From Bacillota bacterium (GTDB taxonomy: Bacteria; Bacillota; Clostridia; CAKSNL01; HGM11501): a stretch of 48,165 nt of DNA. This document shows positions 1 to 48,165 of the stretch, one piece after another; the first letter of the stretch is position 1, and each line of letters starts with the position of its first letter. The position numbers and the translations under genes were made by a program. Location of the stretch: positions 1 to 48,165 of the forward strand of contig JAUZPY010000004.1 in the NCBI GenBank assembly GCA_030705805.1, given 5' to 3'. Below the pieces are notes generated by a model. That model had not been told where the DNA came from. It searched no databases and saw nothing but the letters and a program-made list of their open reading frames with translations.

Positions 1-904
1 AGGAATGATTTGGGCTCCGCTAATTAAGCTTTTGTCCTCTGTGCTATGTAAAGAACACAGAGGTTTAGCGCTTTTTTACATATCAACAACATTTTATGCC
101 GGGGGTCTTTGTACTAAAGGAATTGCAATATATAATTTTAGTCAGGGCAGCTTTCGGCCTATTTTTAAAACCTCTGCTTTGATACTTTTTGTAGTCTTTG
201 TCATTTGGGTAATAGTCAGCATTGTTTCAACAAAAAAACTGGTTTATGATGAAGAACAAGTGCAGGCAGAGTCCCAAAAAGGTGGTAAATTTAAAAATAA
301 GGATTTTAGAAAAGCAGTTATTTCAAGCGGATTGCTATTAATGGTTGTACCTTCTCTTGTAAAATCGATGGGAGATGTAGGACTTAAAAGCTGGGGCGCA
401 ACAATGATAAAAAGTACTTACAGTTTGACGGAATCCTTTGCTACGCTGCTGTCTTTAATTGTTGTATTAGCAGGATTTTCAGTTCCTTTTGTTACTCGGC
501 TAATTTATAAACTCACCAAGAGTGACGAGGTAAAGACTTCTTTATATGCATTTTTATTATGTGTACTTCCGATTATAGTTTTAATGGAAGTTGGAATAGT
601 AAACAAATATATAGAATTGGTTATGCTTATTATTGTTACGGTATTAATGAATATCATAACACAGACGCTTGTTATTATGGGTGCAGCAAGATTTGAAAAG
701 TGGGGAGGTGCTGCCACAGCTACAGGTATACTTAATGCGGCTGCTTCAGTAGGAGTATTTTTAGCAAATTATGGCTTTGGACTTATTGCAGAATTTTTCG
801 GGTGGAAGTATATATTTGTAGTTTTAATGGCTTTGGTACTTATTTCTTCTGTGTGCCTTTTAATAGCTGTTCCCAAGTGGAAAAGGTTCAAGGCAGAAAT
901 TTAG
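1..904 (+). CDS. MFS transporter, OPA-like (5' truncated by window edge)
   Basis: ORF 5..904 is open to the window edge; multi-TM; ATATGILNAAASVGVF motif shared with the second MFS ORF at 6050. Confidence 0.8.
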   Translation, partial: GMIWAPLIKLLSSVLCKEHRGLALFYISTTFYAGGLCTKGIAIYNFSQGSFRPIFKTSALILFVVFVIWVIVSIVSTKKLVYDEEQVQAESQKGGKFKNKDFRKAVISSGLLLMVVPSLVKSMGDVGLKSWGATMIKSTYSLTESFATLLSLIVVLAGFSVPFVTRLIYKLTKSDEVKTSLYAFLLCVLPIIVLMEVGIVNKYIELVMLIIVTVLMNIITQTLVIMGAARFEKWGGAATATGILNAAASVGVFLANYGFGLIAEFFGWKYIFVVLMALVLISSVCLLIAVPKWKRFKAEI

Positions 905-913
905 GAGGAGCAT

Positions 914-1012
914 ATGAAGAACTTAAAAGATATACACTTTGGAAAAAGAAAGCAGAAAACCATAATATCTGTGAATGTACTTCTATTTCCTTATCCGTAT
1001 AAAACGGAATAA
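914..1012 (+). pseudogene. 32-codon ORF with strong RBS (MKNLKDIHFGKRKQKTIISVNVLLFPYPYKTE), possible gene remnant
   Basis: GGAGGAGC RBS just upstream of ATG 914; stop at 1010-1012; no full-length partner ORF. Confidence 0.3.
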
Positions 1013-1029
1013 CTTTTAGGAGGGGTAAT

Positions 1030-2436
1030 ATGAATCTACTTGGAATTGATGTGGGAACTACATCATTAAAAGCAGCTGCTTTTAATGATAAAGGAGAGAT
1101 ACTTTTCTCGGCTACCATTGATTATACACTGATTACTAAAGGTGATATTGCAGAATTTGATGCAAAAGAGTACTGGGAAATATGCAAAAAAGGCATAAAA
1201 GAAGCATCAAATAATATTACAATTGATGCTTTAGCTATAGATACCCAATGCGAAACACTTATTTTGACTGACGGCGAAGGCACTCCGGTATATAATGCGA
1301 TTGTTTGGCTTGATAACCGTGCCACAAAAGAAGCCGAAGAAATTAAGTCGTTCTTCCAAAATAAGAAAGTCTATGAAATAACCGGTCAGCCTGAGGTTAC
1401 GGCAACTTGGCCGGCTTGTAAAATCCTTTGGATAAAAAAGAATTTACCTGAAGTTTTTAGCAGAGTAAAGAAGATATTTTTACTTGAAGATTGGCTTTTA
1501 TATAAGCTGACAGGCGAATTTGTAACTGAAAAAACACTTCAGTCCTCAAGCCTTTATTTTGATATAAATAAAGCTGACTGGTGGGATGAAATGCTTGATT
1601 ACATCGGCATAACAAGGAATATGCTTCCACAGCTTAAAAACAGCGCAGAGGTTATCGGAAAATCCGGAGGAATAACTGTAGTAACGGGTGCTATTGATCA
1701 GATTGCCGGGGCAATTGGTGCAGGTGTTGTCAAAAAAGGCATAGTAAGCGAAATGACAGGTACAACTATGGTTATCTTTGTACCTTGCGATAAAGTTCCT
1801 TCCTATAATCCGAAAAGTATAGTGCCTTGCCATTACAATTATGACGGCAAATATACTCTTTTATCATGGACTCCCACCGCAGGGATGGCTCTAAAATGGT
1901 TTAAGAACAACTTCTGCGAAAACTTTTCCTTTAAAGAGTTGGATATGCTGGCAAAAGAAGTTAGCCCCGGAAGTTGCGGGCTTGTTTTTCTGCCTTACCT
2001 TTGCGGCTCTACAATGCCTAAATATAACCCTGATTCAAGAGGAGTGTTTGCCGGTCTTACTTTAGAACACGGAAGACCACACTTTATAAGAGCAATTCTC
2101 GAATCGGTCGCTTGTATGCTGAAGGAAAACTTAGATTACCTTGGAATAGATGCAAAAGAAATACGTACCATGGGCGGTGGTGCCGACAGTCCTTTATGGT
2201 GTCAGATTAAGGCAGATATAACCGGAAAAAGGCTGGTTACACTTAAAAATAAGGAGACAGCTTGCCTTGGTTCTGCTATACTTGCAGGAGTTGGCATAAA
2301 AGCCTTTAATTCTGTAGAGGAAGCCTGCGACAGCTTGATATCTACAGATAAGATATATTCCCCTGACGGCAGTGATTATAATTTTATTTATACAAAGTAC
2401 TGTGATATTGATAATCTTATTTGCAAGGAGGATTAA
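1030..2436 (+). CDS. FGGY-family carbohydrate kinase (xylulokinase-like)
   Basis: N-term LLGIDVGTTSLKAAAFN; WLDNRA; TGTTMVIF; GGGADSPLWCQIKADITGK; RBS AGGAGGGG. Confidence 0.9.
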   Translation: MNLLGIDVGTTSLKAAAFNDKGEILFSATIDYTLITKGDIAEFDAKEYWEICKKGIKEASNNITIDALAIDTQCETLILTDGEGTPVYNAIVWLDNRATKEAEEIKSFFQNKKVYEITGQPEVTATWPACKILWIKKNLPEVFSRVKKIFLLEDWLLYKLTGEFVTEKTLQSSSLYFDINKADWWDEMLDYIGITRNMLPQLKNSAEVIGKSGGITVVTGAIDQIAGAIGAGVVKKGIVSEMTGTTMVIFVPCDKVPSYNPKSIVPCHYNYDGKYTLLSWTPTAGMALKWFKNNFCENFSFKELDMLAKEVSPGSCGLVFLPYLCGSTMPKYNPDSRGVFAGLTLEHGRPHFIRAILESVACMLKENLDYLGIDAKEIRTMGGGADSPLWCQIKADITGKRLVTLKNKETACLGSAILAGVGIKAFNSVEEACDSLISTDKIYSPDGSDYNFIYTKYCDIDNLICKED

Positions 2437-2438
2437 GT

Positions 2439-2474
2439 ATGGTAAAGGCTGCTTTTATTCATAAAGTCCTTTGA
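2439..2474 (+). pseudogene. 11-codon ORF MVKAAFIHKVL with RBS, possible truncated gene start
   Basis: AAGGAGG before ATG 2439; resembles the MIKTAFYEKEI start of the ceramidase-like ORF at 9428; stops after 11 codons. Confidence 0.25.
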
Positions 2475-2565
2475 AATATTATATCCATTTTTTGAGTGTG
2501 GACAAATTGTCAAAATATGTTATAATAAAGAAAACACCTTTGTTATAAGAAAGGACTGATAAAAA

Positions 2566-3711
2566 GTGTCTTCGTATGCAGTATCAATAAGAAGACAGCT
2601 TCATATGTATCCGGAGATAGGCTATGATTTGCCAAGGACTCTTACCTTAGTTCGTCAAGAGCTTGATGCAATGGGAATCAGTTATACAGAGCAATACGGG
2701 AAAAGCAGTATTGTAGCTGTTTTAAATGAAGAAAAAAGCCGATTTACCATAGGAATAAGAGCTGATATGGATGCATTGCCGATTACCGAAAAGAATGATG
2801 TTGAATATAAGTCAAAGATTAAAGGTCAGATGCATGCCTGCGGACATGATGTGCACACTGCAATTTTACTCGGCACTATCAAAGCATTGAATAGTATAAA
2901 GGACAGCATAGACTGTAGGGTAAAATTTATATTTCAGCCTGCCGAAGAGTATGAAATTCCCGGCGCAATGCTTATGGCAAACGACGGGGTAATGGATGAT
3001 GTTGATGTCATTGTTGCCTGCCATGTAGATGCAATCTTCGATGTCGGCACCGTAGCGGTGGATGCAGGAATGCAAACTGCTAACAGCATGGGCTTTTCTG
3101 TTGAAATGTTCGGAAAAAGCTCTCATGCTGCCTTTCAATATAGGGGTGTTGATGCGATAGCAATGTGCGTAAAAGCCTATACCGCAATCGAATTGATGGT
3201 GGCAAAAGAGCTGCCTCCGAAAGAAGTCTGCGTTTTAAATATAGGGTCTTTTAACGGAGGAAAAACAAATAATGTCGTTGCAGACTACTGCAGAATGTAC
3301 GGCACATTAAGAACGTTTAATATGGAGATAAATAGTTATATATTTAAAAGAATTACTGGTATATCACAAGCTGTAGCAAAGGAATCGGGAGGAAATTGCA
3401 AGGTATCAAAGGTTAAGTTTTTGCCATCTCTTATAAATGATGAAAAGGTTTCACAAAAAGTGCGCCTTGCAGCTGAAAAGGTAGTGGGAAAGGATAAAAT
3501 TTTTTCAAAGCCTTGCTCAACCGGAGGAGAAGATTTTTCATACTTTGCACAGTTAAAGCCCGGGATTATTTTCAGGCTTGGTATTAAGAATAAAGATAAG
3601 GGAATAATAAGTGCCGTCCATATGGATACCTTTGATGTTGATGAAAGTTGTATAGATATAGGGATAAATATATTTAAACAATTTGTAATTGATAACTGCA
3701 AAGGAATATAG
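2566..3711 (+). CDS. M20 family metallo-amidohydrolase / N-acyl-amino acid deacylase
   Basis: RRQLHMYPEIGYDLPRT, GIRADMDALPI, MHACGHDVHTA, FQPAEE motifs; GTG start. Confidence 0.9.
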   Translation: MSSYAVSIRRQLHMYPEIGYDLPRTLTLVRQELDAMGISYTEQYGKSSIVAVLNEEKSRFTIGIRADMDALPITEKNDVEYKSKIKGQMHACGHDVHTAILLGTIKALNSIKDSIDCRVKFIFQPAEEYEIPGAMLMANDGVMDDVDVIVACHVDAIFDVGTVAVDAGMQTANSMGFSVEMFGKSSHAAFQYRGVDAIAMCVKAYTAIELMVAKELPPKEVCVLNIGSFNGGKTNNVVADYCRMYGTLRTFNMEINSYIFKRITGISQAVAKESGGNCKVSKVKFLPSLINDEKVSQKVRLAAEKVVGKDKIFSKPCSTGGEDFSYFAQLKPGIIFRLGIKNKDKGIISAVHMDTFDVDESCIDIGINIFKQFVIDNCKGI

Positions 3712-3726
3712 TAAGGCGGTGGAAGC

Positions 3727-4578
3727 TTGAAAAAGTCAACAAAAGAATTTTTACTTATGACTATGGGATCAGTAATGGTGGCAATAGGTATTTATTTTTT
3801 TAAACTTCCTAATAATTTTTGTACCGGAGGGGTAAGCGGTATATCTGTACTTTTAGGAGCTTTTTTTAAAAGTATATCGGCAGGGACCTTTATATTGCTG
3901 ATAAATACAGCAATGCTTCTTATCGGCTTTGTTTTTGTTGGTAAAAGCTTTGGCTTAAAAACAGTATATTGCACTCTTTTAATGTCTTTTCTTACTTATT
4001 TACTTAAATATATATGCCCTTTAGACAGGCCCCTTACAAATGAACCGTTGCTTGAACTTGCCTTTGCAATTTTTCTTCCCGGCATAGGAAGTGCTATTTT
4101 ATTTAATATGGGTGCCAGCACGGGCGGAACAGATATTGTTGCTATGATTATTAAAAAATACACCTCTGCAAATATATCTAAATCACTTTTTTTTGCTGAC
4201 TCGATTATTGTAATGCTTACTGTCGTCGTGTTTGGGGTTGAAACCTGGCTCTTAAGTGTAGTAGGTTTTCTTGCAAAGGTTTTAGTAGTAAATAATGTAA
4301 TAGAAAGTATAAACACATCAAAGTTCTTTACAATTATTACAGACCGGGATGAAGAAATATTAAGGTACATTACAGAAGAACTTCATAAGGATGCTACCTT
4401 AAGTAAAGACTATGAAGGTGCATATACGCACAAAGAAAAGAAAGTGATTCTGACAGCTCTTAACAGGAGACAGGCGATAGAGCTGAAAAGATATATAAAA
4501 ACAATTGATTCTGATTCTTTTATAATCATCTTTAATACAACCGATATTATTGGCAGAGGCTTCAGAGAATGCGTATAA
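3727..4578 (+). CDS. YitT family membrane protein (DUF161/DUF2179)
   Basis: FKLPNNFCTGGVSGISVLLGAFF, GASTGGTDIVA, C-terminal DUF2179-like region; TTG start. Confidence 0.85.
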   Translation: MKKSTKEFLLMTMGSVMVAIGIYFFKLPNNFCTGGVSGISVLLGAFFKSISAGTFILLINTAMLLIGFVFVGKSFGLKTVYCTLLMSFLTYLLKYICPLDRPLTNEPLLELAFAIFLPGIGSAILFNMGASTGGTDIVAMIIKKYTSANISKSLFFADSIIVMLTVVVFGVETWLLSVVGFLAKVLVVNNVIESINTSKFFTIITDRDEEILRYITEELHKDATLSKDYEGAYTHKEKKVILTALNRRQAIELKRYIKTIDSDSFIIIFNTTDIIGRGFRECV

Positions 4579-4580
4579 TA

Positions 4581-4628
4581 AAAAAGGCCCTAAAGATACG
4601 ATAAAAACGTATTCTTCAGGACTTTTTT
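4581..4628 (+). terminator. imperfect intrinsic terminator after yitT-like gene
   Basis: AAAAGGCCCTAAAGATACG / CGTATTCTTCAGGACTTTTTT. Confidence 0.65.
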
Positions 4629-4726
4629 ATTTCAAGCAAAAGGCCTAAATTGTTGACTTAAAAGTAAAAAAGTATTATCATATTTTGTGAATATATGTAA
4701 TTTTAAAGAATTTAAGGGGCGAACAA

Positions 4727-5821
4727 ATGAGGTTTATTAAGAAAAATGCTTTCATGTGCATTGCTTTTTTATGTGCTACAATTACCTGTATAATAGTACC
4801 TCCCGACAAGAGCTATGCTAATTATTTTGATTTAAAGACTCTAACTTGCCTTTTCTGCATACTTGCTGTTGTTTGTGCCTTTAAAGATATACACTTATTT
4901 CAGATAGTGGCAGGGAAAATTGTGTGTATGTTTAAAAATACCAGATCTGCGATTCTTGCTTTAGTTTATATTACGCTTATAGGGTCCATGCTTATAACTA
5001 ATGATATGGCACTTATTACATTTTTACCCCTTAGTTACTTTGTATTAACTTCAACAAATAACAGTAAATATATGGCATTTACTTTCATTATGCAAGATAT
5101 CGCTGCGAATTTGGGAGGAATGATTGCACCTTTTGGCAATCCTCAGAACCTGTATCTGTATACATACTTTAACATCCCGAACAATACCTTTATCAGAATA
5201 ATGTTTCTGCCCTTTATTATTTCTGTATTTCTCATTACCATATGCTGCCTCTTTGTTAAAAAAGAGCCCCTTATAATTAATGATTCCGCAGATAATAAAC
5301 TAAACAAAAAAAGAGCTTTTGTGTATACGCTTCTTCTAGCTTTATCTGTTGCCATTGTTTTTAGATTCATTCCGTATTACTATGGCTTGATAATAATTGT
5401 AGCTTCTCTTTTGCTAATGGATAAAAAGGCACTTTTACAAGTAGATTATCCATTAATATTAACCTTTTGCGCTTTCTTTGTATTCTCCGGCAACATGGCA
5501 AGAATTCCAGAAGTGCACAATTTATTAGGTAAAATAGTTGAAAAGAACACTCTTTTGTCCGGTGTTCTTGCTTCTCAGGTTATAAGCAATGTGCCAAGCG
5601 CTATCTTGCTTTCAAAGTTTACTGATAATTACGGGGAACTTTTGGTGGCAGTTAATATCGGAGGAGCAGGCACGTTAATTGCATCTTTGGCAAGCCTTAT
5701 TACATATAGAGAATTTATAAAAATCGAACCGGAAAAATCCCGAAAATTTATAACTGAATTTTCGGTACTTAACTTTGGATTTTTATTTGTTTTAACTGTA
5801 GTAATGTATTTTGTTATATAA
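4727..5821 (+). CDS. SLC13/citrate-transporter-like (ArsB/NhaD superfamily) permease
   Basis: multi-TM; ITNDMALITFLPL, FGNPQNLYLY, NVPSAILLSKF. Confidence 0.75.
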   Translation: MRFIKKNAFMCIAFLCATITCIIVPPDKSYANYFDLKTLTCLFCILAVVCAFKDIHLFQIVAGKIVCMFKNTRSAILALVYITLIGSMLITNDMALITFLPLSYFVLTSTNNSKYMAFTFIMQDIAANLGGMIAPFGNPQNLYLYTYFNIPNNTFIRIMFLPFIISVFLITICCLFVKKEPLIINDSADNKLNKKRAFVYTLLLALSVAIVFRFIPYYYGLIIIVASLLLMDKKALLQVDYPLILTFCAFFVFSGNMARIPEVHNLLGKIVEKNTLLSGVLASQVISNVPSAILLSKFTDNYGELLVAVNIGGAGTLIASLASLITYREFIKIEPEKSRKFITEFSVLNFGFLFVLTVVMYFVI

Positions 5822-5852
5822 AAGCTTCTTTGAAATTTTCAAAGAAGCTTTT
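5821..5852 (+). terminator. strong intrinsic terminator
   Basis: AAAGCTTCTTTGAAATTTTCAAAGAAGCTTTTAT perfect inverted repeat. Confidence 0.85.
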
Positions 5853-6049
5853 ATATAACTTTAAAACAATTTAGAGCTTATAAAGCTCTAAATCAAGTAA
5901 AACACATCTTGTAACAATAAGAAAATTGATTAGAATATTGTCATACTTTAACTGTTTATCTTTATAATAAAAGAAATATTTTGATAAAAAGATTATACTT
6001 TTTTAAGCTTTTATTGACTTTTGCTTGAAGATATAATAAAATCATACAT

Positions 6050-7315
6050 ATGATAAGAAAAAGGGGACAGGCTTTGAGAAAAATAACTGATAGAAAATAC
6101 ATACTGATTCTTTTTTGGACCTGTTGGTTTGTATATTTTTCAACATACATTGGAAGGCAGAATTTTGCTGCGGTAATAGCTGAAATGGAAAGCCAAGGGT
6201 TTATTGATAAAACATACGCCGGACTTGTTACTACCTGTCAATTTTTAGCTTATGGCTTCGGCCAGTTTTTAAGCGGATTTCTTTCAGACAGGTATAATCC
6301 CAAATGGATAATGATTACCGGTCTTTTTATATCATCGGTCATAAATTTATTAATGGGTTTTTTAAAAAGCGCTTTTCCTATGCCCTATCTTTGGGCAATA
6401 AACGGCCTTGCATTATCCCTTACATGGTGTCCCATTGTAAGAATGCTGACTGATTATTTAAAAGGAAAGGAACTCTTAAGAGCTAACGTTAACATGGCAA
6501 CCTGCTCTGTTACAGGAACTTTTGTTGTATATGTAATGTGCTGTGCTGTTATCAGAACTTTTGACTTCAGGACGGTATTTTTTATTGCATCGGCAACACT
6601 TTTATCTGCCATACTGATTTGGATTTTCGGACTAAAAGCCGTTATCTCACATGCAGAAGAATGCGGTGCGGAGGAAATAATAAATTCAGATAAGCCTTTA
6701 AGGTCAAGCACCGGAAAATTTTTAGCAATTGCTCAAGGAACCGGATTCATGTTTATTATTTTGGCCTCAGCAATGCATTGCGCCCTTAAAGACGGTGTAA
6801 CAACATGGATACCAAGCTATTTTAAAGACAATTTCAATATGGGTATAGATAAGGCCACATTACTGACAGCTGTGCTTCCGATTGTTAATTTGCCCGGTGT
6901 GTATTTTGGAGAGTATATAAACAGGAAAATATTTAAAAACGAAATGGCTTCCTCTACGGCACTGTTTATTATATCAAGTATAGCCGCGGTGCTGCTTTAC
7001 TTTACAGGTAGCGTTAATGCCATAATTTCCACAGTTCTTTTATGTATTTTTAGTATGTCAATGTACGGTGTAAACATAATTACTATATCTCTCGTACCAT
7101 TAAAATTTGTCAAGTACGGCAAGGCTGCAACCGCAACAGGAATATTAAACGCCAGTGCATATATAGGAGGGGCGTTTGCAAGTTACATATTTGGATTTGC
7201 CGCTCAAAATAAAGGATGGAATTTTACTCTTTTAACTTGGGTAATGATGGCTTTAGCAGGATGCTTGTTTTCTGCTGTTACGATAATAAAGTGGAAAAGA
7301 TTTATTAAGGGGTGA
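6050..7315 (+). CDS. MFS transporter (OPA-like organophosphate:Pi antiporter family)
   Basis: WFVYFSTYIGRQNFAAV, FGQFLSGFLSDRYNPKWIM, KAATATGILNASAYIGG. Confidence 0.85.
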   Translation: MIRKRGQALRKITDRKYILILFWTCWFVYFSTYIGRQNFAAVIAEMESQGFIDKTYAGLVTTCQFLAYGFGQFLSGFLSDRYNPKWIMITGLFISSVINLLMGFLKSAFPMPYLWAINGLALSLTWCPIVRMLTDYLKGKELLRANVNMATCSVTGTFVVYVMCCAVIRTFDFRTVFFIASATLLSAILIWIFGLKAVISHAEECGAEEIINSDKPLRSSTGKFLAIAQGTGFMFIILASAMHCALKDGVTTWIPSYFKDNFNMGIDKATLLTAVLPIVNLPGVYFGEYINRKIFKNEMASSTALFIISSIAAVLLYFTGSVNAIISTVLLCIFSMSMYGVNIITISLVPLKFVKYGKAATATGILNASAYIGGAFASYIFGFAAQNKGWNFTLLTWVMMALAGCLFSAVTIIKWKRFIKG

Positions 7316-7319
7316 TATT

Positions 7320-8456
7320 ATGCTGGCAATTAAAAATGCAAGTTTAGTTATGACAAATCATCTTATTTTAGATGCTGTTCTTATATGTGAAAATGGAATA
7401 ATAAAAGATTTTGGTAAAAATCTGCCCATACCGGAAGGTGCGCAGGTGCTGGATGCAAAGGGGGCTTACTTAGGGCCTGGGCTAATAGACATCCATACCC
7501 ATGCAGACGGTCATTACTATTTTTATGAAGAACCTAAAAAGTGCTCGGAAACTTTAATGAAGCATGGCGTTACAAGCGTTCTTCCTGCGCTGTATTTTAA
7601 TATGACTAAGAGCCAATACTTAGAGGCAATTGACAAAATAGACAAGGCGGTAGAAAACGGAGAATGTCCTAATATTATTGGATATTATATGGAAGGCCCA
7701 TACCTTAACCCTAAGTTTGGATGCGATAAAGAAAACAACCCATGGAAGGGAAAAATTAAGGAAGAAGATTACGGAGAGATACTTAAAAGGGTGAAAAGTA
7801 CCGCAAAGGTCTGGAGTGTTTCACCGGAGCGGGAAGGTATAGAGGACTTTGTTAAAAATGTTAAAAAAGAAATACCGGGTATAGTATTTTCTGTTGCACA
7901 CAGTGAAGCGACACCTGATGAAATTGAAGCTTTGATTCCCTATGGATTGCATCTGGGCACCCACCATACCAATGCAACGGGTACGCTTGAAACTTATCCT
8001 GAATGCAGGGGAGTGTGTGTGGACGAAACGGTAAATTATCATGACGATATATATGCTGAGCTTATTTGTGATTCCAAAGGCATTCATGTTGCCCCGTATA
8101 TGCTTAGGCTGGTTGAAAAGATAAAGGGAAAAGACAAAATTATATTAATTTCTGATGCCTGTGTCTTTGACGGACCTCCGATAAAAGGCTGTGAGGATGT
8201 TACCGATATAAACTTTGATTGGGACGGAGAAATAGCAGGCAGCAAGCTAACGCTTGATGTAGCCTGCTGCAATATGATGGTTCATACGGGCTGTTCTGTT
8301 TGTGATGTGTTTAAGTATGCATCTTTAAATCCTTCTAAGCTTTTAGGCCTTGAAGGTTTAGGACAGATAAAGAAGGGTAATACAGCAAATCTTATTTTAG
8401 TTGATAATTGGTTCAATATTAAAAATACTATAATTAAAGGAGAAATATTAGTATGA
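7320..8456 (+). CDS. N-acetylglucosamine-6-phosphate deacetylase-like amidohydrolase (NagA-like)
   Basis: GPGLIDIHTHADG, GYYMEGPYLNPKFG, GLHLGTHHTNA, ILISDACVFDG. Confidence 0.85.
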   Translation: MLAIKNASLVMTNHLILDAVLICENGIIKDFGKNLPIPEGAQVLDAKGAYLGPGLIDIHTHADGHYYFYEEPKKCSETLMKHGVTSVLPALYFNMTKSQYLEAIDKIDKAVENGECPNIIGYYMEGPYLNPKFGCDKENNPWKGKIKEEDYGEILKRVKSTAKVWSVSPEREGIEDFVKNVKKEIPGIVFSVAHSEATPDEIEALIPYGLHLGTHHTNATGTLETYPECRGVCVDETVNYHDDIYAELICDSKGIHVAPYMLRLVEKIKGKDKIILISDACVFDGPPIKGCEDVTDINFDWDGEIAGSKLTLDVACCNMMVHTGCSVCDVFKYASLNPSKLLGLEGLGQIKKGNTANLILVDNWFNIKNTIIKGEILV

Positions 8457-9412
8457 AAAACATTATATTTGACCCCCCGACAGACCTGAAATTTACACCC
8501 GGTGATTATGTACCTTTTAAAGACAGAGAAGTATGCGAGCGTCTTCGCAAGATCAGCGGCAAGGACTTAGAAAAGCATCCTAATCCTGACTTTAACATTA
8601 AAGTTATGATGAATCCTCATCCTGTTTTGATAGCAACTTTGTTTTCAAGAATAAAGGAAGCATCGGAAAAAGGAAAGAAGATTACGCTTATACTTGGAAA
8701 TCCTGAGCCTGAAACATATATTCCTCTTTCACAGCTTATAAACTATTTTAAAGTTGACTGTAAGAACGTACATATTTTTGCAATGGACGAATGGGCAGAT
8801 GATGCTGGAAACATTGCACCCGAAACATATAAAGCAGGTTTTGCTCATTCGTTGCTTAAATACCTGGTTTTCCAGATTGATGAAAAACTTCGTATGCCTC
8901 TTGAAAACGTGCATTATCCCTCAAATAAGAATATTAAGGATTATTCTAAAATGATTACCGACTGCGGGGAAGGCGGAGCGGATATATGCAGCTCATCACC
9001 GGGCTGGACAGGACATATGGCATTTATTGACCCTGTATCGGAGTTTTTAACTGATGATATGGATGAGTATCTAAACATGGAAGCTAGAATAGTTACCCTT
9101 CATCCGTTAACTGTAGCTCAGAATTCTCTTCACGGTGTATTCGGTCAATCAGGATATATTGCCGACGTACCGCCAAAGGCAGCAACAATCGGACCTGTAG
9201 ATGTTAAAAATGCAAGAGAGCGTATTGAAGTTCATGCTCTTTTAACCAACAATACCTTCTCTTCATGGCAGAGAATGACTTCACGTCTTGTTCTTCATGG
9301 CCCTGTTAGTCCTTTAATTCCCAGTTCTATGCTGCAATTAATGAAAACTCAGGTTTATGTAAGCGAAGAAATAGCAGCGCCCTTTGATTGTTGGGAAAAA
9401 GTCGGATATTAA
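8453..9412 (+). CDS. glucosamine-6-phosphate deaminase-like protein (divergent NagB family)
   Basis: FAMDEWAD (NagB-type MDE) and SPGWTGHMAFIDP (cf. G-NGHIAFNEP); overlaps upstream CDS by 4 nt. Confidence 0.8.
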   Translation: MKNIIFDPPTDLKFTPGDYVPFKDREVCERLRKISGKDLEKHPNPDFNIKVMMNPHPVLIATLFSRIKEASEKGKKITLILGNPEPETYIPLSQLINYFKVDCKNVHIFAMDEWADDAGNIAPETYKAGFAHSLLKYLVFQIDEKLRMPLENVHYPSNKNIKDYSKMITDCGEGGADICSSSPGWTGHMAFIDPVSEFLTDDMDEYLNMEARIVTLHPLTVAQNSLHGVFGQSGYIADVPPKAATIGPVDVKNARERIEVHALLTNNTFSSWQRMTSRLVLHGPVSPLIPSSMLQLMKTQVYVSEEIAAPFDCWEKVGY

Positions 9413-9427
9413 TTTCGGAGGCTTAAT

Positions 9428-10738
9428 ATGATTAAAACTGCATTTTATGAAAAAGAGATAACCCCTCCGCTTGGCTGTGCTATTCCGGGATATTTTAATT
9501 TAAGACAGGGCAGTGATGTTAAAGACAGACTGTATGCTAAGGCTGTTGTTGTAGATAACGGCTCTAATATTATAGCTATAGCTGCCGCTGACGGCTGCAT
9601 TGTGGAAGCTAAAATAAGGGATAGGGTAGCAGATAGGGTATTTAAGTATACAAAAATTAACCCCGAAAATATAATGCTTGCATATACACATACCCATACG
9701 GGTATTCCTATGTCGGAAACCAGTGGGGATCTTGATGCAGATGACTGTGCAAAGGGCTACATTGATGTCCTTGTAAGGCTTATAGCTGACTGCATTACCT
9801 TAGCGTATTACCGTTTAAAGGAAAGCAATATTACTTTCGGAACCGGTGAGGTAGAAGGCATTTCATTTTGCAGAAACTACTTTATGAAAAACAGCACCCC
9901 AAGAACTAACCCCGGCAGGCTTAACCCGGACATAGAAAAGCCTGTTTCAGGTACCGATAACGATTTGCCTGTTTTGTTTTTTAGAGATAAGGATGGAGTG
10001 CCGATAGGTGCAGTAACTTGTTTTGCCTGCCATCAGGACTGCGTTGACGGCACACAGTACAGCGGCGACTTTTCATCTGAATTATCTAAGCAGCTTAAAA
10101 AGGCTTACGGAGAAGATTTTGTTTCCATTTTCCTTGCAGGCACCTGCGGAAACATTAACCACTTTGATGTAACAAGAGAAAAGGACGCACCTGATCACTA
10201 TAGAATGATGGGCAGGATAATTGCAGGGGAAGCTTTAAAAACTATAGCTAAGTCAAAGCCTGTAATAGGCGATGGGGTAGTATCTAAGTATAAGATTATT
10301 ACCATGAACAGAGCTGATATCCCTGAAGAAAAACTAAAGGAAGCAAAAAACATTGTTGCAACGATAAAAGAAATTAAGGGTATCAAGCTGGCAGCTGACG
10401 GCACTGACCCGGATCAATATAATTTGGCAATGGCAAAAAAGCTTCTTAACTTTGCAGAAGGTCCTGATAAATTTGACGTTCCTGTTCAGGTAATTAAAAT
10501 AGGAGATTTTACTCTATATGCATTTTCTAATGAAGTCTTTTACCAGTATGGAAAGATGGTAAAGGATGCGAAGGAAGGAAAGTATATGGTATCTTCCATG
10601 TGCAATGCAAGCTATGGTTATGTTCCGACAAAGGACTTGTTTTATGATACGATTTATGAATCTAAAATAGGCTCAAACCGTCTTGAAAAAGATGCAGGTT
10701 TTAAAATGGCGGAAGCCCTTATTGAAATGGGTAAATAA
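9428..10738 (+). CDS. neutral/alkaline ceramidase-like N-terminal-domain protein
   Basis: AYTHTHTG, TCFACHQDCVDGTQYSGDF, FLAGTCGNINHFD. Confidence 0.8.
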   Translation: MIKTAFYEKEITPPLGCAIPGYFNLRQGSDVKDRLYAKAVVVDNGSNIIAIAAADGCIVEAKIRDRVADRVFKYTKINPENIMLAYTHTHTGIPMSETSGDLDADDCAKGYIDVLVRLIADCITLAYYRLKESNITFGTGEVEGISFCRNYFMKNSTPRTNPGRLNPDIEKPVSGTDNDLPVLFFRDKDGVPIGAVTCFACHQDCVDGTQYSGDFSSELSKQLKKAYGEDFVSIFLAGTCGNINHFDVTREKDAPDHYRMMGRIIAGEALKTIAKSKPVIGDGVVSKYKIITMNRADIPEEKLKEAKNIVATIKEIKGIKLAADGTDPDQYNLAMAKKLLNFAEGPDKFDVPVQVIKIGDFTLYAFSNEVFYQYGKMVKDAKEGKYMVSSMCNASYGYVPTKDLFYDTIYESKIGSNRLEKDAGFKMAEALIEMGK

Positions 10739-10744
10739 TAAACC

Positions 10745-10763
10745 GGTTCGACTTCCTTATGCC
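10745..10763 (-). repeat. half-copy of the TTAGGCATAAGGGAGTCGAAC repeat family (element F)
   Basis: GGTTCGACTTCCTTATGCC; reverse complement matches GGCATAAGGGAGTCGAACC at 36592-36611 with one mismatch. Confidence 0.5.
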
Positions 10764-10796
10764 ATACATAAAAGAAGGCAGCATATTAGCTATAAT

Positions 10797-10841
10797 AAAA
10801 ACAGATAGTAGACACACTTTGTGTGTCTACTATCTGTTTTT
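10797..10841. terminator. bidirectional intrinsic terminator between convergent genes
   Basis: AAAAACAGATAGTAGACACAC TTT GTGTGTCTACTATCTGTTTTT perfect palindrome. Confidence 0.85.
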
Positions 10842-10904
10842 GTATCAAGAAACTTAAGGGAACAGCTGGGCTGAAGCAACTTATGCCCCCTGACTAAAAG
10901 GGCT

Positions 10905-12548
10905 TTATCTGATTCCACCTCCGCCGCCTCCGGAAAAGCCTCCTCCGCCGCCAAATGAGGCACTGCCGCCTGCCCCGGAGCTTCTCTGTGCCCCTATTGA
11001 AGCCGCATAAGATGCAGTATTATATCTTCCGGCAATATACAGCATAGCAAAGGTATTATCAAATTCGACAGTTTCAGGGTAAAGCTTCTTCAGCTGATCT
11101 TTGACTTCTTCGGCTACACCGATAACACTTGCAAAAACCAGATATTCCTGCCAAATGGCAACTTCTTTAACTGTTCGCTCTTCAATAAGAGAAAAATCAA
11201 GTAAAAACTTTTTGAAGCCCATTACTTCCGATAAAGCTGCCTTTCCGCCTTCTGTTAAATTTTTTATTTGCCTTTGTCCTATACCTTTAAAATAACCATT
11301 TCTATCAAAAGTATCTTTGGCGTTATCCTTAGCAAGTGCAACAATATCATTCATATCATCGTAATGCTTTTCACAGTATTTTTTAAGCTCTTTTTCCTCG
11401 ACTATATTATCTGAACCGGACGCATTTCGGAGAATCTCATATAGGCTTAGCAAAAGGTCATCAGATTCGGGAGGGCTTACAAGCTTTAAAGAAATGTTTT
11501 CTTTTTGGCTTCCAAAAATACCTTTGCTTATTTCTGTTACAGGCTCTAAATTACCGCCCAGAATCATTTGCATATAAGCGCCGGTAATAATTGTTCCTTC
11601 ATCATGGTTCAGTCCAAAATTTAAGGCCATGAGATACACTGCTTCCAGATTTTTATTCATAGGAATTTCTCTGAAATATTCTGAGTTTTTATACATTTTA
11701 TGAATTTCAATCTTTCTTTTTATTGCAAATAAAATCAATAAAAGAAAACTGGCAATAATTATGAAAAAAATTATTCTAAAGGAATTTATAGGATTTGCTG
11801 AAGGCAGTTCTGTTTTTCCTTGACTGTAACTGCTTCCCTCAAAGGCTTTTTCTTTTACGGATTCAAAACTCCCGCTTACCTTTCGAGTTGGCGATAAAAG
11901 TCCCTTATTAAATGATGCAAGGATAATCATACTGTTATCATCTGCTAGCGGAGACGTTGTATATGCATTAATTTTTCCATCTTTAAATTCTATTTGTCCG
12001 CCATAACCAAAGGACCATATACCACAATTATCTTTATTTAAAGCTGTGCCGTCTTTAAGCAATATTTCCACATGAGCGTCAGTGGGAAAAAAGCTCATGC
12101 CTTTATTTACAAACATAAAATTAAATCCGTCATAATCATCATAGGAAGCAACAAGGCCTGTAACCTTGTATTCTATAGAATAACGATTTTCTCCGTAATT
12201 TGAAATGCCCCAGCAAAGTTCATAACCGCCTGACTTGGTTACTATTCCACATTTATTTGCTTTATCTTTAAAACTGGCGTCTACATTCCATCGTCCTATG
12301 TTCTTATACTCACCGTTAATATCAGAAACCTTAAAGTCCTCTATTTTTTGGCCATTAAGGTTATTCATTTCAAGGTAAAACTCTGTGCCTTCGCTAATGT
12401 CGGTTTTCCAATTCTGAACGATATAGGCAGTTCCGTCAGGGGAAAGTGTTACTGTAACACCGATTTCCGATACATTGTTTTTGGCAAAGGAACAGATAGG
12501 ACAAAGCAAAATTGTTATTAAAAGAAAAACGGAAAACAGTTTCTTCAT
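10905..12548 (-). CDS. DUF2207 domain-containing membrane protein with Gly-rich C-terminus
   Basis: signal peptide MKKLFSVFLLITILL; TM near residue 270; C-term SFGGGGGFSGGGGGGIR; RBS GGAGAGG before ATG 12548. Confidence 0.8.
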   Translation of the reverse strand: MKKLFSVFLLITILLCPICSFAKNNVSEIGVTVTLSPDGTAYIVQNWKTDISEGTEFYLEMNNLNGQKIEDFKVSDINGEYKNIGRWNVDASFKDKANKCGIVTKSGGYELCWGISNYGENRYSIEYKVTGLVASYDDYDGFNFMFVNKGMSFFPTDAHVEILLKDGTALNKDNCGIWSFGYGGQIEFKDGKINAYTTSPLADDNSMIILASFNKGLLSPTRKVSGSFESVKEKAFEGSSYSQGKTELPSANPINSFRIIFFIIIASFLLLILFAIKRKIEIHKMYKNSEYFREIPMNKNLEAVYLMALNFGLNHDEGTIITGAYMQMILGGNLEPVTEISKGIFGSQKENISLKLVSPPESDDLLLSLYEILRNASGSDNIVEEKELKKYCEKHYDDMNDIVALAKDNAKDTFDRNGYFKGIGQRQIKNLTEGGKAALSEVMGFKKFLLDFSLIEERTVKEVAIWQEYLVFASVIGVAEEVKDQLKKLYPETVEFDNTFAMLYIAGRYNTASYAASIGAQRSSGAGGSASFGGGGGFSGGGGGGIR

Positions 12549-12611
12549 AAAAATCCTCTCCATTTAATTAAATTATCTATTTTAAATTAGGTAAAAGCAT
12601 AATATTTTTGC

Positions 12612-12661
12612 TTAGGTATAAGGGAGTCAAACTCTATAGGGCTTTACGCCCTTATGCCTAA
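12612..12661. repeat. 50-bp palindromic element, copy A
   Basis: TTAGGTATAAGGGAGTCAAACTCTATAGGGCTTTACGCCCTTATGCCTAA; same length and core as copy B. Confidence 0.8.
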
Positions 12662-12884
12662 TCTATCCCTAACTAAAATAAAATATGCTAGTATTATAGC
12701 CTAATTATAGCAACATGACAGTATTTTTGTCAATGTACAATAGTGAGTATAAGTAGCGGTTTGCTGCGAAAAGCATATAATGTGTATTGAATGATTAAAA
12801 ATCGCAGTAAATTAATGCTTGCGTTTTTAGATGTTTTGTTAGCTAGATACAATGTTTATGCTAAACTTTAATGAGGTGAAATGC

Positions 12885-13553
12885 TTGGAAAATAATCATT
12901 TAACAATAGGTATGAAAGCACCTGATTTTATGGCTAATTCTTCATCCGGGCCTTTAAAAATGTCTGACTATAAAGGCAAATGGGTTGTGTTTTTTTCTCA
13001 TCCGGGAGACTTTACCCCTGTTTGCACTACGGAATTTTTAGCTTTTGCAAAAGCAAACGATCAGTTTGTTGATAAAAATACTCAGCTGCTCGGACTTAGT
13101 ATAGATTCAAACCCTTCCCATCTTGCATGGCTTTATGCTATATACATGACAACAGGAGTAACTATTCCATTCCCTGTAATTGCTGATAGAATGGCCGAAG
13201 TTGCAAAACTCTACGGAATGATTGCACCTAATGTAAGCACTCAGGAAACTGTAAGAAATGTGTTTATAATCGACCCGAATCAGATAATTAGGGCAATACT
13301 TATATATCCTTTAACAAACGGAAGAAGCATACCTGAAATAATCAGGCTGTTAACTGCGCTGCAGACAACAGATGCAGAAAAAGTTGTGACACCCGCAAAT
13401 TGGCAGCCCGGTCAGCCGACAATGGTGAGCGCTCCTAAGACATACAATGATTTGCTATCTCGTGAAAATGAACCGCAAGCTCTTGGCCTTGAATGTGAGG
13501 ATTGGTTTTGGTGTTACAATCAAAAAAACCTTCCGGAAGGCATCAAGGAATAA
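12885..13553 (+). CDS. peroxiredoxin (AhpC/TSA, Prx6-like)
   Basis: HPGDFTPVCTTEF peroxidatic-Cys motif; C-term CEDWFWCYNQK; TTG start chosen because GAGGTG RBS lies just upstream (ORF extends to 12852). Confidence 0.9.
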   Translation: MENNHLTIGMKAPDFMANSSSGPLKMSDYKGKWVVFFSHPGDFTPVCTTEFLAFAKANDQFVDKNTQLLGLSIDSNPSHLAWLYAIYMTTGVTIPFPVIADRMAEVAKLYGMIAPNVSTQETVRNVFIIDPNQIIRAILIYPLTNGRSIPEIIRLLTALQTTDAEKVVTPANWQPGQPTMVSAPKTYNDLLSRENEPQALGLECEDWFWCYNQKNLPEGIKE

Positions 13554-13645
13554 AAAACGTACCGGATATATGAACTACACATGTGGTTATTATATAACAT
13601 GTCTAACTTTTTGGGTGCAGCTTAATATCGTCCGGTACGTTTTTG
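13552..13645 (+). repeat. long-range inverted repeat / possible terminator after peroxiredoxin
   Basis: AAAAAACGTACCGGATAT ... ATATCGTCCGGTACGTTTTT. Confidence 0.55.
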
Positions 13646-13773
13646 TAATATAAAGTCTTTTTAAGCCTAATATAATATACAATATAGATAGTAACGCCGT
13701 TTCGCTTGACATGCTTTTTAAGCAATGTTATAATGTAGCCAGCAAAGGGTTGCTGTTATTGGAGGTTGACAAA

Positions 13774-14583
13774 ATGCTTAATCGTAAGGGCACCAAAACG
13801 GAGAGAATTACACATGGGGCTTACCTGCTGGTACTGTTCAGCTTTTTAATTCCTATAGGTTACTTGATTTATAAAATTGCTGTAACTAATAATATTAAGG
13901 CTCCTGAGTTGAATTACAGATCAAGAGCTGATTATGTATTAATGCTAGTGCAATGTGTGCTTGGTGTAGCAGTATTGCATTTACCGACTATTATGGAAAA
14001 AAGGTTTAAGTTTGAGTTACCCGCGGCTCTTTATCTGATGTACATAGTTTTTTTATACTGTGCAATTTTTTTGGGAGAGGTGCGTTCTTTTTATTACGAA
14101 GTGCCGCATTGGGATGTTGTACTTCATTGCTTCAGCAGCATAATGGCAGGAGCCTTTGGATTTATTGTGGTGGCTATTTTAAACAGTAATGAACATGTTG
14201 CTATTAATCTATCACCGTTTTTCGTTGCTCTCTTTGCTTTTTGCTTCGCAGTTATGATAGGCGCAGTTTGGGAAATTTATGAATATACCTTTGACGGGCT
14301 GTTAGGATTAAATATGCAGAAATATATGCTTTGTGACGGCACAATGCTCATCGGGCATCAGGCGTTAAGGGATACAATGAAGGATATTATAGTTGACTGC
14401 ATTGGGGCTTTGGGCACGTCTGTTGCAGGATATCTAAGCCTTAAAAGTAATAAAGGCTGGGCAACTTATGTGATTGCAAAATATAGTAAGGAAAACATAG
14501 AAGAATTAGAAAATAAAAGGATTAAAGGTAATAAGAATATTAAGAATCATACGGATAACAAAAAAGAAGCTCACTCATTATGA
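13774..14583 (+). CDS. multi-TM membrane protein, possibly DUF2238/YjdF-like
   Basis: HWDVVLHCFSSIMAGAFGF, GAVWEIYEYTFDGLLGLNMQ; GGAGG RBS before ATG 13774 (ORF extends to 13711). Confidence 0.65.
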   Translation: MLNRKGTKTERITHGAYLLVLFSFLIPIGYLIYKIAVTNNIKAPELNYRSRADYVLMLVQCVLGVAVLHLPTIMEKRFKFELPAALYLMYIVFLYCAIFLGEVRSFYYEVPHWDVVLHCFSSIMAGAFGFIVVAILNSNEHVAINLSPFFVALFAFCFAVMIGAVWEIYEYTFDGLLGLNMQKYMLCDGTMLIGHQALRDTMKDIIVDCIGALGTSVAGYLSLKSNKGWATYVIAKYSKENIEELENKRIKGNKNIKNHTDNKKEAHSL

Positions 14584-14596
14584 AGTGAGTTTTTTA
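14570..14596 (+). terminator. intrinsic terminator overlapping gene end
   Basis: CTCACTCATTATGAAGTGAGTTTTTT. Confidence 0.7.
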
Positions 14597-14664
14597 GTAG
14601 ATATTTTTATTTAGCTATGTTATAGTAAAGTGGTTATATTTTCACCTAAAAGGAGTGAACGTGT

Positions 14665-15447
14665 TTGAAAAAAATCTTATTTATGTTATTACTTATAAGC
14701 CTTATTATAAGTGGGTGCAGTATTGATAAAACTGTAGATGATAATATAGGGAAGGCTGTATCAGATGCAATTCTTACTGATAATGAAGAAGGTTATTTAA
14801 GCGGTGAATGCAGGGGAGAAGGCCATATTATTTTAAAGACAGAAGAGAAAAATGACATAGTTATTGTTTATGCCCAGACTATGTATGGAGAATATGGATT
14901 TCAGAACGATAATTTTGTTAAAATTTCAGGATCAGGTAATATCCCTGCGGTTATAGAGTTTAAAAAGAAAAATAATAAATTAAGTTTATATAGTTTTAAG
15001 TATCCAAAAGACGGGGCCGATTATGTAAAATCTATCAAAGAAATGTTTCCTTTAACGCTGCAAACCAAAGTCTTATATCCTTCTGATAAAGATTTAGAAG
15101 AGCTTTCAAAGCAGGAAAGAGTATATGCGCAGAATTATTTAAAATCCATAGGCCGGGAAGCAAAGATAGGCGATTATGGCGACTTTGAACACAATCTTCT
15201 TACGGATGTCGGTGTACCGGTGGAGGTTTCAAATAAAATCCTTAAGTATAAAGAACTGTCAAAATACCCTGACTACATAGGAACACAGGAATTTATTGAA
15301 AACGGGGAAAGGTGCATTTACAGGACGTCTTATAACAAAGAAGAAAACAAGGTGATTTTCAGTAAAATCGGCCCACCTAAGGAATCATCAGCTTATGCTG
15401 AATATTATGAGGTGGATGGTACGACAGGGGAGCTGCTAAAAAAATAA
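14665..15447 (+). CDS. putative lipoprotein of unknown function
   Basis: MKKILFMLLLISLIISGCS lipobox; AAAGGAGTG RBS; TTG start. Confidence 0.75.
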   Translation: MKKILFMLLLISLIISGCSIDKTVDDNIGKAVSDAILTDNEEGYLSGECRGEGHIILKTEEKNDIVIVYAQTMYGEYGFQNDNFVKISGSGNIPAVIEFKKKNNKLSLYSFKYPKDGADYVKSIKEMFPLTLQTKVLYPSDKDLEELSKQERVYAQNYLKSIGREAKIGDYGDFEHNLLTDVGVPVEVSNKILKYKELSKYPDYIGTQEFIENGERCIYRTSYNKEENKVIFSKIGPPKESSAYAEYYEVDGTTGELLKK

Positions 15448-15531
15448 GAACGGAAAAAAGCCTTAAAATATTAACCTTAGTTCATAGAGATATATATAAC
15501 TTATTCAATAGAGAAAAAACAGGAAGTAGTG

Positions 15532-15581
15532 TTAAGCATAAGGGAGTCGAACTCTATAGGGCTTTACTCCCTTATGCTTAA
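15532..15581. repeat. 50-bp palindromic element, copy B
   Basis: TTAAGCATAAGGGAGTCGAACTCTATAGGGCTTTACTCCCTTATGCTTAA; 16-bp perfect terminal inverted repeats. Confidence 0.85.
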
Positions 15582-15609
15582 GATATAAAACATTAAAGCA
15601 GCAGTAAAT

Positions 15610-15643
15610 AAAAACAGGTGTATATTGACATACATCTGTTTTT
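15610..15643 (+). terminator. intrinsic terminator-like hairpin
   Basis: AAAAACAGGTGTATATTGACATACATCTGTTTTT. Confidence 0.65.
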
Positions 15644-15749
15644 ATTTGCAAAATTTAAAATATTTTACAAGAAAAATATGGGCATTTTGTATTTTTTTAA
15701 TGATATAATATAAATAAAAAAATCATTTTGCAAAAGGGGATGTTAGTTA

Positions 15750-16895
15750 ATGAAAAAAGTGTCAACAATACTGCTCGCAATAAGTGTTTTGGCAAGTATG
15801 TTTTACATATTGCCTGTTTATGCAGCTCCAAATCCGGTGGTTTATTTATCTTTTGAGGGAGACCTTAAAAACCAGGCTGGCGGTGATTATAATGGAAAGG
15901 CAGACGGTAATGTTACATTTGAAGAAAAAGGTGCTGTTGGAAAAGGGGCATTTATTAACAATGGCTATATTGAACTTGAAAACAGCAAAAATATCAAGTT
16001 CGGTAAGCAAATGTCTTTTACTATGTGGATTAGAATAGAAAATGATGAGATATTTAATCCTGGTCTTTTAATGAAGGCAGGTAAAGAAGATGTTTTAAAT
16101 GATTGTCCTTTTAAGTTTTGTACCAGTTATGGTAATGGGGCATTGGGTTCATCCTTTAGCCTTTTATCACCTGATTCTGAAGAGGGCTCAATTTGGGAAA
16201 GTGATTCGGATGAAATGTTCAAAGCGGGTATGTTAAAAGAAAGATGGCATCATATTGCTGCTGTGTTTGACGGCAAAGGAATTACATATTATGTTGATGG
16301 GAAATATGCTTCAAGTGAAGAAGTTTCCAGTGATTTCGAGAGTTTTACTAGCATTTTTGATAGTGGAAAAAACATTTTTCTTGGAAGAGGCGATGAAAAC
16401 CTACGAGGTTATATGGATGAATTTAAACTGTTTAACAGTGTTTTAACAGCTAATGATGTAGCTGCTATTGCATTAGAAGGAAGAAAAGTACTTAATAATA
16501 AAATGGTATTAAAGCTAGATAAACCCGAAATGATCATTAACGGTGTTGAGAAAGAGATCGATCCAGGAAGAGGAACCGCACCACGCCTTGATACAGACAG
16601 TGGCAGAACCCTTGTTCCAATCAGAGCTCTTGTAGAAGTAATGGGCGGAAGCATTGGTTTTGATGAAAGTGATCAAAGAGGAAGGGTTGATATAACCCTT
16701 GGAAGCATAAATATTAAAATTTGGCTTTATAATCAAAACGCAGAGGTGAATGGCAAGCCTTATGAATTGGATGTTGTACCAAAAACTATTAACGGGAGAA
16801 CCATGTTGCCATTAAGATTTGTTATTGAAAATCTCGGAGCAGAAGTTGATTGGAATCAGGAAACACAAGAAATTACAATTAAATATGCAGGATAA
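15750..16895 (+). CDS. secreted LamG (concanavalin A-like) protein with C-terminal copper-amine-oxidase-N-like stalk domain
   Basis: signal peptide; LamG features RWHHIAAVFDGKGITYYVDGK and GYMDEFKLFNSVLTANDV; two repeats RTLVPIRALVEVMGG / RTMLPLRFVIENLGAEVDWNQETQEITI. Confidence 0.85.
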   Translation: MKKVSTILLAISVLASMFYILPVYAAPNPVVYLSFEGDLKNQAGGDYNGKADGNVTFEEKGAVGKGAFINNGYIELENSKNIKFGKQMSFTMWIRIENDEIFNPGLLMKAGKEDVLNDCPFKFCTSYGNGALGSSFSLLSPDSEEGSIWESDSDEMFKAGMLKERWHHIAAVFDGKGITYYVDGKYASSEEVSSDFESFTSIFDSGKNIFLGRGDENLRGYMDEFKLFNSVLTANDVAAIALEGRKVLNNKMVLKLDKPEMIINGVEKEIDPGRGTAPRLDTDSGRTLVPIRALVEVMGGSIGFDESDQRGRVDITLGSINIKIWLYNQNAEVNGKPYELDVVPKTINGRTMLPLRFVIENLGAEVDWNQETQEITIKYAG

Positions 16896-16918
16896 TAAAA
16901 TGTTCTAGTAAAAGATAG

Positions 16919-16957
16919 AAGACAAGAATGGCATTTGATGTTGCTATTCTTGTCTTT
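16919..16957 (+). terminator. intrinsic terminator
   Basis: AAGACAAGAATGGCA...TGCTATTCTTGTCTTTT. Confidence 0.7.
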
Positions 16958-16959
16958 TA

Positions 16960-17165
16960 ATGATATTTGATTCGGCACGCAAATTTAAAATACAAATATG
17001 GTTTAAAAAAATTTTGGTGCCTAAGAATACTATGTGGATACGGTAGGTAGAAACAAAAAAGTGACAGAAGAATACATAAAAAATCAGATGGAAGAAGATT
17101 ATACAGCGGACCAAATGAGTATCAAAGAATACACAGACCCGTTTACGGGTGGCAAGAATAAGTAG
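16960..17165 (+). pseudogene. tnpA: C-terminal remnant of IS200/IS605-family TnpA (Y1) transposase, frameshifted
   Basis: across frames: MIFD|RHANLKYKYGLKKFWC|YYVDTVGRNKKVTEEYIKNQMEEDYTADQMSIKEYTDPFTG; at least two frameshifts, N-terminal HUH region absent. Confidence 0.8.
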
Positions 17166-17169
17166 GCAA

Positions 17170-17305
17170 AAAAAGGCAGCCGCTTTAAGCGGCTGCCAGT
17201 AATGGTAACAGTGTCAAACTTTCAGCGCCCCTTTAGGGGTTAAGCCTGTAATAACCCCTTTTAGGGGTCGTGCAAACCACCAGTTTACTGGTGGTTTTGA
17301 TTAAT
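17170..17305 (+). mobile_element. probable right end of the IS200/IS605 remnant
   Basis: hairpins GGCAGCCGCTTTAAGCGGCTGCC, CCCCTTTAGGGG, CCCCTTTTAGGGG and AACCACCAGTTTACTGGTGGTTTTGAT following the tnpA stop. Confidence 0.6.
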
Positions 17306-17315
17306 TAAGCTTTTA

Positions 17316-18734
17316 CTATTGGCTATCTTCAACTGTCATTACTTTCAAAATATCTGTAATGTTATCTGATCCTGAAGTTATTACGACCCTGTCATTATTT
17401 TTAACATAGCCTAATTTTTTTGCGATATTGATTGAATGATTAAATAACACGTTAATATCTGTTTGATATAATGCTTTGATAGGATATACGCCCCATGACA
17501 ATGAAAGCTGATGATATGCCTTATATTCCGGGGTAGAGGCTATTATTATTTCCCGGGGGCGGAACTTAGATACTGCCCTTGCAGTATGTCCTGTTTTAGT
17601 AACAGCAAAAATTGCAGATGCATTAACATCACGAGCAGTAGTGCAAGCAGCATCACAAATTGCATTTGTGGTATCGTTTATATCATTCTCATATTTGATA
17701 CCATTATATATATCCATATCAAAGGCGTCTTTTTCTGCCTGAAGAGCAATTTTAGCCATTACCTTTACCACCAGAGCCGGATGTTCTCCGACTGCTGATT
17801 CGCCAGAAAGCATAATAGCTGAAGTTCCGTCAAAAACTGCATTAGCTACGTCTGTAATTTCAGCTCTTGTAGGAGTATTGTTATGTATCATGGATTCCAG
17901 CATTTGAGTTGCTGTAATTACCATTTTACCGGCTTGATAGCATTTTTTTATAAATTTCTTTTGAAGACCGGGCAGACGCTCAAATTCAACTTCTACGCCC
18001 ATATCGCCTCGTGCAACCATTATTCCGTCAGAATAGTGTAATATTTCATCAAAATTATTTACGCCTTCTATATTTTCTATTTTAGATATAATTTTTATTT
18101 CATTCCCGCCGTGGTAATTAAGAAAATCGCGTATGGAAATTACATCTTCTTTAGAACGGACAAATGAAGCGGCAATAAAATCCACATCCTGCTCAACTCC
18201 GAATATCAGATCGGATTTATCCTGTTCGCTTAAGTAGGGAAAATCTAAATGAACATTGGGAACATTAACGCCTTTGCGGTCTGATATTTTACCTCCGACT
18301 AATACCTTGCAGATAACGTCATGGTTTTTTATTTCGGAAACTTCAAGAAGAATATTTCCGTCATCAATTAAAATTTTGTTGCCCGGGAAAACCTGGGAGG
18401 GCAAATCTTTATAAGAAACAGACACACGTTCTTCGTTCCCCAAAATATCATCAGATGTTAAAGTAAAATAACTTCCATTCTCCAAAAAAACACTTTTATT
18501 TTCAAAAACACCCAGCCTTATTTCAGGGCCTTTAGTATCAAGCATAACTGCTGCAGGTAAATTTAAGCTATCTCTTACCTTCCTAAAGGTATCAATTAAT
18601 AGTTTATGATTTTCATGAGTACCGTGTGAGAAGTTTAACCTTGCTATGTTCATGCCGCTAACAAGCATTTCCCTAAGGGTATCTTCATCTGAAGAAGATG
18701 GACCTAAAGTACATATTATTTTTGTTTTTCTCAT
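17316..18734 (-). CDS. pyk: pyruvate kinase
   Basis: MRKTKIICTLGPSS, MDTKGPEIR-type VMLDTKGPEIR, SKIENIEGV, MVARGDMGVE, ATQMLESM, TRAEITDVANAVFDG. Confidence 0.97.
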   Translation of the reverse strand: MRKTKIICTLGPSSSDEDTLREMLVSGMNIARLNFSHGTHENHKLLIDTFRKVRDSLNLPAAVMLDTKGPEIRLGVFENKSVFLENGSYFTLTSDDILGNEERVSVSYKDLPSQVFPGNKILIDDGNILLEVSEIKNHDVICKVLVGGKISDRKGVNVPNVHLDFPYLSEQDKSDLIFGVEQDVDFIAASFVRSKEDVISIRDFLNYHGGNEIKIISKIENIEGVNNFDEILHYSDGIMVARGDMGVEVEFERLPGLQKKFIKKCYQAGKMVITATQMLESMIHNNTPTRAEITDVANAVFDGTSAIMLSGESAVGEHPALVVKVMAKIALQAEKDAFDMDIYNGIKYENDINDTTNAICDAACTTARDVNASAIFAVTKTGHTARAVSKFRPREIIIASTPEYKAYHQLSLSWGVYPIKALYQTDINVLFNHSINIAKKLGYVKNNDRVVITSGSDNITDILKVMTVEDSQ

Positions 18735-18735
18735 T

Positions 18736-19443
18736 TTAATCGCCTTCTATCATTCTATAACCTACGCCAACCTCTGTAAATATATACCTTGGCTGTGCCG
18801 GATTTTTTTCGATTTTTCTTCTTATATTAGCCATGTTTACACGGAGTATTTGATTATCGGTTTTTTGTGTTGAGCCCCACAGCTCGCGTATAATGAAATC
18901 ATACGTCAGCACTTTTCCGGCAAATTTACCTAAAAGAGCAACAAGCTTAAATTCATGTTGGGTCAGGTTAGAGTCCACGCCATCTATATACACTCTATAT
19001 TTGTCATAGTCTATTACAAGGCCATCAACGCAATATTTGCCGCTTTGCGCAATTTCCTTGCTAAGTATAGATGTTCGGGTGTGCCTTATTGCAGTCCTTA
19101 TTCGAGCAAGCAATTCCGATGTGCCAAAGGGTTTGGTTATATAGTCATCAGCACCCAAATCAAGAGCTTCAACTTTATCTTTTTCGCGTGAACGAGCAGA
19201 TACTACTATAATAGGTGTAGTTGTCCAACTGCGAACCATTTTAATTATTTCCATTCCATCTATATCAGGCAGACCTAAATCAAGAATTATTAAATCAGGG
19301 CAATGTGAAGAAATTATAGCATATGCTTTTTTACCGTTAGCCGCAGTTATGTATTTATAGTCGTTAGCATCTAATATTGTACAAATAAAATTACTTATAC
19401 TTTTTTCATCTTCTACAACCAATATTTTATCTCTAATTTCCAT
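18736..19443 (-). CDS. OmpR/KdpE-like response regulator
   Basis: ILVVEDEKSI, LDLGLPDIDG, KPF, winged-helix C-term; GGAGG RBS before ATG 19443. Confidence 0.9.
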   Translation of the reverse strand: MEIRDKILVVEDEKSISNFICTILDANDYKYITAANGKKAYAIISSHCPDLIILDLGLPDIDGMEIIKMVRSWTTTPIIVVSARSREKDKVEALDLGADDYITKPFGTSELLARIRTAIRHTRTSILSKEIAQSGKYCVDGLVIDYDKYRVYIDGVDSNLTQHEFKLVALLGKFAGKVLTYDFIIRELWGSTQKTDNQILRVNMANIRRKIEKNPAQPRYIFTEVGVGYRMIEGD

Positions 19444-19459
19444 TATCAAATCCTCCTTT

Positions 19460-20500
19460 TCAAAGCGGAAGCGTAAATTCAAAAACCGCTCCACCATCTT
19501 TTTTGTTATAAGCTCTTAAATTTCCGCCATGAGCTTTTATAATTGTCATACAAACCGATAAGCCTATTCCCATATTGCGTTTTATTCCGGCTAGTTCCTT
19601 ATCCTCTGAAATAACATTACCGCCACATAGGTGAGATAACATTTCATCCTTTAATCCGTTTCCGTTATCGGAAACTGTAATAGTCGCGAAAGATTCGTTT
19701 ACATCAGCCTGTATATCAATTACAGTAGTTTTTTCTCCATGAATAACTGCATTTTCCAATAAATTCAATAATACCTGTTCAATAAGAAGTGCATCCATTG
19801 GAACAAACAGTATATCATCGGGGACTTTAATGTTCAATTCAATATTTGGAAATTGCCTTTTAAATTTAGAAGCTGCATCTCCTAAGACTTCTTCTATTAT
19901 TTCAGGGTTTTTATCAACTTTTGCAAAAGAGTCGTTAATTCTGGTTATGGATAAAAGATTTTCTACTGTGCGTATAAGCCAAACTGCCTCATCTTTTATG
20001 TCTGATACAAGTGTATATTTAGCTTCATCTGAAAGCTTGCCGCAGTTATCCAAATAGGCTGTAGAAGACCCTAATATTGAAGACAATGGGGTTCTTATAT
20101 CGTGAGATATTGCTCTTAATAAATTAGCTTTAGTTTTTTCCTTTTCAATTTCATCTTTAATAACAGCATATTTTTTCACCTGAATTTTCAAAGAACTTAC
20201 AACTATGGAGCCGATAAGCATTATAATAAAATTCAAAGCATAATCAAAAACTTCAGAATTAACCTTAAATATGTAAATTCCAAAAACTGCTATTATTGAC
20301 ATTATGCTGCCGTATATATATCCTCCTGTAAATCTGGAAACCAAGATAACAGCAAGTATAAATACCAGACTGCAATAATTTGCATGATGAAAAAACCTAC
20401 TTAAAATAAAGCATATTATAAAAGCAATAATTAATATTCCTAAAGCTATAAAACAGTTTTTTAAATTAAGTAAAAATTTATGTTTTCTTTTATTGCACAT
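19460..20500 (-). CDS. KdpD-like sensor histidine kinase (DUF4118 membrane region plus HisKA/HATPase)
   Basis: four-TM N-term; AISHDIRTPLSSILG H-box; NLLENAVIHG N-box; NMGIGLSVC; lacks N-terminal KdpD sensor/Usp domains. Confidence 0.85.
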   Translation of the reverse strand: MCNKRKHKFLLNLKNCFIALGILIIAFIICFILSRFFHHANYCSLVFILAVILVSRFTGGYIYGSIMSIIAVFGIYIFKVNSEVFDYALNFIIMLIGSIVVSSLKIQVKKYAVIKDEIEKEKTKANLLRAISHDIRTPLSSILGSSTAYLDNCGKLSDEAKYTLVSDIKDEAVWLIRTVENLLSITRINDSFAKVDKNPEIIEEVLGDAASKFKRQFPNIELNIKVPDDILFVPMDALLIEQVLLNLLENAVIHGEKTTVIDIQADVNESFATITVSDNGNGLKDEMLSHLCGGNVISEDKELAGIKRNMGIGLSVCMTIIKAHGGNLRAYNKKDGGAVFEFTLPL

Positions 20501-20601
20501 TATAATACACCTCACTATAAATATTACAACTTAAATATCTAATATACTTACATTAAATATGGTTTATAATGTTATTTTAGAAAACATAGAGGATGATTTG
20601 C

Positions 20602-20706
20602 TTAAGCATAAGAGGGGAGAAAGCAGCTCATCCGGCGCTAAAAGGTGGCAGGCACAAAAGACGTGAAATAATGAGCCAAGTGTGTGTTCGGCTTTCTTAT
20701 GCTTAA
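20602..20706. repeat. 105-bp element E with TTAAGCATAAGA terminal inverted repeats
   Basis: TTAAGCATAAGAGGGGAGAAAGCAGC ... GGCTTTCTTATGCTTAA; right end overlaps the stop codon of the ABC ATPase. Confidence 0.65.
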
Positions 20707-21452
20707 AGGTTAGTGTCACTTCTAAATCTTTCAAGGAATTCTCTTGTACGCTGATTCTTTGGATGCTTAAAAATAGCATCAGGTGTACCATCTTCGCAAA
20801 TAATGCCATTTGACATAAATACAACTCTATTTGAAACATCACGGGCGAAAGCCATTTCGTGAGTTACAACTATCATTGTGAGTCCGTCTTTAGCAAGATT
20901 TCTCATTACGGTAAGTACTTCCTGAACCATTTGAGGATCAAGTGCGGAAGTTGGCTCATCAAACAGCAAAACATCCGGATTCATGGATAGAGCCCGGGCA
21001 ATGGCAGCTCTTTGCTTTTGACCGCCGGATAGTTGATGAGGCTTAGCATTTATATATGGTAACATTCCAACCTTATTTAGGTAGTATTCGGATATTTTAC
21101 GGGCTTCATCTTTGTTTTTCTTTGATATCTTGGTTACGCCAACCATACAGTTTTCTATTACTGTCATATTATTGAAAAGATTAAAGCCTTGAAAAACCAT
21201 ACCAACTTTCGATCTGTAAGCTGACTGGCTAAAACGACTGCCCAGTATAGATTTTTGCTTATATTTTATATCACCGCTTGTTGGGTCTTCTAAAAGATTT
21301 ATACATCTTAAAAGAGTAGATTTTCCGGATCCTGAAGAACCGATAATGCAAATTACATCCCCTTGATTGACGGAAAAATCAATATCTTTTAATACTACAT
21401 TAGTGCCAAAGTTTTTGCTTAAGTGTACAACTTCTAATATATGCCTGTCCAT
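20703..21452 (-). CDS. amino-acid ABC transporter ATP-binding protein (GlnQ-like)
   Basis: Walker [45 protein letters not shown]. Confidence 0.95.
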
Positions 21453-21456
21453 TATA

Positions 21457-22278
21457 TTATCTGCCTCCGTCCCTGGAATCTTTGTTAAGATTACCTACAA
21501 TATTTTTCTTTCCGATACTGTAAAGTCCGCTGGTATGTGTTAATGTATCTGTTGTCGCAAGATCATAGTTGGCAGGGCCGTCCATCTTATCCTCCCACAA
21601 TCTTAATAGGCGGGAACAGGTAAATGTTAGTACAAAATATATTCCCATAGCTACAGCAAAGGCTTCAAAATATGTATACAACGCTCCGGCAATGCCTTTT
21701 GTTGTATAAAAAAGTTCAACAGTTCCGATTATAGACAGAACGCAGGTGTCTTTTATATTTATTATCAAATTGTTACCTATTTGAGGCATAATGTTTCTCA
21801 AAGCCTGCGGGAAAACAACATTTATCATTGTCTGAAAATGCGTCATTCCTATAGCTTTTGCACCTTCGGTTTGACCTATATCTACCGATAGAATACCGCC
21901 TCTTACTGTTTCAGCCATGTATGCTCCCGTATTAATTGAAACGATAAAAAATGCGGCAAACCACATGGACATGTTAATGCCAAAAAGAGCGGCAGAACCA
22001 AAGTAAATAAACATTGCTTGAGCCATCATTGGCGTGCCTCTGAAGACCTCAACATAGATATTTAATATAATACGTATAACGCCGAGGAAGAACCACCTAA
22101 CAGGATTCTTAGACCTTTCAGCGGGTATTGTCTGAACAATACCCACCAAAAAACCTATTATACAACCAATAAAGGTGGAAACCAGAGCAATAGCCATAGT
22201 TACTCCGGCACCTCTTAAAAATGACATTCCATATCTTTCTAATATGTAAATTATTCTTTCGCCAAATGAAGTAGGCAT
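21457..22278 (-). CDS. amino-acid ABC transporter permease
   Basis: [44 protein letters not shown]-loop. Confidence 0.95.
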
Positions 22279-22294
22279 TTAAATCTCTCCCGAA

Positions 22295-23143
22295 TTATTT
22301 GCTTAAAGGCTGAACCTTTATAGCATCTTTCATCATATTTTCGTAATCATCCGGTGTCATCTTAGATAAAACTCCGTTAATCTTATTTAATAAATCTTTG
22401 TTGCCTTTCTGAAGTGAAACACCAATGTTTATTTCTTCATCAGATACTTTAAAGTCTCCGCTTGTGCCTGAGAAGTTAAGCATTTTAAAATCAGGATATG
22501 CTACACAGGCAGCCATAGCTGTAGGCTTATCTGTTACAATAGCATCGCATTTGTTAGATTCAAGAGCCACTAACATTGCGGGTGCAGATTCCTGAGCGGG
22601 AAGTATTTTGGCATCTTTTATCTGGGGAAGACAAGAATCATACCATACTGTGTTCTGCTGAGAAGTGCAGGTTGCACCGGCTAAATCAGCTATGCTTTTT
22701 GCATCCTTATATTTTCCTTCAGATTTTACAAGAGAAACTATTGAAGCATAGTAATAAGGTTTTGAAAAATCAACCATTTTCAATCTGTCTGCTGTTATAG
22801 ACTGTCCTGCTATTACACAGTCAACAGTGCCTGCCTGAACTGCTGTAACCAATGAATCCCAGTCAAGCTTTACAATCTCTAATTTCATACCAAGCTCATC
22901 GGCTATATGCTTTGCCATCATAACATCATAACCATAAGCGTAGTCTGAGCTGTCCTTTATTTGAACAGCACCGTTTGAATTGTCCGGCTGTGTCCAGTTA
23001 TAAGGAGCATAGCCGCATTCCATAGCTACGGTAAGTGTGTTGTCGGTTAATGTGCTTCCTGTAGTCCCTTTAGTACCACAGCCTGTAAACAAAGTTACAG
23101 TTGCCAGAATAACCACGGTTAATAAACAAATTTGTCTTTTCAT
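22295..23143 (-). CDS. amino-acid ABC transporter substrate-binding lipoprotein (candidate lysine importer)
   Basis: lipobox TLFTGCG; type 3 solute-binding fold motifs; downstream of lysine riboswitch. Confidence 0.92.
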   Translation of the reverse strand: MKRQICLLTVVILATVTLFTGCGTKGTTGSTLTDNTLTVAMECGYAPYNWTQPDNSNGAVQIKDSSDYAYGYDVMMAKHIADELGMKLEIVKLDWDSLVTAVQAGTVDCVIAGQSITADRLKMVDFSKPYYYASIVSLVKSEGKYKDAKSIADLAGATCTSQQNTVWYDSCLPQIKDAKILPAQESAPAMLVALESNKCDAIVTDKPTAMAACVAYPDFKMLNFSGTSGDFKVSDEEINIGVSLQKGNKDLLNKINGVLSKMTPDDYENMMKDAIKVQPLSK

Positions 23144-23240
23144 TAGTATCAAACCTTTCATAATTAATAATGCTGTGCACTTCCCACCATTGGAAAGTTA
23201 CACAGCACTAATAAATTCAAATATATGATTTTATTTGTCC

Positions 23241-23401
23241 ATGACAGCTCTCCACATATGTGGCAGTCCACTGCATATTTTACAGTGACCCAGTTATTTT
23301 TCTTTGGGCAAGAAAAACACTTCGGCAAAAAGACCTTTTTTATGCTGCGGATGCCCGTCCTTAAGCAGCATAATACTCTTCCTTTTTTGCGCCTCTATCA
23401 T
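23241..23401 (-). ncRNA. lysine riboswitch (L box) aptamer
   Basis: minus strand ATGATAGAGGCGCAAAAAAGGAAGAGTA ... AAGGACGGGCATCC ... TTGCCGAAGTG ... AACTGGGTCACTGTAAAATATGCAGTGGACTGCCAC ... GTGGAGAGCTGTCAT; P1 arms ATGATAG/CTGTCAT pair fully (one G-U). Confidence 0.92.
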
Positions 23402-23509
23402 TATTTCTAATTTAATTAGAATTTTATCATATATGCATATATTTTGCAAACAAAATTTAAAATAAATATATACAAAATTTTTGTTAAGATATAGTTAATG
23501 TTTATATGT

Positions 23510-24928
23510 TTACTCTAAAGTGTCGGGATTATCATCATTTTTCTTTGATCCGATGCTTAATATTAAATTCAATACAATACCGAAAATAGCTGCACCGGCG
23601 ATACAGGGAACACCCATTCCGAAGAACTTAATGTTACCGCCGAAAGCATATTGACCGCCAAGACCTATTACCATGATGGAAGCAATAACAGCAATATTTT
23701 TTGCACTGAACATATTAACCTTTTTATCGATCATTATTGCGATACCCTGAGCGGCGATTGCACCAAATAAGTATATTTCAAGACCGCCTATTACTGCCAA
23801 AGGTATACCGTAAATTACCTGAATTAAAGGAGTAAAGCAAGATATTACCATAGCAATAATTGAAGCAGCAATAAGTACGGATATTGAGAATACCTTTGAA
23901 ATTGCCATAGTGCTTATATTTTCACCGTAATTTGTTCCGGCAGGTCCGCCAACAAAACCGGAAATCATATCGCAGATACCGTCGCCGATTAAGTTACGGT
24001 CAAGCATATCGGCAAGACTGTAATTCATCTTACGGTTTTTCTTTTTTTCAATATCTTTTACATAAATATCAAGTTGATAAATATGAGCTGTAGATTCAGG
24101 AATTGTTGCAATTGCGATAGGCATAATGCCGACTACAGCTTCCCAGGATACTTTTGGAAGCGAAAAAGCAGGCAATGCAAAAGGTCCAAAGCTCCAGAGT
24201 GAACTGTTTAAAGCAGCTTCAGGCATCGAACGGAACATGTTCATATCGCCTACAGCGTATAAAAGTCCTGCAACTAAACAGCCTGTTGCTGCGCCTAAAA
24301 GAAGGGGAAGCTGACCTAAGAAGCCTTTAAGGTATCTGGAATAAAGAATGGTTGAGAGTAATGTGACAAGGGATACAACCCATACCCAGTTAGAACCAAG
24401 AATTCCGACAGTGTCAGCTTTAGGAGCGGCGTCACTTAAAGCATTTCCGGCTAAGGTAAGGCCTATAATCATAGCAATAGAACCTGTAATGGAAGGAGGT
24501 AATATTTTTTCTATTGCCTTACGTCCTGCAAACCTTACAATTATACCTGCTGCTACGGATACTAAACCTGACATTATGATACCGAATTGAGCATATGATA
24601 TCAATTCGGTGGGGAGTATGCCCGTTGCTTTGAAGGATGCAATCTGATCTGCACTGCCTTTAGCAGCTACGAGGCTTGCAATAGCTGTAAGGTAAGCAAA
24701 GCTTGAACCATAATACAGAGGAATCTTTTTTCCTGAAATCATTATGAAACAGAGTGTTGCAAGACCGCTTGCAAAAATTGTTGTGGATACCTGGAAGCCT
24801 GTGATTAATGCTACCGCAATTGTTGCAGGGAACATTACTATTACCTGTTGGATAGCGTATAGTAATAGTTTCCAAGTGGTTGGTCTTTCGTCAGGTAAAT
24901 ACCCGACAATTGGTTTTGAGTCTTTCAT
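23510..24928 (-). CDS. uraA: uracil/xanthine permease (NCS2 family, UraA/PyrP-like)
   Basis: PATIAVALITGF, YGSSFAYLTAIASL, ESTAHIYQL, GGPAGTNYGENISTMAISKV. Confidence 0.92.
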   Translation of the reverse strand: MKDSKPIVGYLPDERPTTWKLLLYAIQQVIVMFPATIAVALITGFQVSTTIFASGLATLCFIMISGKKIPLYYGSSFAYLTAIASLVAAKGSADQIASFKATGILPTELISYAQFGIIMSGLVSVAAGIIVRFAGRKAIEKILPPSITGSIAMIIGLTLAGNALSDAAPKADTVGILGSNWVWVVSLVTLLSTILYSRYLKGFLGQLPLLLGAATGCLVAGLLYAVGDMNMFRSMPEAALNSSLWSFGPFALPAFSLPKVSWEAVVGIMPIAIATIPESTAHIYQLDIYVKDIEKKKNRKMNYSLADMLDRNLIGDGICDMISGFVGGPAGTNYGENISTMAISKVFSISVLIAASIIAMVISCFTPLIQVIYGIPLAVIGGLEIYLFGAIAAQGIAIMIDKKVNMFSAKNIAVIASIMVIGLGGQYAFGGNIKFFGMGVPCIAGAAIFGIVLNLILSIGSKKNDDNPDTLE

Positions 24929-24956
24929 TAGTATTTCTCCCCTTTTTATTTAAATT

Positions 24957-25475
24957 TTATTGGATTGTAACATTAGTTTCCCCGTCAAGTTCTTTGAGGT
25001 GAACGATGACCTCTTCGCTTAAGGAAGACGGAATGTTTTTTCCGATAAAAGTAGCTTTTATCGGAAACTCAATATGTCCTCTGTCTACAAGAGCCGCATA
25101 TTGAACTTGTGCAGGGCGGCCATGTGATATTAAAGCATCCAAAGCAGCCCTCGCTGTGCGTCCCGTAAAAAATACATCATCTACTAAAATAACGGTTTTT
25201 CCGACAATTGAAAAAAGGATTTCCGTTTTGTCTTTCTTTTGATTTTGCGTATTAACCAAATCGTCACGAAAGTTTGTAATGTCCAGCTTACCAACGGGGA
25301 TCTCCGCCATACTTATTTTCTTAATGTTATACGCTAATCTTTGCGCAATAGGCACGCCTCTTGTCCAAATTCCTACAAGGCATATATCATTTGGATTTTT
25401 GTTTCTTTCTATAATCTGGTGCGCAATTCTAAAAAGAGCACAGGTAACATCATCCTCATTCATAAGCTCCTTCAT
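24957..25475 (-). CDS. pyrR: bifunctional pyrimidine operon regulator / uracil phosphoribosyltransferase
   Basis: ALFRIAHQIIERN, LVGIWTRGVPIA, VILVDDVFFTGRTARAALDAL. Confidence 0.96.
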   Translation of the reverse strand: MKELMNEDDVTCALFRIAHQIIERNKNPNDICLVGIWTRGVPIAQRLAYNIKKISMAEIPVGKLDITNFRDDLVNTQNQKKDKTEILFSIVGKTVILVDDVFFTGRTARAALDALISHGRPAQVQYAALVDRGHIEFPIKATFIGKNIPSSLSEEVIVHLKELDGETNVTIQ

Positions 25476-25512
25476 GTAACGCCTCCTTCTTTAAAAAATG
25501 CCGGCTAAACAC

Positions 25513-25543
25513 AAAAAAGCCTTGCCCGCAAACGGACAAGGCT
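25513..25543 (-). terminator. attenuator terminator in pyrR leader
   Basis: minus strand GCCTTGTCCGTTTGCGGGCAAGGCTTTTTT. Confidence 0.85.
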
Positions 25544-25569
25544 GTAGTGTCAAAAAGTTGCAAGAATTA

Positions 25570-25602
25570 ATATAACCTTTCCAGCATCACGGTACTGAAT
25601 TA
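25570..25602 (-). promoter_or_regulatory. PyrR-binding loop / anti-antiterminator
   Basis: minus strand CAGTACCGTGATGCTGGAAAGGTTATA upstream of terminator; resembles PyrR binding loop consensus. Confidence 0.65.
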
Positions 25603-25625
25603 AAAATTAGTTTAATTTTTAGTTC

Positions 25626-25655
25626 AGTATACCATAAAGAAATAGTGTATGTAAA
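25626..25655 (-). promoter_or_regulatory. sigma-A-type promoter for pyrR-uraA
   Basis: TTTACA-N18-TATACT on minus strand. Confidence 0.7.
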
Positions 25656-25713
25656 TCCCGAATTATGTAAAAAATATATAAATCTTGTCAAAAAAGCGCA
25701 AATAAAAGCAAGA

Positions 25714-25852
25714 TAAAAATCTGCGAGAGGCAAGCAAGATTTTCTGTTTCGCGAAGCGAAATGAAAATTTGCAAGGTAAGCAAGATTTTTTGTCTTACAA
25801 AGCGAGATGAAAATCTGCGGTAATCTGCGGTAATCTGCGGTAATCTGCAAGG
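25714..25852. repeat. decayed ~48-bp tandem repeat followed by 10-bp (GTAATCTGCG) tandem repeats
   Basis: AAAATCTGCGAGAGGCAAGCAAGATTTTCTGTTTCGCGAAGCGAAATG / AAAATTTGCAAGGTAAGCAAGATTTTTTGTCTTACAAAGCGAGATG / AAAATCTGCG GTAATCTGCG GTAATCTGCG GTAATCTGCA. Confidence 0.8.
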
Positions 25853-26236
25853 CTCGTTGTCGCATTGACAGGCGTCAGAACGTCTATACCTCCTCCTTGC
25901 AGGACAGAAAAAAATCTTCGAAAATCTTTTTAGACTTACGGACGGAGAATAGTATTAGCATTATTGATATTTTATTAACGAATATTTAATTTAAAAAAAA
26001 CACGATTTTTCTTAAATGTTAATCAAAAATTGATATATTAACAGCAAATTAACAAATTTTAAAAAGCAGTTATATAATAAAAACCCTGTAGAGGTGTGTA
26101 TATTAACATTTTTTTTATGATATAGTACAAAGCTGTATACCGTTATAACAAAATATGTTATATAATTATTCAGAAAAAATGTGTATTTACTATAATTTAA
26201 GTAATAATAAAATCAGAGAGAAGGAATTATTATACT

Positions 26237-27448
26237 ATGCATGTTTACGACGAAGCTTTGAGGTGCTTAAAATGTAAAAATCCTCAATGTATAAATGGGT
26301 GTCCGATAAAAAATTCGATTCCCCAGATGATAAAAGCTTTTACCGAGGGAAGAATTGAAGAGGCAGGCAATATGATATTTTCAAACAATCCGCTGTCTCT
26401 TGTTTGCTCATTGATATGTGATCATGATAATCAATGTGAGGGGCATTGTGTGCTTGCGAAAAAAGGACAGTCCGTGCATATAAGTACTATTGAAAATTAT
26501 ATATCCGATACTTGCTTTGAAAGAATAAATACGGATTGCGCCGAAAAAAACGGTAAAAGGGTTGCTGTTATAGGAGCGGGCCCCGCAGGAATAACAATAG
26601 CGATTTGTTTAGCTAAAAAAGGTTACAGCGTTACTATTTTTGAATCGAAGGACAAAATAGGAGGAGTTTTACAATACGGTATACCGGAATTTAGGCTACC
26701 TAAATCGGTCCTTGCCAGATACAAAAAGAAATTACTTGACTTTGGAATTAAAATCAGACCAAACACGACAATTGGCGGAGCGCTCGAGATTCACAATCTT
26801 TTTCAGGATGGATACAAAAGTGTGTTTATCGGAACCGGCGTTTGGCGGCCTAAAACTTTAGGAGTAAAGGGTGAATCCCTTGGAAATGTTCATTTTGCTA
26901 TTGATTATCTTTCCAGTCCTGATCAATATAACCTGGGAGATACCGTTTCAATTATCGGAGCGGGCAATTCCGCAATGGACGTGGCAAGGACAGTACTGCG
27001 GCATGGGTCAAGAAATGTAACGCTTTATGCTAAAGGAACAAAAAGTGAGGCCAGCCGCCACGAAACAACATATGCACTATTGGATGGTGCTTCCATTGAG
27101 TATGCTGTTGAAATTGAAGAGATTACTGAAGAGGGTCCTTTGTTCAGACGTATTCTTTACAATACAGACGGCTCGATTGCAGGATACTCCGATGATGTGG
27201 AGCAGGTGCATTCGGATTCAACTATTATTGCCATCAGCCAGGGACCTAAAAATAAATTAGTAAATACAACAGCCGGACTTGTTGCAACAGCAGAAGGTCT
27301 TTTAAAGACAGACGAAAACGGCATGACTACTGTAGAAGGGGTATTTGCATCGGGAGATGTTGTTCTTGGCGCTAAAAATGTTGTACTTGCAGTAGATAAC
27401 AGTAAGCAGGTAGCTGAGGCTATGGACAAGTATATGAAAAATTTATAG
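26237..27448 (+). CDS. NAD(P)-binding GltD-like oxidoreductase (glutamate synthase small-subunit family)
   Basis: CLKCKNPQCINGCPIKNSIP Fe-S motif; AVIGAGPAGITIAICLAKKG; GVLQYGIPEFRLPK; IGAGNSAMDVARTVLR. Confidence 0.92.
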   Translation: MHVYDEALRCLKCKNPQCINGCPIKNSIPQMIKAFTEGRIEEAGNMIFSNNPLSLVCSLICDHDNQCEGHCVLAKKGQSVHISTIENYISDTCFERINTDCAEKNGKRVAVIGAGPAGITIAICLAKKGYSVTIFESKDKIGGVLQYGIPEFRLPKSVLARYKKKLLDFGIKIRPNTTIGGALEIHNLFQDGYKSVFIGTGVWRPKTLGVKGESLGNVHFAIDYLSSPDQYNLGDTVSIIGAGNSAMDVARTVLRHGSRNVTLYAKGTKSEASRHETTYALLDGASIEYAVEIEEITEEGPLFRRILYNTDGSIAGYSDDVEQVHSDSTIIAISQGPKNKLVNTTAGLVATAEGLLKTDENGMTTVEGVFASGDVVLGAKNVVLAVDNSKQVAEAMDKYMKNL

Positions 27449-27540
27449 TATTTTTTATTTGCATTCTATGATGTTTTATTGTATAATGCAAAAGATGGGA
27501 AATTTCGACATAATTATATAAATTAAGAAAGGATAAATTA

Positions 27541-27579
27541 ATGAATTGGTTTTTAGCATTTATTATCTTATCCTTTTAA
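27541..27579 (+). CDS. 12-aa hydrophobic ORF MNWFLAFIILSF (possible leader peptide)
   Basis: GAAAGGATAAATT upstream of ATG; stop at 27577-27579. Confidence 0.25.
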   Translation: MNWFLAFIILSF

Positions 27580-27651
27580 ATTTGCTTCATATTAATTATG
27601 CTTAAATTAAATTTTTACTTTAGGGATTATAAATGAAAAAGAGGGTACTGT

Positions 27652-28704
27652 ATGGAATTGAATTTTACATGGTTTTTAAATCAACTTATCACTTCACCGG
27701 TTTTGCTTATAACTGTTATTTTAACTATGGGAGTTATATTTGTTAACGGATGGACAGATGCCCCTAATGCTATTGCAACTTGTGTTGCGACTCGTGCTAT
27801 TACAGCGGGGAAAGCGGTGTTTATGGCAGCAGTATTTAATTTGCTGGGCGTACTTGTAATGACACTTTTAAATACTACTGTTGCAACAACAATTGCAAAC
27901 ATGGTTGATTTCAGTGGAAATAATCACGATGCGGTAATTGCTCTTTGTGCTGCACTATTTGCAATAATAATTTGGGCTGTTGCGGCATGGTATTTTGGAA
28001 TACCTACAAGTGAAAGCCATGCGCTTATAGCAGGATTGTCGGGTGCAGCCATTGCTTTACATAACGGTCTTTCCGGTATAAATGGGTCAGAGTGGATGAA
28101 GGTTATATATGGACTTGTGCTTTCTACGGTTTTGGGCTTTGTAGCAGGCTACATCTTTACTCGCCTGACGATGTTTACATTTAGAAAAGCAGACAGGCGA
28201 AAAACGGGTCCATTTTTTAAAAAAGCACAGATTTTTGGCGGAGGTGCCATGGCTTTCATGCACGGAGCACAAGACGGTCAGAAATTCATGGGCGTTTTAA
28301 TTTTGGGGGTTCTGCTTGCTAAAGGAAGTAACTTTCAAGGTGAGGTAAATATTCCCATGTGGATGATTATACTTTGCTCCCTTGTAATGAGTATAGGAAC
28401 ATCGGTTGGCGGCTATAAAATAATAAAAGCAGTTGGAATGGATATGGTAAAGCTTGAAACGTATCAAGGGTTTTCTGCTGATATAGCGGCTGCCGCATGT
28501 CTTTTACTATCTTCCATTTTCGGAATTCCTGTCAGCACTACTCATATGAAAACAACAGCTATAATGGGCGTTGGTGCAACAAAAAGATTATCTGCGGTAA
28601 ATTTTGGTGTCGTAAAAGATATGGTTTTAACTTGGATACTTACATTTCCCGGCTGCGGAATTATCGGTTATGTAATGGCTAAACTGTTTATGTATATTTT
28701 TTAA
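27652..28704 (+). CDS. pit: inorganic phosphate transporter, PiT family
   Basis: NGWTDAPNAIATCVATRAI; FGIPTSESHALIAGLSGAAI; HGAQDGQKFMG; GIPVSTTHMKTTAIMG. Confidence 0.95.
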   Translation: MELNFTWFLNQLITSPVLLITVILTMGVIFVNGWTDAPNAIATCVATRAITAGKAVFMAAVFNLLGVLVMTLLNTTVATTIANMVDFSGNNHDAVIALCAALFAIIIWAVAAWYFGIPTSESHALIAGLSGAAIALHNGLSGINGSEWMKVIYGLVLSTVLGFVAGYIFTRLTMFTFRKADRRKTGPFFKKAQIFGGGAMAFMHGAQDGQKFMGVLILGVLLAKGSNFQGEVNIPMWMIILCSLVMSIGTSVGGYKIIKAVGMDMVKLETYQGFSADIAAAACLLLSSIFGIPVSTTHMKTTAIMGVGATKRLSAVNFGVVKDMVLTWILTFPGCGIIGYVMAKLFMYIF

Positions 28705-28723
28705 CTAGAGAGGAGATTTTATA

Positions 28724-29347
28724 ATGTCAAAGAAGACAGAAAATTTTTATTTTGAGAATTTCAAAAGCGGAGTATCTTTTGCAAAAGATGCAGCTAAGAT
28801 GCTGAAAAGCATTTTTGAGGACTTTGATCCTAAAAAGCTTAATCATCAGATTGAAGAAATGCATAAAATCGAACACAGTGCGGATGAAAAAAAGCATGAA
28901 CTAATGAATGCTTTAACCGTTGCGTTCATTACACCCTTAGAGAGAGAAGATATAATTAAATTAAGCCAGTTTATTGACGACGTTACCGACTCAATAGAAG
29001 ATATTCTTATCCATATTTATTTTAATAACATAACAGAATTAAGAGAAGATGCAATGGAGTTTGCTGATATTTTGCTTAAGTGCTGCGATTCTTTAGAGGA
29101 GCTTTTGGAAGAGTTTAAGAATTTCAAAAAATCTAAAAAGCTTGGAAAGATTATTATAGAAATAAACAGACTTGAAGAAGATGGCGATGAACTTTACGTT
29201 AAAGCAATGCGCAATTTGCATACAAATAGCCAAAATATGTTTGAAATCATAGTTTGGCGTGAAATATATACTATGTTTGAATTTATATATGATGGTTGTG
29301 AACACGTAGCAGATGTAGTTGAAAGCGTAGCTATCGGAAACACCTGA
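28724..29347 (+). CDS. DUF47 family PhoU-like protein
   Basis: IEHSADEKKHELMNALTVAFITPLEREDIIKLSQFIDDVTDSIED; located directly after pit. Confidence 0.92.
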   Translation: MSKKTENFYFENFKSGVSFAKDAAKMLKSIFEDFDPKKLNHQIEEMHKIEHSADEKKHELMNALTVAFITPLEREDIIKLSQFIDDVTDSIEDILIHIYFNNITELREDAMEFADILLKCCDSLEELLEEFKNFKKSKKLGKIIIEINRLEEDGDELYVKAMRNLHTNSQNMFEIIVWREIYTMFEFIYDGCEHVADVVESVAIGNT

Positions 29348-29377
29348 TAAAGGAAATTTATATTTGGGGGCGGAGTT

Positions 29378-32005
29378 TTGAAGCATTACTGTACTTCAAT
29401 AGAAGAAACCTTTAAAAATACAAAATCCGGACAAACTGGATTAGATAGTGATGAGGCATTAGAAAGACTTAAAACCAATGGATTAAATAAGCTTGCCGAA
29501 GAAAAAGGAGAGTCGTTATTTCACAAATTTTTCTCACAGCTTAAAGATCCGATGATAATTATACTATTGGCTGCGGCTGCTATTTCGGCTGTAACTTCCA
29601 TTCAGTCACACGAGTCAATGGCCGATGTAATTATTATCTTGTTTGTGGTTATTGTAAATGCGGTTTTAGGAGTTTATCAGGAAAATAAGGCTGAAAAGGC
29701 TATTGAAGCACTGCAGGAAATGGCAGCAGCCACAAGTAAAATTATACGTGACGGAAAGCAGATAACTGTAAAAAGTGAAGAAATAGTTGTCGGTGATATT
29801 GTAGTCCTTGAAGCCGGAGATTCAATTCCTGCTGACGGAAGGCTTATTGAAAGCATGAGTCTTCAGATTGAGGAATCTGCATTAACCGGGGAAAGTGTTC
29901 CGGTCAATAAGTTTATTGATATTTTAAACCTTAATAATGCGGCAGACATTCCGTTAGGTGACAGGAAAAACATGATATACATGGGCAGTACTGTTGCATA
30001 TGGCAGAGGAAAAGCTGTTATTACGGATACAGGCATGGATACCGAAATGGGTAAGATTGCCACCGCTCTGGCTAATGCCGAAGCAGGGCAGACACCCCTA
30101 CAGAAAAACCTTGCTCATTTGAGTAAGGTTTTAACAGTTATGGTCCTTGCTATTTGTGCTGCAGTTTTTGTAATTGGATTAATTAGAGCAAGAGGCTTCA
30201 GCGGTGAGGTAATACTCAACACCTTCATGATTGCGGTAAGCCTTGCCGTTGCGGCTATACCTGAGGGCCTTGCGGCTGTGGTTACAATCGTTTTGTCTAT
30301 AGGTGTAACCAATATGAGCGAAAGAAATGCTATAATAAGGCGTCTAACGGCAGTTGAAACTCTTGGCTGCGCGCAAATTATCTGTTCTGATAAAACAGGT
30401 ACACTTACGCAAAATATTATGACTGTAGTAGAGCATTTTGGCAGTAATGAAGAAAAAATAGCTCTTGCAATGGCTCTATGTTCAGATGCAGAGCTTGGAG
30501 AGAACGGGAAGGCAGTAGGAGAGCCTACTGAATGTGCCCTTGTAAATTATGCAGCATCTTTGGGAATCTATAAAAGCGACCTTAAAAAGAGCTACCCCAG
30601 AATTGCAGAAGTTCCTTTTGACAGCGTTAGAAAAATGATGACGACTGTTCATAAAACAGATAACGGCGTAATTCAATTTACAAAAGGCGCTCCCGATGAG
30701 ATCATTAAAAGATGCACCCATTATAATTCTGATGGAAAGATTATACCTTTGACAGATGAATTAAAAGAAAAGATAATCAAGGCAAACTATAATATGTCTA
30801 CTAAAGCTCTTAGAGTTCTTGCAGCTGCAACAAAAACTATGGATAAAGAACCGGAAGAGGAAACATCGGAGTATTTAGAGCATGATTTATGCTTCTTAGG
30901 ATTAACAGGCATGATTGACCCTGTTCGTCCGGAAGCGGTAGAAGCTATAGAAGTTTGTAAGACAGCCGGAATAACGCCTATTATGATAACCGGCGACCAT
31001 ATAAATACAGCTGTTGCTATTGCTAAAAGCCTCGGAATTCTGGAAAACGAATCTCAGGCTGTAACAGGACTTATGTTAGATGAGATGAGTGATGAAGAAT
31101 TCAATAGTAAATTTATGGATATCAGAGTTTATGCAAGAGTTCAACCTGAGCATAAGGTGAAAATTGTTAATGCTTGGCGGAATGCAGGCTATGTAACGGC
31201 TATGACCGGTGACGGTGTAAATGACGCTCCCAGTATAAAATCAGCTGATATTGGCGTTGGTATGGGCATTAACGGAACGGACGTAACAAAAAATGTTTCA
31301 GACATGGTTCTTGCGGACGATAATTTTGCAACAATCGTTGGTGCTGTTGAGGAAGGGCGCAGAATATATAGCAATATCCGAAAAGCAATACAGTTTTTAT
31401 TGAGCTCAAATATGAGTGAGGTGCTTTCGATTTTTATTGCAACACTTTTTGGGTTTACTATTCTTGGGCCTGTACATTTGCTTTGGATTAACCTTGTTAC
31501 GGACTGTTTCCCTGCTCTTGCTTTGGGAATGGAAAAAGCAGAGGGAAATGTAATGAAGCATCAGCCCAGAAGTTCCGATGAAAATATCTTTTCAGGCGGT
31601 ATGGGCATAGATATTTTATACCAGGGAATTGCTGTTACCGTACTTACTTTATCCGCATATTTTATAGGATATTATATGGAAAACGGCGTTTTTGAAATAG
31701 CTAATAATTCACAGGGCACAACTATGGCATTTATGACAATGAGTATGGCGGAGATCTTCCACAGCTTTAACTTAAGATCCAGGAGAGAGAGTTTGTTTAG
31801 TATGAAGATACATAACAGTTATTTAAATTGGGCTGCCTTTGCCAGTCTTATATTAACAACTGCTGTAATATATATACCCTTTTTATCAAATGCCTTTGGG
31901 TTCGCGCACATAACTTTTGCCCAGTATGCTGTTTCACTTCTTCTTGCAGTAGCTATCATACCAATAGTAGAAATAGTTAAGCTTATACAGCGGACAATAA
32001 AATAA
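29378..32005 (+). CDS. cation-translocating P-type ATPase (P2A/calcium type)
   Basis: TGESVPV, CSDKTGTLTQN, KGAPDEII, MTGDGVNDAPSIKSADIGVGMG; TTG start. Confidence 0.95.
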   Translation: MKHYCTSIEETFKNTKSGQTGLDSDEALERLKTNGLNKLAEEKGESLFHKFFSQLKDPMIIILLAAAAISAVTSIQSHESMADVIIILFVVIVNAVLGVYQENKAEKAIEALQEMAAATSKIIRDGKQITVKSEEIVVGDIVVLEAGDSIPADGRLIESMSLQIEESALTGESVPVNKFIDILNLNNAADIPLGDRKNMIYMGSTVAYGRGKAVITDTGMDTEMGKIATALANAEAGQTPLQKNLAHLSKVLTVMVLAICAAVFVIGLIRARGFSGEVILNTFMIAVSLAVAAIPEGLAAVVTIVLSIGVTNMSERNAIIRRLTAVETLGCAQIICSDKTGTLTQNIMTVVEHFGSNEEKIALAMALCSDAELGENGKAVGEPTECALVNYAASLGIYKSDLKKSYPRIAEVPFDSVRKMMTTVHKTDNGVIQFTKGAPDEIIKRCTHYNSDGKIIPLTDELKEKIIKANYNMSTKALRVLAAATKTMDKEPEEETSEYLEHDLCFLGLTGMIDPVRPEAVEAIEVCKTAGITPIMITGDHINTAVAIAKSLGILENESQAVTGLMLDEMSDEEFNSKFMDIRVYARVQPEHKVKIVNAWRNAGYVTAMTGDGVNDAPSIKSADIGVGMGINGTDVTKNVSDMVLADDNFATIVGAVEEGRRIYSNIRKAIQFLLSSNMSEVLSIFIATLFGFTILGPVHLLWINLVTDCFPALALGMEKAEGNVMKHQPRSSDENIFSGGMGIDILYQGIAVTVLTLSAYFIGYYMENGVFEIANNSQGTTMAFMTMSMAEIFHSFNLRSRRESLFSMKIHNSYLNWAAFASLILTTAVIYIPFLSNAFGFAHITFAQYAVSLLLAVAIIPIVEIVKLIQRTIK

Positions 32006-32033
32006 AGCTAATAGATAATATGAAAACTTATAT

Positions 32034-32066
32034 AAAAATCCTTTATGAGTCATAAAGGATTTTTAT
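32034..32066 (+). terminator. intrinsic terminator
   Basis: AAAAATCCTTTATGAGTCATAAAGGATTTTTA. Confidence 0.85.
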
Positions 32067-32282
32067 TTTACTTATTATAAGCAGGAGGGGAAGATAAAAC
32101 CTAATTTACCTCATTTATGTGTTTTAAAAGACTTTTTACATTATATAAAAATAATGGGTTTAAAAAATATATTATTTGAAAATAATGATATTATAAGAAA
32201 AAAATAAACCTAAGAAAATTTTTATAATGCCTTATATTTTTTAAGGAATTGTTACATAATACATTAAGGAGGTGATTTTAAT

Positions 32283-32429
32283 ATGGATAAGAATGAAAAA
32301 ATAAATAATCAGAATAATAACAATTTTGATGAGATGAATAAGGATACTAACGAAACCAAAAACAGAAATCAGAAAAGCGCAAACAATAAAAAAGATTCAT
32401 TAGATTCTAATAAAAGAAAAGATAACTAA
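32283..32429 (+). CDS. 48-aa Asn/Lys-rich small protein
   Basis: AAGGAGGTGATTTTAAT RBS; MDKNEKINNQNNNNFDEMNKDTNETKNRNQKSANNKKDSLDSNKRKDN; absent from the ORF track. Confidence 0.65.
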   Translation: MDKNEKINNQNNNNFDEMNKDTNETKNRNQKSANNKKDSLDSNKRKDN

Positions 32430-32578
32430 TGGCTAAAAACGGAATGAGAAGATATCGCTCCGGAGATGACCAGGATGTTAAAAATTTTAGAGGAATAAAA
32501 GTTAAAAATAAAGAAGAATCTGTACCGGAGATACAAGGTAAGGCAAAATCCGGTAAGGAAAAAGCAGGACCTATGTAA
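32429..32578 (+). CDS. 49-aa basic small protein, start overlaps previous stop (TAATG)
   Basis: MAKNGMRRYRSGDDQDVKNFRGIKVKNKEESVPEIQGKAKSGKEKAGPM followed by a strong terminator. Confidence 0.6.
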   Translation: MAKNGMRRYRSGDDQDVKNFRGIKVKNKEESVPEIQGKAKSGKEKAGPM

Positions 32579-32615
32579 AAGAAGCTGTATTGCATTTTTG
32601 CAATACAGCTTCTTT
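32579..32615 (+). terminator. strong intrinsic terminator after the small ORF pair
   Basis: AAGAAGCTGTATTGCATTTTTGCAATACAGCTTCTTTAT. Confidence 0.9.
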
Positions 32616-32637
32616 ATAATAATAATATTACATTTTA

Positions 32638-32679
32638 TGTGACTAAGTCACGGCACTTCCCATAATTTTCATGTATAAT
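32638..32679 (+). promoter_or_regulatory. putative Crp/Fnr-type operator and -10 box upstream of rubrerythrin
   Basis: TGTGACTAAGTCAC palindrome centred at 32645; TATAAT 32674-32679. Confidence 0.55.
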
Positions 32680-32710
32680 ATTAATAGCAAAAGCTAGAGG
32701 AGGACTAATT

Positions 32711-33247
32711 ATGAAAATAAAAGGATCTAAAACAGAGGCAAATTTAATTGCCGCTTTTGCCGGTGAATCTCAGGCAAGAAACAAATATACTTATTACGCT
32801 TCAAAAGCAAATAAAGAAGGCTATGTGCAAATAGGAAAGCTATTTGAAGAAACAGCAGCCAACGAAAAAGAGCATGCAAAAATCTGGTTTAAGCTTTTGC
32901 ACGACGGTATCCCCGATACGTTGACAAATTTAAACGACGCAGCAAACGGTGAACATTATGAATGGACAGATATGTATGATCAGTTTGCTAAAGAAGCAAA
33001 AGAAGAAGGTTTTGATCATATTGCTTATCTTTTTGAAGAAGTTGGCAAAATTGAAAAAGAACATGAGCTTCGTTATAGAAAATTGATAGCTAATCTGGAA
33101 GGAGGCCTTGTGTTCTCCAGAGACGGTGACGTAATATGGCAGTGCTCAAATTGCGGCCATATTGTAGTTGGCAAAAAAGCACCTGAAGTTTGCCCGGTAT
33201 GCGAGCATCCAAAGAGTTATTTTGAAATAAAAGCTGATAATTATTAA
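32711..33247 (+). CDS. rbr: rubrerythrin
   Basis: [31 protein letters not shown]-terminal rubredoxin-like [29 protein letters not shown]. Confidence 0.96.
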
Positions 33248-33278
33248 AAAAGTTTTATGGAATTTTATATTTTTTAAA

Positions 33279-33314
33279 TTAAAAGCTGCTGTGCTAAAGC
33301 ACAGCAGCTTTTAA
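33279..33314 (+). terminator. intrinsic terminator
   Basis: TTAAAAGCTGCTGTGCTAAAGCACAGCAGCTTTTAA. Confidence 0.85.
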
Positions 33315-33359
33315 TATATTGACAATGGCTTAAAATGAATTTAAAATATATTTGGAAGG

Positions 33360-33435
33360 TTAGGCATAAGAGAGCCCGCCTCTATATGCCCTGCCCTTTT
33401 AAAACCATATATAGGCAGGCTCCCTTATGCTCCAA
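33360..33435. repeat. 76-bp palindromic element, copy C
   Basis: TTAGGCATAAGAGAGCCCGCCTCTATATG...CATATATAGGCAGGCTCCCTTATGCTCCAA; 25-bp arms with 3 mismatches. Confidence 0.75.
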
Positions 33436-33491
33436 GCAAACCGGAACTTTTGCCATTACTTAAAAGATTAGAATTTGTTCCTTTTCTATTT

Positions 33492-33533
33492 TGTGATTTT
33501 ATCACAGTAACCGAACTTATTAAGAGTTATACT
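33492..33533 (+). promoter_or_regulatory. putative Crp/Fnr-type operator and -10 box upstream of FTR/thioredoxin genes
   Basis: TGTGATTTTATCACA perfect palindrome centred at 33499; TATACT 33528-33533. Confidence 0.6.
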
Positions 33534-33554
33534 TATATTAAAGGGGGGCAGTAT

Positions 33555-33761
33555 ATGAAGATAAAATTAAATGAAAACAAGGAAATTGTTGCCACTGTTA
33601 AAGAAGGATTAAAGAGAACAGGTGGATTCTGCCCATGCAGAATAGAAAAAAACGAAGATACAAAATGTATGTGCAAGGAATTCAGAGATCAGGTTAATGA
33701 CCCTAATTTTGAAGGATATTGTCACTGCCTTTTGTATTATAAATCAAAATTGGAGGGATAA
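33555..33761 (+). CDS. ferredoxin-thioredoxin reductase catalytic-type protein
   Basis: GFCPCR...KCMCKEF...GYCHCLLYYK cysteine signature; GGGGGG RBS before ATG 33555. Confidence 0.88.
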   Translation: MKIKLNENKEIVATVKEGLKRTGGFCPCRIEKNEDTKCMCKEFRDQVNDPNFEGYCHCLLYYKSKLEG

Positions 33762-33763
33762 TT

Positions 33764-34078
33764 ATGAGCGTTAAAGTTGTTACTGATAAAAATTTCAAAG
33801 AAGAAGTATTTAATACAGATAAAACAGTATTAATTGATTTTTGGGCAGCTTGGTGCGGCCCTTGCAGAATGCTGTCTCCGGTAGTGGATGAAATTGCATC
33901 TGAATACCAAGACAGGCTTAAGGTATGTAAAGTAAATGTTGACGAGGAACCTGAACTTGCCAGACAGTTTAATATTGTAAGTATTCCAACGCTTATTGCC
34001 TTAAAAGACAATAAAATAGTATCAAAATCTGTCGGAGTAAGTCCTAAGGCGGAAATTTTATCAATGCTTGGAATTTGA
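33764..34078 (+). CDS. trxA: thioredoxin
   Basis: IDFWAAWCGPCRMLSPVVDEIA; ARQFNIVSIPTLIALK. Confidence 0.96.
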   Translation: MSVKVVTDKNFKEEVFNTDKTVLIDFWAAWCGPCRMLSPVVDEIASEYQDRLKVCKVNVDEEPELARQFNIVSIPTLIALKDNKIVSKSVGVSPKAEILSMLGI

Positions 34079-34152
34079 GCTTTTCTCTGGTACTAAGCTT
34101 AAATTAGGCTCCTCTATGTTTAATGATTATACAAAAGAGAGAGGTGTGCTTC

Positions 34153-34839
34153 GTGAAGGAAATTGATTATAAAATACTTGAAGAGTCCTTGCCTTTTTGG
34201 GAAAAATTAAATGAACAGCAAAAAGAACTGATTTTAAATAACACCAGGAGCGTAAGTTATTTAAAAGGATCAAAAATTTATGTTCACGGTGAAGATTGCC
34301 TTGGGCTGATTATCATAAAAAAGGGCAGGGTAAGTGCTTTTATGCTTTCCGATGAAGGCAGAGAAACCACCTTGTTTAGATTAAATCCGGGTGATGTATG
34401 TGTTTTGTCCGCTTCCTGCGTAATAAAACAAATTGCTTTTGATGTTCATATGGACGCAGAAAAGGATTCGGAGCTTTTCATTTTAAAAGCTGGTTTATTT
34501 GCACAGCTTATGGCTGAAAACATATATGTAGAAAACTTCACCTATAAGCTTATGATGGAGAGGTTCTCCGATGTCATGTGGACTATGCAGCAAATTCTGT
34601 TTAAAAGCTTTGATGACAGGCTTGCCCAATTCTTATATGGTGAAATGACAGAAACGAGGCAGGATACTATATTTATTACTCATGAACAAATTGCAAAACA
34701 CCTTTCTACCGCTCGAGAGGTTGTAACAAGAATGCTTAAGCGATTTAGCGATAATGGAATTGTTGAGTTAAATAGAGGTTCAATTAATATAAAAGATAAA
34801 GAAAAGCTAAAGAACTTAATTACAAAAAGCAACCGGTAA
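34153..34839 (+). CDS. Crp/Fnr family transcriptional regulator
   Basis: cNMP-binding-like fold; HTH THEQIAKHLSTAREVVTRMLKRFSDNGIVELNRGSI; GTG start. Confidence 0.92.
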   Translation: MKEIDYKILEESLPFWEKLNEQQKELILNNTRSVSYLKGSKIYVHGEDCLGLIIIKKGRVSAFMLSDEGRETTLFRLNPGDVCVLSASCVIKQIAFDVHMDAEKDSELFILKAGLFAQLMAENIYVENFTYKLMMERFSDVMWTMQQILFKSFDDRLAQFLYGEMTETRQDTIFITHEQIAKHLSTAREVVTRMLKRFSDNGIVELNRGSINIKDKEKLKNLITKSNR

Positions 34840-34861
34840 AAATTTTTACCGGTTGCTTTTT
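34824..34861 (+). terminator. intrinsic terminator
   Basis: AAAAAGCAACCGGTAAAAATTTTTACCGGTTGCTTTTT. Confidence 0.9.
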
Positions 34862-34966
34862 GTATAAAGTGCCGCTGCAAAATGTGTATCCTATATAGGG
34901 TTAATATACAAAAAAAGTCGCTAAAATAAGAAGTTTGCATATTGTGATAAGTATGGAGGTGAAAAA

Positions 34967-35422
34967 ATGTATAAATCCAGAGATGAGGCAGTAGCTTATA
35001 TTAAAGGAGGAAGCGAGTATCCTGATATTCACGGCAATGTTTATTTTTATCAAACTAATATAGGAATAATAGTAAGCGCAGAAATATACGGACTTCCGGT
35101 TCAAAACGATTGCAGTGGCTCTAGTGTGTTCGGCTTCCATATTCATGAAGGAAGTGAATGCACAGGAAACAGTATGGATGAATTTGCAGATACCTTAGGC
35201 CATTATAACCCAAAGGAGTGTCCACATCCTTATCATGCAGGAGACCTGCCTCCGTTGTTTGCAGATAATGGATATGCATATATGTCGGTACTTACCAGTC
35301 GGTTTAAACTTAACGAAATAATAGGGAAAACAGTAATCATTCATGAAAAACCTGATGACTTTACAACCCAGCCAAGTGGTAATTCGGGTAAAAAAATAGC
35401 TTGTGGGAAAATAGAAGGCTAA
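34967..35422 (+). CDS. superoxide dismutase (Cu/Zn SOD-like) family protein
   Basis: FGFHIHEGSECTG, GHYNPKECPHPYHAGDLPPLFADNGYAYMSVLTSRF, VIIHEKPDDFTTQPSGNSGKKIACG. Confidence 0.9.
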   Translation: MYKSRDEAVAYIKGGSEYPDIHGNVYFYQTNIGIIVSAEIYGLPVQNDCSGSSVFGFHIHEGSECTGNSMDEFADTLGHYNPKECPHPYHAGDLPPLFADNGYAYMSVLTSRFKLNEIIGKTVIIHEKPDDFTTQPSGNSGKKIACGKIEG

Positions 35423-35510
35423 TCTTATTGCTATAATGACAGCGGTTATTTGCACAAGAATTTATGTACTTAGCCGCCGGAAATAAAATAAATGCATCCA
35501 CTTATTTAAG

Positions 35511-35552
35511 ATGCACTCCAAATGTTATTTGTGTCTAACATTTGGAGTGCAT
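35511..35552 (+). terminator. strong hairpin, probable terminator
   Basis: ATGCACTCCAAATGTTATTTGTGTCTAACATTTGGAGTGCAT. Confidence 0.7.
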
Positions 35553-35590
35553 TTATTTATATTCTAATTGTTATATTTAGTAATTACTGT

Positions 35591-35630
35591 TTTACTTAGA
35601 TTTAACATAAGCATTCTTTTATACTTTACA
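35591..35630 (+). promoter_or_regulatory. candidate PhoP/PhoB box direct repeats upstream of pstS
   Basis: TTTACT (35591) and TTAACA (35602) at 11-nt spacing, TTTACA at 35625. Confidence 0.4.
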
Positions 35631-35693
35631 TAATATTTTTATAATGAATTTGTAAGATAAATAAAAGTAATAAATTATAAAGGAGAACGAAGA

Positions 35694-36560
35694 ATGAAAA
35701 GAACATTGGCACTTTTAATTACAGGCAGTTTGATTTTTACAATGCTTGTAGGATGCGGAGGCGGCGGGTTTAATCCTTCAAATGATATAACAGTTATTTC
35801 ACGAGAAGAAGGCTCGGGCACGAGAGGCGCTTTTATTGAACTTTTTGGCATTGAGGAAAAAGACGCAAATAACAATAAAATTGATAAAACGCTATCCACA
35901 GCAGATATTAATGACAGTACGGGAATTATGCTTACAAATGTATCAAGTAACCAGAGCGCAATCGGATATATTTCCATGGGGTCATTAAACAATACGATTA
36001 AGGCAGTTAAAATCGACGGCGCCCAGGCAACTGCCCAAAATGTTAAAAACGGCACATATAAAATAGCACGTCCGTTTAATATTGCAACAAAAGGCACTCC
36101 GTCTGGTGCAGCTTCGGATTTCATAAGTTTCATTCTTTCAACAGAGGGTCAAAAAGTAGTTCAGGATAACGGTTATATTGCTCTAACTGATACGAAGGCC
36201 TACAGCGGCACAAAGCCTTCCGGTAAAGTTGTAATAGCAGGCTCTTCTTCTGTAACTCCTGTCATGGAAAAGTTAAAAGAAGCTTATCTTCTGGTAAATC
36301 AGAATGCAACAATAGAAATTCAACAGAGTGATTCCACTACCGGTATAAACAGTACGATTCAGGGAATATGCGACATAGGTATGTCCTCCCGTGATCTTAA
36401 AGACAGCGAAACCCAGAAAGGTTTAACCTCTACTAAAATAGCCATTGACGGTATTGCAGTAATTGTAAACTCTCAAAACACCGTTTCAAATCTTTCGTCC
36501 AAACAAGTTAAAGATATCTATACGGGTGTAAGTACTAAATGGCAGGATGTAATTGGTTAA
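35694..36560 (+). CDS. pstS: phosphate ABC transporter substrate-binding protein, circularly permuted domain order
   Basis: lipobox; ITVISREEGSGTRGAF half precedes GKVVIAGSSSVTPVMEKL half; first gene of pst operon. Confidence 0.92.
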   Translation: MKRTLALLITGSLIFTMLVGCGGGGFNPSNDITVISREEGSGTRGAFIELFGIEEKDANNNKIDKTLSTADINDSTGIMLTNVSSNQSAIGYISMGSLNNTIKAVKIDGAQATAQNVKNGTYKIARPFNIATKGTPSGAASDFISFILSTEGQKVVQDNGYIALTDTKAYSGTKPSGKVVIAGSSSVTPVMEKLKEAYLLVNQNATIEIQQSDSTTGINSTIQGICDIGMSSRDLKDSETQKGLTSTKIAIDGIAVIVNSQNTVSNLSSKQVKDIYTGVSTKWQDVIG

Positions 36561-36573
36561 ATCTTAGAAAAAA

Positions 36574-36619
36574 GTGGCGAAGGTTAAATTTAGGCATAAG
36601 GGAGTCGAACCTTCGCTAC
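36574..36619 (+). repeat. pstS-pstC intergenic hairpin whose loop carries a half-copy of the palindromic element (copy D)
   Basis: GTGGCGAAGGTT AAATTTAGGCATAAGGGAGTCG AACCTTCGCTAC. Confidence 0.65.
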
Positions 36620-36647
36620 ACAGAATTTATATTAAAGGGATTAAGAT

Positions 36648-37499
36648 ATGAAAAGATATAAAGAAACAATAATGAAATTTGTCTTTCTGCTATCTGCCAG
36701 TATTTCTATTCTTGCTGTAGCACTGATTTGCATATTCCTTTTTGCAAACGGTATTCCTGCGATGCATGAGATTGGATTTTTTAAATTCCTGTCAGGAACC
36801 ACGTGGAAGCCAACAAGCAATATATATGGAATACTTCCGATGATTTTAGGAAGCATTTATGTAACTTTTGGAGCAATTATAATTGGTGTGCCGATAGGTA
36901 TTTTGACAGCGGTGTTCATGGCAAGGTTTTGCCCAAAAGGCCTGTATAAAATGTTAAAGCCCGCTATAGAATTACTTGCCGGTATACCTTCGGTTGTATA
37001 TGGCTTTTTTGGCTTAATGGTCATTGTTCCGTCCATTCGTAATATGTTTGGTGGGAGCGGCTCAAGCTTGCTTGCTGCATCCATTGTACTGGGCATAATG
37101 ATTCTTCCTACAATTATAGAAGTTTCGGAATCGGCAATAAGAGCTGTACCTGAAAGTTATTATGAAGGTTCTTTGGCACTGGGAGTAAGCCATGAAAGAA
37201 GTGTGTTTTTCTCGGTATTGCCTGCTGCAAAATCGGGGATTATGGCAGGAGTCATACTTGGAATCGGCAGAGCAATAGGAGAGACAATGGCTGTTATAAT
37301 GGTTGCCGGAAATCAGGCAATTATGCCAAGCGGAGTTCTTAAAGGGCTGCGCACACTTACGGCAAACATTGTTATTGAAATGGGCTATGCAGCAGACTTG
37401 CACCGTGAAGCATTAATTGCAACCGGAGTTGTACTGTTCATATTCATTTTAATTATCAACTTGACCTTTTCAATGGTTAAAAGGAGGTCAGTTAGATGA
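36648..37499 (+). CDS. pstC: phosphate ABC transporter permease PstC
   Basis: GIPSVVYGFFGLMVIVP; GIGRAIGETMAVIMVAGN. Confidence 0.96.
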   Translation: MKRYKETIMKFVFLLSASISILAVALICIFLFANGIPAMHEIGFFKFLSGTTWKPTSNIYGILPMILGSIYVTFGAIIIGVPIGILTAVFMARFCPKGLYKMLKPAIELLAGIPSVVYGFFGLMVIVPSIRNMFGGSGSSLLAASIVLGIMILPTIIEVSESAIRAVPESYYEGSLALGVSHERSVFFSVLPAAKSGIMAGVILGIGRAIGETMAVIMVAGNQAIMPSGVLKGLRTLTANIVIEMGYAADLHREALIATGVVLFIFILIINLTFSMVKRRSVR

Positions 37500-38332
37500 A
37501 AAGAAATAAAATACAATCTATACTATTAAGATTACTTGTTTATTTGGCAGTAACACTAACCGTTTTGGCCCTTGTTTTAATCGTAGGCTATATTTTAATA
37601 AAAGGCGTACCGCACCTTTCGCTTAGTTTGTTTAGCTTTAAGTATACAAGTGAGAATGTATCGTTATTCCCTGCAATGGTCAATACGGTTACAATGACAC
37701 TGTTATCTTTGCTGATAGCTGTTCCCTTAGGAATAGGTTCGGCAATTTATCTTGTAGAATATGCAAAAAAGGGGAATAAGTTTGTTGCGGTTGTCCGCAC
37801 AACGGCAGAAACCCTATCAGGAATACCATCTATTGTATATGGATTATTCGGATATCTGATGTTTGTTTCAGCCCTTGGTTTTGGATATTCGCTGCTCGCC
37901 GGAGCCTTAACCCTCTCAATAATGATATTACCGGTAATAATGAGAACTACAGAAGAGGCTTTAATAGCTGTACCGGATATTTATCGGGAAGGAAGCTTCG
38001 GGCTTGGAGCAGGTAAGCTGAGGACAGTGTTTAGAATAGTATTGCCTTCCGCAGTACCGGGAATCTTCGCAGGAATAATTTTATCTGTCGGCAGAATAGT
38101 TGGTGAGACAGCGGCACTTATATATACCGCAGGTACTGTTGCGCAAATTCCAAACAGTTTGATGTCAAGCGGCAGAACAATGTCAATACACATGTATGCA
38201 CTGTGGAAAGAAGGATTAAATGCAGATCAAGCTTACGCTACGGCGGTTGTACTATTAGTAATTGTAATAGGGTTAAATGCTTTTTCTGCATTTTTAGCTA
38301 AAAGAATAACAAGAGGTAAGATAAATGGATAA
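37496..38332 (+). CDS. pstA: phosphate ABC transporter permease PstA
   Basis: [35 protein letters not shown]; 4-nt overlap with pstC. Confidence 0.96.
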
Positions 38333-39074
38333 ATTAAACACGGAAAATCTAAATCTTTTTTACGGAAACTTTCAAGCGCTGAAAAATATTAACTTAAATA
38401 TAAAGCCCAATGAAATAACTGCTTTGATTGGACCTTCGGGATGCGGAAAGTCTACGCTTTTAAAGACATTAAACAGGATGAACGATTTGATAGAAGGCTG
38501 TAAAATTGACGGAAAGGTACTTTTAGAGGGCAAAGATATTTATGGAGACATAGATATTAATTTACTACGAAGGCGTGTCGGAATGGTTTTCCAAAAGCCA
38601 AATCCTTTTCCTATGAGCGTCTATGACAATATAGCTTACGGGCCAAGAACTCACGGTATAAAAAGCAAGGCAAAGCTTGATGATATTGTAGAGCGTTCAC
38701 TGACCGATGCGGCAATTTGGGATGAATTGAAGGATCGCCTTAAAAAAAGTGCACTAGGTATATCAGGAGGTCAGCAGCAGCGGCTTTGCATTGCAAGAGC
38801 TTTGGCGGTGGAGCCTGAAGTGCTGCTTATGGATGAACCGACAAGCGCATTAGACCCTATTTCGACAAGTAAAATAGAAGACCTTGCAATAGAACTTAAA
38901 AACAAGTATACTATTGTTATAGTAACTCATAATATGCAGCAGGCAACACGTATTTCGGATAAAACAGCATTCTTTTTATTGGGTGAAGTAATAGAGTTTG
39001 ATGAGACGGAGGAAATATTCTCTAATCCGCGGGACAAACGGACAGAGGACTACATTACAGGAAGGTTTGGGTGA
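38325..39074 (+). CDS. pstB: phosphate ABC transporter ATP-binding protein PstB
   Basis: [51 protein letters not shown]-type [15 protein letters not shown]. Confidence 0.97.
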
Positions 39075-39080
39075 TGAAAG

Positions 39081-39725
39081 TTGAGAAATAAATTTGATAC
39101 ACAGCTTGAAGCGTTAAATAACGACCTGATTTCTATGGGAGCACTTTGCGAAGATACTATAGCTTGTGCAGTTAAGGCTCTTATGAATAACGACATGCAG
39201 TTGGCTGAAAAAGCAATAAAAACCGAAAAAGAAATAGATCAAAAAGAAAGAGATATAGAAGCTCTTTGCCTGAAGCTCCTGCTCCAGCAGCAGCCTGTTG
39301 CTAAGGATCTGCGCATGGTTTCATCAGCTCTTAAAATGATTACGGATATGGGCCGCATTGGGGACCAGGCTGCGGATATAGCTGAAATAGTAACCTTCAT
39401 TAATTTATCCGAAAGTATAAATAATCTTCATATTGCAGAAATGGCAGAAGCCACCATAAAAATGGTAACGGAGAGTATTGACGCCTTTGTAAAACGAGAT
39501 CTTAAGCTTGCCAATTCAGTAATTGATTATGACGATGTAGTTGATGATTTGTTTTTAAAGACAAAAAATGACCTTATATATTTAATAACTAAAGACAAAA
39601 AATATGGTGAGCAGGCACTTGACCTGTTGATGATTGCAAAGTATCTTGAAAGAATAGGCGACCATGCGGCACTAATAGCCGGGTGGGTTGTATTTTCCAT
39701 AACGGGAACACACAAGGAAATATAA
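39081..39725 (+). CDS. phoU: phosphate-transport accessory/regulator PhoU
   Basis: QQQPVAKDLRMVSSALKMITDMGRIGDQAADIAE; KYLERIGDHAALIA. Confidence 0.95.
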   Translation: MRNKFDTQLEALNNDLISMGALCEDTIACAVKALMNNDMQLAEKAIKTEKEIDQKERDIEALCLKLLLQQQPVAKDLRMVSSALKMITDMGRIGDQAADIAEIVTFINLSESINNLHIAEMAEATIKMVTESIDAFVKRDLKLANSVIDYDDVVDDLFLKTKNDLIYLITKDKKYGEQALDLLMIAKYLERIGDHAALIAGWVVFSITGTHKEI

Positions 39726-39783
39726 TAATGTTAACTGTTTTCTTAAATTGTTTTTGAAAGAAAATAAATAAGGGAGGGTGCCA

Positions 39784-40458
39784 ATGATTTGCTGCGTTGA
39801 GGATGATAGTGGAATAAGGGAATTAGTTGTGTATACTCTCAAGAACACAGGGTTTAATGCCATGGGATTTGAGTCCGGAGATGAATTGTTTAAAGCAATG
39901 CTCAAAGAAAAGCCCGAGCTTATTCTGCTGGACATTATGCTTCCCGGCACTGACGGTATCCAAATACTTAAACGCCTGCGCTCTAATGCCGTGACAAAAA
40001 AAATCCCGGTTATTATGCTGACCGCAAAAGGTACAGAATATGACAAAATAATAGGTCTTGACAGCGGTGCTGATGATTATGTGACAAAGCCTTTTGGCAT
40101 GATGGAGCTTATTTCACGTATCAAAGCCGTTCTTCGCCGCTTTGAAGAAAATAGCGCAGATGATGAATATTCCTTTGGCAGTGTAAAAGTAAATGCAAAA
40201 GCTCATAGCGTTTATGTTGATAATGTCCCGGTTGATTTAACACTTAAAGAGTTTGAACTTTTGCATCTGCTAATGAAAAATGCCGGCATTGTATTGACAC
40301 GGGATATGCTCCTTGAAAATATATGGGGCTATGATTTTGATGGAGAAACAAGAACTGTTGACGTACATATACGTACGCTCAGAACTAAGCTTGGCAGCGG
40401 TGGGGATATTATTGAAACCGTGCGGGGAGTTGGGTATCGAATTGGTGGTGTAAGATGA
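39784..40458 (+). CDS. PhoB/PhoP-type response regulator
   Basis: CCVEDDSGIRELVVYTL; LLDIMLPGTDG; winged helix; upstream of phoR-like kinase; ATG 39784 preceded by GGAGG (ORF from GTG 39778). Confidence 0.92.
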   Translation: MICCVEDDSGIRELVVYTLKNTGFNAMGFESGDELFKAMLKEKPELILLDIMLPGTDGIQILKRLRSNAVTKKIPVIMLTAKGTEYDKIIGLDSGADDYVTKPFGMMELISRIKAVLRRFEENSADDEYSFGSVKVNAKAHSVYVDNVPVDLTLKEFELLHLLMKNAGIVLTRDMLLENIWGYDFDGETRTVDVHIRTLRTKLGSGGDIIETVRGVGYRIGGVR

Positions 40459-42101
40459 AAAAGAAAGTTTTTTTGAGCATTTTACTGTCTTCAATTTTAA
40501 TTGTAACTATGTCATCTGGCCTTATAATTACAGCTTTATACAAAGATTTTGCTTCTGAGCGCAAGAAAGAACTTATTACCGAATGCTCTTATATAGCTTC
40601 CGCCCTTGCAAGAACCGATAATAACTATCTTATAGAAATAAGTAAGGAAAGCAGCGACCGAATTACATTGGTGGCATCTAACGGAACGGTTCTTTACGAC
40701 AGCTTTGCGGATGCCTCTACTTTGGGAAATCATCTGGACCGCCCTGAAATAGAATCAGCGCTTAAAAACGGAAGCGGCCAGGCAACGAGGCTTTCGAATA
40801 CTTTGGGAGAGCGAACTTTTTATTATGCTAAAAGACTTAGCAGCGGAAATGTCCTTCGCATTTCTACTACCACCAAAAGCATTTTCGGTATTATAGGAAA
40901 CTCATCAATAATCATATTGCTAATAATCATTTTTGCTTTTGCGGTGGCTGTCGTTGTGGCAAGAGTATTAACAAAAGCAATTGTTGCGCCTATAAATAAA
41001 CTTAATCTTGACGATCCGCTTGGAAACAACACATACGATGAACTATCAAATCTTCTGGTTAGGATGAATAAGCAAAACGAGAAAATAAAAGAGCAGCTTG
41101 GAGCGCTCTCCGAAAAGCAAAAGGAATTCAATACAATAACAGAAAACATGACCGAATCACTTGTGATATTCGGGGAAAATAAGCATGTTTTATCAGCTAA
41201 TAAAAGTGCCTGCGAGCTATTTGAGAACAGCAATCCTAAAAACATCGGGTATTTGGAGCTATGCAGGGAGCAAGGCTTTATACAAGCTGTGGAATCTGCT
41301 TTTTTAGGAGAATCCTCTATTAGCAAAATAGACAGAAACGGCAAAACATATCAGCTGTCGGTCAATCCTGTAAAGGGTGATAATTCTTATGCGGCAGTAT
41401 TATTTGCCGTTGATATTACCGAAAAAGAGCAAAGTGAAAAAATGCGTCGGGAATTTTCAGCTAACGTATCTCATGAATTAAAAACGCCCTTAACCTCTAT
41501 TATGGGATATGCTGAAATAATGCAGAACGGTATTGTAAAGAAAGATGATTTTCCTAAGGTAATTGACCAGATTTATTTTCAATCCAAACGGCTTTTAACA
41601 TTAATAGAGGACATTATTAAGCTGTCACGGCTTGATGAGGAAGGCTTAAAGGATGAATTTATACCTGTGGATTTGTATGCTCTTTCAGAGGCGGTAATTA
41701 CAGAACTTAAAGATAAAGCCGAGAAGAATAATATATCTTTAATTCTTGAAGGCAACTCCTGTATTGTAAATGGCGTCGAAGGAACACTTCATGAAATGAT
41801 TTACAATCTTTGCGATAATGCAATTACTTACAATAAGCCCGAAGGAAGCGTAACAGTAAAAGTAAGCAAAGAAGATAATCATGTCTTGCTGTCGGTTAAG
41901 GATACCGGCATCGGCATCTCTTTGATGCATCAGTCTCGCATATTTGAACGCTTTTACCGTGTTGATAAAAGCCGCTCAAAGGAAACCGGGGGCACGGGAC
42001 TTGGGTTATCAATAGTAAAACACGGTGCGCTGTTACATGGAGCCGAAATTAAGCTTGACAGTGTACTGGGTAAGGGAACAACCATTTCAATTTCATTTTA
42101 A
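40455..42101 (+). CDS. PhoR-type sensor histidine kinase with PAS domain
   Basis: REFSANVSHELKTPLTSIMGYAEIMQNG; NLCDNAITYNKP; KETGGTGLGLSIVKHGA. Confidence 0.93.
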   Translation: MKKKVFLSILLSSILIVTMSSGLIITALYKDFASERKKELITECSYIASALARTDNNYLIEISKESSDRITLVASNGTVLYDSFADASTLGNHLDRPEIESALKNGSGQATRLSNTLGERTFYYAKRLSSGNVLRISTTTKSIFGIIGNSSIIILLIIIFAFAVAVVVARVLTKAIVAPINKLNLDDPLGNNTYDELSNLLVRMNKQNEKIKEQLGALSEKQKEFNTITENMTESLVIFGENKHVLSANKSACELFENSNPKNIGYLELCREQGFIQAVESAFLGESSISKIDRNGKTYQLSVNPVKGDNSYAAVLFAVDITEKEQSEKMRREFSANVSHELKTPLTSIMGYAEIMQNGIVKKDDFPKVIDQIYFQSKRLLTLIEDIIKLSRLDEEGLKDEFIPVDLYALSEAVITELKDKAEKNNISLILEGNSCIVNGVEGTLHEMIYNLCDNAITYNKPEGSVTVKVSKEDNHVLLSVKDTGIGISLMHQSRIFERFYRVDKSRSKETGGTGLGLSIVKHGALLHGAEIKLDSVLGKGTTISISF

Positions 42102-42165
42102 TTAATTTTTACCTCTTGAAAACCTACAAACATTGCGGTATAATATGTTTATAGGTGGTGTTAAA

Positions 42166-42597
42166 ATGAAAATATCAACAAGAGGCAGATATGCTTTAAG
42201 AATTATGATTGATCTCGCGGAACATAATACAGATGAATATATAAAGCTTATAGACTTGGCAAATCGTCAGGAAATATCAGAAAAGTATCTTGAAAGTATT
42301 ATTTCTGTATTAAGTAAAAACGGAATATTGATAGCATTAAGAGGCAAAGGCGGAGGATATAAATTAGCTAAAAGTCCCAGAATGTATACAGTTGGCAGCA
42401 TACTGAAGCTTACAGAAGGCTCTCTTGCTCCCATAGCCTGCCTTGAAAATAAGCCTAATACCTGCCCGAGGGCGGCAGAATGCAAAACACTTCCGATGTG
42501 GGAAAAATTAGATAAGCTGATTGATGATTACCTTGAAAGTGTAACAATTGCTGATTTAGCTTATGGTAAAAGCGGCGTAGATAACTATATTATATAG
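42166..42597 (+). CDS. Rrf2 family transcriptional regulator (CymR/IscR-like)
   Basis: MKISTRGRYALRIMIDLAEH; RQEISEKYLESIISVLSKNGILIALRGKGGGYKLAK. Confidence 0.93.
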   Translation: MKISTRGRYALRIMIDLAEHNTDEYIKLIDLANRQEISEKYLESIISVLSKNGILIALRGKGGGYKLAKSPRMYTVGSILKLTEGSLAPIACLENKPNTCPRAAECKTLPMWEKLDKLIDDYLESVTIADLAYGKSGVDNYII

Positions 42598-42615
42598 CCT
42601 TTGTAGATAATAACG

Positions 42616-42646
42616 GAACGGAGAATATATTCTCCGTTCTTTTTTA
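42616..42646 (+). terminator. intrinsic terminator
   Basis: AACGGAGAATATATTCTCCGTTCTTTTTT. Confidence 0.85.
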
Positions 42647-42669
42647 TTAATTTATACAACTAAAACATA

Positions 42670-42698
42670 TTGACAAAGTAGGTTGGTGAGAGTATAAT
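42670..42698 (+). promoter_or_regulatory. consensus promoter for cysteine operon leader
   Basis: TTGACA-N17-TATAAT. Confidence 0.85.
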
Positions 42699-42732
42699 AC
42701 TATTAAACCAATAGGAAAGGTAGGTTATTCAA

Positions 42733-42822
42733 ATGAATAGTTTAAAGATGCTTAGAGCGATTAATGAAAAGGAACGAATGTGCCAGTGTTGTTGTAGCCT
42801 ATTAAACACAAATTTTAAATAA
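42733..42822 (+). CDS. 29-aa Cys-rich leader peptide MNSLKMLRAINEKERMCQCCCSLLNTNFK
   Basis: between consensus promoter and O-acetylhomoserine sulfhydrylase gene; CQCCC run; stop 18 nt before the downstream ATG. Confidence 0.7.
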   Translation: MNSLKMLRAINEKERMCQCCCSLLNTNFK

Positions 42823-42839
42823 TAAAGGAGATAATAACA

Positions 42840-44129
42840 ATGGCTAATAAAAATTACAAATTTGAAACTATACAGATACATGCAGGACAAGAGCAGCCGG
42901 ATTCGGCAACGGATGCAAGAGCAGTTCCGATTTATGCGACTACTTCTTATGTATTCAAGGACAGCGCCGAGGCAGCCGGCAGATTTGGACTTACTAAGCC
43001 GGGCAACATTTATACAAGACTGATGAACCCCACATCCACTGTTTTTGAGGAAAGAATTGCAGCTTTGGAAGGTGGCGCAGCAGCTCTTGCTGTGGCATCG
43101 GGTGCAGCGGCAATTACTTATGCTGTTACCAATATTGCGATTGCGGGAGACAATATTGTTTCTTCTGTAAACCTTTACGGAGGAACATATAATTTATTTG
43201 CAAATACTCTTAAGGACCAGGGAATTGAAACAACCTTTGTTGATCCGTCAGAGCCATTAAATTTTGAAAAAGCTATAAAGGAAAATACAAAACTTTTATA
43301 TGCGGAAACTCTTGGCAACCCAAATTCTGACGTAATAGATCTTAAGGCAATTGCAGACATTGCACATAAACACGGGATTCCATTCATTGTAGACAGTACA
43401 TTTGCAACGCCTTATCTTATAAGACCTATCGAATACGGAGTGGATGTTGTCGTACATTCGGCAACAAAATTTATCGGAGGACATGGAACTGTAATGGGCG
43501 GTGTAATAATTGATTCCGGTAATTTTGACTGGGGCCAAAACGATAAGTTCCCGGGACTTTCAAAGCCTAACCCCTCATACCATGGCGTAGTATTTACAAA
43601 AGCAGCCGGAAGTCTGGCATACATTATAAAAATCAGGACAACGCTTTTAAGAGATCAGGGTGCTACGATTTCACCGTTTAATTCATTCCTGCTTTTGCAG
43701 GGATTAGAAACGTTATCGCTGCGTGTTGAGAGGCATGTTGAAAATGCTTTAAAAGTCGTTGATTTTCTAAAAAATCACCCTCAAGTTGAAAGGGTAAATC
43801 ATCCGTCGCTGTCAAAAGGAAGAGCAAAAGAACTTTATGATAAATACTTCCCTCATGGTGCAGCGTCAATTTTTACATTTGAAATCAAGGGTGACCAAGA
43901 AACCGCAAAGAAATTTTCTGAAAGTTTAAAGCTTTTCTCTTTGCTTGCTAATGTAGCGGATGTTAAATCGCTTGTTATTCATCCAGCTTCAACAACGCAT
44001 TCGCAATTATCGGAGGAAGAACTTTTAGATGCAGGAATTAAACCTAATACGGTAAGACTTTCAATCGGAACCGAGCACATTGATGATATTATAGAAGACT
44101 TAAAGCATGGCTTTGAGGCAGTAAAATAA
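42840..44129 (+). CDS. O-acetylhomoserine aminocarboxypropyltransferase/cysteine synthase
   Basis: [60 protein letters not shown]. Confidence 0.95.
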
Positions 44130-44152
44130 AAAATTAAATGGAGGCAATTATT

Positions 44153-45085
44153 ATGTCAAAAATATATAAATCAGCAGATGAACTTGTAGGAAAAACACCG
44201 CTTCTTGAGCTTACGAAAATAGAAAAAGTAAATAATCTTGAAGCAACTATTCTTGCTAAACTTGAATATTTCAATCCGGCAGGAAGTGTAAAAGACAGAA
44301 TTGCAAAAGCAATGATTGACGATGCAGAGCAAAAGGGATTGCTAAAGGAGGGCTCTGTTATTATTGAACCTACTTCAGGTAATACCGGAATCGGTCTGGC
44401 ATCAATTGCGGCAGCAAGAGGCTACAGAATTATTATTGTCATGCCTGAGACGATGAGCGTTGAAAGAAGAACTCTGATGAAGGCATACGGAGCAGAACTT
44501 GTGCTGACTGAAGGTGCTAAGGGAATGAAAGGCGCAATTGAAAAAGCTGATGAGCTGGCAAAAGAAATTCCCTTGAGCTTTATTCCGGGACAGTTTGTAA
44601 ATCCGGCTAATCCTGAAGTTCACAGAACCACAACCGGTCCGGAAATATATGAGGATACTGACGGGAAAGTTGATATTTTTGTTGCAGGTGTAGGTACCGG
44701 CGGAACCGTTACAGGTGTCGGAGAATACTTAAAGTCAAAAAATCCGAATATTTGGGTAGTTGCAGTTGAGCCTGAATCCTCACCTGTTCTCTCAAAAGGC
44801 ACGGCAGGTTCTCATAAAATTCAGGGAATCGGAGCAGGCTTTGTTCCGGATGTTCTGAATACAAAAATTTACGATGAAATTATACCGGTATCTAATGATG
44901 ATGCATTTGCAATCGGCAAGGAAATTGGCAAGGCGGAAGGCGTACTTGTCGGTATCTCATCCGGTGCTGCAGCGTATGCGGCAATACAGCTTGCAAAAAG
45001 ACCTGAAAACAAAGGCAAAACAATAGTTGCTCTTTTACCGGACACAGGTGACAGATATCTTTCCACACCCTTGTTTGCAGAATAA
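44153..45085 (+). CDS. cysK: cysteine synthase A (O-acetylserine sulfhydrylase)
   Basis: [54 protein letters not shown]. Confidence 0.96.
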
Positions 45086-45093
45086 TGTTTCTT

Positions 45094-45162
45094 AAGCGGT
45101 TATACTTAATACTATTCTTTGTCAGTTTAGACTAAGGAACAGTATAAAAAGTATAGCCGCTT
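45094..45162 (+). repeat. 69-nt near-continuous hairpin downstream of cysK
   Basis: AAGCGGTTATACTTAATACTATTCTTTGTC...GACTAAGGAACAGTATAAAAAGTATAGCCGCTT. Confidence 0.6.
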
Positions 45163-45213
45163 GTATTTTAGGTAAAAATGTTATATAGTATCATAAAAAG
45201 GAAGGATGTATTT

Positions 45214-45582
45214 ATGAAAATAATAAAAACAAATAGTGCTCCCGAAGCTATAGGCCCGTATTCTCAGGCTGCTAATTCCGGTAATCTTTTATTTACCTCA
45301 GGGCAACTTGGTATAAATCCGAAAAGCGGTGTTATTGCAGAGGGAATAGAAGCTCAAGTGGAGCAAGCTATAAATAATATTGGAGCTATTCTTAATAAAG
45401 AAGGGCTTACATATGAAAATGTAATTAAAACAACTTGTTTTTTAAGTGATATAAAAAACTTCCAGGTTTTTAATGAAATTTACGGCAGATTTTTTACGGG
45501 TAAGCCTGCACGTTCATGCGTGGAGGTTTCCGCTTTACCAAAGGGTGCGTTGGTTGAAATTGAAGTAATAGCAGAAAAGTAA
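45214..45582 (+). CDS. ridA: RidA family reactive intermediate/imine deaminase
   Basis: APEAIGPYSQAANSGNLLFTSGQLGINPKSG; KTTCFLSDIKNFQVFNEIYGRFF; PARSCVEVSALPKGALVEIEVIA. Confidence 0.95.
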   Translation: MKIIKTNSAPEAIGPYSQAANSGNLLFTSGQLGINPKSGVIAEGIEAQVEQAINNIGAILNKEGLTYENVIKTTCFLSDIKNFQVFNEIYGRFFTGKPARSCVEVSALPKGALVEIEVIAEK

Positions 45583-45640
45583 ACGGCCTATTGAATTTAT
45601 TTTTATCTTATGATATAATACCTACTAAATCAATGGGATG

Positions 45641-45669
45641 AAAAACACAGCTATCCGCTGTGTTTTTTA
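45641..45669 (+). terminator. intrinsic terminator
   Basis: AAAAACACAGCTATCCGCTGTGTTTTTT. Confidence 0.85.
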
Positions 45670-45693
45670 TATCAGCTACATTAACGATAGAAG

Positions 45694-46476
45694 GTGAGAG
45701 CGTTGCTTAATCAGTTTTCAAGAACAGAACTAATATTTGGGAAAGAAGCTATTGAAAAATTGCAGAGTTCCCGTGTCGCTGTATTTGGAATCGGAGGTGT
45801 AGGCGGTTATGCAGTTGAGGCTTTGGCTAGAAGCGGAATCGGAACATTAGATTTGATTGATGACGATAAAATATGTATTACTAACATTAACAGGCAGATA
45901 TATGCAACACGCATGACAGTTGGCCTATTTAAGGTGGATGTTGCAGAAGAAAGAATACATGATATATGCCCTAATACTGTGGTAAATAAATATAAATGTT
46001 TTTTCATGCCGGACACAGCAGGCGGGTTTGATTTTAAAGAGTATGATTATGTCATTGATGCTATAGATACTGTTAAAGGCAAACTGGAGCTTGTAGAGCA
46101 AGCAGAAAAAAACAATGTCCCCATTATATCTTCAATGGGAGCAGGGAACAAGGTGGATCCCACTGCGTTTCGTGTTGCTGACATATATGATACAAAAGTT
46201 TGCCCTTTGGCAAAAGTAATGAGACATGAACTGAAAAAGAGGGGTATAGAAAAGCTGAAAGTAGTTTATTCGGAAGAAAAACCCATAAGGCCGGTTGAAG
46301 ATATGGAAATAAGCTGCCGTGAGCATTGCGTATGCCCCCCGGGAACAGTACGAAAATGCACTGTAAGACGAGATATTCCGGGTTCAAATGCTTTTGTTCC
46401 TTCTGTTGCAGGACTTATTATTGCCGGAGAGGTTATAAAAGACCTCACTAAATTTACAACGGAAGGCAGATATTAA
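45694..46476 (+). CDS. tcdA: tRNA threonylcarbamoyladenosine dehydratase (ThiF/E1-like)
   Basis: RTELIFGKEAIEKLQSSRVAVFGIGGVGGYAVEALARSGIGTLDLIDDDKICITNINRQIYA. Confidence 0.92.
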   Translation: MRALLNQFSRTELIFGKEAIEKLQSSRVAVFGIGGVGGYAVEALARSGIGTLDLIDDDKICITNINRQIYATRMTVGLFKVDVAEERIHDICPNTVVNKYKCFFMPDTAGGFDFKEYDYVIDAIDTVKGKLELVEQAEKNNVPIISSMGAGNKVDPTAFRVADIYDTKVCPLAKVMRHELKKRGIEKLKVVYSEEKPIRPVEDMEISCREHCVCPPGTVRKCTVRRDIPGSNAFVPSVAGLIIAGEVIKDLTKFTTEGRY

Positions 46477-46492
46477 AAAAGAGGTGTCTTTG

Positions 46493-47581
46493 ATGCAGAA
46501 AAATACCAATGAAACTGAAAATAAAGCATTAATAGCAATGAGCGGTGGCGTTGATTCCAGTGTCGCAGCTTATCTTACGAAAAATAAAGGATATGACTGT
46601 ATAGGTGCAACTATGCGCCTTTTTCAAAATGAAGATGCAGGAATTCCGAGAGAATCCACGTGCTGCTCTCTTGATGATGTTGAAGATGCCAGAAGTGTAT
46701 GCCATAAACTTGGTATACCATATTATGTATTCAATTTTACAGAAGACTTTAGTACCCATGTAATCGACCGGTTTGTTTCTGCTTATGAACTTGGTACTAC
46801 TCCTAACCCGTGTATTGATTGCAACAGATTTCTCAAGTTCGAAAAATTATTTAGGAGAGCTGAAGAAATTGAATGTGAATATGTTGTGACAGGTCATTAT
46901 TCGAGAATTGAAAAATCAGGGGAGCGGTATCTTTTAAAGAAAGCGGTAGATTTAAATAAAGACCAAAGCTATGTTCTATATTCCATGACGCAGGAGCAGC
47001 TTGCACACACCATGTTTCCTTTAGGGGAACTATGCAAGTCGGAAACAAGAGCCATTGCCGAAGCTAATGGATTTATTAATGCAAAAAAACATGAAAGTCA
47101 GGACATTTGTTTTGTGCCTGACGGAGATTATGCTAAAATTATTGAACAACATACAGGAAAAAAATACCCTGAAGGTAATTTTGTCACTCGTGACGGGGAA
47201 ATACTCGGTAAACATAAAGGAATAATTAGGTATACCATAGGGCAAAGAAAAGGTCTTGGGCTTGCTCTTAAAGAGCCTTTATATGTATGTGAAAAACGTC
47301 TGGAAACAAACGAAGTTGTACTGGGACGAAATGAAGAGCTATTTTCAAAGGAACTTGATGCTAATGATTTTAACTGGATTGCGGTAGATGGGCTAAATGA
47401 TGCTATTCATGTTAAGGCTAAAATACGTTATCGTCAGGAAGAGCAGCCGGCAACGGTATTCCCAACAGGAGAAAACAGTGTGCATATTGAATTTGATGCA
47501 CCCCAAAGAGCCATTGCAAAAGGTCAGGCTGTGGTGCTGTATGACGGGGATGTAGTTGTTGGCGGCGGCACAATATGCTGA
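46493..47581 (+). CDS. mnmA: tRNA-specific 2-thiouridylase
   Basis: ALIAMSGGVDSSVAAYLTKNKGYDCIGATMRLF; TPNPCIDCNRFLKF; ESQDICFVPDGDY. Confidence 0.96.
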   Translation: MQKNTNETENKALIAMSGGVDSSVAAYLTKNKGYDCIGATMRLFQNEDAGIPRESTCCSLDDVEDARSVCHKLGIPYYVFNFTEDFSTHVIDRFVSAYELGTTPNPCIDCNRFLKFEKLFRRAEEIECEYVVTGHYSRIEKSGERYLLKKAVDLNKDQSYVLYSMTQEQLAHTMFPLGELCKSETRAIAEANGFINAKKHESQDICFVPDGDYAKIIEQHTGKKYPEGNFVTRDGEILGKHKGIIRYTIGQRKGLGLALKEPLYVCEKRLETNEVVLGRNEELFSKELDANDFNWIAVDGLNDAIHVKAKIRYRQEEQPATVFPTGENSVHIEFDAPQRAIAKGQAVVLYDGDVVVGGGTIC

Positions 47582-47742
47582 TTTAGATAAAAAGGCTTGG
47601 TTAAATAAAATGGCTAATATGTTTTTAGACCATATCGGAATAAATGCCTGAAACTGCTTATTGAATTCAGGGAAATTTAAAAACAGCCTTTTTTAAACGT
47701 GAACTTGTCAGCAAAAAATAGAACATAAAAAAACGCAATAAT

Positions 47743-47784
47743 AAAAATGCCCTTGTTCGGCTTGAGCCGAACAAGGGCATTTTT
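47743..47784. terminator. bidirectional terminator between mnmA and the CRISPR locus
   Basis: AAAAATGCCCTTGTTCGGCTTGAGCCGAACAAGGGCATTTTT. Confidence 0.85.
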
Positions 47785-47836
47785 GTCAATATAAGAAGTG
47801 AGTTCCGTGTTCAGAATAACAATTATAAAATAATTA

Positions 47837-47865
47837 TTGATTAGATTGTCGAAATATAGTATAAT
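47837..47865 (+). promoter_or_regulatory. candidate cas9 promoter
   Basis: TTGATT-N17-TATAAT on plus strand. Confidence 0.55.
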
Positions 47866-47880
47866 CAGTGTAAGCAAAAG

Positions 47881-47993
47881 AAAAAAACCTGCATAAGCAG
47901 GTTTTGTACCACACACTGTGGAGTCCTTACGGACGATTTGAATAAATTTTTATTTGAACTTATAGTGTAATCTTATATGGTAGTAATAAGATT
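47881..47993 (-). ncRNA. candidate tracrRNA (type II CRISPR-Cas), divergent from cas9
   Basis: minus strand: AATCTTATTACTACCATATAAGATTACACTATAAGTTCAAATAAAAATTTATTCAAATCGTCCGTAAGGACTCCACAGTGTGTGGTACAAAACCTGCTTATGCAGGTTTTTTT; anti-repeat, AATAAAAATTTATT nexus-like stem, GTCCGTAAGGAC and CCACAGTGTGTGG hairpins, rho-independent terminator. Confidence 0.8.
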
Positions 47994-47999
47994 AACTGT

Positions 48000-48028
48000 A
48001 ATATATCATATTACAAAGGAGTTGTCAA
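48000..48028 (-). promoter_or_regulatory. tracrRNA promoter
   Basis: minus strand TTGACA-N17-TATATT; predicted start about 47993. Confidence 0.75.
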
Positions 48029-48030
48029 GA

Positions 48031-48165
48031 ATGAAAAAAGAATTTGGCGAGTATTATTTAGGACTGGACATAGGTACTGATTCAATCGGATGGGCAGTAA
48101 CTGATAAAGAGTACAATTTAAAAAGATTTAACGGTAATGACATGTGGGGAATCCATCTGTTTAAT
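48031..48165 (+). CDS. cas9: Cas9 endonuclease, N-terminal 45 residues (truncated by window end)
   Basis: MKKEFGEYYLGLDIGTDSIGWAVTDKEYNLKRFNGNDMWGIHLFN; RuvC-I GLDIGT.S.GWAV motif; RBS AAAGGAG; no stop before window end. Confidence 0.92.
   Translation, partial: MKKEFGEYYLGLDIGTDSIGWAVTDKEYNLKRFNGNDMWGIHLFN

What the first reader, a model, noticed from the sequence alone, without database searches (positions are those of the whole stretch)
47881..48165. Type II CRISPR-Cas locus begins at the right edge: cas9 start with a divergent candidate tracrRNA
The last 45 codons read as a Cas9 RuvC-I segment (YYLGLDIGTDSIGWAVTD...DMWGIHLF). The N-terminal style is that of the Treponema denticola/Filifactor group of Cas9 proteins. 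Upstream on the minus strand is a 113-nt transcript unit with a consensus promoter, an anti-repeat, a nexus-like stem, two short hairpins and an intrinsic terminator. The plus-strand complement of the anti-repeat (TTTGAACTTATAGTGTAATCTTATATGGTAGTAA) looks like a type II repeat of the GTTTGA...GTGTAAT...ATATGGTAGT style. No array or cas9 remainder is visible because the window ends.
Basis: partly seen in the sequence, partly recalled or inferred. Interest (0 to 1): 0.8.

Follow-up and report, generated by a model that had tools for sequence, protein, structure and literature searches.

The report
Type II-A tracrRNA beside truncated cas9
The end of this contig carries the start of an ordinary Cas9 immune gene and, facing away from it, the gene for the small helper RNA that Cas9 needs; relatives confirm both, and show that this RNA usually begins with a small conserved hairpin that I did not find described in the papers I could search.

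Summary
Confirmed, and mostly ordinary. The contig ends at 48165, after codon 45 of a cas9 gene starting at 48031. Upstream, on the minus strand, is a tracrRNA of about 113 nt (47993 to 47881) with promoter, anti-repeat, nexus-like stem, one further hairpin and terminator. A model built from 13 relatives, window excluded, finds it at E=2.8e-23. Of 76 cas9 loci from elsewhere, 67 match the model, 63 of them upstream of cas9 on the opposite strand. In all 49 relatives where both could be read, the CRISPR repeat pairs with the locus's own anti-repeat. The two relatives whose genes I read are subtype II-A (csn2). The rest of the window's locus is missing from its assembly, so its repeat, spacers and csn2 are inferred. 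The hairpin is well supported; its function is inferred.

The parts
48031..48165 (+). cas9, first 45 codons (RuvC-I); cut off by the end of the contig
   Evidence: TIGR01865 E=2.7e-12; PDB Cas9; 73% identical over residues 1-44 to a 1346-aa Cas9 in L054
48000..48028 (-). promoter of the tracrRNA (TTGACA-17-TATATT, TG before the -10)
   Evidence: a promoter-like site upstream of the tracrRNA was found in 80 of 83 distinct loci
47881..47993 (-). tracrRNA gene (5' end predicted from the promoter, 3' end at the terminator's T run)
   Evidence: R1 model match 47881-47986, E=2.8e-23, window not in the model
47952..47990 (-). anti-repeat; pairs with the repeats of relatives
47968..47994 (-). 5'-terminal hairpin TAATCTTAT-TACTACCAT-ATAAGATTA; its 3' arm is the distal anti-repeat
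47923..47934 (-). nexus-like stem-loop GTCC-GTAA-GGAC
   Evidence: fold; a stem of varying sequence at the same place in relatives
47909..47921 (-). hairpin CCACA-GTG-TGTGG
   Evidence: CACAGTGTGTG recurs in several relatives
47884..47905 (-). intrinsic terminator stem of the tracrRNA, followed by a T run

Best explanation
This is the cas9 end of a type II-A CRISPR-Cas locus: cas9 on the + strand, and the tracrRNA gene divergent from it, its predicted start about 37 bp upstream of the cas9 start codon. The tracrRNA is transcribed from its own promoter. Its anti-repeat pairs with the repeats of pre-crRNA: a lower stem on TTCAAAT, a bulge, and a long upper stem. RNase III would cut the duplex and Cas9 would use the dual RNA, as in Streptococcus pyogenes. 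The primary transcript starts with a hairpin, formed by its first 8 or so bases and the distal anti-repeat. I infer that this cap protects the free tracrRNA and is opened when the longer repeat pairing forms. Shown here: the parts, their conservation, the repeat pairing in relatives and the hairpin's covariation. Inferred: transcription, processing, activity, the hairpin's role, and the window's own downstream genes and array.
For: Cas9 N-terminus. A tracrRNA model that excludes the window matches it at E=2.8e-23. 67 of 76 cas9 loci from a wide genome collection match the model, 63 of them upstream of cas9 on the opposite strand. In 49 of 49 relatives with readable array and anti-repeat, the repeat pairs with its own anti-repeat (-20.6 to -48.9 kcal/mol) and the array is on the cas9 strand, mostly about 6 kb downstream of the cas9 start. 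The same repeats pair with the window's anti-repeat at up to -38.6 kcal/mol, where shuffled repeats average about -10. L052 has type II cas1, cas2 and csn2 after cas9, and L054 csn2, by profile. Hairpin: mean score 15.0 against 11.1 (sd 0.26) when 5' parts are swapped between loci; its 5' arm starts at the predicted +1 (median offset 0, n=40).
Against: No cas9 remainder, cas1 or repeat of the expected pattern is found elsewhere in the 94%-complete assembly, so the system could be truncated or degenerate in this organism. The subtype rests on relatives. No RNA data.
Confidence: 0.95

Rival explanations
1. The locus is a degenerate remnant: tracrRNA and cas9 start remain, but cas9 is broken beyond the contig end or the operon is gone.
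For: The contig ends inside cas9 and nothing else of the locus is in the assembly. Several relatives show short cas9 frames.
Against: The tracrRNA has every element intact and is the best match to a model that excluded it; the reading frame, ribosome site and RuvC-I residues are intact. Assembly breaks at CRISPR loci of draft genomes are common (general knowledge).
Confidence: 0.15
2. The inverted repeat at the tracrRNA 5' end acts as DNA, an operator for a regulator of the divergent cas9 and tracrRNA promoters, rather than as an RNA hairpin.
For: It lies between the two divergent genes at the predicted +1 of the tracrRNA, a classical operator position.
Against: 35 distinct 3' arms and loops from 4 to 13 nt among the loci; one regulator's operator would keep its sequence and spacing. 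The 3' arm doubles as anti-repeat.
Confidence: 0.15
3. The 5' hairpin is a reduced form of the tracr-L natural single guide: the 5' arm mimics the repeat, so that the tracrRNA guides Cas9 to its own promoter.
For: The 5' arm resembles the repeat segment that pairs with the same anti-repeat bases; only 4% of 5'-arm bases pair with the repeat, against 95% of 3'-arm bases. tracr-L self-guides are known in S. pyogenes (PMC11417352).
Against: The hairpin begins at the predicted first base, leaving no guide sequence 5' of it, and the lower stem is not mimicked. No second minus-strand promoter is seen in 47600-48165, though one further inside cas9 could not be seen.
Confidence: 0.1
4. Chance: a terminator hairpin and an AT-rich stretch that resemble a tracrRNA.
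For: The promoter scan alone finds no more sites than shuffles do (3 against 3.2).
Against: Model match E=2.8e-23 with the window excluded and the pairing of repeats with anti-repeats in 49 of 49 relatives.
Confidence: 0.01

Closest known systems
[quoted passage not shown] pyogenes as the studied type; near relatives here L052, a Tissierellia MAG, and L054, a Clostridia MAG)
   Same: cas9 N-terminus, divergent tracrRNA upstream of cas9, anti-repeat with lower stem, bulge and upper stem, nexus-like stem, terminator; the relatives have cas1-cas2-csn2 and 36-bp repeats.
   Different: In the window only 45 codons of cas9 are held; array and csn2 are not seen. The tracrRNA carries a 5'-terminal hairpin on the anti-repeat.
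tracr-L, the long tracrRNA of S. pyogenes that represses the cas promoter (PMC11417352)
   Same: A 5' part of the tracrRNA resembles the repeat and can fold onto the anti-repeat (for tracr-L, partly from general knowledge).
   Different: Here the predicted transcript is short, the hairpin starts at its first base, and no guide sequence precedes it.

Membership tests
Type II CRISPR-Cas | cas9 | tested here: met
   First 45 aa match TIGR01865 from position 1, E=2.7e-12; below the full-length cut-off because only 45 aa are present
Type II CRISPR-Cas | HNH domain in cas9 | not testable with these tools
   Lies beyond the contig end; not found elsewhere in the assembly
Type II CRISPR-Cas | tracrRNA with anti-repeat, nexus and terminator next to cas9 | tested here: met
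Type II CRISPR-Cas | repeat array complementary to the tracrRNA | tested here: inconclusive
   No array in the assembly for the pattern used; repeats of 49 relatives pair with their own anti-repeats, and many also with the window's
Subtype II-A | csn2 with cas1 and cas2 | not testable with these tools
   Beyond the contig end; no cas1 elsewhere in the assembly; met in relative L052, csn2 also in L054
tracr-L natural single guide | guide sequence 5' of the repeat mimic, matching the cas promoter | tested here: not met
   The predicted transcript starts at the hairpin; a promoter further inside cas9 could not be seen

The most novel reading that the evidence does not exclude
A large group of type II-A tracrRNAs begins with a conserved, covarying 5'-terminal hairpin whose 3' arm is the distal anti-repeat, so that free tracrRNA is capped and its anti-repeat partly masked until a crRNA repeat displaces the short 5' arm: a built-in stability and assembly switch.
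Probability: 0.45. Interest if true: 0.5.

Novelty: new member of a known kind. Interest (0 to 1): 0.3.

Why it matters
The locus itself adds one more type II-A system with a readable tracrRNA to the Bacillota set. The 5'-terminal hairpin would matter more: it would mean that in these systems free tracrRNA is structured at exactly the stretch that must pair with crRNA, which bears on how dual RNAs assemble, how tracrRNA survives without crRNA, and how guide RNAs derived from these orthologues should be trimmed.

Tried and rejected
Looking for the rest of the locus in the same assembly by HNH profile, Cas1 profile, a degenerate repeat pattern and a full-length relative Cas9: nothing beyond the 45 codons. 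Genus, family and order searches: too few genomes. Rfam: no family at its gathering score. Plasmids: none. Viral contigs: only four weak relatives. A structure-aware covariance model: RNAalifold gave no consensus pairs on the MAFFT alignment, probably because the stems vary in length, so the model used sequence only. My first anti-repeat search wrongly skipped perfect anti-repeats, and a first table read some repeats in the wrong orientation; both were redone. A guess that the hairpin is only a by-product of complementarity to the repeat was rejected, since its 5' arm lies outside that complementarity.

Full report
Setting. The window is the whole of contig C87 of a draft genome of 2.0 Mb in 152 contigs, 94% complete; the contig ends at 48165. 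Upstream of the region lies a gene of 365 aa that reads as a tRNA-thiouridylase (46484-47581; named from its sequence, not searched), then a strong inverted repeat (47743-47784) that looks like its terminator.

cas9. The open frame from 48031 gives MKKEFGEYYLGLDIGTDSIGWAVTDKEYNLKRFNGNDMWGIHLFN. It matches the Cas9 family from its first position and, among solved structures, Cas9 chains. The 80 relatives kept from the genome collection are 56-76% identical over the stretch, mostly in Bacillota, with some metagenome bins named otherwise. 45 residues do not support a placement inside the Cas9 tree.

tracrRNA. On the minus strand a promoter (48028-48000), a predicted start near 47993 and a terminator (47905-47884) delimit about 113 nt. 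Reading upstream of cas9 in 18 related loci from the same class and in one phage-collection record showed the same divergent arrangement, with the core GTTCAAATAAAAATTTATTCAAATCG or the variant GTGCAAATAAGG. A sequence model built from 13 of them, without the window, gives the window at 79.7 bits, E=2.8e-23, the best score of the set. Applied to the window and 76 loci from a wide genome collection it matches 68 sources, the window included; of the 67 others, 63 are upstream of cas9 on the opposite strand and 4 on the same strand.

Pairing with repeats. In 49 loci where an array repeat and an anti-repeat could both be read, every repeat pairs with its own locus's anti-repeat, in the usual form: GTTTGA on TCAAAT, a bulge, then a long upper stem; all arrays read on the cas9 strand, mostly about 6 kb downstream of the cas9 start. 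Against the window's anti-repeat the repeats of L054 and L116 reach -38.1 and -38.6 kcal/mol; in an earlier set, shuffled repeats averaged about -10, with a lowest value of -24.6. In L052 the genes after cas9 are cas1, cas2 and csn2; in L054 csn2 is confirmed by profile (frames). So the type is II-A in the relatives; in the window this is inference.

What is missing. The same assembly holds no further cas9, no cas1 and no repeat of the expected pattern. With about 6% of the genome missing and a break exactly here, a lost contig is the simplest reading, but a truncated locus is not excluded.

A 5'-terminal hairpin. The window's transcript begins AATCTTAT-TACTACCAT-ATAAGATT. Over 83 distinct loci, the best hairpin in the stretch before the core scores 15.0 on average, against 11.1 (sd 0.26, maximum 12.0 in 40 trials) when 5' parts are swapped between loci, and 11.1 when they are shuffled. 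In the 72 loci with the GTTCAAA core, 41 have a perfect Watson-Crick stem of at least 6 pairs, against 9-10 in swaps (maximum 18.5); in 44 loci less than 65% alike, 25 against 5.7 (maximum 12 in 300). There are 35 distinct 3' arms among the 41, so the pairing is kept while the sequence changes. In the 26 loci with such a stem and a readable repeat, only 4% of the 5'-arm bases pair with the locus's repeat, against 95% of the 3'-arm bases, so complementarity to the repeat does not explain the 5' arm. The 5' arm starts at the promoter-predicted first base: median offset 0, 33 of 40 within -4 to +6. Folding the stretch from the predicted start to the core, 54 loci of this group have a mean energy of -5.6 against -1.5 kcal/mol shuffled and -2.1 swapped, and 94% have a paired base among the first three, against 20% in shuffles; 12 dissimilar loci give -5.8, -2.1, -2.5 and 92% against 26%. 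None of the 11 loci with the GTGCAAA core has such a stem of 6 pairs.

Caveats on the hairpin. Related loci can inflate the counts; the less redundant subsets reduce this but do not remove it. Transcript starts are predicted, not mapped. In the last test 18 of the 72 loci, and all 11 of the GTGCAAA group, dropped out because no promoter was found or the start lay less than 24 or more than 50 nt before the core. Whether other II-A tracrRNAs have the hairpin was not tested, and the paper searches cover open-licence papers only, so 'not described' is weak.

Mechanism. Established for S. pyogenes: tracrRNA pairs with pre-crRNA repeats, RNase III processes the duplex and Cas9 uses it (PMC3936727). 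By homology the window's RNA does the same. For the hairpin I favour a cap that stabilises free tracrRNA and is displaced by the longer, more stable repeat pairing (-22 to -49 kcal/mol against -1 to -9 for the hairpin). A tracr-L type self-guide (PMC11417352) is less likely, since no guide sequence precedes the hairpin.

Verdict. The locus is a new member of a known kind; the conserved 5' hairpin is the one point that a specialist might not expect.

Noticed in passing
47743-47784: Strong inverted repeat between the thiouridylase gene and the tracrRNA; looks like a bidirectional terminator (it matches its own complement). A weak Rfam match to SpF22 sRNA below threshold is probably the hairpin alone.
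   Followed up: partly
L083, L092, L104, L119, L120: cas9 frames of 149-385 aa beside tracrRNA matches; may be frameshifted or degenerate cas9 genes, or assembly errors.
   Followed up: no
L069 171-266, L076 119-218, L102 9701-9799: In three Peptostreptococcaceae loci the tracrRNA match lies upstream of cas9 but on the same strand as cas9, and in L057 downstream (9293-9374), instead of divergent.
   Followed up: no
L080 9864-9930; L087 5469-5547: Cas9 with tracrRNA match in bins named as archaea (Methanomassiliicoccales; Candidatus Methanomicula): horizontal transfer or mis-binning.
   Followed up: no
L029 (MT835488.1 50271-64392): A record of the phage collection ('UNVERIFIED: Bacteriophage sp.', human faeces) carries cas9, a divergent tracrRNA of the GTGCAAA kind and an array at its end; could be a bacterial contig in the phage collection.
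   Followed up: partly
L029, L032, L039, L042-L044, L071, L088, L123, L124, L127: A second tracrRNA group with core GTGCAAATAAGG and a shorter stretch before it, without the 5' hairpin.
   Followed up: partly
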